Virus record (IMG/VR): IMGVR_UViG_3300024346_000104
Location: 1-49,944 of that record
Length of the DNA stretch: 49,944 bases
Source of the DNA: a virus
Reading direction: 5' to 3' (one strand)
The position numbers and the translations under genes were made by a program. Of the stretch, positions 1 to 49,944 are shown piece after piece. Within the stretch, counting starts at the first letter, position 1, and each line of letters starts with the position of its first letter. Below the pieces are notes generated by a model. It saw only the letters and a list, made by a program, of their open reading frames with translations, did not search any database and was not told where the DNA came from.

Positions 1-36
1 AGGGATATACGGATATATAAAACGTCATATGAAACA

Positions 37-68
37 TTTGGAGGAGCGAGATCCCGTCCGTATATTTA
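37..68 (+). promoter_or_regulatory. Host-type promoter P1 (TTTG-N20-TATATTTA)
   Basis: TTTG at 37-40, a 20-base spacer and TATATTTA at 61-68 match the Bacteroidetes -33/-7 pattern. It drives the gene at 88. The upstream AAAACGTCATAT block and the GGAGGAGCGAGATCCC spacer recur in the copies at 4815 and 29562. Confidence 0.75.
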
Positions 69-87
69 CGTATAAGAAATTAAGGTT

Positions 88-636
88 ATGATGATTACAG
101 AGAGAGCAAAAAGAGGAAATTGGGGTAAAGAGGTTGAAATGTTCAAACAAGAATATTTCGTTGAGTACAACAACATCGCCCAAGCTAGTAGTGAATTAGC
201 TAAAAAAGAAACCAACGATTGTGTTGTTAAGGCATTTATGATTGCTTTAAATATTTCTTATGATCAAGCACATGCTTACATTAAGGATAAAATGAAGCGT
301 ATTGATTTAAAAGGTACTTACACATCAGCATATGCTAAGAATATTGTTAACACAACCAAAAATGGTAAAAAAATTACTTTTATTGGTACACATCCAAGCA
401 GAGCATTTATGAGTGATAGTATTGGTGGAACAAAAAAGATATTAGCAAATAAGCAGTATAAAAAACCAACCGGATATACATTAAAATCATTTATGGAAAA
501 TAACCCAGTTGGTAGTTTTGTATTGATCGTTCAAGGACATGCTGTTGCAATAGTGAATGGAGTGTTATTTGGAAACCATAGTGAGCGTTACGAAGGAATA
601 TATCGTTCAGTATGGTATGGTTTTGAAATGAAATAA
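88..636 (+). CDS. Papain/C39-like cysteine peptidase-fold protein (putative)
   Basis: 182 residues. The layout resembles a papain- or C39-like fold. A Cys opens a helix in NDCVVKAF (about residue 45), and a His begins a strand in GHAVAIVNG (about 151-159), followed by an Asn in LFGN. These could form a Cys-His-Asn triad, but the substrate is unknown and an inactive fold is possible. Similar short proteins occur in other T4-like phages. The start at 88 is chosen because it follows promoter P1 and the AAGGTTATG context shared by the other early genes. A second ATG follows directly. It probably forms a short unit with the 47-residue gene at 641. Confidence 0.6.
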   Translation: MMITERAKRGNWGKEVEMFKQEYFVEYNNIAQASSELAKKETNDCVVKAFMIALNISYDQAHAYIKDKMKRIDLKGTYTSAYAKNIVNTTKNGKKITFIGTHPSRAFMSDSIGGTKKILANKQYKKPTGYTLKSFMENNPVGSFVLIVQGHAVAIVNGVLFGNHSERYEGIYRSVWYGFEMK

Positions 637-640
637 AAAT

Positions 641-784
641 ATGAAAGTAGGAGATAAAGTAACTTGCACTACACATCCAGGAGAATGGACGTTGGTTTGG
701 TATAAAGAAGGAGATCACACGTGTTCTATTCAAAATGATAAGTATCGCTATATTGTTAAGGTTGCTACTTTAAAAATACTTTGA
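641..784 (+). CDS. Small protein of unknown function, 47 residues
   Basis: The ATG at 641 lies four bases after the stop of the preceding gene, and the frame runs to TGA at 782-784. The product begins MKVGDKVTC and alternates hydrophobic and charged residues (TLVWYKEG, YRYIVKVATLKIL). This is compatible with a small SH3/KOW-like beta barrel, as in many phage proteins starting MKVGDxV. The fold is inferred only from this pattern. A terminator hairpin follows at 798-822, so it is the last gene of the P1 unit. Confidence 0.6.
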   Translation: MKVGDKVTCTTHPGEWTLVWYKEGDHTCSIQNDKYRYIVKVATLKIL

Positions 785-797
785 AGAAAAATAAATA

Positions 798-822
798 AAG
801 GGTTGGCTGTGCCAGGCCCTTT
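798..822 (+). terminator. Hairpin terminator overlapping promoter P2
   Basis: AAGGG pairs with CCCTT, and the inner TTGGC pairs with GCCAG around a short loop, with one bulged G. A T-run follows at 820-823. It ends the 88-784 unit while lying between the -33 and -7 boxes of the next promoter. Confidence 0.6.
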
Positions 823-833
823 TCGTATATTGA
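802..833 (+). promoter_or_regulatory. Host-type promoter P2 (GTTG-N20-TATATTGA)
   Basis: GTTG at 802-805, a 20-base spacer and TATATTGA at 826-833. The sequence from the -7 box onward (about 824-854) is repeated almost exactly at 1177-1207 in P3. Confidence 0.65.
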
Positions 834-868
834 CGACATAGATAAAAAGATAAAGGTTATAAATAAAA

Positions 869-1153
869 ATGAATTTTTACATGACAAGAATAGAAGAATT
901 ATTAGAGCAAAGATCAGTATTAGTAGAAATGGCAGCCGTAATGTACGGAGAAATGTATGTTATCAATGAGAATTTTTGGAAATCCTCCATCGAACAAGAT
1001 ATGTTTAAGATTGAGGAAGAATTGATGGACTTAGGTCACGAGGAAGAAGGTATTACTCCCGAAATGGAAGAAGCCGCTTTGTTATTATTCCTTGAATTGA
1101 AATCAAATGGAACAATCCCAGATGAAGAAGAAGATGAAGACATTGCACAGTAA
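869..1153 (+). CDS. Acidic protein of unknown function, 94 residues
   Basis: Not recognised. The product is strongly acidic, with a helical body rich in Glu, Leu and Met (IEELLEQRSVLVEM, FKIEEELMDL) and a tail of consecutive Glu/Asp (DEEEDEDIAQ). A DNA-mimic or protein-binding role would fit the charge but is only a guess. It is a single-gene unit between P2 and P3. The AAAGGTT leader seen elsewhere is present, but it is followed by ATA rather than ATG, so the start used is the ATG ten bases further on. Confidence 0.65.
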   Translation: MNFYMTRIEELLEQRSVLVEMAAVMYGEMYVINENFWKSSIEQDMFKIEEELMDLGHEEEGITPEMEEAALLLFLELKSNGTIPDEEEDEDIAQ

Positions 1154-1154
1154 A

Positions 1155-1186
1155 TTTGGCTCCCCAGGATACTGTTCGTATATTGA
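1155..1186 (+). promoter_or_regulatory. Host-type promoter P3 (TTTG-N20-TATATTGA)
   Basis: TTTG at 1155-1158, a 20-base spacer and TATATTGA at 1179-1186. It lies directly after the stop of the acidic gene and drives the DUF932 gene at 1237. Confidence 0.7.
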
Positions 1187-1236
1187 CGACATAGATAAAA
1201 AGATAAATAATTAACTAAAAAACAAAAATCAAGGTT

Positions 1237-2052
1237 ATGCTAAATTTAAACAACACAGAATTCAAAACAAAAAGCGAAATTCGCCAACTAGCTAGTTCAA
1301 TTTTCACAACACAAGGTGCTCCGACCACCAGTGAAAAATACGCTCACATTTCAACCGAAAAGATCATTGATGATATGGAGTTGTTAGGTTGGGGAGTAGT
1401 TGATGCTAAACAAGTACGTGCTCGTAAAAGCGACACAATTGGTTACCAAAAACACTTAGTTGTTTTCCGTAACAATGATATCCAGATCACCGCAGAGGAT
1501 GGTGATGACGTTTTCCCACAAATCCTATTAACCAATTCCCATGATGGTAAAAATGCTTTTACCTTCACAGCCGGATTGTTCCGAATGGTTTGTGAAAATG
1601 GTTTGGTTATTTCCTCACGCGAGTTTGAACACATGAAAATCCGCCATTACGGTTATTCATTCGAAGAATTACAAGACACAATTAAATCCATAGTTGAAAA
1701 ATTACCTTTGACAGTTGAGTCATTAAACAAATTCCGCCAAGTAGAACTGAGCCAAGAACAGGCCCTCGACTTTGCTAAGAAAGCCATTGCCACTCGTTTC
1801 AACGAAGACGAGATCGACAATATCCAGATTGACCTCCAAGACCTATTAACACCAACTCGTAGAGAGGACCGTGGAAATGACTTATGGAGCGTATATAACG
1901 TGGTTCAAGAAAAACTGATTCACGGTATGTTCAATTACAAGTACGGTACTAAAACTCGTAAAGCACGTAAAATCAAGAATTTCAAACAAGATCTTGTTGT
2001 TAACGAGCGTTTGTATGATTTGGCTTTAGAGTTTATACCTGTTGCTGCTTAA
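1237..2052 (+). CDS. DUF932-family phage/plasmid protein, copy 1
   Basis: 271 residues. The core motifs are typical of the DUF932 family found on phages and plasmids: LVVFRNNDI, then LLTNSHDGKNAF, then AGLFRMVCENGLVISS (about residues 74-128), with a helical C-terminal half. The biochemical role of the family is not established. A paralogue lies at 4036-4797, and the two align through the centre (LFRMVCENGLV versus AYRMVCSNGAI) and in the C-terminal helices. This copy uses more C- and G-ending codons than its neighbours. It has its own promoter (P3) and terminator (2071-2097). Confidence 0.8.
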   Translation: MLNLNNTEFKTKSEIRQLASSIFTTQGAPTTSEKYAHISTEKIIDDMELLGWGVVDAKQVRARKSDTIGYQKHLVVFRNNDIQITAEDGDDVFPQILLTNSHDGKNAFTFTAGLFRMVCENGLVISSREFEHMKIRHYGYSFEELQDTIKSIVEKLPLTVESLNKFRQVELSQEQALDFAKKAIATRFNEDEIDNIQIDLQDLLTPTRREDRGNDLWSVYNVVQEKLIHGMFNYKYGTKTRKARKIKNFKQDLVVNERLYDLALEFIPVAA

Positions 2053-2070
2053 TTGAATGAGATTTGATTG

Positions 2071-2097
2071 GTGCCTCACGCAAGTGGGGCACTTTTA
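2071..2097 (+). terminator. Rho-independent terminator after DUF932 copy 1
   Basis: GTGCCTCA (2071-2078) pairs with TGGGGCAC (2085-2092) around CGCAAG, with one G-U pair, followed by TTTT. I see no gene or strong signal in 2098-2209. Confidence 0.75.
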
Positions 2098-2209
2098 TCA
2101 TCGTATATACGGATATTTGTATGTGGTGTGGTAATAAAAGGTTTGCGCGCTGACTTTAGCGTGAATTTATTACGTTGATTATTTGGAATCATTCCGGATG
2201 ACGAAGATA

Positions 2210-2241
2210 TTTGGAGGAGCGAGAGATTCTTCATATATTTA
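2210..2241 (+). promoter_or_regulatory. Host-type promoter P4 (TTTG-N20-TATATTTA)
   Basis: TTTG at 2210-2213, a 20-base spacer and TATATTTA at 2234-2241. The spacer begins GGAGGAGCGAGA like P1, and the leader ends AAAGGTTATG. Confidence 0.75.
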
Positions 2242-2267
2242 CCGTATAAGATTTGAAAATAAAGGTT

Positions 2268-2420
2268 ATGAAAACAGTTACAACACCAATTAAAGTAGGT
2301 AGCACATCAGGAATGATATCACTTATTAAAATGTTTCAATGCGACATTAAAGATGAAGATATATTGAAAATGAGTAAGGATGAGTTATATGACTTATATA
2401 TTAAGTTAAGAATGAAGTAA
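2268..2420 (+). CDS. Small protein of unknown function, 50 residues
   Basis: ATG at 2268 in the AAAGGTTATG context, 27 bases after the -7 box of P4, with its stop at 2418-2420. The product has a short beta-like start (MKTVTTPIKVGSTSG), then a helical region MISLIKMFQCDIKDEDILKM, and a Lys-rich end. No family is recognised. Its placement between two promoters (P4 and P5) and the conserved start context are the main evidence that it is real. Confidence 0.6.
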   Translation: MKTVTTPIKVGSTSGMISLIKMFQCDIKDEDILKMSKDELYDLYIKLRMK

Positions 2421-2437
2421 AAATTTCTGCAAAGAGA

Positions 2438-2469
2438 TTTGGAGAAGCGAGATCCCGTTCGTATATTCA
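2438..2469 (+). promoter_or_regulatory. Host-type promoter P5 (TTTG-N20-TATATTCA)
   Basis: TTTG at 2438-2441, a 20-base spacer beginning GAGAAGCGAGATCCC, and TATATTCA at 2462-2469. It drives the ATPase gene at 2509. Confidence 0.72.
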
Positions 2470-2508
2470 TGAGGTAAGATAAAATAAAAACAAATAAAAA
2501 TTAAGGTT

Positions 2509-3300
2509 ATGCAAAACACAGTAAAAAGAGGTCGTCCAACAAAACAAAAATTAGTAGTTGAATTCGATTCAAGTTCAGTAAAATTATTTCGTGGTAGCGA
2601 ATTAAGTTTTAGTGATGAGTTATTTAAACCTATGACTACAGGTACTGAGCTTGATGTTATATTCTCAACTGAAGGAGGTTTAATGCCTGGTACTAACATG
2701 ATGTTAGCAGGAGGGCCTGGTTCAGGTAAATCTACAATTGTACTTGATGTATTATCTAAATTAACTCAACAAGGTTTAAAAGTGTTGTTTGTTAGTGGAG
2801 AAATGGATGAGATTGCTCATTACAAGTATTGCAAACGTATGCCTAATTTTAATTGCGTTCAAACATTGTTCCTAAAAAATTATTCGGAAAATGTTCAAGA
2901 AACGTTAGAGCATGTTTTTAACGAAGGTTATGATGTAATTGCTATCGATTCAATTGCTGAAGTACTTGAAATGTATAAAGATGCTTACCGTACAACTGAA
3001 AGCGCTGCTGAGTTTTGGTTTTTGAATTTACAAGATAAGCATAAAAAAGGAGGTAACTCTAAAAATTACTACACTACATTTATCAACATTCAACAAATGA
3101 CTAAAGCAGGAGATTTTGCTGGTTCAAATCGTTTGAAACATATGGTTGATGCGTTTTGTAATGTAGAGCGTTCAAAAGATGGTTTAGAGCGTTCATTGTT
3201 TTTTAGCAAAAACAGAGATTGCGATAAAGATTTCAAAGTATTCTTTTCAATATTCAACGGAGGTGTACATTACGCTTACGAGTTAGAAAAACAAGATTAA
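2509..3300 (+). CDS. RecA/RadA-like P-loop ATPase
   Basis: 263 residues. A Walker A loop GGPGSGKST lies at about 68-76, and a Walker B strand YDVIAIDSIAE at about 142-152. A later segment, TTFINIQQMTKAGDFAGS, resembles the RadA/Sms and KaiC branch of RecA-like ATPases. It lacks the N-terminal zinc finger and C-terminal Lon-like domain of bacterial RadA, so it is a minimal core. A role in recombination, or in handling replication intermediates, is likely from the family, but the DNA activity is inferred. The next gene (SprT-like protease) follows after 26 bases and probably shares the transcript from P5. Confidence 0.75.
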   Translation: MQNTVKRGRPTKQKLVVEFDSSSVKLFRGSELSFSDELFKPMTTGTELDVIFSTEGGLMPGTNMMLAGGPGSGKSTIVLDVLSKLTQQGLKVLFVSGEMDEIAHYKYCKRMPNFNCVQTLFLKNYSENVQETLEHVFNEGYDVIAIDSIAEVLEMYKDAYRTTESAAEFWFLNLQDKHKKGGNSKNYYTTFINIQQMTKAGDFAGSNRLKHMVDAFCNVERSKDGLERSLFFSKNRDCDKDFKVFFSIFNGGVHYAYELEKQD

Positions 3301-3326
3301 TTAGTAATCAATTAAATCTATAATAT

Positions 3327-3860
3327 ATGAGTCTATTATTAGAACAAATGAATCAAAAAATATCAAATAATTTAGAACTTCCTAAATTAAAAATTACATA
3401 TAAGGTATCTGAAAAAGCAAAATCTAAATTTGGCCATTGTCGTTATATAGCACCAGGTCATTATTTAATAAATTTATCCTCTTTTATATTAGATACTGAG
3501 TTGGAGAAAGATACTATTTGTCATGAACTTTGTCATGCTTATGATCATCATTATTTTAAATCATTACCACAGAATAATGATCCTGCTCCTCATGGAATTG
3601 CTTGGAAAATGTTAATGGAAAAAGTTTTTGGTTATGTTGATGTAAAAGCTCAAGGTATTCACCAATCAAATTCTAAATCAAATACTTTGTTAGAAGTAGG
3701 GGAGGGAATGTTTGATCTTTATATTGAAGGGAATAAAAAAGCTATGTTTAAAGTATTAAATAATATGGTTGATATAAGAACTCCTCAAAATAAATTTTTT
3801 GATAATATTTTAGAGGAAGAAAAATATATGACTATGTTTATTAATCTTTATCAAAAATAA
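3327..3860 (+). CDS. SprT-like zinc metalloprotease
   Basis: 177 residues. The zinc-binding HExxH motif appears in CHELCHAYDHH (about residues 65-75), preceded by the FGHCRYI...INLS strand pattern typical of SprT/Spartan proteins. A further His in PHGIAWKMLM is placed like the third zinc ligand of that family. SprT-type proteases cleave proteins crosslinked to DNA in cellular organisms, so a DNA-repair role next to the RadA-like ATPase is plausible. The C-terminal 60 residues are not recognised. Codons are strongly A/T-ending. Confidence 0.78.
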   Translation: MSLLLEQMNQKISNNLELPKLKITYKVSEKAKSKFGHCRYIAPGHYLINLSSFILDTELEKDTICHELCHAYDHHYFKSLPQNNDPAPHGIAWKMLMEKVFGYVDVKAQGIHQSNSKSNTLLEVGEGMFDLYIEGNKKAMFKVLNNMVDIRTPQNKFFDNILEEEKYMTMFINLYQK

Positions 3861-3861
3861 A

Positions 3862-3893
3862 TTTGGAAAAGTAAAATAAATTTCGTATATTCA
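3862..3893 (+). promoter_or_regulatory. Host-type promoter P6 (TTTG-N20-TATATTCA)
   Basis: TTTG at 3862-3865, a 20-base AT-rich spacer without a hairpin, and TATATTCA at 3886-3893, just after the protease stop codon. Confidence 0.7.
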
Positions 3894-3912
3894 CACTATA
3901 AAAATAAAAGTT

Positions 3913-4032
3913 ATGAGCTGTTCAGGAGGAAAATCAACAAAAAAAGGTAGCTATAATAAAGCTAACAATTTAAAACAACCAACATCGTATACAATCGATA
4001 AAAATGGAAACGTTAAACCAATATATAAATAA
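3913..4032 (+). CDS. Small basic protein of unknown function, 39 residues
   Basis: ATG at 3913 in an AAAAGTTATG context, 19 bases after the -7 box of P6, ending at TAA 4030-4032 just before the DUF932 gene. The product begins MSCSGGKSTKKGSYNK, is rich in Lys, Asn, Ser and Gly, and ends KNGNVKPIYK. It looks disordered and cationic. Nothing identifies a function. Confidence 0.5.
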   Translation: MSCSGGKSTKKGSYNKANNLKQPTSYTIDKNGNVKPIYK

Positions 4033-4035
4033 AAT

Positions 4036-4797
4036 ATGCAATACAAATTTATTCCCGTAAACAATAATTTAGATAAAGCTATTGCTTTTGCTAATACGCT
4101 TGATCCTAACTACATTAAAAATGTACAACGTATCAAACAAAAAGAATTTTATATTCCTACTATTGATGTAGTACAAAAACTACAAAAAGAAGGATGGATG
4201 ATTAATGGTGTTGATGAGCAACGTAATAAAAAAAGTCGTAAAATTACAAACAACTACATTCAAATGACGCATCCTGATTTTGCTGTTAAAAATAAGCAAG
4301 GGAAAGATGAAGCATATTCTTCAATTACTATTGCAAATAGTTGTTCAGGTAAAGAACCACTCCAAATGGGTTTAGGAGCATATCGAATGGTATGTTCTAA
4401 CGGAGCAATTAGGTTTGATGAACATGCTGAAAATGAAAACATTAATCATACAGAAATTAACTATAGAGATTTGGATCGTTTTGTTCATAGCATGAATGAT
4501 AAAGCTCAAAACCTTATTGCTGAGCTTAACACATGGAAACAACAAAATATGACTGTTGAACAAATGCGAAATCTCGCATATAACGCAGCGAAATTGCGTT
4601 TCGACGAGAGCGATGAAAACTTCAATCCAATCGATTTACTGCGCGTAAATCGCGTAGAAGACGCAGATAACGACGTGTGGACGGTATTTAATCGTATTCA
4701 AGAAAACTTAACTCATGATGTTAAAGATAAGAAAGCTGATATTTGGTTAAATCAACAATTGTTTGATTTAGCAGGTAGAGAGTTAGCTTATGCATAA
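4036..4797 (+). CDS. DUF932-family phage/plasmid protein, copy 2
   Basis: 253 residues, a paralogue of the gene at 1237. Shared landmarks are the IANSCSGKEPL strand-turn, AYRMVCSNGAI (about residues 115-125) and the C-terminal stretch RVNRVEDADNDVWTVFN, which matches TPTRREDRGNDLWSVYN in copy 1. The function of the family is unknown. The gene starts three bases after the 39-residue gene and shares promoter P6. A patch at 4561-4690 is visibly richer in CG-containing codons than the rest of the gene, which may mark recombination or selection on the codons. Confidence 0.78.
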   Translation: MQYKFIPVNNNLDKAIAFANTLDPNYIKNVQRIKQKEFYIPTIDVVQKLQKEGWMINGVDEQRNKKSRKITNNYIQMTHPDFAVKNKQGKDEAYSSITIANSCSGKEPLQMGLGAYRMVCSNGAIRFDEHAENENINHTEINYRDLDRFVHSMNDKAQNLIAELNTWKQQNMTVEQMRNLAYNAAKLRFDESDENFNPIDLLRVNRVEDADNDVWTVFNRIQENLTHDVKDKKADIWLNQQLFDLAGRELAYA

Positions 4798-4814
4798 AAA
4801 CGTCATATGAAATA

Positions 4815-4846
4815 TTTGGAGGGGCGAAAGCCCCTTCGTATATTTA
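4815..4846 (+). promoter_or_regulatory. Host-type promoter P7 with GGGGCGAAAGCCCC hairpin in its spacer
   Basis: TTTG at 4815-4818 and TATATTTA at 4839-4846 flank a 20-base spacer. The spacer contains a perfect GGGGC-GAAA-GCCCC hairpin (4821-4834), a GNRA tetraloop followed by TTCG. The same hairpin recurs at 29568-29581. It may terminate the upstream transcript. Confidence 0.78.
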
Positions 4847-4872
4847 CCGTATAAGATTTAAAAATAAAGGTT

Positions 4873-5103
4873 ATGTATAACGAATTCATTTATCAAGAAG
4901 AGCAAGAGTACAATAAGTATCAGGAGCTAATCAACACCAAAGAGATTTTAACTCAAGAAGAATATGAGTTTTGTGTTCAATGGGATGCTAAGGAAGCTTG
5001 GAGTTATTTACACAATGTTGGTAATGGACGTTGGTTAAATACCAATGTTTACTCAGAACGTGAACACGATGAGCGTCAATTAAGAATGGAACAAGGAATT
5101 TAA
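4873..5103 (+). CDS. Acidic protein of unknown function, 76 residues
   Basis: The start is in the AAAGGTTATG context below P7. The product is rich in Glu, Gln, Tyr and Trp (YQEEQEYNKYQEL, FCVQWDAKEAWSYLHNVGNG) and ends EHDERQLRMEQGI. It reads as mainly helical. No family is recognised. It is the first gene of a short unit with the 71-residue gene at 5106, which begins two bases after its stop. Confidence 0.6.
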   Translation: MYNEFIYQEEQEYNKYQELINTKEILTQEEYEFCVQWDAKEAWSYLHNVGNGRWLNTNVYSEREHDERQLRMEQGI

Positions 5104-5105
5104 TT

Positions 5106-5321
5106 ATGATAAAATTAAAAACTATGAATAATTTCAAACAAACTCTTTTAGATGCTCTTGAAGACAACCGTCTTGAATTGCTAATGCCTACACGTGATTA
5201 CGATGAAATTGAAATTACGTATATGAAAGGTTATCAACAAGCATTAGAAGATATGCTTGAAGATTATAATGATGATCTTTTAGAAGAAATTCAAAATGCG
5301 TTATCGTTTTCATTAAATTAA
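5106..5321 (+). CDS. Acidic helical protein of unknown function, 71 residues
   Basis: Not recognised. Apart from a basic start, the protein is acidic and helical (LLDALEDNRLELLM, ALEDMLEDYNDDLLEEIQNAL). The first ATG at 5106 is used because it sits two bases after the previous stop; an in-frame ATG at 5127 (MNNFKQTLL) is an alternative. The following gene has its own leaderless-type promoter. Confidence 0.55.
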   Translation: MIKLKTMNNFKQTLLDALEDNRLELLMPTRDYDEIEITYMKGYQQALEDMLEDYNDDLLEEIQNALSFSLN

Positions 5322-5353
5322 TTAGGAAATACAAAATTTATATATTATATTTA
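5322..5353 (+). promoter_or_regulatory. Promoter P8, apparently leaderless (TTAG-N20-TATATTTA-CGTT-ATG)
   Basis: TTAG at 5322-5325, a 20-base spacer and TATATTTA at 5346-5353, followed after only four bases by the ATG at 5358. With normal -7 to start spacing, transcription would begin at or next to the ATG. The same layout recurs at P9 (6825-6856). Confidence 0.6.
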
Positions 5354-5357
5354 CGTT

Positions 5358-5573
5358 ATGGAAGATTTTATTTCACAAGATGAATTTCAATTAGAATTCA
5401 AAGCAATGGATGAAGCTCTTATTAATATAGAGTGTGATGAAATTTTATCACGTTCTGGTTCTTATGGACTTCAATTAGAGGTAATTTGGGCTGCTTTTAA
5501 ACATAAGGAACAATTTAAAGATGCTTCATTACTTGAATGCCTTCAGGTTGGAGCTAATGAATGGGATTTATAA
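5358..5573 (+). CDS. Acidic protein of unknown function, 71 residues
   Basis: Not recognised. The product is acidic and probably helical (MEDFISQDEFQLEFKAMDEAL) with a hydrophobic middle (YGLQLEVIWAAFKHK). It probably comes from a leaderless message, because the ATG lies four bases after the -7 box of P8. It ends five bases before the tRNA-Leu gene, so the promoter could also drive the tRNA. Confidence 0.55.
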   Translation: MEDFISQDEFQLEFKAMDEALINIECDEILSRSGSYGLQLEVIWAAFKHKEQFKDASLLECLQVGANEWDL

Positions 5574-5578
5574 AAAAT

Positions 5579-5661
5579 GCCTTGGTGTTGAAATTGGTAA
5601 ACAAGACGGTCTTAAACACCGTTGAGCTTAGCTCTTGTGGGTTCAAGTCCCACCTAAGGTA
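5579..5661 (+). tRNA. tRNA-Leu (anticodon TAA)
   Basis: The acceptor GCCTTGG pairs with CTAAGGT. The anticodon stem ACGGT/ACCGT encloses the loop CTTAAAC (anticodon TAA). There is a long class II variable arm, then the T-arm GTGGG-TTCAAGT-CCCAC. The CCA end is not encoded. It reads UUA, a common codon in this genome. Confidence 0.9.
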
Positions 5662-5700
5662 CTAATAGATACGATAATTTTAATTTTTATCGATTCTACC

Positions 5701-5710
5701 ATATTTATAA
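5701..5710 (+). promoter_or_regulatory. ATATTTATAA motif (candidate late promoter)
   Basis: Exact motif in the gap before the HNH gene; the ATG at 5713 is only two bases downstream. Confidence 0.4.
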
Positions 5711-5712
5711 AT

Positions 5713-6210
5713 ATGAAAACAAATAGTTGGAAAAAATTAGGTATTAAACCTTCTAATATTCCTAAAACAACGTTCATTGAAATAACTCAAAAAAGTAACT
5801 CTATGGCTCAAGCATGTGCAGAATTAGGGTTACATTTTGGTACATTTAAAAAATATGCTTTAAAATATGAATGTTATGATCCAAATAAAGGAAAAATTTG
5901 GATTAAACAATCATCTCCATTTCAAAAAGGTGTTAAATCTCAAAGAACTATTTCTTTAGATGATATTATATATAATAATTTATATCCACAATATCCTACA
6001 GGAATGGTAAAAAAAAGAATACTAAAAGATGGATTAAAAGAATATAAATGTGAGAAATGTGGTTTAACAGAATGGAATAGATTACCTATATCTTTAGAAT
6101 TAAACCATATTGATGGTAATAGACATAATCATCATATTTCTAATTTAGAAATAATATGTCCTAACTGTCACGCTCAAACAGATACTTATAGAGGAAAAAA
6201 TAAAAATTAA
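5713..6210 (+). CDS. HNH endonuclease, probable homing nuclease
   Basis: 165 residues from the ATG at 5713; longer readings run back into the tRNA-Leu and are rejected. The C-terminal third is an HNH domain with two zinc knuckles, CEKCGL (about 112) and CPNCHAQ, around the catalytic segment LELNHIDGNRHNHH (about 128-141). The N-terminal part has a helix-turn-helix-like segment (SMAQACAELGLHFGTFKKYALK) that may read DNA. Freestanding HNH genes inserted in phage tRNA clusters are usually homing endonucleases that spread their own locus. This one sits between tRNA-Leu and the rest of the cluster. Confidence 0.85.
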   Translation: MKTNSWKKLGIKPSNIPKTTFIEITQKSNSMAQACAELGLHFGTFKKYALKYECYDPNKGKIWIKQSSPFQKGVKSQRTISLDDIIYNNLYPQYPTGMVKKRILKDGLKEYKCEKCGLTEWNRLPISLELNHIDGNRHNHHISNLEIICPNCHAQTDTYRGKNKN

Positions 6211-6217
6211 AAATTAT

Positions 6218-6227
6218 ATATTTATAT
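6218..6227 (+). promoter_or_regulatory. ATATTTATAT motif (degenerate candidate late promoter)
   Basis: One mismatch to ATATTTATAA; the lipoprotein ATG at 6231 is three bases downstream. Confidence 0.3.
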
Positions 6228-6230
6228 CAA

Positions 6231-6383
6231 ATGAAAAAAGTATTATTCATCGCTGCATTAGTTACTTTAGCATCTTGCTCAAGTGAAACTAAAACCGTTA
6301 GTCAAGATACCTTGACTCAAGACACTACCGTGTCTGATTCTACTACTTGTAAAGATTCAGTTTGCGCTGATTCAACCAAGTAA
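6231..6383 (+). CDS. Small secreted lipoprotein, 50 residues
   Basis: The signal peptide MKKVLFIAALVTLASC ends in a lipobox (LASC), so Cys16 would be lipid-modified after cleavage by signal peptidase II. The remaining 35 residues are Ser/Thr/Asp-rich and disordered, with two further Cys (TTCKDSVC) that could form a disulphide. Small phage lipoproteins often block superinfection or help lysis. Either is possible, and the sequence does not decide between them. The gene lies inside the tRNA cluster, ten bases before tRNA-Thr. Confidence 0.72.
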   Translation: MKKVLFIAALVTLASCSSETKTVSQDTLTQDTTVSDSTTCKDSVCADSTK

Positions 6384-6392
6384 TCAAAAAGT

Positions 6393-6465
6393 GCCCCCTT
6401 AGCTCAGTTGGTAGAGCTTCTGATTTGTAATCAGATGGTCGGCGGTTCAAGTCCGTCAGGTGGCT
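6393..6465 (+). tRNA. tRNA-Thr (anticodon TGT)
   Basis: Acceptor GCCCCCT with AGGTGGC (one mismatch), D-arm GCTC-AGTTGGTA-GAGC, anticodon loop TTTGTAA, T-arm GGCGG-TTCAAGT-CCGTC. CCA is not encoded. Confidence 0.9.
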
Positions 6466-6470
6466 CAAAT

Positions 6471-6541
6471 GGCGAGTTGGTGTAATGGTAACATATTGGG
6501 CTCATAACCCAGAGTTCTAGGTTCGAGTCCTAGGTTCGCAA
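6471..6541 (+). tRNA. tRNA-Met (anticodon CAT)
   Basis: Cloverleaf with anticodon loop CTCATAA and T-arm CTAGG-TTCGAGT-CCTAG. The acceptor end GGCGAGT/GTTCGCA has wobble pairs and a G-A mismatch at the first pair. An unpaired 1-72 position is a feature of initiator tRNAs, but elongator Met or a lysidine-type Ile tRNA cannot be excluded. Confidence 0.85.
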
Positions 6542-6546
6542 CTATT

Positions 6547-6631
6547 GGAAGATTGGCAGAGTGGTCGATCGCGGCAGTCTTGAAAACTGTTGTACTGCAA
6601 GGTACCGTAGGTTCGAATCCTACATCTTCCG
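6547..6631 (+). tRNA. tRNA-Ser (anticodon TGA)
   Basis: Acceptor GGAAGAT/ATCTTCC with G discriminator, anticodon loop TTGAAAA, a long class II variable arm, and T-arm GTAGG-TTCGAAT-CCTAC. 85 bases without CCA. Confidence 0.92.
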
Positions 6632-6742
6632 CACCTTAATACCAATTCAGGTTCGTGAACAAGGGAGGCCTGTTCTTCTAGTGCAAGAAAAAAATCACGT
6701 TAAATCTCCCCATGCTAGGTGGCAGTGGTGACCTAGCAAAAT
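6632..6742 (+). ncRNA. Unassigned, possibly structured RNA segment in the tRNA cluster
   Basis: About 110 bases between tRNA-Ser and tRNA-Gln with no open frame. It holds a perfect 8-base-pair hairpin, TGCTAGGT (6713-6720) with ACCTAGCA (6731-6738), and possible pairings GAACA/TGTTC near 6656-6677 and GGGAG/CTCCC near 6663-6710. It does not fold as a tRNA by eye. T4 has two stable RNAs (C and D) in its tRNA cluster, so a comparable RNA is possible. Confidence 0.35.
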
Positions 6743-6813
6743 TACCTCCTCGTCTAATGGCAGGACAACTGGTTTTGGTCCAGTGAATCGAGGTTCAAAT
6801 CCTTGGGAGGTAA
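6743..6813 (+). tRNA. tRNA-Gln (anticodon TTG)
   Basis: Acceptor TACCTCC/GGAGGTA with the weak U1-A72 pair typical of tRNA-Gln. Anticodon arm ACTGG-TTTTGGT-CCAGT, T-arm CGAGG-TTCAAAT-CCTTG. Confidence 0.9.
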
Positions 6814-6824
6814 CTAAAATTTAG

Positions 6825-6856
6825 TTTGGTTTATTAAAATAAAATTATTATATTAA
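6825..6856 (+). promoter_or_regulatory. Promoter P9, apparently leaderless (TTTG-N20-TATATTAA-CGTT-ATG)
   Basis: TTTG at 6825-6828, a 20-base spacer, TATATTAA at 6849-6856 and ATG at 6861, four bases after the -7 box, as in P8. Confidence 0.65.
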
Positions 6857-6860
6857 CGTT

Positions 6861-7295
6861 ATGAATTTGACAAAAGCACTTAAACACAAGAAGAAACTTG
6901 TAAAGCAATCCGATGAATTTTTTTCTCGTTTTTCCAATTATAACTCTTCCGAGGTTGGAACAACCCCATCTTACAATCCACAAGATATGTTTGAAGGATG
7001 GTTAAAAACAACTAATGAATTGGTTAGTTTAAAAGGGAAAATCCATAAAGCAAATGGACCGATTGCTGAGAAGATTTTTCGATTAGGGGAGGTAAAAAAC
7101 TTAATTACTCGTTTGCGTGGAGTTGATACTAAAGAAGGAAAAGTTCGTAACCGCTATTCGGGTAATGAGGAATATGTTATGTATGCATCATATGTAAATT
7201 TACTCCAAAAAGATCTTCTAATTAAAAATTATGAAGAAGAGTTAGAACAACTCCAAGAAGAAATTGAAGCGTTTAACGCTATCACAAAGATATAA
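6861..7295 (+). CDS. DIP1984-like (DUF6847-type) coiled-coil protein
   Basis: 144 residues, probably from a leaderless message at P9. The helical layout resembles the DIP1984 family: an N-terminal basic helix (MNLTKALKHKKKLVKQ), a central segment KIHKANGPIAEKIF, LITRLRGVDTKEG and a C-terminal coiled coil (EEELEQLQEEIEAF). Family members are found in bacteria and phages, and their function is not clear to me. It lies within the tRNA cluster, followed by the second unexplained RNA segment. Confidence 0.6.
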   Translation: MNLTKALKHKKKLVKQSDEFFSRFSNYNSSEVGTTPSYNPQDMFEGWLKTTNELVSLKGKIHKANGPIAEKIFRLGEVKNLITRLRGVDTKEGKVRNRYSGNEEYVMYASYVNLLQKDLLIKNYEEELEQLQEEIEAFNAITKI

Positions 7296-7509
7296 TCAAA
7301 CCGAGAGTGAAGTTAAATTAGTAGCACCTAAAAATATCTTCGGATTTTTTAGGACTTATCGGGAATAACCTTCCCCTTACAGAAACATGATGCTAGGATT
7401 TAGATGTTGATCTTGCGCCTTAAGACTTAAATTTGAAACTTCAAATAGGTAAAACTCAAATCTCAAGACTCTTTAGCGAAACTTTAATTTCCTCTCTTTT
7501 GATTTTAAT
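7296..7509 (+). ncRNA. Unassigned, possibly structured RNA region between DIP1984-like gene and tRNA-Glu
   Basis: 214 bases without a usable open frame. Several hairpins are visible. CCTAAAAATATC-TTCG-GATTTTTTAGG (7327-7353) is capped by a UUCG tetraloop. GGGAA-TAACC-TTCCC lies at 7361-7375, and ATTTGAA/TTCAAAT at 7431-7446. ATGCTAGG occurs here and in the 6632-6742 segment. It may be a non-coding RNA or a long processed tRNA leader. Confidence 0.35.
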
Positions 7510-7581
7510 GCTCGGTTCGTCTATCGGTTAGGACCTCAGGTTTTCATCCTGGTAAGAGGGGTTCGACTCCCCTACCGAGTA
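7510..7581 (+). tRNA. tRNA-Glu (anticodon TTC)
   Basis: Acceptor GCTCGGT/ACCGAGT, anticodon loop TTTTCAT in the stem CAGG/CCTG, T-arm AGGGG-TTCGACT-CCCCT. CCA is not encoded. Confidence 0.92.
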
Positions 7582-7628
7582 CAAAATCTGTTTAGAACTT
7601 TTTCATATGTATAATAAAATTAATTATT

Positions 7629-7802
7629 ATGAAAAATGTAACTAAAGAACAATTTTTAGGAATTCTTAGACACACCTTAACTTTCTTAGGTGGGATTTTA
7701 CTTACACAAGGTATTATAGATGTATCACTTTTAGGTGAAGCTTCAGGAGCTATTATAACATTAGCTGGTGTTGTTTGGTCTATAGTAAGTAAAAAACAAT
7801 GA
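7629..7802 (+). CDS. Putative holin, 57 residues (Pam3 gp28-like)
   Basis: The product starts MKNVTKEQFLGILRHTLTFLGG and has two hydrophobic stretches (about 14-31 and 39-52), then a basic end SIVSKKQ. The layout matches the small two-helix holin family typified by Pam3 gp28, which would open the inner membrane for the endolysin. It lies two genes before the amidase and overlaps the next small membrane gene by four bases (ATGA). Holin activity is inferred from size, topology and position. Confidence 0.72.
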   Translation: MKNVTKEQFLGILRHTLTFLGGILLTQGIIDVSLLGEASGAIITLAGVVWSIVSKKQ

Positions 7803-8023
7803 AAGATTTCTTCAAAACAATGTTTTCCAATGAACAAGGTACCTCGCATAAACGTGTGCTTGGTACCCTTGGTTTTATTTCCTTAATAGTATTTTTATTT
7901 ACGTGTGGAGAAGCTCATAAATCAGTAGCCGTGTCTGCTGTAGAATATTTAACTATAGCTACTGTATTTGGTACTGTATTGGAAAAATTTGCTCCCAAAC
8001 CACCAACAAATCCCGAAGTATAA
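7799..8023 (+). CDS. Second small membrane protein, holin or antiholin candidate
   Basis: 74 residues with two predicted membrane segments (GTLGFISLIVFLFTCG, and VEYLTIATVFGTVLEKF as a weaker one) after a charged N-terminus containing SNEQGTSHKRVL. It overlaps the first holin-like gene (ATGA) and the endolysin (TAATG), so the three are translationally linked. It may act as a second holin, a regulator of the first, or a membrane partner for lysis. No motif separates these. Confidence 0.65.
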   Translation: MKDFFKTMFSNEQGTSHKRVLGTLGFISLIVFLFTCGEAHKSVAVSAVEYLTIATVFGTVLEKFAPKPPTNPEV

Positions 8024-8685
8024 TGATACAAGCACCAAAAACCACCCAGGTTACTTTTCCTTTAGAACAATATTATCAAGATCAATTTCCTAAAAAACAA
8101 ATTTACTTACATCACACGGCAGGTAATGCTGATGCTAAGAATGTTTTCTTTGGTTGGCAGAGTGATCCAGGAAGAATAGGAACTTGTGTATCAATTTCCG
8201 GTAAAGGAAAAAACACAATTGATGGTGAAATAGTACAAGGTTATTCATCTAAGTTTTGGGCTTATCATTTAGGTGTTAAAACTAAGTTTTTCCAAGCAAT
8301 TAAATTACCTTATAAAGAATTAGATAAACATTCTATTGGTGTTGAAATTTGTAATTGGGGTCAATTAACTTTAAAAGATGATAAGTTTTATAACTATGTA
8401 AAACGAGAAGTATCTAAAGATGAAGTTTGTGAATTAAGTACTCCATTTAGAGGTTACAAATATTATCATAACTATACTGATGCTCAAATAGAATCTACAA
8501 AACAATTATTATTATATTGGGGTGAATTATATAATATTCCTTTAACATATAATCAAGATATTTTTGATTTAACTCCTCGAGCATATAAGGGGGAAGCAGG
8601 AGTATTTACACATTGTTCAGTTAGACCTGATAAAGTAGATATATATCCTCATCCAAAAATGATTGAGATGTTAAAATCACTCTAG
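8023..8685 (+). CDS. Endolysin: N-acetylmuramoyl-L-alanine amidase (Amidase_2/PGRP fold)
   Basis: 220 residues. The zinc-amidase signature is present: the first ligand in YLHHTAG (about 28-34), the AYHLGVK strand (about 84-90), SIGVEICNWG (about 105-114), and the second ligand region THCSVRPDKVDIYP (about 196-209). The enzyme would cut the amide between muramic acid and the peptide to open the wall at lysis. There is no signal peptide, so export needs the holins encoded just upstream. No separate cell-wall-binding domain is visible. Confidence 0.88.
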   Translation: MIQAPKTTQVTFPLEQYYQDQFPKKQIYLHHTAGNADAKNVFFGWQSDPGRIGTCVSISGKGKNTIDGEIVQGYSSKFWAYHLGVKTKFFQAIKLPYKELDKHSIGVEICNWGQLTLKDDKFYNYVKREVSKDEVCELSTPFRGYKYYHNYTDAQIESTKQLLLYWGELYNIPLTYNQDIFDLTPRAYKGEAGVFTHCSVRPDKVDIYPHPKMIEMLKSL

Positions 8686-8691
8686 TTGTAT

Positions 8692-8701
8692 ATATTTATA
8701 A
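8692..8701 (+). promoter_or_regulatory. ATATTTATAA motif (candidate late promoter)
   Basis: Exact motif just after the endolysin stop. A further 70 bases follow before the next gene, including an inverted repeat TAGCGCAT/ATGCGCTA near 8713-8752. Confidence 0.4.
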
Positions 8702-8781
8702 TCAACAAATTAGCGCATTATTCCGTGATTTCAAATTGATCGTTTAATATATGCGCTATATAAACGTTATATACAATATTT

Positions 8782-9225
8782 ATGCGTGTGGATGTAAATA
8801 AAATATTTAGATTATTCAATGGGGAGGACTTCAATTCACTTCCTGAAAAATCTCAAGTAGTAGAAGCTGCTATTGATTTTAAGGAACATCCTTTATTTTG
8901 GGTAGGTATGTTTAAAAAACTCATCCAAAATCATAAAGTTTATAATCGTTCTATGATAAATTTCTTTTCCAAAATGGATCAGGAATTAGATTTATATGAT
9001 GTTGAAGATGCTGGAGAATTTATAGTGTATAATAGAGCTTGGTTTTGGATAAGTAAAATCGATATTACCGATACTAAACATCAAGATTCAATAATTCAGT
9101 ACACAGATAATTTGCTTCTTACCTATCTAAAATTTACTATTTCCTATTTCCAGGAAATTGAAGAATATGAAAAATGTGCGCATTTAAAGAAAATTCAAGA
9201 TATTGTTGAGAAGTCTTTAACCTAA
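8782..9225 (+). CDS. Unknown helical protein with UVR-like C-terminal motif
   Basis: 147 residues, mainly helical. The C-terminal segment YFQEIEEYEKCAHLKKIQDI fits the UVR motif (E-x-Y-E-x-A-A-x-x-R-D) by which UvrB and UvrC, and some chaperone adaptors, bind partners. The rest is unrecognised (VYNRSMINFFSKMDQELDLYD, YNRAWFWISKIDI). It may be an adaptor protein. The gene is separated from the endolysin by 96 bases containing the ATATTTATAA motif and an inverted repeat. Confidence 0.55.
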   Translation: MRVDVNKIFRLFNGEDFNSLPEKSQVVEAAIDFKEHPLFWVGMFKKLIQNHKVYNRSMINFFSKMDQELDLYDVEDAGEFIVYNRAWFWISKIDITDTKHQDSIIQYTDNLLLTYLKFTISYFQEIEEYEKCAHLKKIQDIVEKSLT

Positions 9226-9226
9226 G

Positions 9227-9258
9227 CTTGGAGGCCCAAATTTATATCATTATATTTG
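9227..9258 (+). promoter_or_regulatory. Host-type promoter P10 (CTTG-N20-TATATTTG)
   Basis: CTTG at 9227-9230, a 20-base spacer and TATATTTG at 9251-9258, the closest match to the TAnnTTTG consensus in the window. It overlaps a TTG at 9256 and so argues against that TTG as a start. Confidence 0.75.
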
Positions 9259-9291
9259 AGATACGAGGAAAAAAGAAAAATAAAGAATGTT

Positions 9292-9489
9292 ATGAAAAAT
9301 AGAGAGATTATAATGAGACGGTTAGAAAAAGCCGAGGGTGAAGTGGGTAAACTCCACATGATGTTAAATCGAGGTGGTTCTAGAGAACAAGCTGAAGAGA
9401 TATTAGTTACCCTTAGAGAATCAATTGACGATGCTAAAGCATTTGTCCAACAAGAACCCTTAAGTCCTGGGGAAATTAATCCATTTTAA
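9292..9489 (+). CDS. Small coiled-coil protein of unknown function, 65 residues
   Basis: The start at 9292 (ATG in a GAATGTTATG context) is preferred over an in-frame TTG at 9256, which lies inside the -7 box of P10. The product is a charged helix (REIIMRRLEKAEGEVGKLHMML, then REQAEEILVTLRESIDDA) with a Pro-rich tail ending LSPGEINPF. It is probably a coiled coil. The function is unknown. The HD hydrolase gene starts three bases after its stop. Confidence 0.6.
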   Translation: MKNREIIMRRLEKAEGEVGKLHMMLNRGGSREQAEEILVTLRESIDDAKAFVQQEPLSPGEINPF

Positions 9490-9492
9490 GAT

Positions 9493-10278
9493 ATGCAATT
9501 TACAGCAGAACAAATTCAACAGAATTGGTTGGATTTTATGGGTTTTATTGATGACCATATTTCCGAACCACGTAAAACTAAATTAAAAGAATTTTACGAA
9601 ACATATGAGGATCGTATTGTATTAATGCCTGCGGCTCATAAAAAAGAATATCACAATGCGTTTCCTGGAGGGTATATAGAACATGTTAATCGTGTTGTAA
9701 CTTGTGCTCTTCATCTCCATAAATTATGGGGTGATATGGGAGCTGATTTAGATACATTTACTAAAGAGGAATTAGTATTTTCGGTATTAAATCATGACCT
9801 GGGTAAAATGGGTTCTGAAGAGGAAGATTCATATGTTCCTCAAACTGATAATTGGAGACGAGAAAAACTAGGTGAAGACTATATGTTTAATACTAAGGTT
9901 CCATTTGCTTCTGTCCCCGATCGTGGTTTATACCTACTCCAGGCACATGATGTTAAATATACCTTTAATGAAATGGTAGCAATCCAAACCCATGATGGTT
10001 TATATGATGATGCTAATAAGAAGTATTTGATGGGTTATTTAACCGAACAAAAACCTAGAACAGCTCTTCCATATATTGTCCACCAGGCCGATTTAATGGC
10101 TGCACGTATTGAATTTGAACGTGAGTGGTTACCTAAATTAAACGGTAGCGTGGATGAGCCAAAGAAAAAATTTATATTGGAGTCAAATAAAAAATACCCC
10201 TCTAAAACAGGAGCTCAAACAAAAGCATTGGGTTCATTAAAAAATGTGGGTCTTAAAAACTTATTAGACAACTTATGA
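9493..10278 (+). CDS. HD-domain phosphohydrolase
   Basis: 261 residues. The metal-binding HD signature is present: YHNAFPGGYIEHVNRV (about 53-68) supplies the first His, VLNHDLGKMG (about 97-106) the HD pair, and HDGLYDD and HQADLMAAR follow with the later His and Asp. The PGGYIEH form resembles the YhaM-like branch, which acts on nucleic acid ends, but nucleotide phosphohydrolase activity is equally possible. It is co-transcribed from P10 with the preceding small gene and overlaps the next by four bases. Confidence 0.78.
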   Translation: MQFTAEQIQQNWLDFMGFIDDHISEPRKTKLKEFYETYEDRIVLMPAAHKKEYHNAFPGGYIEHVNRVVTCALHLHKLWGDMGADLDTFTKEELVFSVLNHDLGKMGSEEEDSYVPQTDNWRREKLGEDYMFNTKVPFASVPDRGLYLLQAHDVKYTFNEMVAIQTHDGLYDDANKKYLMGYLTEQKPRTALPYIVHQADLMAARIEFEREWLPKLNGSVDEPKKKFILESNKKYPSKTGAQTKALGSLKNVGLKNLLDNL

Positions 10279-10553
10279 TTTTAACAATTATTATTCTTTC
10301 AATATTGGTCGTGACTCTAGGATTCACGACCTTTAATCTTCTTAAGAAAAACGAAAAACAAGAAGATATCCTTTCAGGTTATATGACTTACCTAAATAAA
10401 ATCTCAGATACCATTGAATTATCAGAAAAGAAAATGATGGAAGTAGATGCAAATGGTAGTTTTAAATCGGATGATGAAGTAGGATTTTTCTTTGAACAAA
10501 TTAAAACAATTCAAATAGCATTAAATTCTTTTATTATTAAAAATATTAAATAA
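10275..10553 (+). CDS. Small membrane-anchored protein, 92 residues
   Basis: The first 20 residues (MILTIIILSILVVTLGFTTF) form one membrane helix, followed by a charged cytoplasmic-type region with two helices. No family is recognised. It overlaps the HD hydrolase gene by four bases and shares one base with the late sigma factor gene, so the three are probably expressed together. Confidence 0.6.
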   Translation: MILTIIILSILVVTLGFTTFNLLKKNEKQEDILSGYMTYLNKISDTIELSEKKMMEVDANGSFKSDDEVGFFFEQIKTIQIALNSFIIKNIK

Positions 10554-11263
10554 TGGAAGAAGTAGTAGTAAAAAAGAAGAAAAAGGGTGTCCAATACTTT
10601 ACCCAAGATACAGAAAATGCTATTGTTTTATATAACAATACACCTGATTCTGAGGTAAGAAGTAATATCTATAGAGAACGCATCCATTATGCTTTTTTTA
10701 AACTTACTGAAAACATTATTCATACTTTTAAGTTTTATTATACTGAGGTAGATAATATTGAGGATTTACAACACGAGGTAATTACATTTTTATTATCTAA
10801 AATCCATTTATTCAACCCAGAAAAAGGAGCCAAAGCATATTCTTATTTTGGAACAATTGCTAAACGTTATTTAATTCTTTCAAATCAAAAAAATTATAAA
10901 AAACGTGTTGATACTGCTCCAATTGAAATTTTAGAAGAAGATGAAAGACATTCCTATCGTATTGATGAAAGTTCTTATGATGAACGTTTATCTAATTTTA
11001 TAGATATATACACTGAATATTGTAGTCAAAAAATTTATGAATTATTTCCTAAAGAATACGATGCTCAAATAGCGGATGCAATTTTAGAATTATTTCGTAA
11101 ACGGGAAAATTTAGATATTTTTAATAAAAAAGCACTTTACATTTATATCCGTGAACAAGTTGATGTAAAGACCCCTAAAATTACTAAAATAGCTAACCAG
11201 TTATATAGTATCTTCAAAGAAAATTATATATTTTATTTAGAGAACGGATATACAAATTTTTAG
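10553..11263 (+). CDS. 55: Late transcription sigma factor, T4 gp55-like
   Basis: 236 residues. A sigma-70 region 2-like helix set lies at about 66-108 (IEDLQHEVITFLLSKIHLFNPEKG, AYSYFGTIAKRYLI here written in two parts), the pattern seen in gp55 of T4 and its cyanophage relatives. There is no clear region 4, as expected for a sigma factor that reads only a -10-like element. In T4, gp55 with gp33 and the gp45 clamp directs host polymerase to TATAAATA promoters. The gene sits immediately before the structural block, whose intergenic spaces carry the ATATTTATAA motif. That motif is therefore the likely target, by inference. Confidence 0.75.
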   Translation: MEEVVVKKKKKGVQYFTQDTENAIVLYNNTPDSEVRSNIYRERIHYAFFKLTENIIHTFKFYYTEVDNIEDLQHEVITFLLSKIHLFNPEKGAKAYSYFGTIAKRYLILSNQKNYKKRVDTAPIEILEEDERHSYRIDESSYDERLSNFIDIYTEYCSQKIYELFPKEYDAQIADAILELFRKRENLDIFNKKALYIYIREQVDVKTPKITKIANQLYSIFKENYIFYLENGYTNF

Positions 11264-11268
11264 TTTTA

Positions 11269-11278
11269 ATATTTATAA
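11269..11278 (+). promoter_or_regulatory. ATATTTATAA motif before the tail/baseplate block
   Basis: Exact motif 20 bases before the ATG at 11299, with no TTTG box at the expected -33 distance. It is placed to start the long structural transcript. Confidence 0.55.
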
Positions 11279-11298
11279 TAAACTAATATTGTATATTT

Positions 11299-11634
11299 AT
11301 GTCACAGTTCGATAATGTTGTCTTTGGTAAGAAAAAATTCTCCGATATTTTAGAGGAAATTTATAATAACCAACAGAAAAAAGATAAACAAGTAACAGCT
11401 CTTATTAATGAGCTAAAACCCCTTATTTCAGATATTGGTGATGCTACTTTAATTGTTCCTTTAATTAAGGAATACATGGATATAAGTGTTAAAAATGATG
11501 ATATTTTAATTAAAATGGCTGCGTTAGCACAACGAGCTATGGCAACCACAACATCAGATGGTCAATTAACTATTTCTGATGAGGAAAAAGATCAATTACT
11601 ATCAGCAATGAATGAGTTAAAAGGAGGTAAATAA
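11299..11634 (+). CDS. Small structural-region protein, 111 residues
   Basis: Not identified with certainty. It is a helical protein (FSDILEEIYNNQQKKDKQVTALINEL, broken by LIVPLIKEYMDISVK) ending in an acidic helix and KGGK. As first gene of the baseplate block and overlapping the spike gene (TAATGG), it may be an assembly chaperone or hub component. Proteins of this size precede gp5-like genes in other T4-like phages. Confidence 0.55.
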   Translation: MSQFDNVVFGKKKFSDILEEIYNNQQKKDKQVTALINELKPLISDIGDATLIVPLIKEYMDISVKNDDILIKMAALAQRAMATTTSDGQLTISDEEKDQLLSAMNELKGGK

Positions 11635-12917
11635 TGGCTTTAGTTTATGGTCTTTCAGCTAATGAATCCCAAAACCAGAATTATTTTAATGATTCAACTG
11701 GTTTTTCTATTAAACCAGTTAGGGTACGTTTCACCTTTTTAGATGTTGAGGGAATAAAAATAGATTATCCTAAACTGTTTAAAAAATATGGTGGATATGA
11801 TACTTTAGGAGGTATATTATTTGAGTCTTTTACTAATCCAATTGTTCCTACTAATGAAGTATTTGAAGATAATTTAATTGAATATTTTAACTTTGCTAAA
11901 CCTTTATTTCCAAATATTAGACAAGTTCCTTTATTAAACGAAATAACTTATATAATTTCTTTACCCTCTATATCAACTCAAAACCCCAGAGATGTAGATT
12001 TGAATCAAACAGATTTTTATTATTTTCAACCAATAAATCTTTGGAATACATTACACCAAAATGCTCTCCCGGATCCTCTTGCAGAATGGTATTTACAAAC
12101 AGATTCTTCCCCTAAAAATGCATCTTATCAACGAGTGCAAGCAGGTGCTACTATTAATTCAGATACACCAACCCCCGATATTAATTTAGGAAATACTTTT
12201 GTTGAAAGAAGTAATATTAAATATTTAAAACCATTTGAAGGAGATATAATCTATGAAGGTAGATGGGGTCATAGCATTAGATTTGGTTCAACAGTAAAAA
12301 ATCAAAATCCATGGTCTAATATAGGTGAAAATGGTGATCCTATTTTAATTTTAAGAAATGGCCAAGCCCCAACAAATACAGACGCTTGGATTCCAACAAT
12401 AGAAGAAATCAATAAAGATTCAGGTTCTATGTATTTTGGAAGTACTCAACAACTTCCATTAGAGGCCGCATCATCCGATTATTCAAGTTATCAGAATAAC
12501 CCCCCAACTATTCCTAATCAATATAGTGGTAGTCAAATAATAGTAACCTCAGGCCGATTAGTATTTAATAGTTCAACAGATCATATCCTTTTAAGTTCTA
12601 ATAAATCAGTAAATTTAAATGCTCAAGAAAGTGTTAATGTTGATACTGATACTATGGTGATTCAAACCAATAAATTATATTTAGGAGATAAAAATGCTGA
12701 TGAACCTTTACTTTTAGGTAATCAAACAGTTGATTTATTAAATCAATTAATTGAAGCTCTTAAAGTATTTATGACAACATGTGAAACTTTAGTAGGAACA
12801 CCTGCTGGTGTACCTTTAGCTCCTTTAAATGCTATTTCTATTAGTGTTAATAAAACTTTAGATTTAGTGCAAAAAGATTTAGAAAATATTAAATCTACAG
12901 ATAATTTTACAGTATAA
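11634..12917 (+). CDS. gp5-like baseplate central spike protein
   Basis: 427 residues. The region FEGDIIYEGRWGHSIRFGST (about 202-221) resembles the strand that follows the OB fold in gp5/VgrG-type spikes. The part from about 305 to 360 alternates short strands (LVFNSSTDHILLSSNKSVNLNAQ, then DTDTMVIQTNKLYLGD) as in the triple-stranded beta-helix of the needle. A helical C-terminus follows. No lysozyme domain is seen, unlike T4 gp5. The protein would form the membrane-piercing tip under the tail tube. Its position next to gp25- and gp6-like genes supports this. Confidence 0.65.
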   Translation: MALVYGLSANESQNQNYFNDSTGFSIKPVRVRFTFLDVEGIKIDYPKLFKKYGGYDTLGGILFESFTNPIVPTNEVFEDNLIEYFNFAKPLFPNIRQVPLLNEITYIISLPSISTQNPRDVDLNQTDFYYFQPINLWNTLHQNALPDPLAEWYLQTDSSPKNASYQRVQAGATINSDTPTPDINLGNTFVERSNIKYLKPFEGDIIYEGRWGHSIRFGSTVKNQNPWSNIGENGDPILILRNGQAPTNTDAWIPTIEEINKDSGSMYFGSTQQLPLEAASSDYSSYQNNPPTIPNQYSGSQIIVTSGRLVFNSSTDHILLSSNKSVNLNAQESVNVDTDTMVIQTNKLYLGDKNADEPLLLGNQTVDLLNQLIEALKVFMTTCETLVGTPAGVPLAPLNAISISVNKTLDLVQKDLENIKSTDNFTV

Positions 12918-13957
12918 TGGCTATCGATCTAAATACAGCAAACAATATCCAGAAATCTCGTAGTGGAGATTATGCTTTACCTTTTAAGGATTCCAATAAA
13001 AAGAAAAAAGAAGAACTTAAGGCAGCACGAGCTAAAACTGCTGAACAAAGAGCAAATGCATCTTTAGAGGCAAAATCACGAGTAGATACTTTACAAACCG
13101 AATCCGAAACTGTTACAAATAATACTCCTGAGGATCAAAAAGGAAGTGGTATTAGTAAGTTAAAACCACCTGTTGATGCACAAGTTAAAAAAATAGCAGC
13201 TTTAGTTATTCCTAATTTGCTAACATTAGCTGCTGGGTATATTGGTAATAATGTAGATTTATGTCCTCCTGAAGCAGTTACTAAAAGTACTTTAGAAACT
13301 TTAAATAATATAGTTAAATTTATTAACTCATCCGCTGAAACAACAAATAAAATAGCACTAACAGCAACTACAGTATCTACTATAGCTTCTACAATTCAAC
13401 AAATATCTACTGGACTTTCAACTGCTATTCCTGTTATATCTACAGCTGCAAAAACAATACCAGTAATACCTGGAGTTGTAGTATCTGCTTTAGATGATTT
13501 AGATTATTTTAATAATTTGTTATTATATAAAAAAGATGGAACCGCTAAACTCCCACCAATAATTGGTGGAGTAAATGCAATTACTCTTTCAATTGCAATG
13601 TTTTCATTGAATTTAAAAAGTGCAGCCTCTATTGTTGAAGCCATTTCTTTAAAGTTGCAAAAATGTTTACCTTCGTATGATCAAAACAAAATAGAACAAT
13701 TATCTGAGGTTTCTAAACAATATGTTAATTACGGAGTTGATAATTATAATAATTTTGATAGAAGTACTTATAAAGGTTTTATTATTAAAATAGAAACGGT
13801 TCCTTATACCCCAACAGTAAATAGAACAAAAGCAGTTGGATACAATTCTCAAGGAATACCTTTAATCCAATCAGAATTATCATTTACTTCTAATTCACAA
13901 ACCCTAGTCTCAGAACTTAAACTAATAATTGACAGAGATAATTTAAAAGCTTATTAA
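12917..13957 (+). CDS. Virion structural protein, hub/tail-associated, 346 residues
   Basis: The function is not recognised. The N-terminal 80 residues are charged and helical (NKKKKEELKAARAKTAEQRA). The middle is an Ala/Thr/Ile-rich hydrophobic region (about 90-250, e.g. ALVIPNLLTLAAGYIG, TTVSTIASTIQQISTG) that could cross a membrane or form a helical bundle. The end is a compact beta domain (YKGFIIKIETVPYTP, then LSFTSNSQTLVSELKLIIDRDNL). The hydrophobic middle would suit a protein delivered into the host envelope with the tail tip. It shares one base with the spike gene. Confidence 0.55.
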   Translation: MAIDLNTANNIQKSRSGDYALPFKDSNKKKKEELKAARAKTAEQRANASLEAKSRVDTLQTESETVTNNTPEDQKGSGISKLKPPVDAQVKKIAALVIPNLLTLAAGYIGNNVDLCPPEAVTKSTLETLNNIVKFINSSAETTNKIALTATTVSTIASTIQQISTGLSTAIPVISTAAKTIPVIPGVVVSALDDLDYFNNLLLYKKDGTAKLPPIIGGVNAITLSIAMFSLNLKSAASIVEAISLKLQKCLPSYDQNKIEQLSEVSKQYVNYGVDNYNNFDRSTYKGFIIKIETVPYTPTVNRTKAVGYNSQGIPLIQSELSFTSNSQTLVSELKLIIDRDNLKAY

Positions 13958-13962
13958 TTTTA

Positions 13963-13972
13963 ATATTTATAA
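13963..13972 (+). promoter_or_regulatory. ATATTTATAA motif (candidate late promoter)
   Basis: Exact motif in an 18-base gap; the ATG at 13976 is three bases downstream. Confidence 0.4.
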
Positions 13973-13975
13973 ACA

Positions 13976-14323
13976 ATGAAACCATCAGAATTTAAAAAAA
14001 TTATTAAGGAAGCAATGAAGGAAGCTATTCAAGAAGAATTAAAAGAAATTCTCTTGGAAGCAGTACGTGCTCCTAGAACAGTTGTAAACGAAACCGTAAG
14101 AGATACTTACGCACAACCACACATTGAACAACCTAAAAAATTGAATGCTGTTGAAAGACAAGCAATGTTCGGTAATATTTTAGGTGAAATGCAAAATGGA
14201 GGAGCAGCAACCTCACAATATGCAAATGAATTTAAACCCCAATCCGTAGATACTATTAATGGTGCTTTACCAGCTGGTGAAGTAGGATTAGATATGATTA
14301 TGGGATTAATGAATAAACAATAA
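13976..14323 (+). CDS. Small structural protein with targeting-type N-terminal helix, 115 residues
   Basis: The N-terminus MKPSEFKKIIKEAMKEAIQE has the same K-x-S-E-hydrophobic-K helix found on many proteins in 29938-48658. The rest is low in complexity (AERQAMFGNILGEMQNGG as an approximate centre) with a Gly/Met-rich end (GLDMIMGLMNKQ). It precedes gp25 directly and may be a minor virion or assembly protein. No family is recognised. Confidence 0.55.
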   Translation: MKPSEFKKIIKEAMKEAIQEELKEILLEAVRAPRTVVNETVRDTYAQPHIEQPKKLNAVERQAMFGNILGEMQNGGAATSQYANEFKPQSVDTINGALPAGEVGLDMIMGLMNKQ

Positions 14324-14728
14324 ATGGCAATAATTGTTCAAAATAGATTTCCAAATGATTCAGTAGACAGAAGGGCAATAGGTGTTGATTTACCTTTTAA
14401 TGCCCCTGCTGTTTTTAAATCAAATTATTTAACAAGAAATGCTATTAAAAACAATTTAATTAATTTCTTTTCTACCGATCAAGGAGAACGAGTATTTAAC
14501 CCATTTTTTGGAAGTGGTTTACAAAGAGTAGTGTTTGAAAATTCAACCAATTTAACCGAAAGCTTTATACAAAAGCTTATAGGGGATGAATTAAATCAAT
14601 ACTTCCCATTTGTTGGAGTACAACAAATAAGTGTAAATGTTAATAATGATGAAAATTCTATCAATATTAATGTAAAATATCAAGTAACTAATTTTGGCAT
14701 TCAAGACGAAATTAATATAATATTATAA
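14324..14728 (+). CDS. 25: Baseplate wedge subunit gp25 (GPW/gp25 family)
   Basis: 134 residues, the usual length. The gp25 fold is marked by NAIKNNLINFFSTDQGERVF followed by NPFFGSGLQ (about 39-67), which corresponds to the family's GER-x-x-x-P-x-FG signature, and by the final strands SININVKYQVTN. In T4 gp25 joins gp6 and gp53 at the core of the baseplate wedge and starts sheath assembly. The gp6-like gene follows after one base, the order found in other contractile phages. Confidence 0.88.
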   Translation: MAIIVQNRFPNDSVDRRAIGVDLPFNAPAVFKSNYLTRNAIKNNLINFFSTDQGERVFNPFFGSGLQRVVFENSTNLTESFIQKLIGDELNQYFPFVGVQQISVNVNNDENSININVKYQVTNFGIQDEINIIL

Positions 14729-14729
14729 A

Positions 14730-16580
14730 ATGGCAATTAAAAGAGATATAAAATATGTTAATAGAGACTTTACGTCTTTAAGAAATAGTATTGTAAATTA
14801 TGCTAAAACATATTTTCCTAATACTTACACAGATTTTACCCCAGCATCCCCCGGTATGATGTTTATGGAAATGGCTGCTTATGTAGGTGATGTTTTATCA
14901 TTTTATACAGATAACCAGTTTCAAGAAACATTTATCCAATATTCTCGTCAAACTCAAAATTTATATGATTTAGCATATATGTTAGGTTATAAACCTAAAG
15001 CAACAAATGCAGCAACAGCAGTATTAGAACTATACCAACAACTTCCTGCAATTACTTCAGGTAGTGTTAAAGTTCCTGATTATTCATACGCATTACAAAT
15101 TCCAGCAAATACTACTGTTACTTCCAATCTTAGTGGTTCTTTACAGTTTTTAATTACTGATAAAGTAAATTTTTCATTTAGTAGTTCAATAGATCCTACT
15201 GAGGTAACTGTTTATGAAACAGCAGGTAGTGTCCCTACTTATTTTTTAATTAAAAAAATTCGCAAAGCTATTTCTGCTACTATAAAAAGTACCCAATTTT
15301 CATTTTCAACTCCTGTTCCTTTTGACTCAAGAACAATTACCGATACTAATATCATAAGTATTCTAGGTATTACAGATTCAACAACGGGGGATGAATGGTA
15401 TGAAGTAGATTATTTAGCTCAAGATGCTATTTATGAGTCTATTGAAAATTCAAATCCAAATGATCCTAATTATACCCAAGACCCAGATGTTGCAAATTTA
15501 CTAAAAGTTAAATCTGTTCAAAATAGATATGCTACAAGATTTTTAGATAAAACTAATCTTCAAGTCCAATTTGGCTCAGGAATGCCAACGGATACAACTG
15601 AAGAAATTATCCCTAATCCTGATAATGTTGGTATAGGATTACCTACGGAACAAATGAAATTAACAACAGCTTTTGCTCCTACAAACTTTATATTTACTAA
15701 CACATATGGAATTGCTCCTTCTAATAACTTAAATGTTAATTATTTAGTTGGTGGTGGTGTTGAATCAAATGCTCAAGCTAATTCTCTCCAAAATTTAAAT
15801 ACTTCAAATGTTACCTTTGTAAATTCTACAGTAAGTAATTCAGGAAATTTAGCTAATCAAATATTTGGAACATTATTAGTCACAAACCCAGAAGCAGCAT
15901 CCGGTGGTTCTGATGGAGATGATATTAATGAATTAAGACAAAATTCATTAGGTAGTTTTCAAAGTCAGTTAAGAAACGTAACATTCGATGATTATGTTGT
16001 TAGATCTTTAAGTTTACCTTCCCAATATGGAACAGTAGCTAAAGTATATGCTACTAAACCTAATGCCGCTTCACGTTCTATAAGTACTATAGATTTATAT
16101 GTGTTATCTTATAATGATACTAAAAAATTAGTTACTGCTTCCGATGCTTTAAAGAGAAATTTAAATACATATCTTTCTCAATATAAAATGATTAATGATT
16201 CTATTGGAATCCGAGATGCTTATATTATTAATATTGGAGTTAATTTTGAAATTATTACACTCCCTGGATCTAATTCTGATGAAGTATTATTAAAATGTAT
16301 TACAGTACTACAAAGTATATTTGATATAGATAAATGGCAAATTAACCAACCTATTTTATTAAGAACTTTATATGTAGCTTTAGATGCTATTCAAGGAGTT
16401 CAAACAGTAAAATCAATCGAAATTATCAATAAAACAAACTCAGCTAATGGTTACTCAGATTATGCTTATGATATTCCAGGAGCAACAGCAAATAATGTAG
16501 TTTATCCATCACTTGACCCAATGATTTTTGAATTAAAATATCCTAATTCTGATATTCAAGGTAAAGTAGTACCTTTATAA
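14730..16580 (+). CDS. 6: Baseplate wedge protein gp6 (J-like)
   Basis: 616 residues. The start KYVNRDFTSLRNSIVNYAK, followed by YTDFTPASPGMMFMEMAAYVGD, is characteristic of gp6, which forms the iris-like ring of the baseplate. The later RNVTFDDYVVRSLSLPSQYG and the C-terminal domain with IQGVQTVKSIEI match the J-like core shared with other contractile injection systems. The length is close to T4 gp6 (660). It forms a tight operon with gp25. Confidence 0.88.
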   Translation: MAIKRDIKYVNRDFTSLRNSIVNYAKTYFPNTYTDFTPASPGMMFMEMAAYVGDVLSFYTDNQFQETFIQYSRQTQNLYDLAYMLGYKPKATNAATAVLELYQQLPAITSGSVKVPDYSYALQIPANTTVTSNLSGSLQFLITDKVNFSFSSSIDPTEVTVYETAGSVPTYFLIKKIRKAISATIKSTQFSFSTPVPFDSRTITDTNIISILGITDSTTGDEWYEVDYLAQDAIYESIENSNPNDPNYTQDPDVANLLKVKSVQNRYATRFLDKTNLQVQFGSGMPTDTTEEIIPNPDNVGIGLPTEQMKLTTAFAPTNFIFTNTYGIAPSNNLNVNYLVGGGVESNAQANSLQNLNTSNVTFVNSTVSNSGNLANQIFGTLLVTNPEAASGGSDGDDINELRQNSLGSFQSQLRNVTFDDYVVRSLSLPSQYGTVAKVYATKPNAASRSISTIDLYVLSYNDTKKLVTASDALKRNLNTYLSQYKMINDSIGIRDAYIINIGVNFEIITLPGSNSDEVLLKCITVLQSIFDIDKWQINQPILLRTLYVALDAIQGVQTVKSIEIINKTNSANGYSDYAYDIPGATANNVVYPSLDPMIFELKYPNSDIQGKVVPL

Positions 16581-16590
16581 TTATAAAAAA

Positions 16591-17781
16591 ATGGCAGTAT
16601 ATAAATTATTTCCAACAAAAGACGCTACCTTGTATTCCCTGTTCCCTAACATGAATACGGGATTAGATGAAATTGTAGAAGCAACTGAAACCTCTTTTGC
16701 TTATGCTACTCCTAATCCTCAAACTAGTCGTTTTTTAATTAACTTTTCAGAAGATGAAATAGATGATGTTTTAGATAATAAAGCAAAGGTAACATCAGGT
16801 TCAGTAAGTCAATCTCAATTTTTAAATAATAATTATTGGAAAGCCAACTTACAATGTTTTATTGCAACCTCTACAGGTCTACAAGCAAATACTACAGTTG
16901 AGTGTTACCCAATATCCGGTGCTTGGGATATGGGTACTGGAAGATATTTAGATGATCCTATTTCAACAAATGGAACAAGTTGGATTTGGAGAACTTTTTC
17001 GGGTTCTGGAGGAGCTCAATGGAAAACTTCAAGTTATTCAACTTGTGTAACAGCATCTTATAATACAACCTATGCGGTTGCTGGAGGTGGTAACTGGTTT
17101 ACTGGTTCTGCCCAACCTTGGTTTAACTCAAATACTTATCCTATAAGCGCCTCAGTAACCTTTGGATTTTATGAAAATAAAGATTTAAATTTAAATGTTA
17201 CAAATATTATTAGAGCTCGATCCACAGGATCTATCACCACAGACGGATTTATTTTAAAACAAGAAGTTGAATTTATTAATAATAAAGACGTTCAACCTGA
17301 ATTAAAATATTTTTCTAGAGATACCCATACTATTTACCCACCTTCTTTACAAATTAGTTGGAGAGATTATAGTTTTAATACTGGTTCATCCACACAAACT
17401 ATACTTAATACTCTTCCAGCTACAATAACCTTAGCTAATAATCCCGGAACATTCTATAGTCAAAGTTATAATAGATTTAGAGTAAATGCAAGACCAGAAT
17501 ATATACCACCATTGTGGCAAACTTCATCCGTTTATACTAACAATTATTATTTACCTACAGCATCTTATTATGCTATTAAAGACTTAGATACTAATGAATA
17601 TGTTGTTGAATTTGACACTTTATTTACTCAATTAAGTGCAGATGCAAGTTCAAGCTATTTTGATGTTTATATGAATGGTTTAGAACCTGAAAGGTATTAT
17701 GCTATTTTAATTAAATCTGACATAGCAGGAACAGTACAAGTATTTGATAATCAATATTATTTTAAAGTAATTAATGGATAA
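16591..17781 (+). CDS. Virion structural protein with DNRLRE-like N-terminal domain
   Basis: 396 residues. The N-terminal part (LFPTKDATLYSLFPNMNTGLD, with DDVLDNKAKVTSGS and the ISGAWDMGTGRYLDDP turn) resembles the DNRLRE/TGF-propeptide-like beta-sandwich often found on surface proteins, sometimes binding sugar. The rest is Ser/Thr/Tyr-rich beta structure. By position, after gp6 and before the giant tail protein, it is probably a baseplate-attached protein. Receptor binding is possible but not shown. Confidence 0.6.
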   Translation: MAVYKLFPTKDATLYSLFPNMNTGLDEIVEATETSFAYATPNPQTSRFLINFSEDEIDDVLDNKAKVTSGSVSQSQFLNNNYWKANLQCFIATSTGLQANTTVECYPISGAWDMGTGRYLDDPISTNGTSWIWRTFSGSGGAQWKTSSYSTCVTASYNTTYAVAGGGNWFTGSAQPWFNSNTYPISASVTFGFYENKDLNLNVTNIIRARSTGSITTDGFILKQEVEFINNKDVQPELKYFSRDTHTIYPPSLQISWRDYSFNTGSSTQTILNTLPATITLANNPGTFYSQSYNRFRVNARPEYIPPLWQTSSVYTNNYYLPTASYYAIKDLDTNEYVVEFDTLFTQLSADASSSYFDVYMNGLEPERYYAILIKSDIAGTVQVFDNQYYFKVING

Positions 17782-18164
17782 TGGCTAATTTCCCCTTAAC
17801 TAAGCAAGTATTTTCAAAAAAAGCATTCGGTGATACTCTTAATACTACATTCTCAGAATTAGCAACTCCTCCAGTTGTAGTAACAGGGTCTATTTTACCA
17901 TCAATTACAGAATTTTTTAGTTATTATCAAGCTTTATTTTACCAAATACCTAAGTTTGGAGATACAAATTCTCATCAGTATCTTGTTTTAACGAGTCAAG
18001 AATATATAGGATCTGAAGCTGGTGGAAATGAAGTTGTAGATGCTTTGATTGCTGAAATCACTGCTCTTAGACAAGAAAATTTAGATCTCCAACAACAATT
18101 AACTCAAACAGCAGTCCAATCAGTTTCTAGTGTTTTAACAACTTTACAAAATTTAAATGGTTAA
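17781..18164 (+). CDS. Small tail/baseplate protein with C-terminal coiled coil, 127 residues
   Basis: No family is recognised. The N-terminal half is globular (FPLTKQVFSKKAFGDTLN) and the last 45 residues form a trimerisation-type coiled coil (DALIAEITALRQENLDLQQQ). It shares one base with the previous gene and overlaps the giant gene by eight, so the three are probably translated together and may form one baseplate appendage. Confidence 0.6.
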   Translation: MANFPLTKQVFSKKAFGDTLNTTFSELATPPVVVTGSILPSITEFFSYYQALFYQIPKFGDTNSHQYLVLTSQEYIGSEAGGNEVVDALIAEITALRQENLDLQQQLTQTAVQSVSSVLTTLQNLNG

Positions 18165-21100
18165 TATAATTAACATAAACCCGAATACATTAACACTTCA
18201 GACTATCAGTCCGAATGATGTTGCTGTTATTCCAAATACAACTATTACCTCTTCATTTAACCCAGTAAATGATAGGATTGAATATTTTGTTTATGATTAT
18301 AATAATACTCTTTTATCTTCAAATTATGATTTAAGATTATACAAACCAGTATCAATTGATACAGAAGGAAATATTATTAATATGTCCATTTCCCCAGAAA
18401 CAGATATTGTTACTGCGGGTTATGACACGGGGATTGTTAAAACTATTTATAATTTTGTTTCTCCCCAATTAGGTACTGAGAATCAAAATTTATTTATTAG
18501 TGAAATTTCCCCATCAAGAACTGAAGTTAGATTAAGTTCTAATACAAATCCATTATTCACCCCAGACCCAACAGTTGCTACTTTTATAAGTAGTTCTAAC
18601 TATCAATTATATAATACATTTAGACAAAATGTAGAAACTAATAATTATTTTGATGAATTTTATTTAGATTTTGGAAATAATATCTATGTAATAGGAATTA
18701 ATTCTTTATTAGAATATGATTCTCAAAATAATACAATTTCATTATTAATTAAATTATATGAACCTCTACCAATTGATATTGGGTTAAAAACAGAGCTTTA
18801 TATTGTAACTAAAAAAGCAGAATCAGTTGCTTATCAAATTGAATTTGTTCAAGAAAATATTTTTCAAGATTCTACAATAAAATTAAATGGACCTAATTAT
18901 AATATCCCATTAAAAGATGAAACAGGTCCTTTAACTCAATTTAAAAATTACGAAGATATTGTTACTACTACTTTATCAGGATCGTATTTTCAATTAATTA
19001 ATCAAATTTCTTCATCATCCCCTCAATTATCAGTAGATTATACTGATTATGAAGATTTTATATTTTTCTCATCAGCTTATCAAAGATTATATAATTTTAA
19101 AGAAAAAGTAATAAATATTTCTTCTTCTCAAGCTCAATTAAATTCTGTATATAGTATTACTGGTTCAAACTCATCGTCATTTGCGGTTTCATCTAGTAAA
19201 TTGTTAATAGAAAAAGAAATACAAACTATAATAACCAGTTTTGATGGATATGAAAACTTTTTATATTATACATCTGGGGCATATGCTTGGCCTAAATCTA
19301 ATACTACAGCTCCCTATGCTTTATACCCCCCAACAAGCACATCAGCATCTAATTGGTATGCTTCTCAATCAGCAACAGCCTCTACATATGATTTAAATAA
19401 TCAAAACAATTTAGATTATGTAGTGCCTGCTTATTTAAGAGATAATTCGGATAATACCAATTATATGTTATTTGTTAACTTAATTGGTCAATTCTTTGAT
19501 GAAATATGGTTATACACAAAAGCTATCACTACTAAATTAGATGCTAATTCAAATTTATATGAAGGTGTTTCTAAAGATTTAGTAGCAACTGTATTAGAAT
19601 CATTAGGTACTAAAATATATGATAGTACTTATACTTTAGAAAACATATATAGTTCATTAATTGGGCTTTCAGCAAGCGGTAGTATTTATCCTTCAACTGG
19701 AAGTGCTTTAATTACAAATTATGTAACAGCTTCAGTCCCAAACACAGAAGATATTCCCACAATTAATGATTTTGTAAAATTATCATATAAGAAAATTTAC
19801 CACAACTTACCATATCTTTTAAAGAAAAAAGGTACAGTTGCTGGTTTACGTACATTAATTAATATTTTTGGTATTCCTGATACTATTCTTCAAATTAATG
19901 AATTTGGAGGTAAAAATAAAACAGAAAATAATGATTGGGATTATTGGCAGGATAAATTTAATTATAAATTTACTCTTACAGGTAGTAATTCTAAAGTAAT
20001 AGTTCCTTGGCAAGTTAATACAGCATGGAATACTCCAACTCCAAATACTCTTCAATTTAGATTTAAAGCTCCAAATTTAAATTCTGCTGTTACATATCCT
20101 TCACAAAGTTTATGGACATTAGATAACACAGGAAATACATCAATTGTCTTAGAATACACAGGTTCAGGATATACAAGTGGTTCATATTCGGGTTCAATCC
20201 CTGATACTTATAATGAATACGCTACTTTAAAATTTATACCTAATTATTCTACTGATCCTACAGTTTCAGCAAGTATATATTTACCATTTTTTAATGGTGA
20301 TTGGTGGTCAGTAATGGTAAATAGAAGTGGAAGCAATTTTACTTTATTTACTGCGGATAACATATACAATGGAACTGATGGGTTTATTATAGGATACACA
20401 GGTTCAGCAACAGCAAGCGCAACTACATCCTCATGGGTAAATTCTACATCATCATTTTTTCCTCTTTCAGGATCTACATTAACTATAGGTTCAAAAACAT
20501 ATAACAAATTTAGTGGTTCCTACCAAGAAGTAAGATATTATAATTCTATAATCCCTTCAGGAACATTTTATGATTATACAATGAACCCATATTCAATTGA
20601 AGGAGTAGGTACAGATGGTGCTTATGATCAATTAATATTTAGGGGAGCTTTAGGAAATGATTTATATACTGCTTCTAAATCAATTCACCCCAAAGTAACT
20701 GGTTCTTATATAACTCAATCCTTTACATCAAATAGTAATTTTACTATTGTTAGTGGAAGTTTCCCTGTAAATAGAGAATTTATCCTTCAAGATCAAATTC
20801 CTGCAGGAATTAAAACAGCAGTTTCTAAAAAAATAAAAAATATATCTACTATTTTACCTTATAGTGGATCAAATGAAGTTAATTTACCTACTAATCAAGT
20901 ATTATCTCCATTTATTATAATTGATCAAGATAGTTATAATAGTTCTTCCTATGTAGAAGATATTAATTATGTTGAGGTTGCATTTTCCCCACAAAATGAA
21001 ATTAATGAAGATATTAATGCTCAAATAGGATATATTAACATTGGTGATTATATAGGTGATCCAAGATTAGTATCCTCCTCAGCAGAAACATATCCTGCTT

Positions 21101-23853
21101 TAGATGCTTTAAGTTATGAATATTTTTTAAAATATACAGACAGTTATAATCTTTGGGATTATGTAAGAATTATCAGTTATTATGATAATGCTTTATTTAA
21201 AATGATTAAAGATTATGTACCTGTTAGAAGTTCAGTAACAACAGGTGTTATAATCAAACAACATATTTTAGAAAGAAATAAATATCCTGTTCCACAACCT
21301 GACATTACTTCCTCTTTAGCAATGGTTGGTAGTAATACTACATCTTCATTTATTCTATTCCAAGGAAACGATGATGTTTCTGGAGGACTTTGTTACTCTA
21401 TAACATCCTCAGGAGTTTATAATTTATATGTAACAGGTAGTATTTTAAATGTTGATGGAGATAATCCAACTTTATTTGATATTTATATAACTTCATCAAA
21501 TGGTATTAATACTTTATTTCAGCAAAATATAATTACTGGGTCTAATGTTGCTTTTAGTGGTTCATATAATGCCACAATCCCCTCAGGAAGTTTATTGTGT
21601 TTTGTTCCGGATTCAGTAGGTGATTTCTTTACTAATAATGTAACAGCATCTTTATTACTTGTTAATACTTTAACAACTCCTTATCAAACTGAGGATATGT
21701 TAATTACTGGTTCACCAATCCAAATATATGAAATTACAGGTAGTACAGGAGGTACAATGCCTAATTTATTTGGATTAACTTCATCTCAATATACAGGAAA
21801 TGGCGTAGTTAATATTACTCAAAGTTGGACTGGTTCAACCCCATCTTTATTAGGTCCCGTAACATTTACTAATAATTCCCAAATTGAATTTTATAATGGG
21901 GCTTTAAGTGGATCTACAATTATAGTTGAAACTGGTAGTTTAAGTGATTGTAATGTAGAAATAGTTGAAATTTATACAACAGCTTCAATAAGCGGATCAT
22001 CTTTTTTAAGTCCTAGTATTACATATTCTCTTAGAAATTCATTACAACGTGATGTTGATATAGATAAAACCTATTATATTTCTTTTACTTCCTATAATGA
22101 TGTTGGTTCATTAGCATCGGCTAGTGTTAAATTATACGATAACTCAGGAAGAACATTTTATGATGGGCAGAATGGCGCCAATCCAGGACAACCAGCCCCA
22201 GGACAATCAATTAGTGTATATCAATATCAAATTAACAACCCAGTTTATCCATTATATTTTGCTAGTGCTACAAGTGTTAATAATGCTAATGTCACTAATA
22301 TAACGTTATATGAATCATATATTGAACCAGATTGTCTTGTAATACAAAATGATGTTCCTTTAAGTAGACCTAATCCTAATTTTTTTGATGTTGATTTTAA
22401 TCAAAGTTCAATAGTAGCCCAAAATGCAGCTGTAATTATTAGTGCATCTAGAGGTTTAGGAAGTGCTACCCCATCTACAGTTCCTGAATCAAATTATACC
22501 ACAGCAAGAAGTGCTAATCCAAGATATAATGGTAGTAGAAATACATCACCTAATTTTAATGTAGGATCAGGAAATACAAAACCCTCAGTAGAAATTGATC
22601 AAACATATTTTGCTTATTTTGATGGGGTTGGTGGAACTAATTATGAAATAATAAATAAAGCTGGCTTTCACATTAAATATTTAATTGGTGATGATGGTAC
22701 TGTATTAACTCCAAATTTAACAGGATCTTATTATTATAATTTAATTAGAACTTTTAATGAAACCCAAAATGCAAATGTAACATTTCAAACATCCTCAGGT
22801 AATGTATCTCCATTACAAGGAATTAAACCTGTTATAAAATCAGGAGCTTTAGGTCAAGCTGTAATATTTTCTCAAACCGGAAGTAACACAGGATTTTTAG
22901 CAACAATGTCTTTTAGTTCAACTATATCAAATTATAATTATTCAAATACTACAGCGATTCAAACTGGAGCTGTAAGTGCAAATACTCTATTTACTTTAAA
23001 TTTAGTAGCTGCAGTCTCAGGATCAACAGCAACAACTTCTTCATTATCAGGAGATTTTATCAAAATTCAAACATCCGATCCTAGTTCTCAAATTGTTCCA
23101 AAATTAAATATTCAATTTGATTACACAGAATCATTAAATCAAAATGCTGCTGTAATTTTATATGTTGACTCCTCAACAGATGGAATTAATTTTACTTCTT
23201 ATTATGCCCAACTTTATCAAATTTCAAGTCCAAGTTCTAATAATATCACATTAGTAGCTCCTCCAATAACCCCTATTCAAGATACTTATTATAAAGCAAG
23301 AATTTACTATAGTATTAATGGTCCAAGTACTCCTACTTTTACAATTACCGCAGCAACTTTTTTCATAGCTCAAAACCCTCCTTTTTCATCATTAATAACA
23401 TCAAGTTATTGGGTAACAGGTTCAAGTTCTAAAAATATATTAACTGGTTCACAATTTACTGTAGATATGTATGGTATATCTACCCAAACCACAGTATCAG
23501 GTTCGGGGTACGATTCACCATACCAAACTTTTGATTTACAAATTGGAGACCAAATGAGATTTTCAGCCGATGAAAACCAGGTTTATCAAATTATAGGAAT
23601 CAATGCTCCTTCACAAAACGTAGATAATACTTTATATTTAGCTTTAAATAAACCTATTATTAATGGAACAAATGTAAACTCATTCTTAATAAGAAGATAT
23701 GTTCCTAATCCAAATTTTGTGTTAATTGATGCTCTTAAAACTGATGCTGTAGGAGGAGGATCAGGATTTTTAATCCCAGAATATGCTTCTCAAACACTTT
23801 TAGATAAGTTTGATTCAATAATTGCTAATTTAACCGAAAAAGGACTAATTTAA
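18157..23853 (+). CDS. Giant baseplate/tail-fibre protein with LamG-like domain, 1,898 residues
   Basis: This is the largest gene here. An early globular part is followed by SYKKIYHNLPYLLKKKGTVA (about 546-565), leading into GLRTLINIFGIPDTIL, a stretch I associate with baseplate proteins of phages of this kind. A LamG/concanavalin-like domain follows at about 627-798 (NTLQFRFKAP, GDWWSVMVNR, GSYQEVRYYN), which often binds carbohydrate. The remaining 1,100 residues are Ser/Thr/Asn-rich beta repeats with many TGS/SGS turns. It could combine the roles of a wedge protein such as gp7 and a receptor-contacting fibre. The exact equivalence is not established. Confidence 0.65.
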   Translation: MVNIININPNTLTLQTISPNDVAVIPNTTITSSFNPVNDRIEYFVYDYNNTLLSSNYDLRLYKPVSIDTEGNIINMSISPETDIVTAGYDTGIVKTIYNFVSPQLGTENQNLFISEISPSRTEVRLSSNTNPLFTPDPTVATFISSSNYQLYNTFRQNVETNNYFDEFYLDFGNNIYVIGINSLLEYDSQNNTISLLIKLYEPLPIDIGLKTELYIVTKKAESVAYQIEFVQENIFQDSTIKLNGPNYNIPLKDETGPLTQFKNYEDIVTTTLSGSYFQLINQISSSSPQLSVDYTDYEDFIFFSSAYQRLYNFKEKVINISSSQAQLNSVYSITGSNSSSFAVSSSKLLIEKEIQTIITSFDGYENFLYYTSGAYAWPKSNTTAPYALYPPTSTSASNWYASQSATASTYDLNNQNNLDYVVPAYLRDNSDNTNYMLFVNLIGQFFDEIWLYTKAITTKLDANSNLYEGVSKDLVATVLESLGTKIYDSTYTLENIYSSLIGLSASGSIYPSTGSALITNYVTASVPNTEDIPTINDFVKLSYKKIYHNLPYLLKKKGTVAGLRTLINIFGIPDTILQINEFGGKNKTENNDWDYWQDKFNYKFTLTGSNSKVIVPWQVNTAWNTPTPNTLQFRFKAPNLNSAVTYPSQSLWTLDNTGNTSIVLEYTGSGYTSGSYSGSIPDTYNEYATLKFIPNYSTDPTVSASIYLPFFNGDWWSVMVNRSGSNFTLFTADNIYNGTDGFIIGYTGSATASATTSSWVNSTSSFFPLSGSTLTIGSKTYNKFSGSYQEVRYYNSIIPSGTFYDYTMNPYSIEGVGTDGAYDQLIFRGALGNDLYTASKSIHPKVTGSYITQSFTSNSNFTIVSGSFPVNREFILQDQIPAGIKTAVSKKIKNISTILPYSGSNEVNLPTNQVLSPFIIIDQDSYNSSSYVEDINYVEVAFSPQNEINEDINAQIGYINIGDYIGDPRLVSSSAETYPALDALSYEYFLKYTDSYNLWDYVRIISYYDNALFKMIKDYVPVRSSVTTGVIIKQHILERNKYPVPQPDITSSLAMVGSNTTSSFILFQGNDDVSGGLCYSITSSGVYNLYVTGSILNVDGDNPTLFDIYITSSNGINTLFQQNIITGSNVAFSGSYNATIPSGSLLCFVPDSVGDFFTNNVTASLLLVNTLTTPYQTEDMLITGSPIQIYEITGSTGGTMPNLFGLTSSQYTGNGVVNITQSWTGSTPSLLGPVTFTNNSQIEFYNGALSGSTIIVETGSLSDCNVEIVEIYTTASISGSSFLSPSITYSLRNSLQRDVDIDKTYYISFTSYNDVGSLASASVKLYDNSGRTFYDGQNGANPGQPAPGQSISVYQYQINNPVYPLYFASATSVNNANVTNITLYESYIEPDCLVIQNDVPLSRPNPNFFDVDFNQSSIVAQNAAVIISASRGLGSATPSTVPESNYTTARSANPRYNGSRNTSPNFNVGSGNTKPSVEIDQTYFAYFDGVGGTNYEIINKAGFHIKYLIGDDGTVLTPNLTGSYYYNLIRTFNETQNANVTFQTSSGNVSPLQGIKPVIKSGALGQAVIFSQTGSNTGFLATMSFSSTISNYNYSNTTAIQTGAVSANTLFTLNLVAAVSGSTATTSSLSGDFIKIQTSDPSSQIVPKLNIQFDYTESLNQNAAVILYVDSSTDGINFTSYYAQLYQISSPSSNNITLVAPPITPIQDTYYKARIYYSINGPSTPTFTITAATFFIAQNPPFSSLITSSYWVTGSSSKNILTGSQFTVDMYGISTQTTVSGSGYDSPYQTFDLQIGDQMRFSADENQVYQIIGINAPSQNVDNTLYLALNKPIINGTNVNSFLIRRYVPNPNFVLIDALKTDAVGGGSGFLIPEYASQTLLDKFDSIIANLTEKGLI

Positions 23854-23854
23854 T

Positions 23855-23864
23855 ATATTTATAA
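23855..23864 (+). promoter_or_regulatory. ATATTTATAA motif (candidate late promoter)
   Basis: Exact motif 17 bases before the ATG at 23882, with no -33 TTTG. Confidence 0.5.
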
Positions 23865-23881
23865 CAAAATAATAATAAAAA

Positions 23882-24535
23882 ATGGGATATTTAAATAATA
23901 CCGTAGTAACAGTTGATGCAATTTTAACAGATACTGGTCGTCAATTATTAGCTCAAAATGATGGTTCATTTAGAATTACTCAATTTGCCTTAGCAGACGA
24001 TGAAATCGATTATACATTGTATAATCCAAACCACCCCTCAGGTTCTGCCTATTATGGACAAGCGATTGATAATATGCCTTTATTAGAGGCATTTCCTCAA
24101 ACAACGCAAACCATGAAATACAAACTTGTAACTTTACCTCGTGGAACAGCTAAAATGCCAATCCTTGATTTAGGATATAGTGCAATTGTAATTAAACAAG
24201 GTGCTTCATTAGCAATTACTCCTCAAACGCTAAATTATTTTGGTGGTAATACTTATGAAACAAGTGGTTATACAGCAACAATTTCTGATGTTAGATTATT
24301 TTCAACATTTGAAGGTGTTGGTATTAATACACCACAAGTACAAGCCTTAAACACAACCACTACATTAGGTACATCAGTATCTAAAACAGTTGTTGGTACA
24401 ACAATTAACATTAAAGGAACAACAATTAATACTTTATTTGGTACCAATACTTCATTACAAGCTACATTAACAGTAGAAGGTAGAGATTCAGGTGCTCGTT
24501 TAACTATCCCAGTAACAGTAACACAAGTTCAATAA
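23882..24535 (+). CDS. Conserved tail structural protein, 217 residues
   Basis: The N-terminal segment VTVDAILTDTGRQLLAQNDG, then FRITQFALADDEIDY (about 8-45), is a hallmark of a structural protein conserved among T4-like phages of marine and freshwater hosts. Its exact location in the particle is not known to me. The C-terminal half is an all-beta, Thr-rich domain (VGTTINIKGTTINTLF, LTVEGRDSGARLTIPVTV) of immunoglobulin-like character. It begins the fibre sub-block behind an ATATTTATAA motif. Confidence 0.65.
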   Translation: MGYLNNTVVTVDAILTDTGRQLLAQNDGSFRITQFALADDEIDYTLYNPNHPSGSAYYGQAIDNMPLLEAFPQTTQTMKYKLVTLPRGTAKMPILDLGYSAIVIKQGASLAITPQTLNYFGGNTYETSGYTATISDVRLFSTFEGVGINTPQVQALNTTTTLGTSVSKTVVGTTINIKGTTINTLFGTNTSLQATLTVEGRDSGARLTIPVTVTQVQ

Positions 24536-24543
24536 TATAAACT

Positions 24544-25596
24544 ATGTCATTTAAAAGATTAGAAGCCGACGATTTTGTAATAAGCACAGATGCTATTTCA
24601 TCTACATTATGGTCAAATTTTCAACCATCCTTAACATCTGTATTTACTTCATCTGTTCAAGTAAATGGATCCTCAGGTAATTATTATACAAATGTTTTTA
24701 GTACCGCAACAACAGAATCCGTTCAATTTGCTATTGCTTATGGTAATTCTAATGGTAGTGGTAGTTTAGCATATAATACCTCCGTTAATGGTTATTCACC
24801 CACAAGTACTATTTTTGGTCAATGGCAGGATTTAGTAATTGGAGATGAAAATACTAATTTTACTTTTGGTGCTATTACATCCTCCCAATTCTTTGCTTTA
24901 CCGATGGAAAGAGCAAGATATAAAGATTCATTATTCTTAGGTTCTTTATCATTAACCCTTTCAGCATCAGGGGGATCAATTACTTTAACAGATAATAGTA
25001 ATTATGTATCCTCAGTTCAATTTTGTGAAGCAGGTAGGGTATTTCAATTAATTACAGGTTCAACAGGTAATAGAGCAACTATTACATCAAAAAACACATC
25101 TGATGGTTATTCAGCAAATTCAGGATCTTATGGTTGGTTATTACCAGATATTGGAACTATTTTGTTAAACCCATTAGCATTAGGAGCTCCTGCGGTTAGT
25201 GGTGGTATTGCATTTACATTTAGTGGTTCAGCAACATCATCCGCGGCTCCAAACGTAAGTCCAAATACTTCTTTATTTAATTCTTTAAGTTCATCCTTAG
25301 CAAACTTAGGTTCATCGGCTGATTTTTTCTTAAATGCTCAAGAATCTATTACCTCTGATTTTATCTTTGTAAGACCTAGAAGCTCAGAATTTAATTATTC
25401 AGAAAACCCATCATTTATTTCAGGTTCAACCGGAGAAGTTCTATATTCTGGCTTTATTAATAATCCACAAACATACATTACAACAATTGGATTATATAAT
25501 GATACAAACCAATTATTAGCCGTAGCAAAACTTTCAAGACCTTTACCAAAAGATTTTACAAAAGAAGCATTAGTTCGTGTTAAGCTAGATTTTTAA
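24544..25596 (+). CDS. Tail-fibre-region structural protein, paralogue A, 350 residues
   Basis: It is rich in Ser, Thr, Asn and Gly with beta-repeat character. The C-terminus (TYITTIGLYNDTNQLLAVAK, LSRPLPKDF) is shared with the next gene, so the two are paralogues with a common attachment or assembly domain and divergent outer parts. The N-terminal DDFVISTDAISSTLWSN may be the baseplate-binding end. Host-contact or decoration roles are possible. Confidence 0.6.
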   Translation: MSFKRLEADDFVISTDAISSTLWSNFQPSLTSVFTSSVQVNGSSGNYYTNVFSTATTESVQFAIAYGNSNGSGSLAYNTSVNGYSPTSTIFGQWQDLVIGDENTNFTFGAITSSQFFALPMERARYKDSLFLGSLSLTLSASGGSITLTDNSNYVSSVQFCEAGRVFQLITGSTGNRATITSKNTSDGYSANSGSYGWLLPDIGTILLNPLALGAPAVSGGIAFTFSGSATSSAAPNVSPNTSLFNSLSSSLANLGSSADFFLNAQESITSDFIFVRPRSSEFNYSENPSFISGSTGEVLYSGFINNPQTYITTIGLYNDTNQLLAVAKLSRPLPKDFTKEALVRVKLDF

Positions 25597-25601
25597 AATG
25601 A

Positions 25602-26618
25602 ATGGGTGCCTACAAGCAATTTCTTAATTCTGATATTATTATTGAACCTTTTGAGGTCAGTAAGGGATTTTATTTTAAAGGAAATGAATTAACAGGTTCT
25701 GAGGTTAGTATTAATAGATACCTTGGAACCAATCTTTCAGGAACCTTATTTAATCCAAATACTGATCCCACTACAGGTACAAATGGTACTCAATACCAAA
25801 GATTAATTTATAGTTCGGTTCAAGAATTATATTACTCAAATTATTTGAGTTCTAGTTATGGTAGTCCTGCTAATACTGCTAGTTTAGTTCCGGGCAATAA
25901 TGTTGAAGGAAATGTTTATGTAGGTACTACTCCCTCTGATGGGAGGTATTTTAATTACAATCAAACAACTTTAACATTTGAAAAATACTTTCCAACAGGA
26001 TCAGGAAGTATTGTTGGGGTAATGTCAATACCCTCTCGTTTGTATGGTAATTATGTAACTCCGGGTTCATTTACTTGGATTTGTCCAAGTGGTTCAATAT
26101 ATGATGATACTCAAGGTAATTTAATTTTTTCATCCTCAGGTGAAATTTGTGGACAAATATTTTATTACCACGGTATAGCTGTTATTACAGCTAATAGTGC
26201 GGCAAACCCAAACGGATATGGATTTGGTGTTTATGGAACCGCAACTTATGGAACTGGAAGTGCTCAAATAAATGTTAATAATTTTGTTACTTCTTCTAAT
26301 GTAACCTGTTCCTTTTCCTCTTCTCTTACAATTTATGAAACACAATATAAATGTACACTTAGAGATAATGAATATAATTTTACACTAAACCCAACATCAA
26401 CATCCGGAAGTACATCAATTACCAGTTCAATAGGTACATTTTTTACCCCAGGACAATATTTAAATAATAATGTAACGGGTTCTTATTTTACTCCTTATAT
26501 TACTACAGTTGGTTTATACGATGAATATCAAAATTTATTAGCTGTAGGAAAATTATCACAACCCCTCCCAATTTCAATTACAACAGATACTACAATACTT
26601 ATAAACATAGATAGATAA
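25602..26618 (+). CDS. Tail-fibre-region structural protein, paralogue B, 338 residues
   Basis: A paralogue of the preceding gene. Its C-terminus (YITTVGLYDEYQNLLAVGK, LSQPLPISI) matches paralogue A nearly residue for residue, while the body is different and again Ser/Thr/Tyr-rich. The body contains IPSRLYGNYVTPGSFTWICP and a small Cys-containing beta region. The start at 25602 is used because the ATG at 25598 is in a different frame. Duplication followed by divergence of the exposed part is typical of receptor-facing proteins. Confidence 0.6.
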   Translation: MGAYKQFLNSDIIIEPFEVSKGFYFKGNELTGSEVSINRYLGTNLSGTLFNPNTDPTTGTNGTQYQRLIYSSVQELYYSNYLSSSYGSPANTASLVPGNNVEGNVYVGTTPSDGRYFNYNQTTLTFEKYFPTGSGSIVGVMSIPSRLYGNYVTPGSFTWICPSGSIYDDTQGNLIFSSSGEICGQIFYYHGIAVITANSAANPNGYGFGVYGTATYGTGSAQINVNNFVTSSNVTCSFSSSLTIYETQYKCTLRDNEYNFTLNPTSTSGSTSITSSIGTFFTPGQYLNNNVTGSYFTPYITTVGLYDEYQNLLAVGKLSQPLPISITTDTTILINIDR

Positions 26619-26620
26619 TC

Positions 26621-27352
26621 ATGGCAACTTTAAATTCATCAAATATTACAAATGGTAATACGGTTCAACCAAACGATTTACTTCAATTATACAATGCATT
26701 AACAGCAGGTGGAGGATATAATGTTTCAATTAGTGGAAGTATAACTGGTTCTGCAACCACAGCATCCTTTGTAACAACGGCTCAAACAGCATCCTTTGTA
26801 ACAACAGCTCAAACGGCATCTTATGTATTAAATGCAGTAAGTTCAAGTTTTGCTGCTACATCAGCAACTGCTTCATTTGTAACAACAGCTCAAACAGCAA
26901 GTTTAGCTTTAAGAGCTTCCGGATCTTTAACTGGATCCTTACTAGGTACAGCCGCAACGGCTTCATTTGTAACAACTGCTCAAACAGCATCCTTTGTATT
27001 ATCCTCGTCTTATGCTTTAAGTTCATCTTATGCTGCTAGTTCCTCATTAATTACTTCCCAACGTTATATTAGTTCTACTACTACATCTAGTGTTTCAGTA
27101 GGAAATTTCCAATTTATTGCTGGGGGTGCAAGTTTAACTAATGGAGTCTTTACAAGTAGTATATATACTCCTTTAATAAATAAATTAATAGGTCGAACTG
27201 CTTGGATTAGTGTTTCATATTTTGGGACTCCTACATTATTATCCCCAACCCCATCCTTAGTTGTCAATATTTCCTCATCAGGGCAAATAGTAATTGAACA
27301 AGGAGTTCCAAATGATAATGCTGAGATTGTTTGGACAGGTATATATATTTAA
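26621..27352 (+). CDS. Tail fibre protein with TASFVTTAQ repeats, 243 residues
   Basis: Residues about 44-145 are built from a nine-residue unit TASFVTTAQ, present in five intact or near-intact copies with relatives such as ASYVLNAVS and SSYALSSSY. Such phased repeats form slender trimeric fibre shafts. The C-terminal domain (TAWISVSYFGTPTLL, VVNISSSGQIVIEQGVPNDN) would be the tip. It is the last gene of the structural block, so it is a candidate for receptor recognition. The DNA repeats make it prone to expansion and recombination. Confidence 0.7.
   Translation: MATLNSSNITNGNTVQPNDLLQLYNALTAGGGYNVSISGSITGSATTASFVTTAQTASFVTTAQTASYVLNAVSSSFAATSATASFVTTAQTASLALRASGSLTGSLLGTAATASFVTTAQTASFVLSSSYALSSSYAASSSLITSQRYISSTTTSSVSVGNFQFIAGGASLTNGVFTSSIYTPLINKLIGRTAWISVSYFGTPTLLSPTPSLVVNISSSGQIVIEQGVPNDNAEIVWTGIYI
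26757..27000 (+). repeat. 27-base in-frame repeats encoding TASFVTTAQ
   Basis: Two direct copies lie back to back at about 26760-26813 (GCATCCTTTGTAACAACGGC as core), with diverged copies near 26869-26900 and 26958-26999. They are coding repeats within the fibre gene, not a CRISPR array. Confidence 0.75.
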
Positions 27353-27370
27353 AAATTAATTAAAAAATTT

Positions 27371-27832
27371 ATGAAAAATTGGTTATATAATAATAATGAG
27401 ATTACATCAATAGAGGAATTACCTCAAGATGCTTTTGGTTTTATATACATTACTACTCACATTCCATGTGGGGTATCGTATATTGGGAAAAAATCGCTAT
27501 ACCACAATATAAAACGCAAATTAACCAAAAAAGAATTGGCCGAGCAAACCGGTAGAGGACGCAGACCTACAACTCAAGTAATTCAAAAAGAAAGCGATTG
27601 GAAAACATATTTTGGTTCTGCTAAACCTATTTTAGAAATTATTAAAGATGGTAGAGTAGATGAATTTGAACGTCAAATTATTCAAGTAGTAAACAATAAA
27701 AAATTATTAACATATTACGAGTGCAAGTACTTATTCAAATATGGTGTATTAGAGCATCCGTTAGAATATTTCAATGATAATATCCTTGGAAAATTCTTTA
27801 CACGTGACTTTGGTTTATCAAAAGAGGATTAG
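27371..27832 (+). CDS. GIY-YIG-like endonuclease (Seg-type)
   Basis: 153 residues. The two signature strands appear as FGFIYITTH (about 21-29) and SYIGKKSLY (about 36-44). They are followed by ESDWKTYFGSAKPILEII and FERQIIQVVNNKKLLTYYE with the catalytic-type Glu. This set-up, with the DW-x-x-YFGS element, is common in freestanding GIY-YIG proteins of T4-like phages related to the Seg homing nucleases. It sits between the fibre gene and the primase. It may be a homing enzyme or a fixed DNA-processing nuclease. Confidence 0.72.
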   Translation: MKNWLYNNNEITSIEELPQDAFGFIYITTHIPCGVSYIGKKSLYHNIKRKLTKKELAEQTGRGRRPTTQVIQKESDWKTYFGSAKPILEIIKDGRVDEFERQIIQVVNNKKLLTYYECKYLFKYGVLEHPLEYFNDNILGKFFTRDFGLSKED

Positions 27833-27844
27833 TACATTGACTAT

Positions 27845-28774
27845 ATGTTAAATCAATCTCTAATTGCACTGACTAATTCTGTGCTTGGTACTGGTAAATC
27901 AACAGCTCGTGGTAATTATGCTTACCATTGCCCGTTGTGTAAACACCATAAACCAAAATTAGAAATTAATTTTACTGAAAATCCAAAAGGTGAAAATCCT
28001 TGGCATTGTTGGGTTTGTGATAAAAAAGGTAAAAAACTTTATCAATTATTTAAAGCAGTAGAAACCTCTCCCGAAATAATGGGGGAGTTAAATGCTATTG
28101 TTAAATACACAGGACCCAATACACAAATACAAGTTGAACATAAACTTGAATTGCCTAAAGAATTTAAACTCCTAAACAACATTCATCCCTCAGATATTAC
28201 AGCAAGACATGCTGCTGCCTATCTTAAATCAAGAGGTATTACTGAGGATGATATTTTAAAGTACGGAATTGGATATTGTGAGAAAGGAAGATATACTAAC
28301 ATGATTATTATTCCTTCTTATGATGCTAGAGGTACTCTAAATTATTTCACAGGACGTTCATTTGAAAAAGAACCAAATGTTAAATATAGAAACCCATCAG
28401 TATCACGCGATATCATCCCATTTGAGTTGTTTATAAACTGGGAATTACCGCTTATATTGTGCGAAGGACCATTTGATGCAATAGCCATCAAACGAAACGT
28501 TATCCCGCTTTTAGGCAAAAATATACAATCAAACTTAATGAAAAAGATCGTAATGTCTTCCGTTGAAAAGATTTACATTGCTCTTGACCGTGATGCCCAA
28601 AAACAGGCATTAAATTTCTGTGAACGACTAATGAATGAAGGTAAAGAAGTATATCTAGTAGATATGAAAGACAAAGATCCAAGCGAAATGGGGTTCGCTA
28701 ACTTTACAAACTTAATTCAAGAAACCTATCCCTTAACATTTTCAGGGTTACTTGAGAAAAAACTTTTCCTATGA
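27845..28774 (+). CDS. DNA primase (DnaG/T4 gp61-like)
   Basis: 309 residues. An N-terminal zinc finger comprises HCPLCKHHK (about 29-37) and HCWVCDKKGK (about 54-63). A TOPRIM domain follows, with the acidic motif LILCEGPFDAIAIK (about 203-216) and YIALDRDAQK (about 243-252), and a KDPSEMG turn ends it. This is the primase architecture that lays RNA primers for the lagging strand, shorter than bacterial DnaG and without a helicase-binding domain. It overlaps the following nuclease gene by four bases. It lies in the middle of late genes rather than with the other replication genes. Confidence 0.85.
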   Translation: MLNQSLIALTNSVLGTGKSTARGNYAYHCPLCKHHKPKLEINFTENPKGENPWHCWVCDKKGKKLYQLFKAVETSPEIMGELNAIVKYTGPNTQIQVEHKLELPKEFKLLNNIHPSDITARHAAAYLKSRGITEDDILKYGIGYCEKGRYTNMIIIPSYDARGTLNYFTGRSFEKEPNVKYRNPSVSRDIIPFELFINWELPLILCEGPFDAIAIKRNVIPLLGKNIQSNLMKKIVMSSVEKIYIALDRDAQKQALNFCERLMNEGKEVYLVDMKDKDPSEMGFANFTNLIQETYPLTFSGLLEKKLFL

Positions 28775-29544
28775 AAAAAAGAAACATTAAACATGTTAAC
28801 AACAGGATTCTAGAAATCTCAGAAGATCACAAACAAATCACTCTTCCAGATTCTAGATACTACAGACGAAATGGTGAATATTATCCTTCAATTACTCACG
28901 TTTTGGGTTCTTATCCAAAAGGTAAACATTTTGAAGAATGGTTAAAAAACATGGGTCGATCCGCTGATTATATTGTTAGAAAAGCAGCAGAAGATGGAAC
29001 CAAAGTACATGAAATGATTGAAGAGTATTTAGAAGGGAAAGAAATGAACTTTTTAAATCAATTCGGTAATCCTCAATATGACCCAACAATCTGGCAAATG
29101 TTTTTACGTTTTGTTGATTTTTGGGAAACTCATAAACCTGAATTAATCGATCAAGAGATCCACCTATATTCAGATACACTTAAAGTAGCAGGTACAACAG
29201 ATTTAGTTTGTAAAATTGGTAATGATTTATGGATTATTGATCATAAAACATCAAACCATATTCAAACTACACATGAATTACAAGCAGCAGTTTATGCCCA
29301 TTGTTATGCAGAATGTTTTGGTATAGTACCTGATAAAACTGGTATTTTATGGTTAAAATCTTCTAAACGTAAAGGTGCAAAAGATAAAATGCAAGGTAAA
29401 GGATGGGAAATGGTTTTACCATCTCGCACACAAGAAGAAAATATTGAAATCTTTAAAACAGTAAAACGTTTATTTGATTTAGAAAATCCAAACGAATCAC
29501 CTGTATTTACTGAGTTTAAAACTCAAGTAAAAAAAGAAGATTAA
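28771..29544 (+). CDS. PD-(D/E)XK exonuclease (RecB/Cas4-like)
   Basis: 257 residues. The catalytic core is AGTTDLVCKIGNDLWIIDHK (about 140-159), supplying the D and D-x-K residues. THELQAAVYAHCYAE (about 167-181) is the Gln-Tyr motif of the RecB-like branch. An upstream Glu/His helix (GTKVHEMIEEYLEG) completes the site. It would trim DNA ends in recombination or repair. It is co-transcribed with the primase and ends at the GGGGCGAAAGCCCC hairpin. Confidence 0.82.
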   Translation: MKKRNIKHVNNRILEISEDHKQITLPDSRYYRRNGEYYPSITHVLGSYPKGKHFEEWLKNMGRSADYIVRKAAEDGTKVHEMIEEYLEGKEMNFLNQFGNPQYDPTIWQMFLRFVDFWETHKPELIDQEIHLYSDTLKVAGTTDLVCKIGNDLWIIDHKTSNHIQTTHELQAAVYAHCYAECFGIVPDKTGILWLKSSKRKGAKDKMQGKGWEMVLPSRTQEENIEIFKTVKRLFDLENPNESPVFTEFKTQVKKED

Positions 29545-29561
29545 AAACGTCATATTAAAAA

Positions 29562-29593
29562 TGTGGAGGGGCGAAAGCCCCTTCGTATATTTA
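29562..29593 (+). promoter_or_regulatory. Host-type promoter P11 with GGGGCGAAAGCCCC hairpin in its spacer
   Basis: TGTG at 29562-29565, a 20-base spacer containing the perfect hairpin at 29568-29581, and TATATTTA at 29586-29593. The block from AAAACGTCATAT to AAAGGTTATG is a near copy of the one at 4797-4875. Confidence 0.72.
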
Positions 29594-29608
29594 CGCTAAA
29601 TAAAGGTT

Positions 29609-29896
29609 ATGAAAAAAATAGATCTTCCACAAGTAATTGAACAAGTAGGGGGTAGAAATAAAATCACCCCACGTTATCGCCAATCTCACAATTGGAAAAA
29701 ATCAGTAGGTAAAACTTTAAGAAGTAATCTATTTCCAACTTTTCTAGGTAAATTTTTATATCGAGACGAAATTAAGGGAAGATGTTATTTTGAAATTCTC
29801 CCAAATCCTAAAGTTCCTAAATATAATAATTGTGCTGGAAGAGTAGAATATATTCCTGAATATCACGTTGATTACATGGAATTTGAGAAAGAATAG
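29609..29896 (+). CDS. Small basic protein of unknown function, 95 residues
   Basis: The start is in the AAAGGTTATG context under promoter P11, so it is expected to be expressed early although its neighbours look late. The N-terminal half is basic (GGRNKITPRYRQSHNWKKSV), suggesting nucleic-acid contact. The C-terminal half has short strands (GRCYFEILPNPKVPKYNN) and ends YHVDYMEFEKE. No family is recognised. Confidence 0.6.
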   Translation: MKKIDLPQVIEQVGGRNKITPRYRQSHNWKKSVGKTLRSNLFPTFLGKFLYRDEIKGRCYFEILPNPKVPKYNNCAGRVEYIPEYHVDYMEFEKE

Positions 29897-29915
29897 TAAC
29901 ATTAAATGTTTTATC

Positions 29916-29925
29916 ATATTTATAA
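29916..29925 (+). promoter_or_regulatory. ATATTTATAA motif opening the cargo region
   Basis: Exact motif 12 bases before the ATG at 29938. It is the first of several such motifs in the head-protein region. Confidence 0.5.
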
Positions 29926-29937
29926 CAAACTTAATCC

Positions 29938-30699
29938 ATGATTGGACTGATGTCTCTTTTAAAAGAAGTACAAGGGAAACCAAAAGCTATATTCATGGCA
30001 GGTCCTGCTGGCTCTGGAAAATCGTTCATCTTACAAAAATTGATTCCATCTAACTTTGATATCATTAATGTTGATGACACCTACGAGGAATTACTTAAAT
30101 CCTCAGGTATTGGAATGAAGTTAGCTCAAATGTCCCCTGATGAATTAAAAAAAGCAGGTGAATTAATGGGTCAAGCTAGAAAAACAACAGATAGTAAATA
30201 TCAAGAGGCAACCCAAAATTTAAAAAATCTTGCTATTGATAGTGTAGGAGGTTCTTCTAAAACATTACTTAAGAAAAAAGCAGAATTAGAAAATTTAGGT
30301 TATAACACGATGATGATAATGACTTATGTATCGCCTATAACGTCACTAGAGCGTAATAAACAGCGAGACAGATCATTGTTGCCGAGTATTGTGATTCGAT
30401 CTTGGCGCGACGTAAATAAAAATATAGACACATATAAACAAGCATTTAGTGATAATTTTACAATAGTAGATTTAAATCATGAAGATGCTAATAAGAGTTT
30501 TGATGAGAACTATATTTATAAAACATACATCGAACCCTTAGGACAAGTAGGAAAAGAAAAAACTCCTGAAGAAAAACTAAAGTCCGAACAAGAAGCAAAA
30601 CAAATTTATTCAGATATAAAACAATTAATGTCAACTCAACCCGAGTTTGATACTTTAGAACAAGCAAAATCAAAAACCACTAACTTTATAAACAAATGA
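29938..30699 (+). CDS. Zeta-toxin-like P-loop kinase with targeting-type N-terminus
   Basis: 253 residues. The Walker A loop GPAGSGKS is at about 22-29, IINVDDTYEELL follows as the acceptor-site strand, and TYVSPITSLERNKQRDRSL (about 130-148) with SWRDVNKNIDTY matches the lid region of zeta-toxin-like kinases. These phosphorylate small molecules such as UDP-sugars or nucleotides; the substrate here is unknown. The protein starts MIGLMSLLKEVQGK, a short helix like those on the following head-type proteins. It may therefore be packaged and delivered to the host. The C-terminal 50 residues are a charged helix. Confidence 0.65.
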   Translation: MIGLMSLLKEVQGKPKAIFMAGPAGSGKSFILQKLIPSNFDIINVDDTYEELLKSSGIGMKLAQMSPDELKKAGELMGQARKTTDSKYQEATQNLKNLAIDSVGGSSKTLLKKKAELENLGYNTMMIMTYVSPITSLERNKQRDRSLLPSIVIRSWRDVNKNIDTYKQAFSDNFTIVDLNHEDANKSFDENYIYKTYIEPLGQVGKEKTPEEKLKSEQEAKQIYSDIKQLMSTQPEFDTLEQAKSKTTNFINK

Positions 30700-31088
30700 A
30701 ATTATTAGACTTACTAAACGAAGTAGAAAAAAACGAAAAACCAGTTAAAGAAATGACTCCTGTCATGGAAGTTGAAACATCAACTATTGATGAAATTGGT
30801 AAATTCTTTATAGCTAAAAAACCAACATCTAAAAACGATAAAATTGAAGATTTAGTAATGGAAACAAGCGTATTAGATTTTGCTTCACAAGGATTAGAAT
30901 CTAAAAAACTGTTAGGTATCTTTAAACAAAAATCAGATGCTCGTAGAAGTGCTACTGAAGCTATTAAAGAATATGAAATGCAGCTTAAAGAAATGGAAGA
31001 TGCTATGGAAGCTTTCCGTGGTGCTAAAAAAGACATTGAAGATAAGAAAGCCGCAGCTAAAGAAAAAATCCAAAAGTTAAAACAATAA
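30696..31088 (+). CDS. Putative internal head protein, coiled coil, 130 residues
   Basis: The N-terminus MKLLDLLNEVEKNEKPVKEM closely resembles the capsid-targeting peptide of T4 internal proteins (MKTYQEFIAEA), and LNEV would serve as a prohead-protease site. The rest is charged, with a long C-terminal coiled coil (EYEMQLKEMEDAMEAFRGAK). It overlaps the kinase gene by four bases (ATGA) and shares one base with the next gene. The function is unknown; a scaffold or packaged protein is most likely. Confidence 0.55.
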   Translation: MKLLDLLNEVEKNEKPVKEMTPVMEVETSTIDEIGKFFIAKKPTSKNDKIEDLVMETSVLDFASQGLESKKLLGIFKQKSDARRSATEAIKEYEMQLKEMEDAMEAFRGAKKDIEDKKAAAKEKIQKLKQ

Positions 31089-33760
31089 TGAACCCACTTA
31101 CCAAAATCTTATTAGAAGATATTTTGGAAGCGGATAATAAAAAAATAACCGCTATTTATGGTGGTGGATTCAAACCACCAACCAAAGGCCATTTTAATGT
31201 TATTGAAAAAGCAGCTGAACAAAATCCTGAAATTGATGATATTATCATTTATGTGGGGGGCGGTGAGCGTGATGGTATTACTCAAGGTGAATCTATTCAA
31301 ATTTGGGAGTTATATAAAAAATATCTTCCAATTAAAACTATAGTAGAACCCGTAAAAGCACCTGTTGGTGATATTTTACGTTATGCTAAAGAACATCCTG
31401 AGGAAACAGTACTTTGGATTATAGGTGCTCGTGAAAATAATCCTGAGGATTTTACTGATATTGCTTCTAGAACTAGAACAATAGAAAAATATCCAAATTT
31501 ACAATTACGTGTTATTCAAACAGCAGGTGGTGTTAGTGGAACAGCCGCTCGTAAAGCCGTTAGAGATAATAACCAAGAACAATTCTATCACCTAATCCCA
31601 GATATTCCTGAAAAGGAACAAGTATGGGATATTGTATCTCCTGTTGTAACCGAAGGAGTATTTAAAGATTTAAAAAGCACATTAAAATCAATTTGGTCTA
31701 AAGGTGGAAAACTTACTCAAGATATAATAGATGGTGCTAAAAGAGAAGGAAAAGAAACATCAAAATTAATTCAACTTCTTAATAAAATGCTTCATGGTGA
31801 TTCTATTACAGATGATGAGAAAATATTCATGAAAGCTCAAGGTAAGGATTTATTAAAAGTATTACCACTTGTAGCTATACAAGGTATTCCATTACCAATT
31901 CCAATAACTCCTTTATTATTAGTATTAGGGAAAAAATTTGGATTTAATATACTTCCTGATTCTCATGAGGTTATGCCTTTATCAAGTTTAGCTGAAGTAA
32001 ATAACTCCTATCAAAAAGCATTATCTAAAACCGAAGAAGAAGCATTAGAACTAACATATAAAAATTGGGATACATTTGGTGGTAAAGAATGTAACAATGG
32101 TTTCTGTGATATTTTTGCTAAAAATTTAAGTAAATATTTACCCGGCTCTAAAATAATGAGCACAGAAGATCCTAGAAATAATACATTAGGACATGTTTGG
32201 GTTGAATATGAAGGTAAATATTTTGATGCTGAAACTCCTAATGGAGTAAATTCATGGAAACAATTACCATGGATGATAGAATTTTATTCAAAAAACAAAT
32301 CACACCCTACAGACATAGAAACTCTAAATGAAGTAGGTGAGGCAAATCTTAAACCATATAAATGGAAAGAAGTAGATAGAGAAAGTTATTTTGTTTATAC
32401 TCGTTTTGTAACAGATAGCGAAACTCAATACGATGTAGATTTAAAATCAACTAATTATGTTGATGATGATTTAAATAATTTACGAGCTTTAGGAATTGAA
32501 TTTTCAGCCAAACTAAAAGGTGATGAAGGTTCATCTGCTAAAATAGTAGTTAATAAAGGTGAAATGTATAAGGTAATGTCTACAATTGCTGATATAATTA
32601 AAACATATATTAAAAAATCTAAATCCCAAGCTATTTTATATTCACCTTCTAAAAAATCAGATGAGGAAGATTTTGGTACTCAAAGAGATAATTTATATAG
32701 AGCATTTATTTCTAAAGCATTTCCTGGTGTTAAATTTAAACAAGATGGGGAAATAGTAGCAGCTATATTACCTAATTCAGTTAATGAATTAGTAACAGAT
32801 ACAGATGTAATTTGTGATAATTGTGGTTGGGAATGGCCTATAGCAGATGGTGGAGATGATTTATATATCTGCCATAAATGTGGACACGATAATAATCCCG
32901 ATCTAGAAGAAGGAACTTGTGGCTATGATACAGATGTTAAAACAGGTGAAAAATTAAATACACCTGGTGGATTAGAAGAAGGTCGTCCTAAAAAGAAAGA
33001 TCCTAAAAAAGGAACCGGTAAAAAACCTGAAGGATCGGGTCGTAGATTATACACAGATGAAGACCCTAAAGATACAGTTAGTATTAAATTTAAAACTAAA
33101 GAAGATATAGTTGATACTTTAAATAAAAAACAATTTAAAGCTAAATCACACTCTCGTCAATCTCAAGTAATTAATTTAATCCATCAACGAGTAAGATCGG
33201 CCTATGGTAAATCAAAAGATCCTGAAGTAAGATCAAGACTAAAACGTGCTTTAGATTATATTGAAAAACGTAAAGAAATGTCTAAAAAGAAGACAGAACG
33301 TTTACGTAAAATGAAAGAAGTATCAGACCCATTTGGTTTAAACGAATTAGCAAGACAATTTCTAAAAGAAGCTTTAATAGAAACTTGGAATCCCCAAGAA
33401 TCTTTCGTATCTTTATCCAAGTTCATGATAGACAACGGAATGAATATTCAACCTTTACCCAAGGTGAAAATAATTTCAAATGATGAAGAAAATGCATCTA
33501 ATCTTTTAGGTAAAACTGCTTATTATAATCCAAACGATAAATCTATTACTTTATATACTAAAGATAGACATCCAAAAGATATATTACGTTCATTTTCCCA
33601 TGAAATGGTACATCATGAACAAAATTTAGAAGATAGATTAAATAATATTAACACAACTAATACCAACGAAGACGGAGCATTACCTGAAATTGAAAAAGAA
33701 GCATATGAAAAGGGTAATATGATGTTAAGAAATTGGGAAGATAATATTAAAAATGTATAA
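31088..33760 (+). CDS. Multidomain polyprotein-like head cargo: nucleotidyltransferase, Cys peptidase-like, zinc ribbon, HExxH protease
   Basis: 890 residues with at least five modules. (1) The targeting-type start MNPLTKILLEDILEAD. (2) A cytidylyltransferase-like domain at 19-180 with GGFKPPTKGH (T-x-GH motif) and VSGTAARKAV. (3) A hydrophobic LETM1-like stretch at about 256-285. (4) A Cys-His-Asp set at about 334-385 (NGFCDIFAKN, GHVWVEY, YFDAETPNG) as in papain or transglutaminase folds. (5) A zinc ribbon at about 575-602 (CDNCGW, CHKCGH). (6) A basic helical domain at about 640-740. (7) A metalloprotease-like HEMVHHE at about 838-844. VTEG, LNEV, VNEL, LEEG (twice) and LNEL fall between modules, like prohead-protease sites. 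Processing into separate packaged enzymes is inferred. Confidence 0.7.
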   Translation: MNPLTKILLEDILEADNKKITAIYGGGFKPPTKGHFNVIEKAAEQNPEIDDIIIYVGGGERDGITQGESIQIWELYKKYLPIKTIVEPVKAPVGDILRYAKEHPEETVLWIIGARENNPEDFTDIASRTRTIEKYPNLQLRVIQTAGGVSGTAARKAVRDNNQEQFYHLIPDIPEKEQVWDIVSPVVTEGVFKDLKSTLKSIWSKGGKLTQDIIDGAKREGKETSKLIQLLNKMLHGDSITDDEKIFMKAQGKDLLKVLPLVAIQGIPLPIPITPLLLVLGKKFGFNILPDSHEVMPLSSLAEVNNSYQKALSKTEEEALELTYKNWDTFGGKECNNGFCDIFAKNLSKYLPGSKIMSTEDPRNNTLGHVWVEYEGKYFDAETPNGVNSWKQLPWMIEFYSKNKSHPTDIETLNEVGEANLKPYKWKEVDRESYFVYTRFVTDSETQYDVDLKSTNYVDDDLNNLRALGIEFSAKLKGDEGSSAKIVVNKGEMYKVMSTIADIIKTYIKKSKSQAILYSPSKKSDEEDFGTQRDNLYRAFISKAFPGVKFKQDGEIVAAILPNSVNELVTDTDVICDNCGWEWPIADGGDDLYICHKCGHDNNPDLEEGTCGYDTDVKTGEKLNTPGGLEEGRPKKKDPKKGTGKKPEGSGRRLYTDEDPKDTVSIKFKTKEDIVDTLNKKQFKAKSHSRQSQVINLIHQRVRSAYGKSKDPEVRSRLKRALDYIEKRKEMSKKKTERLRKMKEVSDPFGLNELARQFLKEALIETWNPQESFVSLSKFMIDNGMNIQPLPKVKIISNDEENASNLLGKTAYYNPNDKSITLYTKDRHPKDILRSFSHEMVHHEQNLEDRLNNINTTNTNEDGALPEIEKEAYEKGNMMLRNWEDNIKNV

Positions 33761-34301
33761 ATTAACAGATTTGTATAAACAACTTAAAGAGGAATCAAAG
33801 GAATCCCCTCAATCACAATATAAAATTTATTGTGATATGGATGGTGTTTTAGTAGATTTTGACCTCGGTTATAAAAATTTAACTGGAAAAGAAACACATC
33901 ATGTTGATGTGCAAGGTAAAAGTGAATTTTGGGGTACTTTTAAACAAAGTCTTCAAGATAAAAAAATGAGTGAAAAAGATTATTGGGCAAACTTACAATG
34001 GATGCCTGATGGTAAAGAATTATGGAATCACATTAAACAATACAGCCCAACACTACTATCAGCTCCTTCAAGAGACCCTCAGTCTCGTTGGGGTAAACGT
34101 ATTTGGGTTAAAAATAATATTCCTGGAACTCCATTAATTTTAGCAGCAGCAGAAGCAAAAAAGAATTATGCTAAAAAAGACGCAATACTTATAGACGATA
34201 GAATCTCAAATATCAATGACTGGAACACAGCTGGTGGTATTGGAATTCTTCATACCTCAACATCAACAACAATAGATAAATTAAGCAAATATGGCATTTA
34301 G
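33753..34301 (+). CDS. HAD-family phosphatase, 5'-nucleotidase-like, with targeting-type N-terminus
   Basis: 182 residues. HAD motif I is YCDMDGVLVDFD (about 27-38) with the nucleophile Asp, motif II is LLSAPSRDP, and the Lys and motif III are in AEAKKNYAKKDAILIDDR. The DMDGVLVDFD form is that of 5'(3')-deoxyribonucleotidases, so a nucleotide phosphatase is likely. The leader MYKLTDLYKQLKEESKES precedes the fold and looks like the targeting helix of its neighbours. It overlaps the polyprotein gene by eight bases. Confidence 0.78.
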   Translation: MYKLTDLYKQLKEESKESPQSQYKIYCDMDGVLVDFDLGYKNLTGKETHHVDVQGKSEFWGTFKQSLQDKKMSEKDYWANLQWMPDGKELWNHIKQYSPTLLSAPSRDPQSRWGKRIWVKNNIPGTPLILAAAEAKKNYAKKDAILIDDRISNINDWNTAGGIGILHTSTSTTIDKLSKYGI

Positions 34302-34626
34302 AAGAATAGTAATTAGCGGAGAACGAGTAGAAGACACCAAAAATGATTTGGAAGGATTCTTTTCAAACAAAATATTTAAAACCAATTATCCAGGGGTAAA
34401 ATATAAAATCATTGTATCTCCTATTAAAAAGGATACACTTGTAATAGACGTAAATGGTGAAGGTGCTGACACAGTATCTAAGAAAGTTAAAGATATTGCT
34501 TTAAAATACAAAATGAAAGCAATAATTAAACTTGAAAAACCAATGTCTGCTGTAAGTGAAAATAAAATTAAAAAATCTGAATTAAAAGAAATTATCAAAA
34601 CAGAAATTAAAAACATGTTAAAATAA
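34291..34626 (+). CDS. Head-region protein with C-terminal KKSEL helix, 111 residues
   Basis: No family is recognised. Residues 1-85 form an alternating alpha-beta pattern (FRRIVISGERVEDTK, YKIIVSPIKKDTLVIDVNG, MKAIIKLEKP), possibly a ferredoxin-like fold. The end, KIKKSELKEIIKTEIKNMLK, is the same KKSE(L/F) helix that begins the proteins at 41560 and 48155, here moved to the C-terminus. It overlaps the phosphatase gene by 11 bases. Confidence 0.6.
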   Translation: MAFRRIVISGERVEDTKNDLEGFFSNKIFKTNYPGVKYKIIVSPIKKDTLVIDVNGEGADTVSKKVKDIALKYKMKAIIKLEKPMSAVSENKIKKSELKEIIKTEIKNMLK

Positions 34627-34627
34627 A

Positions 34628-35200
34628 ATGGAAAATAATTCAGTTTTAAAGAAAGAGTTTAAACATAGTGATGTTAATCGTCTCCGTAACCTTGTCCAAG
34701 GCAAGTATGGAGAAAAAACTACTATGGGAACTGGTTATACAAAAGCAAAAGAATTTCATGGTGAAGGAGACGTATGGGAAGAAGACGGACGCACATGGAC
34801 TATTAAAAATGGTGTTAAACAAAACATCACAAAATTAGATAAGGCAAAAGAAGGTATTGTTTTACCTTTGTTTTGCCCTTCTTGTTCTAAAGCAACAAAA
34901 CCACATTTAGATAAAAAATGGTTCGTAATGTATGGACATTGCTTTAATTGTCAAATTGATTTTGAACATAAGTTACGTAAAGACGGTAAATTAGAGGAGT
35001 TTGAAAAAGATACTATCAACCAACATTTAGATGGTACTATTAAGGATTTTGAAATTTGGTTTGATGAATTAATCAACCAAAAACAAGAATTTATTACTGA
35101 AGCAGGTGATATTGAAAAATGGGATGGTAATGGAAAATCCCAACTGTTAAAGTATAAAGAAGAAGCAATGGATTATTTACAAAAACAAAAGAAAGAATGA
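34628..35200 (+). CDS. Zinc-ribbon protein, 190 residues
   Basis: A zinc ribbon is clear at about 82-112: FCPSCSKATKP, about 20 residues with KKWFVMYGH, then CFNCQIDFE. The N-terminal part contains GDVWEEDGRTWTIKNGVKQN, two short strands seen in other T4-like phage proteins of this type, and the C-terminus is a long charged helix. Zinc ribbons of this kind bind nucleic acid or protein. The function is unknown. No targeting helix is evident. Confidence 0.65.
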   Translation: MENNSVLKKEFKHSDVNRLRNLVQGKYGEKTTMGTGYTKAKEFHGEGDVWEEDGRTWTIKNGVKQNITKLDKAKEGIVLPLFCPSCSKATKPHLDKKWFVMYGHCFNCQIDFEHKLRKDGKLEEFEKDTINQHLDGTIKDFEIWFDELINQKQEFITEAGDIEKWDGNGKSQLLKYKEEAMDYLQKQKKE

Positions 35201-35814
35201 CAACGTTAGTAATGTTTTCAACCATTATCGTAGCTCTTATTACTGCTGTAATAGGACCTTTATTAATGACCTGGTTTAAAAATAAATTAGATTCAACCCC
35301 CCCAGTATCATCCGTTAAGGAAGCAATTGACTTAAATGAGTTAGTTGATCATCAATTAGATATAATGATGGATGAATTAGATTGTGATAGGATTTGGATT
35401 GGACAATTTCATAATGGAGGACATTTTTATCCAACAGGTAAATCAATTCAAAAATTCTCTATTTTTTATGAGAAATTATCCCCTAACACATTAGCTATTC
35501 AACATATATACCAACAAATTCCTGTTTCTTTATTTCCTAAATCATTATCTAAATTATATAAAGATGGAGAATTAGGTATAACAAGTTATGAAAATGATGA
35601 AACTTATGATTTACATTTATTTTCTAAAGAATATAACACAAAATCATTTTATATGTTAGCACTAGATGATTTAGATGATCATTTTATTGGTGTTATGGGA
35701 ATTGCGTTTAATGAACAAGAACATAAATTATCCAAAGAAGAATGGATATTTATAAGACAGAAAGTAGGAGCGATTGGTTCCCTTTTAACAAATTATTTAA
35801 AAACTAAAAAATGA
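35197..35814 (+). CDS. Membrane-anchored GAF-like protein
   Basis: 205 residues. The first 28 (MFSTIIVALITAVIGPLLMT within) form a membrane helix. The rest reads as a GAF-like sensor fold: a helix ELVDHQLDIMMDELDCD, a strand RIWIGQFHNGG, then a long central loop, FYMLALDDLDDHFIGVMGIAF and a final helix IRQKVGAIGSLLTN. GAF domains bind small ligands or dimerise. A phage membrane protein with one could sense or modify host signalling, but this is speculative. It overlaps genes on both sides by four bases. Confidence 0.6.
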   Translation: MTTLVMFSTIIVALITAVIGPLLMTWFKNKLDSTPPVSSVKEAIDLNELVDHQLDIMMDELDCDRIWIGQFHNGGHFYPTGKSIQKFSIFYEKLSPNTLAIQHIYQQIPVSLFPKSLSKLYKDGELGITSYENDETYDLHLFSKEYNTKSFYMLALDDLDDHFIGVMGIAFNEQEHKLSKEEWIFIRQKVGAIGSLLTNYLKTKK

Positions 35815-36050
35815 AATTTGGATTAGGCCCTTTAGAAAATAGTAGAACATTCTACTCACCAAAAGGTAATCAAACAATCATTAGAGATACTGTAAATCCT
35901 CAATTTAACATACCTCAACCAACCCTAGTTAACGAAACTGAACCGGAAATTGAGGTAATAATAAGTGAAGAACCTACTTTAGAAATTATAGCAGAAATTC
36001 CTGCTCCTAAAAAAACAAAAAAAACAAATGAAAGACCTTCAGAAAATTAA
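35811..36050 (+). CDS. Small Pro/Glu-rich protein, 79 residues
   Basis: Low-complexity, probably disordered product: GLGPLENSRTFYSPKGNQ, then strings of Glu, Ile and Pro (PEIEVIISEEPTLEIIAEI) and a basic end APKKTKKTNERPSEN. It overlaps the following gene by 23 bases, which supports translation coupling. No family is recognised. It may be an anchor or linker peptide in the head. Confidence 0.5.
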   Translation: MKFGLGPLENSRTFYSPKGNQTIIRDTVNPQFNIPQPTLVNETEPEIEVIISEEPTLEIIAEIPAPKKTKKTNERPSEN

Positions 36051-37467
36051 AGAATTCTTTTCTAAACCAGTAAATGAAGCAATTGAAACTCCAATGGATG
36101 CAATTGCCTTTCTTAATGCTAATAAAAATGAAATTATTAAATTAGCAGACCAATATAAAGGAGATGTATCATCTATGCAAAAAGCAATTGATAATTTCCT
36201 TGCTCCTCATATTGATGGCACTCCTGATTTTATAATTGATAAAATTAAAGCAGCAATTGGTGGAGCTATTTCTAAAAGAAATATTGCTGCTAATCCTGAT
36301 TTATCTGCAACTTATGATAAATTAAAAAATGTTAGAGGAGTTGTAAAAGAAAAAAAAGAAACAGCTGTTGACATGGCTAAAAAGCAATTAGATGCTTTAG
36401 GCATTAAATACGAAATGTCAGGTAACAAATTTAAACCATTTAAAGTTATTTATAAACCATACAATGAAGATTTAGATGCTTTGTATGACCAAGAATATGA
36501 ATTAACTCGTATATATCAACAAGATAAAGGTAAAGAAAATTGGGAAAAATTATCTCAAATAAGAGAAAAAAATAAACGATTAGAAGAATTTGAGGATATT
36601 ATTGACTTATTTAATTTAGGTAGTGCTGTAAAATCATCAATGAATGAAGCTAATAGTTTTGATAAAGCTTTAGATTTAAGAGCTAAAAAAGTAGAAATTG
36701 AAGACGAAATTAACCAATTACGTATGGAGATGGAAGATGAAGGCGATGAATCTAAAGCTAATTACTATGGTAGACAATTAAATAAATTGGAAGACAGATT
36801 AGCTAAAGTTAAAAAACAGTTAGATGATTATGATATGAATGAAGCAAAATTCATGTCAGGAATACTTTCAGGCAAAGACTTTATTAATGCTAAATTAAAA
36901 AACTATCCTAAAGCAGTAGCTAAAGTTAACCAATTAATTGATATGATTGGTGAAGATAAATTTACAATAGAAATGGCTGAGTGGATTTTTGATTTCTTTA
37001 ATAACGCGCACTTCGAAAGTCCAATAAATGAAGCTAAAGAGGAAGATAAAGTAGATACCATTACAATGGATATTCCTTTATTCCTTCGTATGTTAGAATA
37101 TTCAAGAGAAGATGCTTCTCAAGACATGGATTTACATGATGTTACTGAAAAAGCAATCTCATTAGGTAAGGAAAGAGGTATATTACAAATGGATGATTAT
37201 AATGAAATTATAGGTTCTGCTGAAGAAATAAAAGAAAATGTAGCTCCAAATCATGATGGTAAATCATCACCTTATGGTTCAGGATACAAACCACTAGAAG
37301 AAAGAATTGCTAAAGCATTAGACCAAATTAACGAGGAACTTTGTCCTGCTGGTAAAGCATATAGAAAACGCAGAATGGCAGCAGGTGAAAAATCATCAGC
37401 TTATTTATCAGGACGTGCTGTTAAAGTATGTAAAGGACAAATGTCAGGTAAAAAAAAGAAAAAATAA
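36028..37467 (+). CDS. Putative packaged head protein with repeated NEA sites, 479 residues
   Basis: The N-terminus MKDLQKIKEFFSKPVNEAIE is a targeting-type helix ending in a VNEA site. Further sites SMNEA, DMNEA and INEAKEE divide the protein into helical blocks at about 208, 272 and 333. The C-terminal part contains APNHDGKSSPYGSGYKPLEE and then CPAGKAYRKRRMAAGEKSSA with SGRAVKVCKGQM, a Cys-containing basic motif met again in the next gene. The family function is unknown. Processing by the prohead protease into several peptides is inferred from the site pattern. Confidence 0.6.
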   Translation: MKDLQKIKEFFSKPVNEAIETPMDAIAFLNANKNEIIKLADQYKGDVSSMQKAIDNFLAPHIDGTPDFIIDKIKAAIGGAISKRNIAANPDLSATYDKLKNVRGVVKEKKETAVDMAKKQLDALGIKYEMSGNKFKPFKVIYKPYNEDLDALYDQEYELTRIYQQDKGKENWEKLSQIREKNKRLEEFEDIIDLFNLGSAVKSSMNEANSFDKALDLRAKKVEIEDEINQLRMEMEDEGDESKANYYGRQLNKLEDRLAKVKKQLDDYDMNEAKFMSGILSGKDFINAKLKNYPKAVAKVNQLIDMIGEDKFTIEMAEWIFDFFNNAHFESPINEAKEEDKVDTITMDIPLFLRMLEYSREDASQDMDLHDVTEKAISLGKERGILQMDDYNEIIGSAEEIKENVAPNHDGKSSPYGSGYKPLEERIAKALDQINEELCPAGKAYRKRRMAAGEKSSAYLSGRAVKVCKGQMSGKKKKK

Positions 37468-37757
37468 TGGATAATAATCGTTTACAAGAATTAGTATCTG
37501 AATCATTACGCGATTGGTTTAAAAAAGAAGACTGGGTGCGTATTGATACTCAAGGTAATATTACTGGTCCTTGTGGAACGATGAAAAAAGGTGGAGCTAC
37601 AACTAGATGTTTACCTCGTAAAAAAGCTCAATCATTATCTAAAGCTGAACGTGCTAAAACTTCACGTAAAAAAGCATCTGCTTCTCGTAAAGGAAAACAA
37701 TTTGTTTCTAATACTGATAAAGCAAAATACAAAAAAGGTACATATAATAAAAAATAA
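37467..37757 (+). CDS. Basic DUF5872-like protein, 96 residues
   Basis: It starts MDNNRLQELVSESLRDWFKK, a targeting-type helix, followed by EDWVRIDTQGNITGPCGTMK and RCLPRKKAQSL. The Cys-Gly and Cys-Leu-Pro elements and the Lys/Arg-rich tail resemble DUF5872 proteins of phages. The tail (SRKKASASRKGKQF) is strongly cationic and could bind DNA. It shares one base with the gene upstream, whose C-terminus carries a related Cys/Lys motif. Confidence 0.6.
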   Translation: MDNNRLQELVSESLRDWFKKEDWVRIDTQGNITGPCGTMKKGGATTRCLPRKKAQSLSKAERAKTSRKKASASRKGKQFVSNTDKAKYKKGTYNKK

Positions 37758-37758
37758 C

Positions 37759-37768
37759 ATATTTATAA
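37759..37768 (+). promoter_or_regulatory. ATATTTATAA motif (candidate late promoter)
   Basis: Exact motif 15 bases before the ATG at 37784, preceded by C and without a -33 TTTG. Confidence 0.5.
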
Positions 37769-37783
37769 CATATACTCAATAAA

Positions 37784-39679
37784 ATGGCAAAATTCGATTT
37801 AAAAAAAGCTATATTAGAAAATAAAGCAACTTTCTATTCATCATTAACTGAAGGTCAATTTTCATGGTTTACTCAAGATACAAATCAACAAATTGGATCA
37901 GAAGATGAAAATACTCTTCCTTTTGTTTATATGCATGATAATAAGGGTAATAAATGGTTAGAAAAAAGATATGAAGGATATGGTGAATTTGGTGGTAAAG
38001 ATTACTACGAATTACTAGACCAGATGAATGGAGGTTCAGGTGATAGAAGTGAAGGAATTAGATTAGCTTTTGATGATGCTGCTGTATCTGCTGGTAAAAT
38101 ATTATTTCCGGCTCTAACAGTTAGTGCAACTTTACCTAGATCTTATGATTTTACTGAAGAATCTCCAAATGATCCTAATCAATCATGGTATACTCCTGAA
38201 GAAGATGATGATGATGATGATTATATCATGGGAGATAGAGAAGATGATTTAGAAGATGATGAAGAAGAATTAAATGAAGGAAAAATGTATTTCCACGTAT
38301 TAGAAGATGGTGGTTACGGTGATATAGGACATCAAGGTGTTTATAACACTAAAGAAGAGGCTCAAAATAAAGCTGATAAATTAGCTGATATGTTCCCTGC
38401 TTCCTCTTTTTATGTTGAGGCCTCAGATAGTAAGGATGAACCATATAATGTAACTATGGAAGAAAATAAAAAATTAGATAAATCTAAATTAGAAGAAGGT
38501 TTAACTCCTCTTCAACAATATGTTTATGATTTTGAATCTGATATAAGTGGTGAAGATTTTGCTGAGGAAGAAAAAGAAAATATCATGAACCTTAAAACTG
38601 TAGGTGATGTTAAAAAATATTACACAGACTATAGAGGTTGGATGGATGATAGTTCTCTTAGAGAAATGCTTATGGATTTATTAATGGATTTATCATCTGA
38701 ATTTCCTAAACTAAAAGAAGGTTCTAATAAGTCTGAAGTAAAAGAAGCTATGATGGATGTAGCTAAAGATATGACCACTCAAGAAACAGCAGGTATTGCT
38801 GAAAGATTTGCTAAATATATGTCTAATAAAGAAGGATACAATTTTACTGTAACAGCCGGTTCAGTTGAAGGTCCTTCATTTGATTTAGATGTTGATGGAC
38901 AAGAATATGAAGGTGGTAGCTACGTTATTTTAACAAACGGAGACATTGTAAATATGGCACTCCCAGGAAACCCAGTATACGGTAATACTCTAATGATGGA
39001 TGAAGCCGAAAAACCAAAAACAAAAATGAAAAAATCAGAATTTAAAGATAAAATCAAAGAGATGGTTTTAGCAGAAATGGAATCTAACAATATGGAAGAT
39101 GCCCCAGAATCAGAAGTTGATTTCTTAGCTGAAGTTGATCGTATTTTAGCTGAAGCAGATGAAGAAGAAGTAGCAGTAGACGATACTGAAGTATCAGTTG
39201 ATACTCCTGAAGATGATATTGAAACAACAGATGTTACAACTACAGCTACAGTTGATCCTAACGTAAAAGCAGTACAAGATGCTTTAACACAAGCTCAAGC
39301 AGCTGCTCAAACATTAGGAGATGCTAAATTAACAGATCAAATTGGTAATACAATTACATTCTTTACTCGCTCACACGTAGTTGATAAAGGTGCTGTAGCT
39401 GAAGCAGATGAAACAACATTAAGTAATCTTCAATATGTGTTAGATTGGTGGGAAGAATTACCATTTGAAAAGAAAAAAGAAATATTTCATCAATCCCATG
39501 AAGCTGAAGATGCTGCTGGAAAATATAAAATGGAAGAAGGCAAAAAAGAATATTATAATGATGCAGAATCAGATGATGCTGCTCATATTAATGCATTAGA
39601 AAAAGACATGAAAGATGATAAAGACTCATCCATGAAAATCAAAGAAGTTGTTTTCCCAATGTGGCAACGAATTAAATAA
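37784..39679 (+). CDS. Large acidic head protein with internal KKSEF module, 631 residues
   Basis: It starts MAKFDLKKAILENKATFYSS. A very acidic stretch (EEDDDDDDYIMGDREDDLED) lies at about 142-165, then LNEG precedes a small domain beginning KMYFHVLEDGGYGDIGHQGV. Another site, LEEGLTP, is near 238. KMKKSEFKDKIKEMVLAEME (about 413-432) is the KKSE helix in mid-protein, after which comes an Ala/Thr-rich acidic region with ILAEADEE and AVAEADET. The many L/I/A-x-E-(A/G) sites suggest scaffold-like or packaged peptides released by protease. No enzyme motif is seen. Confidence 0.6.
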   Translation: MAKFDLKKAILENKATFYSSLTEGQFSWFTQDTNQQIGSEDENTLPFVYMHDNKGNKWLEKRYEGYGEFGGKDYYELLDQMNGGSGDRSEGIRLAFDDAAVSAGKILFPALTVSATLPRSYDFTEESPNDPNQSWYTPEEDDDDDDYIMGDREDDLEDDEEELNEGKMYFHVLEDGGYGDIGHQGVYNTKEEAQNKADKLADMFPASSFYVEASDSKDEPYNVTMEENKKLDKSKLEEGLTPLQQYVYDFESDISGEDFAEEEKENIMNLKTVGDVKKYYTDYRGWMDDSSLREMLMDLLMDLSSEFPKLKEGSNKSEVKEAMMDVAKDMTTQETAGIAERFAKYMSNKEGYNFTVTAGSVEGPSFDLDVDGQEYEGGSYVILTNGDIVNMALPGNPVYGNTLMMDEAEKPKTKMKKSEFKDKIKEMVLAEMESNNMEDAPESEVDFLAEVDRILAEADEEEVAVDDTEVSVDTPEDDIETTDVTTTATVDPNVKAVQDALTQAQAAAQTLGDAKLTDQIGNTITFFTRSHVVDKGAVAEADETTLSNLQYVLDWWEELPFEKKKEIFHQSHEAEDAAGKYKMEEGKKEYYNDAESDDAAHINALEKDMKDDKDSSMKIKEVVFPMWQRIK

Positions 39680-39685
39680 ATAATC

Positions 39686-39693
39686 TATAAATA
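39686..39693 (+). promoter_or_regulatory. TATAAATA motif, identical to the T4 late promoter consensus
   Basis: TATAAATA nine bases before the ATG of the histone-like gene at 39703. It is the reverse complement of the TATTTATA core of the other motifs. Confidence 0.45.
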
Positions 39694-39702
39694 ATAAAAA
39701 TT

Positions 39703-39873
39703 ATGAACACAACAGAAATTTTAGAAAAAATTGAAGCACTTTACGAATCATTTAAAGCAGAACATGCTGGAAAATCAAAAGCTGCTCATGGTCGCGCTCG
39801 CAAAGCATTAGGTGAAATCAAGAAATTGGTTACCGAATACAGAAAAGCGTCAATTGATGAAGACAAGAAGTAA
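39703..39873 (+). CDS. Histone H1-like (Hc1-type) DNA-binding protein, 56 residues
   Basis: The product MNTTEILEKIEALYESFKAE is followed by HAGKSKAAHGRARKALGEIK and ends KLVTEYRKASIDEDKK. The K-A-A-x-G-R-A-R-K-A-L-x-E-(I/L)-K-K-L core is that of the histone H1-like (Hc1) proteins common in Bacteroidetes and Chlamydiae, which condense DNA. A packaged copy could neutralise or compact the phage genome, or act on host DNA after entry. It overlaps the next gene by 17 bases and lies among head-type genes. Recognition is by pattern only. Confidence 0.68.
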   Translation: MNTTEILEKIEALYESFKAEHAGKSKAAHGRARKALGEIKKLVTEYRKASIDEDKK

Positions 39874-41551
39874 AATAGAAGAAAAGAAGCTTTCAAAAGC
39901 TGAATTAGAAGCAAGAGAGAAAGTAATTAAGGACTTGAAAAAAAATAAGTCCGCTCTTGTTAAACGCTACGGCAAAGATGCTGAAGCAGTCATGTATGGA
40001 CGGGCAACAAACATAGCTAAAAAAATGGCAGAATCAGAAAACAAAAACAGACTCAAAGAACTAGTTAGAAAAGCTTTAATGCAAGAAGGAAAAGAATTTT
40101 CCGAAGAAGAAATTCAAAAAGTAATGGATACTTTTGAGATGACTAGAGAAGAAGCAATTGATCATTTACAACAATCCTATTCAGATTATAAACAATTTGA
40201 TATGGGTGAAGGTAAAAAAGAAGATGTTGACGGAGACGGAGATATCGATTCTAAAGATTACTTAGCTAAACGTGATGCTGCTATTAAAAAAGCAAAAGGC
40301 AATATTGATGAATCAGGATATAGAGAAATGACTGATGCCGAAAGATCAAAGAAGCAATATATGGATCAACAGTTAAAAAGACTATCCGATTTAAAAAAGC
40401 GTCAAGAAGATAAAGAAAGATTACTTAAGCTTCAACAAAAACTTTACCAAGATAGAATGTCCTCCCTTATGAAAGAAGAAGAATTAGAAGAAGCTTATGT
40501 TCCTTCAAACATTAAAGAATTTGCTAAAAGAAAAGGCGCTACCTCTTTAGTTAATAAAGTAGCAGGTTGGGCTGAAAAAGCAGGTAAAGGTATTCGTGGT
40601 GGAACAGCAGTTGGAAAAAATTATAGTACTCTTGTTCTAGATTTAGGATTTCAAGATGGATCTGTTCGTATTAATCTTGATGATGATACAGTTACATTAT
40701 ATGATGAAGAAGTTTTTGATGCTAAGTCATTTAAACAAGTATATTTAGACAATCAAGAAGAATCTAAAGATAGTGAAATGAATGAAGATATTGACTTAGG
40801 TCACGAAGATAACGAACCACATATGATTAAAGGTGATTTATATCGTATTGGAAAATATGCTATGGAATTATATGCTATGATTGAAGAATTAGAAGAAACA
40901 GGACAAGAAATTGATTTCCCTGCTTGGTGGCAAGCTATGATTACTGATTCAAAAGAAAAAATGGTTAAATCAAAACATTATCTTGATTTTGAATTAAAAG
41001 AACCAGCTATTGATGCTGCTGTAGATGCTTTAACAGGTGAAGCACCTCATATGGGTGAACCTGAACCCCCAATGATGGAAGATATGTTTTCAGGAAGAAA
41101 TGATATGAGTTCAAGTGAATATGGTGGTATGGATGATATGCGTCTTGATAATTTAGCAGCTAAGATTACTAAAGCTCTTAGAAATTTTAAATACCAAGAT
41201 GATGAATCTCAAAATAACATCAAACAAGCTAGAAAAGCTATGAACAATAATAATATCAATGCTGCTGAAAAAATTATTAAACCTTATTTATCAGAAAAAA
41301 TAGCTAAAAAATTAAAAGAAGATATTGGACGAAACTACCCAGAAGAACTTGACGGGGAATATGAAGGAAAACCACAAAAAATAAAAGGTGTTGATATATA
41401 TGATACCTTAAAAGATATCCTTGACATTTCCAATTCTGAAAATGACTTCATAAGAAAAATGACTGATTCACTTACAGATGAAACTAGTGTTTTATCTAAA
41501 AGTAGTGAAGAAAAATTAAGAAATTGGTACAAAAAGAACGTTACTAATTAA
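39857..41551 (+). CDS. Multidomain head protein with EF-hand-like loop, 564 residues
   Basis: The start at 39857 is chosen because an earlier in-frame ATG lies deep inside the histone-like gene. Visible parts: LKKNKSALVKRYGKDAEAVM (about 29-48); a KKSE-type helix NRLKELVRKALMQEGKE; an EF-hand-like calcium loop DVDGDGDIDSKDYL (about 124-137); a coiled coil with KRLSDLKKRQEDKERLLKLQ; and a domain DNEPHMIKGDLYRIGKYAME with FPAWWQAMI, which recurs in virion proteins of T4-like phages. LEEAYV, MNED and DESGY sites separate them. It is probably a packaged or scaffold protein. Confidence 0.62.
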   Translation: MKTRSKIEEKKLSKAELEAREKVIKDLKKNKSALVKRYGKDAEAVMYGRATNIAKKMAESENKNRLKELVRKALMQEGKEFSEEEIQKVMDTFEMTREEAIDHLQQSYSDYKQFDMGEGKKEDVDGDGDIDSKDYLAKRDAAIKKAKGNIDESGYREMTDAERSKKQYMDQQLKRLSDLKKRQEDKERLLKLQQKLYQDRMSSLMKEEELEEAYVPSNIKEFAKRKGATSLVNKVAGWAEKAGKGIRGGTAVGKNYSTLVLDLGFQDGSVRINLDDDTVTLYDEEVFDAKSFKQVYLDNQEESKDSEMNEDIDLGHEDNEPHMIKGDLYRIGKYAMELYAMIEELEETGQEIDFPAWWQAMITDSKEKMVKSKHYLDFELKEPAIDAAVDALTGEAPHMGEPEPPMMEDMFSGRNDMSSSEYGGMDDMRLDNLAAKITKALRNFKYQDDESQNNIKQARKAMNNNNINAAEKIIKPYLSEKIAKKLKEDIGRNYPEELDGEYEGKPQKIKGVDIYDTLKDILDISNSENDFIRKMTDSLTDETSVLSKSSEEKLRNWYKKNVTN

Positions 41552-41559
41552 ATAACAAC

Positions 41560-42024
41560 ATGAAAAAAAGCGAATTAAGAGATAAAATTAAATCCCTTGT
41601 ACAACAAACGTACAAAGCTAAATCTATTGATTTAGATAATGGAGAAGAAATTACTCTTGATGCTGATAAATTCCCTGTATTAACAAAATTTCCCAAACTA
41701 AAAGACGTAATTATTGATTTGCTAACAGATCAATACGAAATCTTTATGACTGCTATAGAGTGGGTCGCTCCTCGTCCAACAACTTTTAGAATTGTACTTG
41801 GCAATAACGAAAACTTTTTGTTAATTTATACCGAGAGAAGTTGGATTGCTCAAGTTGAAGGTAAAAAATATTACTTATTAAACTTAAGCGAAGAGGAAAT
41901 GGCAGCAGAATCTATTTCAAGATTATTAGCATACGGAGTCCCATCACCAGCAGAAGGTGAAGCCCCAGCTGAAGAAACAGCTGAAGCACCTGCTGAAGAA
42001 GAAGAAGAAACAACAACAACGTAA
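41560..42024 (+). CDS. Head protein with KKSEL leader and acidic tail, 154 residues
   Basis: The leader MKKSELRDKIKSLVQQTYKA is followed by a compact beta domain (IDLDNGEEITLDADKFPVLT, PTTFRIVLGNNENFLLIYTE, then RSWIAQVEGKKYYLLNLSEE) and an Ala/Glu-rich low-complexity tail (PAEETAEAPAEEEEETTTT). No fold is recognised with certainty. The tail could be a spacer or a protease-sensitive region. Confidence 0.6.
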   Translation: MKKSELRDKIKSLVQQTYKAKSIDLDNGEEITLDADKFPVLTKFPKLKDVIIDLLTDQYEIFMTAIEWVAPRPTTFRIVLGNNENFLLIYTERSWIAQVEGKKYYLLNLSEEEMAAESISRLLAYGVPSPAEGEAPAEETAEAPAEEEEETTTT

Positions 42025-42025
42025 T

Positions 42026-43144
42026 ATGAACGTATTCGATAAGTTTTTTAAAAAATATTCATATAAATTTGATAAAGGATACCCTGACATGAATAATGTT
42101 AAGGATATTCTTTTATTAGAATCATTATTAAGTAAAATGGTTGGTGAAAATTTTGAATTAATTAAAGAGGGTGATGCTGAAGAAGCAATTGATGTCCTTA
42201 AAAAAGAATTAAATTTAACAGATGAAGATTTTGTACAACAATCATCAGTTAGATATAAATTACTAGTCCCAAGATCAGAAAGATATAATTACGTCGAAAA
42301 GATTACTAAAATCCCTGGATTTGTATATGATGCTAATTTATCCGGTTCTTCTATTGGTGGACTTAAATATAAAGGAGCAACATTCTTATTAAAACCCTCA
42401 GGAGCTCAAGGTAGAGCATCAGCAGGTACTGAAAATGAAGATGTTGTAGTAAATGAAATTAACAAATATATTGCTGAAGGTGCTAAGAATGTAATATTTG
42501 ATGCTCCTAATAAAGATTTAACAATTAATAATGTTAAAGAAGCAGTTACTGTAGGTTATGATGTAGCCGGAGGTAAAAAAGCAGATATTATAGTTAAAGC
42601 AGATAAAGATTATCCAATCTCAATTAAAAAAGATAATGCTGGATTCTGGGAAAGTTCAGATACAAGATATAAAAGTTTAGTATTAACTTTATCGAATAAA
42701 ATAGCAAGTGGTAGTTTTGCACCCGAATTAGTATTTCAACCTTTTGTTGATAAATTAGGTAATAAAAAAGAAGGTATTAATACAATGTATAATGAAACAA
42801 CAAAAACCAAAGTATCAGGAATAATTGTTACTGATCTACCTTCTAAAGAAGAAGAATCAATTATTTTTGGTTCGGATAAAGTTATTGTAGTTTATAGAAG
42901 TTTTTCATCAAATGATTTTAGATTAGAAGGTGATACATTATATGTAGAAGTTACTAAAATTATTGAAAATATAGCAGATGTTGAAGCGTTTGATCTTGAA
43001 CCTGTACTTAATATTAGACACGATTCAACCAGATCATCTACAGGTGGTTTAAGAGCAACGGTTCAACCAAAAAATAAAATTTATAGTGATGATAAAGTCA
43101 CAGGTAATAAAATTGAATTGTCTTATAATGACATCATGTCATAA
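42026..43144 (+). CDS. PD-(D/E)XK nuclease-like protein in the head region
   Basis: 372 residues from the ATG at 42026, one base after the preceding stop; longer readings overlap that gene and give a Lys/Gln-rich artefact. A nuclease-like set is present: a helix with Glu, GTENEDVVVNEINKYI (about 135-150); a strand with Asp, KKADIIVKAD (about 184-193); and a strand with Lys, YPISIKKDNAGFWESSD (about 197-213). This order fits restriction-enzyme-type PD-(D/E)XK folds. The rest is beta-rich. If it is packaged, it could attack host DNA on entry. Activity is inferred, not shown. Confidence 0.55.
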   Translation: MNVFDKFFKKYSYKFDKGYPDMNNVKDILLLESLLSKMVGENFELIKEGDAEEAIDVLKKELNLTDEDFVQQSSVRYKLLVPRSERYNYVEKITKIPGFVYDANLSGSSIGGLKYKGATFLLKPSGAQGRASAGTENEDVVVNEINKYIAEGAKNVIFDAPNKDLTINNVKEAVTVGYDVAGGKKADIIVKADKDYPISIKKDNAGFWESSDTRYKSLVLTLSNKIASGSFAPELVFQPFVDKLGNKKEGINTMYNETTKTKVSGIIVTDLPSKEEESIIFGSDKVIVVYRSFSSNDFRLEGDTLYVEVTKIIENIADVEAFDLEPVLNIRHDSTRSSTGGLRATVQPKNKIYSDDKVTGNKIELSYNDIMS

Positions 43145-43153
43145 TATTTATAA
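43144..43153 (+). promoter_or_regulatory. ATATTTATAA motif (candidate late promoter)
   Basis: Exact motif overlapping the stop of the previous gene; the ATG at 43156 is two bases downstream. Confidence 0.4.
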
Positions 43154-43155
43154 CC

Positions 43156-44043
43156 ATGGATTTAAAAAAACTCATTAAAGAAGTCTTAGAATCTCGCAAA
43201 CATGATTGTGGTTGTGGATGTGGAGATAAATGCGGAAAGGCGCCTATACTTAATGAAAATTTGCAGTCGCGTGTTTTGATGACTGAGAATATGAAATACC
43301 ATATAGACACTAAAAAGCCACTATATGACACAACATTACCATATGGTTCTAAAGAATATTTAGATTTATGGGTTGAAGCAAGATACTTGTATTCTCGTGG
43401 TGCCTTAAACGTTGAAGGTATTGATAAAGAAAAAATTACTGAAACAGATTTAGGTGAATATGGAATATTTGAAGGACAATTAGTTCCTCTAGATATGCCT
43501 ATGCTTGAAGAAGGTATATTAACAGAAGATAACATTGCTGAATTAGACAAAATTAAAAAAGAAGTTGAAGCTTTAATGCCAAGTCTTAGTTGGATAGATG
43601 ATGTTACTATTTCTAATTATAGTGGTGATCTAGATATTGAATTAGATTATAAATTAGATCCTCAAGAAATCAAACAATTATCTCAACTTGCTTCTAAGTA
43701 TAATATGGATTTAATATACAAAACAGGTAAAAATGCTACATTAACAAAACACAGGATTCCACCAAAATATGAGGAATTAAATGAAGCAGAATACCAAGGA
43801 CGTAAAGTTCAATTAAATAAACCATCACAAGGTGATAGTAAAAAATTTAAAGTATATGTTAAAAACGCTAAAGGTAAAGTTGTAAAAGTTAACTTTGGAT
43901 TTGGTGGAAAATCAGCTAAAGGTAAGCGAATGGTAATTAAGGTTAAAAACCCTAAAAGACGTGCTGCCTATAGAGCAAGACACAATTGTGATAACCCAGG
44001 ACCAAAATGGAAAGCAAATTATTGGTCTTGTAAAGCTTGGTAA
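43156..44043 (+). CDS. Head-assembly protein with conserved RARHNCD...YWSC domain
   Basis: 295 residues. The leader MDLKKLIKEVLESRK is followed by a Cys-rich patch (HDCGCGCGDKCG) that may bind metal. Sites LNEN, LTEN, LEEG, LTED and LNEA punctuate the middle. The C-terminal 75 residues (KFKVYVKNAKGKVVKVNFGF, RRAAYRARHNCDNPGPKWKA, NYWSCKAW) form a basic Cys-containing domain that I associate with prohead protease/scaffold proteins of T4-like marine phages. The catalytic protease itself is not seen here. The function is probably in head assembly. Confidence 0.6.
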   Translation: MDLKKLIKEVLESRKHDCGCGCGDKCGKAPILNENLQSRVLMTENMKYHIDTKKPLYDTTLPYGSKEYLDLWVEARYLYSRGALNVEGIDKEKITETDLGEYGIFEGQLVPLDMPMLEEGILTEDNIAELDKIKKEVEALMPSLSWIDDVTISNYSGDLDIELDYKLDPQEIKQLSQLASKYNMDLIYKTGKNATLTKHRIPPKYEELNEAEYQGRKVQLNKPSQGDSKKFKVYVKNAKGKVVKVNFGFGGKSAKGKRMVIKVKNPKRRAAYRARHNCDNPGPKWKANYWSCKAW

Positions 44044-44044
44044 T

Positions 44045-44362
44045 ATGATAAAATTATTAGATATATTAAAAGAAGCAAAACAATCAATTGAGGATTTTGC
44101 TGGCACTAGATTAAAAGGTGCTGAAAAAATTGCTAATACTACCTTAAAAGCAGGTGGACTATCATTATTAACTTATAAACACTATAAAGTTAAATTACCC
44201 TATTATAAAAAAGCAGCAGCTGGTAAATTAGATAAAGATGCTGCTAAAAAGGAATTTGAAGAAACTTTAAAAAGTATTTCCCTAGGTATGACTCAAAGCC
44301 AATTTCAAACAGAAGTTGGACGTTTAGAGGTATTAGGTGAATTACTTATAGAAAATAAATGA
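44045..44362 (+). CDS. Putative internal head protein, 105 residues
   Basis: The ATG at 44045, one base after the previous stop, gives MIKLLDILKEAKQSIEDFAG, very close to the start of the gene at 30696 (MKLLDLLNEVEK) and to T4 internal protein leaders. The rest is basic and helical (HYKVKLPYYKKAAAGKLDKD). A longer reading starting within the preceding gene is rejected. No other domain is seen. Confidence 0.58.
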   Translation: MIKLLDILKEAKQSIEDFAGTRLKGAEKIANTTLKAGGLSLLTYKHYKVKLPYYKKAAAGKLDKDAAKKEFEETLKSISLGMTQSQFQTEVGRLEVLGELLIENK

Positions 44363-45018
44363 GTTATTTAGTAGCAAATATCCCTCCAGTAGAGGTTTTT
44401 ATTAAAAAAGAATTTTTATACGACTTTGAGTTAGATGAAAATAAAGAATTTCTTGGAAAAGGAGAATTTGAATCGGCTCATTGGATAACAACAAAATCCA
44501 TTCCTAATCAAGCATTATACTTTGAATCACTTCTTCATGATTATGGTGCTTTATATGATAAATTACCCTTACATGCTTACGTTTGGAAAACAGATATAAA
44601 TGAAAATGAATTATATCCTTTAGATTGGTTACAACTTTGGGATTGTTTTTCATATAATATAACTGTTATTAAAAAACAAAGATTAAGAAATGCTAGGTGT
44701 GAATTAGTAATGAAGGATCAAAGTAAAGCCCCTGGTTATTACTTATTTACTATTGATTCATGTTCCTCAGATCCAAATGAATTAGATGTTTCATGGGCCG
44801 AAACTCCAAACGAACATAAATCATTTAATATAATTAAACTAGACAATGGTCAGTTTGCTGCTCAGCCAAATAATAGAATCCTTTGGAAACATCAATCACA
44901 AACATCTTCAACAGATTTAAAAACCCCATATTTTAGATTTTCTACTAAAACATGGATTTGTGAAAACCAAGACAGATGGAATGCAGCTAATGCTACTAAA
45001 TTCAATTATGATGAGTAA
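44359..45018 (+). CDS. Conserved T4-like phage protein of unknown function, 219 residues
   Basis: A compact protein that begins MSYLVANIPPVEVFIKKEFL without a targeting helix. It is rich in aromatic residues (YPLDWLQLWDCFSYNITVI, PGYYLFTIDSCSSDPNELDV) and ends with an ILWKHQS...KTWICENQDRW region. Similar proteins are carried by many T4-like phages of aquatic bacteria, with no known role. It overlaps genes on both sides, and with the next gene forms a pair usually found together. Confidence 0.6.
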   Translation: MSYLVANIPPVEVFIKKEFLYDFELDENKEFLGKGEFESAHWITTKSIPNQALYFESLLHDYGALYDKLPLHAYVWKTDINENELYPLDWLQLWDCFSYNITVIKKQRLRNARCELVMKDQSKAPGYYLFTIDSCSSDPNELDVSWAETPNEHKSFNIIKLDNGQFAAQPNNRILWKHQSQTSSTDLKTPYFRFSTKTWICENQDRWNAANATKFNYDE

Positions 45019-45274
45019 ACCCTATAAAGACATAGAAGTTACAGATCAATATATTATTCGTGAATTTACTGAAAATATAGATCCGATAGAACTTATGTGG
45101 CATAGGGATGATGAAAATAGAACGGTTGAAATAATTGGAGAAACAGATTGGAAATTACAACTTGAAAATGAACTTCCAACTTCTATAAATTCACCCATAT
45201 TTATACCAAAACATGAATGGCATCGTGTAATTAAAGGAACAGGAATACTAAAATTAAAAATATACAAATCGTGA
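45011..45274 (+). CDS. Small cupin-like conserved phage protein, 87 residues
   Basis: The ATG at 45011 overlaps the previous stop by eight bases; an adjacent ATG at 45008 is an alternative. The order of short strands (YIIREFTENIDPIELMWHRD, DWKLQLENEL, FIPKHEWHRVIKG) with His at both ends suggests a small cupin-like barrel. It is a companion of the preceding conserved gene in related phages. Metal binding and function are not established. Confidence 0.58.
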   Translation: MSKPYKDIEVTDQYIIREFTENIDPIELMWHRDDENRTVEIIGETDWKLQLENELPTSINSPIFIPKHEWHRVIKGTGILKLKIYKS

Positions 45275-45888
45275 AACAAGCAGATGCATTTGATTTAAGA
45301 AAATTTTTAGCTGAAGGACAGTTAGAAAAAAATCTACAAGAAGTTGATATTAATCTAGATGATAAAGAACAATCAGTAGTTGATGATGTAAAAGACGAAA
45401 TGTCTGCCGTTATAAAAGGTTTAGACACTGAATTAACAAAAGCAACAGAAAAAGAACAACCAACAAATGAAGGTCTTTTAACTATTGCTAGTATTGCAAT
45501 TGCACTTCCCGCAGTAATGGGGTTAGTAGCTAAATTAGGTAAAGCAGCTGGTAATATGGTTAATAAAATATTAGGTAAAAAACCTAATGATGAAGCTGCT
45601 TATAACCAATGGATGGCTAAATTAGGTCATATTGCAGATGAATTACATCATTTATATATGGCTCCAATTGAAGCTATTGTTAAAAAATTCATTAAAGATG
45701 AAGTTAAAGCTAAAAAAGTAGCAAGTGGAATTTTTCACGTAATTGTAGCAACATTCTTAATTGCATCAGGAGCAACTGCTATTAAAGCAATTCAATCTAA
45801 AAATTTAACTTTAGCTACATTAGAAACAGCTTTAAGTGCTGTTAAAGGAGGAGAAATTAAAGCATTTATTGAAAAATTAGTAGCATAA
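45271..45888 (+). CDS. Head-region protein with two hydrophobic helices, 205 residues (GTG start)
   Basis: It begins at GTG 45271, overlapping the previous stop by four bases. The N-terminus (AFDLRKFLAEGQLEKNLQEV) is of the targeting type, with LAEG as a possible cut. PTNEG at about 65-69 precedes the first hydrophobic stretch LLTIASIAIALPAVMGLVAK, and a second, FHVIVATFLIASGATAIKAI, lies at about 155-174. A packaged protein that inserts into the host membrane, or anchors to the inner head, would fit. It is the last gene before a strong terminator. Confidence 0.58.
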   Translation: MKQADAFDLRKFLAEGQLEKNLQEVDINLDDKEQSVVDDVKDEMSAVIKGLDTELTKATEKEQPTNEGLLTIASIAIALPAVMGLVAKLGKAAGNMVNKILGKKPNDEAAYNQWMAKLGHIADELHHLYMAPIEAIVKKFIKDEVKAKKVASGIFHVIVATFLIASGATAIKAIQSKNLTLATLETALSAVKGGEIKAFIEKLVA

Positions 45889-45940
45889 TATTTTTATAGA
45901 TGGATTCATAGCCCGTCGATCTTATTAAAAAATGACAGCT

Positions 45941-45975
45941 GTGGCGTCACCAGATTTGGAGACGTCACTTTTTTT
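45941..45975 (+). terminator. Rho-independent terminator closing the cargo block
   Basis: GTGGCGTC (45941-45948) pairs with GACGTCAC (45961-45968), with one G-U pair and an inner CCA/TGG, followed by seven T at 45969-45975. It overlaps promoter P12. Confidence 0.8.
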
Positions 45976-45986
45976 ATGTATATTCC
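45955..45986 (+). promoter_or_regulatory. Host-type promoter P12 inside the terminator (TTTG-N20-TATATTCC)
   Basis: TTTG at 45955-45958 lies in the loop of the terminator hairpin. The 20-base spacer contains its 3' arm and the T-run, and TATATTCC is at 45979-45986. It drives the FAD-dependent gene at 46008. Confidence 0.68.
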
Positions 45987-46007
45987 ATAGTTAATGATTT
46001 AAAAAAT

Positions 46008-47348
46008 ATGAAGAAAATTGTAATTGTAGGTGCTGGAGTTGCAGGCGTAAATGCAGCTACGAAACTTGTAGATAATGGTTATCCTGGAGAACTTATTACT
46101 ATAATTGATATGGGTAAAGATCCATACAAGCGTTTACCTGAAGAGGTAATGACAGGATTTTTAGGTGCTGGGGGTTGGAGTGATGGTAAATTAACTTACC
46201 ACACAGCAATTGGAGGACAATTATCAAAGTATACAGGTGAGGATAAAGCAATGGAGTTAATGGATCAAGTGATTACTAATTTCAAACGTTTCCATCCTAA
46301 ACCTGAAGAAGTACAATGTTCTGACCCACATGAAGAACCTGAATTTATTAAACCATATTTTGGTTTACGTTTATTCCCAGTATGGCACGTTGGTACAGAT
46401 TATTTATCTGAAATTGCTAAAAATTGGTACGACTATTTAGTATCTAAAGGTGTTGAATTTGTATGGGAAACTAAAGTAACTAGTATTGATTTTGATAATC
46501 AAATGATTATATGCGGTGAATTTGGAGACAAATATGATGAACTTATATTTGCAGTAGGCAAATCAGGCATTGATTTTGCTCAACAATTAGCTAATAAATA
46601 TGAACTCCCAGATGAACCTAAATCAGTACAAATTGGAGTTAGATTTGAGGCACCACAAGAACACTTCCAAAAACTAATCGATATTTCATATGACTTTAAG
46701 TTATATAGAAAATTTGATGATAAAGGAGTATCATTACGTTCATTCTGTACAAACAATAATGCGGCTTATGTTGCTGTAGAGGAAACATATGGAGATCATA
46801 GTTACAATGGTCATGCTAAAAAAGATGAAGCATATAGAAATAATATGACTAACTTTGGTATCTTGATGGAAATCAAAGGTATTAAAGATCCATTTAAATG
46901 GTCACGTGATGTTGTAAATAAATTACAATTAGATGGTACTGGTTTATATTATAGTCCATCTCGTCAACCATCAACTACATCCGAAGGAAATGGTGTAAGT
47001 GCAACTCCAATTAGTTGGTTACAACTGTTAGGAGTAATGGAGGCGTTTGATGGATTTTTTGAATATATTGTTGATTTTATTGATGATATGAGAAAAGTAT
47101 TCCCAACATTAGAAGATGATTGGGGTATTTATATTCCTGAAGTAAAATATCTTTCACCTGAGGTAAAAGTAGATTATAAAAATTTAGCATTAGCTGACTA
47201 TCCAAATGTACACTTTGTAGGAGATGCTTTAAGTGCAAGAGGCATTACAGTATCAGGAGCACAAGCAATTTATGTTGCTGAATCTGTGCTTGGAGAATGG
47301 AAAGAGCATGTGTATCTTTACGATCAAGGAACAGGAGACTTATTTTAA
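46008..47348 (+). CDS. FAD-dependent oxidoreductase/dehydrogenase
   Basis: 446 residues. The N-terminal dinucleotide-binding motif VGAGVAGVNAATKL (about 6-19) is complete, with an acidic end-strand (TIIDMGKDPYKR). The C-terminal FAD motif is VHFVGDALSARGITVSGAQA (about 401-420), with the Asp that contacts the ribityl chain. The central layout resembles the COG2509-type FAD-dependent dehydrogenases of bacteria, whose substrates are unknown. Such an enzyme is unusual in a phage and could be a host-derived metabolic gene. It has its own host-type promoter, a structure unlike the surrounding late genes, and heads a three-gene unit. Confidence 0.75.
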   Translation: MKKIVIVGAGVAGVNAATKLVDNGYPGELITIIDMGKDPYKRLPEEVMTGFLGAGGWSDGKLTYHTAIGGQLSKYTGEDKAMELMDQVITNFKRFHPKPEEVQCSDPHEEPEFIKPYFGLRLFPVWHVGTDYLSEIAKNWYDYLVSKGVEFVWETKVTSIDFDNQMIICGEFGDKYDELIFAVGKSGIDFAQQLANKYELPDEPKSVQIGVRFEAPQEHFQKLIDISYDFKLYRKFDDKGVSLRSFCTNNNAAYVAVEETYGDHSYNGHAKKDEAYRNNMTNFGILMEIKGIKDPFKWSRDVVNKLQLDGTGLYYSPSRQPSTTSEGNGVSATPISWLQLLGVMEAFDGFFEYIVDFIDDMRKVFPTLEDDWGIYIPEVKYLSPEVKVDYKNLALADYPNVHFVGDALSARGITVSGAQAIYVAESVLGEWKEHVYLYDQGTGDLF

Positions 47349-47352
47349 TATT

Positions 47353-47601
47353 ATGGCAGGAAAAATAGAAGTAACTAAGAAATTAACAAAAGCAGATGGA
47401 ACTATTGCTTATGTTTGGAATGGTAAATTACACAATTGGGATGGACCAGCATTGATACCTGAAGGTCTCCAGCGCAAACGTGAATATTATCTTCATGGAA
47501 TACAAAAAACAGAAGATGAATGGAAAGAAGCAAGACGTAATCGTGAAGGATTACCTTGGTATAAAAATCCAGGTATGAAAGGTCAAACAAATAGATTTTA
47601 A
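47353..47601 (+). CDS. Small conserved phage protein, 82 residues
   Basis: The start at 47353 (ATTATGGCAGG), four bases after the previous stop, is preferred to an earlier in-frame ATG inside the oxidoreductase gene. The product has MORN-like beta turns (YVWNGKLHNWDGPALIPEG, EYYLHGIQKTEDEWKEARR) and ends GLPWYKNPGMKGQTNRF. Similar short proteins occur in other large phages. The function is unknown. Confidence 0.58.
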   Translation: MAGKIEVTKKLTKADGTIAYVWNGKLHNWDGPALIPEGLQRKREYYLHGIQKTEDEWKEARRNREGLPWYKNPGMKGQTNRF

Positions 47602-47602
47602 T

Positions 47603-48133
47603 ATGAAAATAGGATTTTGTGGAACAATGTCAGTAGGTAAAACAACGCTTGTAAATGCGTTAAAAGAATTACCTGAATTTAAAGACTATACTTTTAGAAC
47701 AGAGCGTTCAAAGTATTTAATGGAACTTGGTATTCCACTTAACACGGATTCAACTTCTAAAGGTCAAGCTGTATTTTTAGCTGAACGAGCAAGTGAATTA
47801 ATGCATGAAAATATTATTACAGATAGAACTATAATTGATGTAATGGCCTTTGCTAAAGCATCACAATCAATGAATTACTATGATGCTGAAAAATTTTGTG
47901 AATTTGCTAGAACGATGCTACATGAGTACGATTATTTATTTTATGTTTCTCCTGAAGGTGTGGAAATGGAAGATAATGGAGTTCGTGAAACGGATTTAAA
48001 ATATAGGGAAACAATTAATTTTATTATTAAATATCAATTAGACTCTAATAAACACAGAATTAAAAATTTAATTAGAATTAAAGGCAATACAGAAGAACGT
48101 ATTGCACAGGTGAAATCTGCCCTTTCTTTATAA
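47603..48133 (+). CDS. P-loop nucleotide kinase (AAA_28/NadR-like)
   Basis: 176 residues. The Walker A loop GTMSVGKTT is at about 7-15, IITDRTIIDVMAFAKA (about 72-87) carries the DR pair of kinases, and YDYLFYVSPEGVEMEDNGVR (about 112-131) matches the later strand and lid. The family includes the kinase domain of NadR and small dNMP-like kinases of phages, so a nucleoside or nucleotide substrate is likely. It follows the FAD-dependent gene and may act in the same redox or cofactor pathway, but that is a guess. Confidence 0.72.
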   Translation: MKIGFCGTMSVGKTTLVNALKELPEFKDYTFRTERSKYLMELGIPLNTDSTSKGQAVFLAERASELMHENIITDRTIIDVMAFAKASQSMNYYDAEKFCEFARTMLHEYDYLFYVSPEGVEMEDNGVRETDLKYRETINFIIKYQLDSNKHRIKNLIRIKGNTEERIAQVKSALSL

Positions 48134-48142
48134 TATTTATTA
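48133..48142 (+). promoter_or_regulatory. ATATTTATTA motif (candidate late promoter)
   Basis: One mismatch to ATATTTATAA, 12 bases before the ATG at 48155, overlapping the previous stop. Confidence 0.4.
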
Positions 48143-48154
48143 TCAAAATATAAA

Positions 48155-48658
48155 ATGAAAAAATCAGAATTAAAATCATACATTCGTGAAACTGTTATTA
48201 GTGAATTATCTCCACAAGATATAGCAGCCCAAAAATCAGCACAAGTAGCAGCGAATAAATCAGTTCAAGATTTAAATAAAAAAGTATCATCAACAACCGA
48301 ACCAACATCTAAAAAAGCAGCTTTAGATTCTTTAAATGCTGCTAAAACTAGATTACAGCAAATCACACAGAAAATAGCACAAAAACAACCTGTTCCTGTA
48401 GATATGCTCCCTGAAAATGAGGATGATTTTGATGCAGAACCAACAGCAAAAGATATTGCCGCTAATTCTTCAATTGCTAAATTACAATCCAAATATGGTG
48501 AAGTAGTTAAACAAATGAAATCAGTAGTAAACAAATATAAATCAGCTGAAAGTAGTGAAAAACAAAAATATGTTGACCAATTGAGGAATTTAACTAAGAT
48601 TAAAAAAGAAATCGAAGCTATGATTAATCCTTCAATGGACGACGAAGAAGAAATTTAA
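48155..48658 (+). CDS. Head protein with KKSEL leader, coiled coil, 167 residues
   Basis: The leader MKKSELKSYIRETVISELSP is almost the one at 41560. The rest is Ala/Lys/Ser-rich helix (QDIAAQKSAQVAANKSVQDL, KKAALDSLNAAKTRLQQITQ) with an acidic end (SMDDEEEI) and a central PENEDDFDAEPTAKDI. It looks like a scaffold or internal protein without enzyme motifs. It shares one base with the membrane gene that follows. Confidence 0.6.
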   Translation: MKKSELKSYIRETVISELSPQDIAAQKSAQVAANKSVQDLNKKVSSTTEPTSKKAALDSLNAAKTRLQQITQKIAQKQPVPVDMLPENEDDFDAEPTAKDIAANSSIAKLQSKYGEVVKQMKSVVNKYKSAESSEKQKYVDQLRNLTKIKKEIEAMINPSMDDEEEI

Positions 48659-49008
48659 TGAAATATATTAATCAAATTCTAAGTTATATTATAGTGATTA
48701 TTCTTACTTTGATAATCATTAATAACATACGTTTTGCAAAAGATATTGATTATAAAAATCAACTTAAAAGTCTTCATCAACAGAATGATTCCTTACAAGC
48801 TAATGTAGAATCTAATAAAGTTTTAATCAATTCTTTATTTTCTGAAATTAATACTTTTAAAACAAAAATTGAAGAAAATAAAAAAGAATTAGCTGATTTA
48901 AAACATAAAGCTAAAAAAAATAAAGATAAATATAATGAAGAATCTAATCGCATTAATTCTCTTAGTAATACTTCCCTTATCAGCGAGTTCACAATCGCTT
49001 TCGAATGA
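48658..49008 (+). CDS. Membrane protein with coiled coil, inner-spanin-like
   Basis: 116 residues. The N-terminal membrane anchor (LSYIIVIILTLIIINNIRFA) is followed by about 80 residues of coiled coil (LKSLHQQNDSLQANVESNKV, KTKIEENKKELADLKHKAKK), the layout of Rz-type inner spanins that bridge the periplasm at lysis. It overlaps the next gene by 74 bases, as spanin pairs often do. The holins and endolysin lie 40 kb away in this window, so a structural or adsorption role is also possible. Confidence 0.5.
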   Translation: MKYINQILSYIIVIILTLIIINNIRFAKDIDYKNQLKSLHQQNDSLQANVESNKVLINSLFSEINTFKTKIEENKKELADLKHKAKKNKDKYNEESNRINSLSNTSLISEFTIAFE

Positions 49009-49339
49009 TAGTTTATGTTGTGTTCCCTGTAAATCCTTAAAAAAGGCTTTACTTGTAAAAACTGAACGTGATTTTTTAAAAGAACAAATTGAAATCACTC
49101 GTGATTCTGTTGTTATTTTAACAAATATAGTAACAAATCAAGACTCTGTTATTGTTAAACAAGATACTACAATTTCTTTATATAAAAAAAATGAAATTGA
49201 ATTTACTCAATTTATAAAAAATAAAGATAGTGAAATCAAAATAAAAGACGAACAGATTAAAAAACAAAAAGCAAGAACCTTAATTGCTTGGATGGTTACA
49301 GGTTTAAATGCTGTTGTTTTTATTTTAGTGTTGTTATGA
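48935..49339 (+). CDS. Secreted or membrane protein, possible outer partner of the spanin-like protein
   Basis: 134 residues. A signal-peptide-like start (MKNLIALILLVILPLSASSQ) is followed by CCVPCKSLKKALLVKTERDF, a coiled-coil-like middle and a C-terminal hydrophobic helix (WMVTGLNAVVFILVLL). There is no clear lipobox, so it is not a standard o-spanin; it may be a two-anchor variant. It overlaps the previous gene by 74 bases in another frame and the terminase by four. Confidence 0.5.
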   Translation: MKNLIALILLVILPLSASSQSLSNDSLCCVPCKSLKKALLVKTERDFLKEQIEITRDSVVILTNIVTNQDSVIVKQDTTISLYKKNEIEFTQFIKNKDSEIKIKDEQIKKQKARTLIAWMVTGLNAVVFILVLL

Positions 49340-49944
49340 GTCAAGATTTAAGAGAAATAATTAGACAAGAATACATTAAATGTGCTAGTGATCCAGCACA
49401 CTTTATGAAAAAGTATTGTCATATCCAACATCCACAACGTGGACGAGTCATATTTAATCTATACCCTTTCCAAGAAAAAACATTACGCTTATTTAGAGAT
49501 AATCCTTACTCAATTGTATTAAAATCAAGACAGTTAGGTATATCAACATTAGCCGCAGGTTATTCTTTGTGGTTAATGTTATTCCAAAAGGATAAAAACG
49601 TGTTGTGTATTGCAACTAAGCAAGAAACAGCTAAAAACATGGTAACGAAAGTTAAATTCATGTTTGATAACTTACCTTCATGGCTTAAAATACCAGCAGA
49701 TGAACATAATAAATTAACCTTAAGATTAAATAACGGTTCTCAAATTAAAGCAACTTCCGCATCAAGTGATGCAGGTCGTTCAGAAGCAGTATCTTTACTA
49801 ATTGTCGATGAGGCTGCTTTTATTGAACAAATTGGAGAGATTTGGGCATCAGCACAACAAACCCTAGCAACAGGTGGTGGTGCTATTGTATTATCTACAC
49901 CTTATGGTACTGGTAATTGGTTTCATAAAACATGGGTTTCAGCT
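49336..49944 (+). CDS. 17: Terminase large subunit, T4 gp17-like (partial, 3' end beyond window)
   Basis: The first 203 residues are visible. The ATPase motor motifs are present: the adenine/Walker A region YPFQEKTLRLF and VLKSRQLGISTL (about 44-67), where the Lys lies before SRQ rather than after Gly; Walker B with catalytic Glu, LLIVDEAAFI (about 154-163); and the coupling motif VLSTPYGTGNWFH. It packages DNA into the head, cutting with a C-terminal nuclease domain that is outside the window. The gene follows the spanin-like pair with an ATGA overlap. Confidence 0.9.
   Translation, partial: MSQDLREIIRQEYIKCASDPAHFMKKYCHIQHPQRGRVIFNLYPFQEKTLRLFRDNPYSIVLKSRQLGISTLAAGYSLWLMLFQKDKNVLCIATKQETAKNMVTKVKFMFDNLPSWLKIPADEHNKLTLRLNNGSQIKATSASSDAGRSEAVSLLIVDEAAFIEQIGEIWASAQQTLATGGGAIVLSTPYGTGNWFHKTWVSA

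Follow-up and report, generated by a model that had tools for sequence, protein, structure and literature searches.

The 890-residue protein encoded in the window is best explained, at a rough probability of 0.77, as head cargo that a T4-like phage makes in the form of a polyprotein: the chain would be directed to the prohead, where the S77 protease would cut it at the joints between its modules. The window, i.e., the whole stretch of DNA analysed, is a fragment of 49,944 nucleotides (IMGVR_UViG_3300024346_000104, positions 1 to 49,944) that stops before the head genes; the phage from which it comes is related to Flavobacterium phage immuto. The protein is encoded by one intact, multi-modular open frame, and the genes adjoining it lie on the same strand in close packing (Table 1).

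Table 1. Modules of the 890-residue protein and cargo-type genes of the window; a slash marks the predicted cut after the Glu of a site.
Feature	Position	Strand	Remarks
Zeta-toxin-like P-loop kinase, cargo-type	29938..30699	+	N-terminus MIGLMSLLKE/; PF06414 E 1.1e-9
Cargo-type gene	30696..31088	+	N-terminus MKLLDLLNE/VEK; adjoins 890-aa ORF
890-aa ORF	31088..33760	+	
N-terminal peptide MNPLTKILLE/DILE/	31088..31129	+	residues 1-14; resembles T4 capsid-targeting sequence
HIGH-superfamily nucleotidyltransferase (adenylyltransferase-like)	31130..31654	+	residues 15-189, end VVTE/G
Helical module, distant LETM1-like similarity	31655..31996	+	residues 190-303, end LAE/V
Cys-His-Asp (YunG-like) module	31997..32332	+	residues 304-415, end LNE/V; PF24591 E 0.0017, below cut-off
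DUF6934-like module	32333..32788	+	residues 416-567, end VNE/L; PF22028 E 5e-4, homologs' best 6e-10
Zinc ribbon CDNCGW...CHKCGH	32789..32911	+	residues 568-608, end LEE/G
Short peptide GTCGYDTDVKTGEKLNTPGGLEE/	32912..32980	+	residues 609-631
Basic module GTGKKP...RKMKE/	32981..33319	+	residues 632-744
Linker VSDPFGLNE/LARQFLKE/ALIE/	33320..33382	+	residues 745-765, three motif copies
HExxH (zincin-like) module	33383..33760 incl. stop codon	+	residues 766-890
5'-nucleotidase (NT5C-like)	33753..34301	+	N-terminus MYKLTDLYKQLKE/; phrog_2643 E 3e-27
Second bead-string gene	36028..37467	+	same joint rule
Third bead-string gene	37784..39679	+	same joint rule

Modules of the 890-residue protein

The first part of the chain is made up of the N-terminal peptide followed by the nucleotidyltransferase, the LETM1-like helical, the Cys-His-Asp (YunG-like) and the DUF6934-like modules, and the second part of the zinc ribbon, the short peptide, the basic module and the HExxH module. 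The elements that the sequence-only reading had picked out by eye were all recovered: the T-x-GH nucleotidyltransferase, the Cys-His-Asp domain (an invariant C...H...D in the alignment of homologs), the CxxC...CxxC zinc ribbon, a basic domain in the form of a lysine/arginine-rich module, and a metalloprotease-like end, HEMVHHEQ with a conserved downstream Glu. Searched for separately, as that reading had proposed, the nucleotidyltransferase was confirmed, while the YunG-like, DUF6934-like and M91-like HExxH matches all stayed below threshold.

The nucleotidyltransferase scored 30.4 bits against TIGR00125 (adenylyltransferase/cytidyltransferase; cut-off 27.7, E 3.2e-7), and its profile matched the adenylyltransferases 1f9a/1vlh in the PDB (E 3e-6 to 1e-5). 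GGFKPPTKGH and SGTxxR are conserved in homologs, the window copy having TKGH and SGTAAR; with (H/T)xGH, SxTxxR and the superfamily profile match all present, it is assigned to the HIGH superfamily, within which it matches both pantetheine-phosphate and nicotin(amid)ate-nucleotide families. The [LIV]xE end of the N-terminal peptide abuts its first strand. In the HExxH module H838, E839, H842 and E871 are nearly invariant, and its Pfam matches are M91/DUF6782-like. The helical module matched NF040639 in the copy of one related locus (E 5e-7), the window copy giving no match to that model. Against the PDB, the full-length 890-residue protein had no significant match, the profiles of the HExxH, helical and DUF6934-like modules had none, and that of the YunG-like module had two weak ones, both to designed proteins. 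A PADLOC match to 'Cas12f' in one homolog is probably produced by the zinc ribbon.

The sequence-only reading had also noticed short Glu-containing motifs where the modules join, and these are indeed at the joins: VTE/G (E189), LNE/V (E415), VNE/L (E567), LEE/G (E608 and E631) and LNE/L (E753). Two more join sites, LAE/V (E303) and LIE/T (E765), add to its list. It expected the chain to be cut into separate enzymes; the separateness of the modules holds, but several of them (the zinc ribbon, the basic module and the LETM1-like helices) are probably not enzymes, and 'separate cargo proteins' is probably the better wording.

Shuffling of the modules among relatives

A scan of IMG/VR yielded 505 relatives, from which 80 loci were kept. 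Among isolated phages in the phage collection, a substantial match was confined to four records of immuto, and a search of genome contigs matched one MAG contig only, from which no host was obtained. When the window protein was aligned to the ORFs of these relatives, its modules were found to be present, absent or in a different order, and break points recurred near residues 189-191, 304-307, 411-416, 563-567, 604-610, 629-631 and 742-776. With profile HMMs for eight modules, 32 module orders were counted in 61 complete multi-module ORFs of the 80 loci, across which modules are gained, lost, reordered and sometimes carried as separate genes.

The same beads turn up in many settings. Records G002 and G004 have two genes about 8-10 kb apart, one with the nucleotidyltransferase/HExxH pair and the other with the basic/zinc-ribbon pair. 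The helical module is a separate gene in the 634-kb phage LR745206, and so is the DUF6934-like module in one of the loci, where the N-terminal sequence is ...IINE/LLIKE/. The zinc ribbon was found in 71 copies in 70 proteins, with the flanking modules varying on either side, and the short peptide GTCGYDTDVKTGEKLNTPGGLEE recurs between different modules and also starts a separate gene. The basic module is separate or reordered in other records; gp40 of Pelagibacter phage HTVC033P consists of this module alone, without [LIV]xE ahead of it, and that phage gave no S77 match. In several relatives the polyprotein includes the NT5C module, for which the window has a gene of its own. Homologs further contain Fe/Mn superoxide dismutase (E 7e-43), plastocyanin-like cupredoxin (E 1e-13), ART-HYD1-like and pol-beta-like beads, and many of them carry a second HExxH-type module, HEIEHLTQ. 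Since the modules are permuted, dropped and encoded separately, a single fold merging all of them is unlikely, and the proposal that they are separable is borne out.

The [LIV]xE motif at the joints

By number alone the motif is unremarkable: the 890-residue protein contains 19 copies of [LIVM]xE against 16.9 in shuffled sequences (p 0.32), so the case rests on where the motif sits and not on how often it occurs. Break points were set by BLAST alone, blind to the motif, in 60 non-redundant homologs, which are related and not statistically independent. In these homologs 25% of alignment ends fell exactly on the Glu of [LIV]xE (1.5% expected), and 26% of alignment starts exactly at P3 (1.8% expected), while [LIV]xD/K/N/Q/S/T/G showed no enrichment at the same break points. 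The second and third bead-string genes behave likewise, with the exact Glu position taken by 15% of ends and 27% of starts for the former (64 homologs, about 3% expected) and by 13% and 23% for the latter (17 homologs, 2-3% expected).

The same picture was given by the junctions themselves. Clustering reduced the short junctions between modules, as delimited by the HMMs, to 108 distinct ones, 107 of which contain [LIV]xE and one of which does not; shuffling gave a mean of 58.7 and a maximum of 72 in 200 rounds. This makes the L/I-x-E-type sites specific markers of the joins, as the sequence-only reading had supposed. Drawing one junction per ordered module pair (30 types), we obtained 99% with the motif vs 50% in shuffles, and 75% vs 12% for the stricter [LIV][KN]E. 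Lys or Asn occupies P2 in 52% of joint sites vs 11% of interior sites (Fisher 1.6e-18). The motif falls short of expectation inside all eight modules, with observed-to-expected ratios of 0 to 0.77 compared with 0.91-1.16 in other genes; this depletion is suggestive only, because sequences within one module are homologous. Some copies do sit within modules, e.g., IWE74 in the nucleotidyltransferase, and are presumably left uncut, so that the motif by itself would be insufficient for cutting.

One may ask whether the chain is simply an ordinary multidomain protein that stays whole, [LIV]xE being a favoured linker or the footprint of recombination. Linkers of the form DPFGLNxxAxxL...E/ do recur at other joints, and short shared linkers (DPFGLN..., SDPQxGxAxPYGSG...) are possible recombination points. 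Many unrelated linkers, however, have nothing but the Glu-containing tripeptide in common, and each joint tripeptide is encoded by 4-8 different 9-mers; with several codon combinations per tripeptide, what is conserved is the protein and not the DNA. A 1898-residue tail-fibre-like family from the same phages (18157-23853, 83 non-redundant homologs), used as a control, is shuffled too and has many break points, with no clear enrichment of Glu at them, and the depletion within modules points the same way. We thus regard an uncut chain as improbable, all the more since the identical motif closes N-terminal leaders, where no joint exists.

Leaders and neighbouring cargo-type genes

In nearly every complete homolog [LIV]xE lies within the first 16 residues or so, the other residues of this stretch being variable. 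Where a module stands alone, it has a leader of about 9-30 residues that closes with the motif; this holds for 35 of 36 distinct N-termini, nearly all from NT5C genes. The neighbours of the polyprotein gene follow suit, a site being found in 40/40 distinct N-termini of the kinase family at 29938, 35/35 of the family at 30696 ([LIV]xE) and 34/36 of the 5'-nucleotidase family at 33753. The rule is not general along the window: 2/15, 0/39 and 0/26 N-termini carry a site in the families at 34291, 34628 and 35197. In immuto, the motif occurs in the first 28 residues of 24 of 29 cargo or head-region proteins, vs 11 of 46 tail proteins (p 6e-7) and 40 of 118 early proteins (p 2e-6), and the leader reads MKKSELVKLIKE.

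Prohead protease and major capsid precursor

No match to S77 and none to gp23 was found in the window. All nine records of relatives with a gp23 match also have an S77 match, and Pfam bears out the identifications in relatives for S77 (E 5e-30 and 9e-35), gp23 (7e-76 and 6e-84), portal (5e-71) and a T4-type terminase (6e-16). One relative, G017, has a copy of the 890-residue gene that is 76% identical in the best segment and keeps the gene order of the window; about 18 kb further on, all on one strand, come the terminase, portal, S77, a scaffold-like gene with many sites, and gp23. The gp23 propeptides contain conserved LLE/, LLE/G, LLE/N and LVxE/, and L[TSV]E is found in most N-termini of the S77 proteases. 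The connection to a T4-like prohead protease, drawn at first from the letters of the window, is therefore strengthened by relatives that encode both a T4-type S77 and a gp23 precursor in which this motif recurs. Prohead proteases cut after Glu with an aliphatic residue at P3, and T4 Alt is cleaved at ITE-6 and LTE-619, i.e., at both ends (PMC5694885).

The main rival to cutting by S77 is self-processing, in which the embedded HExxH zincin would cut the joints, either in the head or after injection. Most strings contain such a module together with its conserved downstream Glu, many homologs contain a second one, and joint cutting by a zincin is the role proposed in the paper on polyvalent proteins (PMC5512222). 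Yet the same motif starts separate genes without HExxH (the 29938, 30696 and 33753 families), and it is also found in Basic-ZnR genes devoid of HExxH and in the gp23 propeptide; a Glu cut with aliphatic P3 belongs, moreover, to the motif class of prohead proteases (PMC5694885). Because the motif is present in genes lacking the HExxH module and in gp23, we disfavour self-processing and consider it unlikely.

A further possibility is that the sites are cut by a host protease in the cytosol or after injection, the cargo not being packaged in the head at all. Placement in the head is deduced from the leader peptides, from where the genes lie and from the identity of the motif. Against cutting outside the head stand the sharing of the motif with the gp23 precursor, the resemblance of the leaders to T4 capsid-targeting sequences, and, in G017, a gene cluster that leads directly into terminase, portal, protease and gp23 without a change of strand; we judge this alternative very unlikely.

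Relation to known systems

Both halves of the arrangement have precedents, namely polyvalent proteins and the targeted internal proteins of T4, and the new part is the sites of prohead-protease type at the joints. The sequence-only reading knew of no described phage with such a layout; this stands for the joints, but Iyer et al. had already in 2017 described multidomain injected proteins, the polyvalent proteins found in phages and conjugative elements, and had proposed that a metallopeptidase embedded in the chain cuts them (PMC5512222). As in that account, unrelated domains are united here in one polypeptide in many architectures (32 orders of eight modules in 61 ORFs), zincin-like metallopeptidases are present, host entry with the DNA is predicted, and ADP-ribosyltransferase-like and pol-beta-like modules appear in some homologs. 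The zincin-like hub is seen as well, as HExxH with a downstream Glu, although it was assigned to none of the clades in that paper. The differences are a joint motif of the prohead-protease type shared with the capsid precursor and separate genes with a motif leader of their own; processing is ascribed in 2017 mainly to the embedded zincin, and a joint motif is not described in the available part of the paper (PMC5512222).

The likeness to IPI-III and Alt of T4 lies in the short leader ending in aliphatic-x-Glu, found as [LI]-x-E in almost all complete homologs, and in the S77 (gp21) and gp23 genes, with the same site, of the relatives that reach the head region. T-even internal proteins are diverse defence proteins with a common targeting sequence, and variable cargo behind a conserved leader is common to them and to window-type genes (PMC3012670). 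T4, however, packages single proteins, whereas in chains of the window type as many as about nine beads are strung together, every joint having its site. The prohead protease of the giant phages phiKZ and SPN3US cuts after x-x-Glu, often several times per propeptide. Fourteen cuts have been mapped in SPN3US, of which 13 take off N-terminal propeptides and one trims the protease; unlike in the reading proposed here, no chain is reported there to give rise to several folded modules (PMC10052503).

The closest annotated homolog, immuto35A_182 (QQO92100.1), is annotated as a single enzyme, NMN adenylyltransferase. It has a pol-beta-like N-terminal module, a nucleotidyltransferase, HExxH and a second HEIEH, and the next gene, as in the window, encodes a 5'-nucleotidase; it differs from the window protein in module set and order and has no zinc ribbon, basic or YunG-like module. 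In this chain of roughly 100 kDa the first candidate cut sites of the joint type are E25, E286, E496 and, between its two HExxH modules, VMAE/GRYD. We found no description of cargo chains with prohead-protease sites at the joints, and no virion proteomics of immuto, in the open-access literature.

Proposed mechanism and significance

The following scenario is proposed for the putative S77-processed polyprotein. The amphipathic N-terminal peptide would act as a capsid-targeting sequence and bring the chain into the prohead core, where S77 (gp21-type) would cut after the Glu of [LIV]-x-E, with Lys or Asn favoured at P2, at the leader and at each joint. Judging from the identity of the motifs, the chain may be cut in the same step as the gp23 precursor is trimmed. 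The cuts would yield some seven folded products besides a few small peptides, all of which would remain with the DNA and pass into the host during infection. For the window protein the predicted products comprise residues 15-189 (19.7 kDa), 190-303 (12.5 kDa), 304-415 (13.0 kDa), 416-567 (17.2 kDa), 568-608 (4.6 kDa), 632-744 (13.3 kDa) and 766-890 (14.6 kDa). One targeting peptide for linked cargo would allow many proteins to be loaded at a fixed ratio, and new cargo could be gained by the insertion of a bead flanked by sites.

If the chain is cut as predicted, phages would be using a polyprotein strategy, as RNA viruses do, for loading host-acting proteins into the head. The processing of polyvalent proteins would become directly testable, as to which protease and which sites, and the cultured relative immuto makes the cleavage question a practical one. 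The head cargo of uncultured phages could be predicted from leader and joint motif, and a natural format would be at hand in which a single capsid-targeting peptide serves to pack several proteins. More broadly, it seems fairly likely that T4-like phages of Bacteroidota possess a general 'beads on a string' cargo system, with several such genes per genome and interchangeable modules (nucleotidyltransferase, 5'-nucleotidase, superoxide dismutase, cupredoxin, ART-like, zincins and others) behind a single targeting peptide, cut in the step of the capsid-maturing protease, so that the packaging, processing and stoichiometry of the payload would be coupled to head maturation.

Beads in related loci

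Additional beads, that is, interchangeable modules, were found in homologs of the polyprotein. One of these homologs (1253 aa, locus L059) has a superoxide dismutase of the Fe/Mn type and a cupredoxin resembling plastocyanin chained between the usual modules. A second zincin-like bead, which begins with GRYDxxxRxLA, includes HEIEHLTQ and is bounded by the prohead-protease-type motif [LIV]xE, recurs in loci L029, L026, L025, L041, L050, L056 and L072 and in Flavobacterium phage immuto; it gave no Pfam match within those stretches that were scanned. The basic module also stands alone, as the 96-aa gp40 of Pelagibacter phage HTVC033P (L195), where it carries no [LIV]xE leader; no S77 prohead protease was detected in this phage. 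In L007, a near-identical copy of the polyprotein gene breaks off within the helical module and continues in a separate ORF, reflecting either an assembly error or a broken gene.

The surrounding gene cluster

Coordinates of the features discussed
Sequence	Position	Feature
Window	29938-48658	genes with leaders ending in [LIV]xE
Window	36028-37467	bead-string gene; [LIV]xE at homology break points
Window	37784-39679	bead-string gene; [LIV]xE at homology break points
Window	39857-41551	homology likewise partial and shuffled
Window	44359-45018	phrog_3704 match
L059	3071-6832	1253-aa homolog
L195	2974-3264	gp40
L007	3586-4857	interrupted copy

The phrog_3704 match ("ferredoxin", E 1.4e-76) was obtained for a gene whose sequence, despite that name, shows no obvious Cys-rich cluster; the label may be wrong. 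The leaders include MIGLMSLLKE, MKLLDLLNE, MYKLTDLYKQLKE, MKDLQKIKE, MDLKKLIKE, MIKLLDILKE and MKKSELKSYIRE, among others, and the series of genes bearing them is apparently a head-cargo cluster, located upstream of terminase in relatives.
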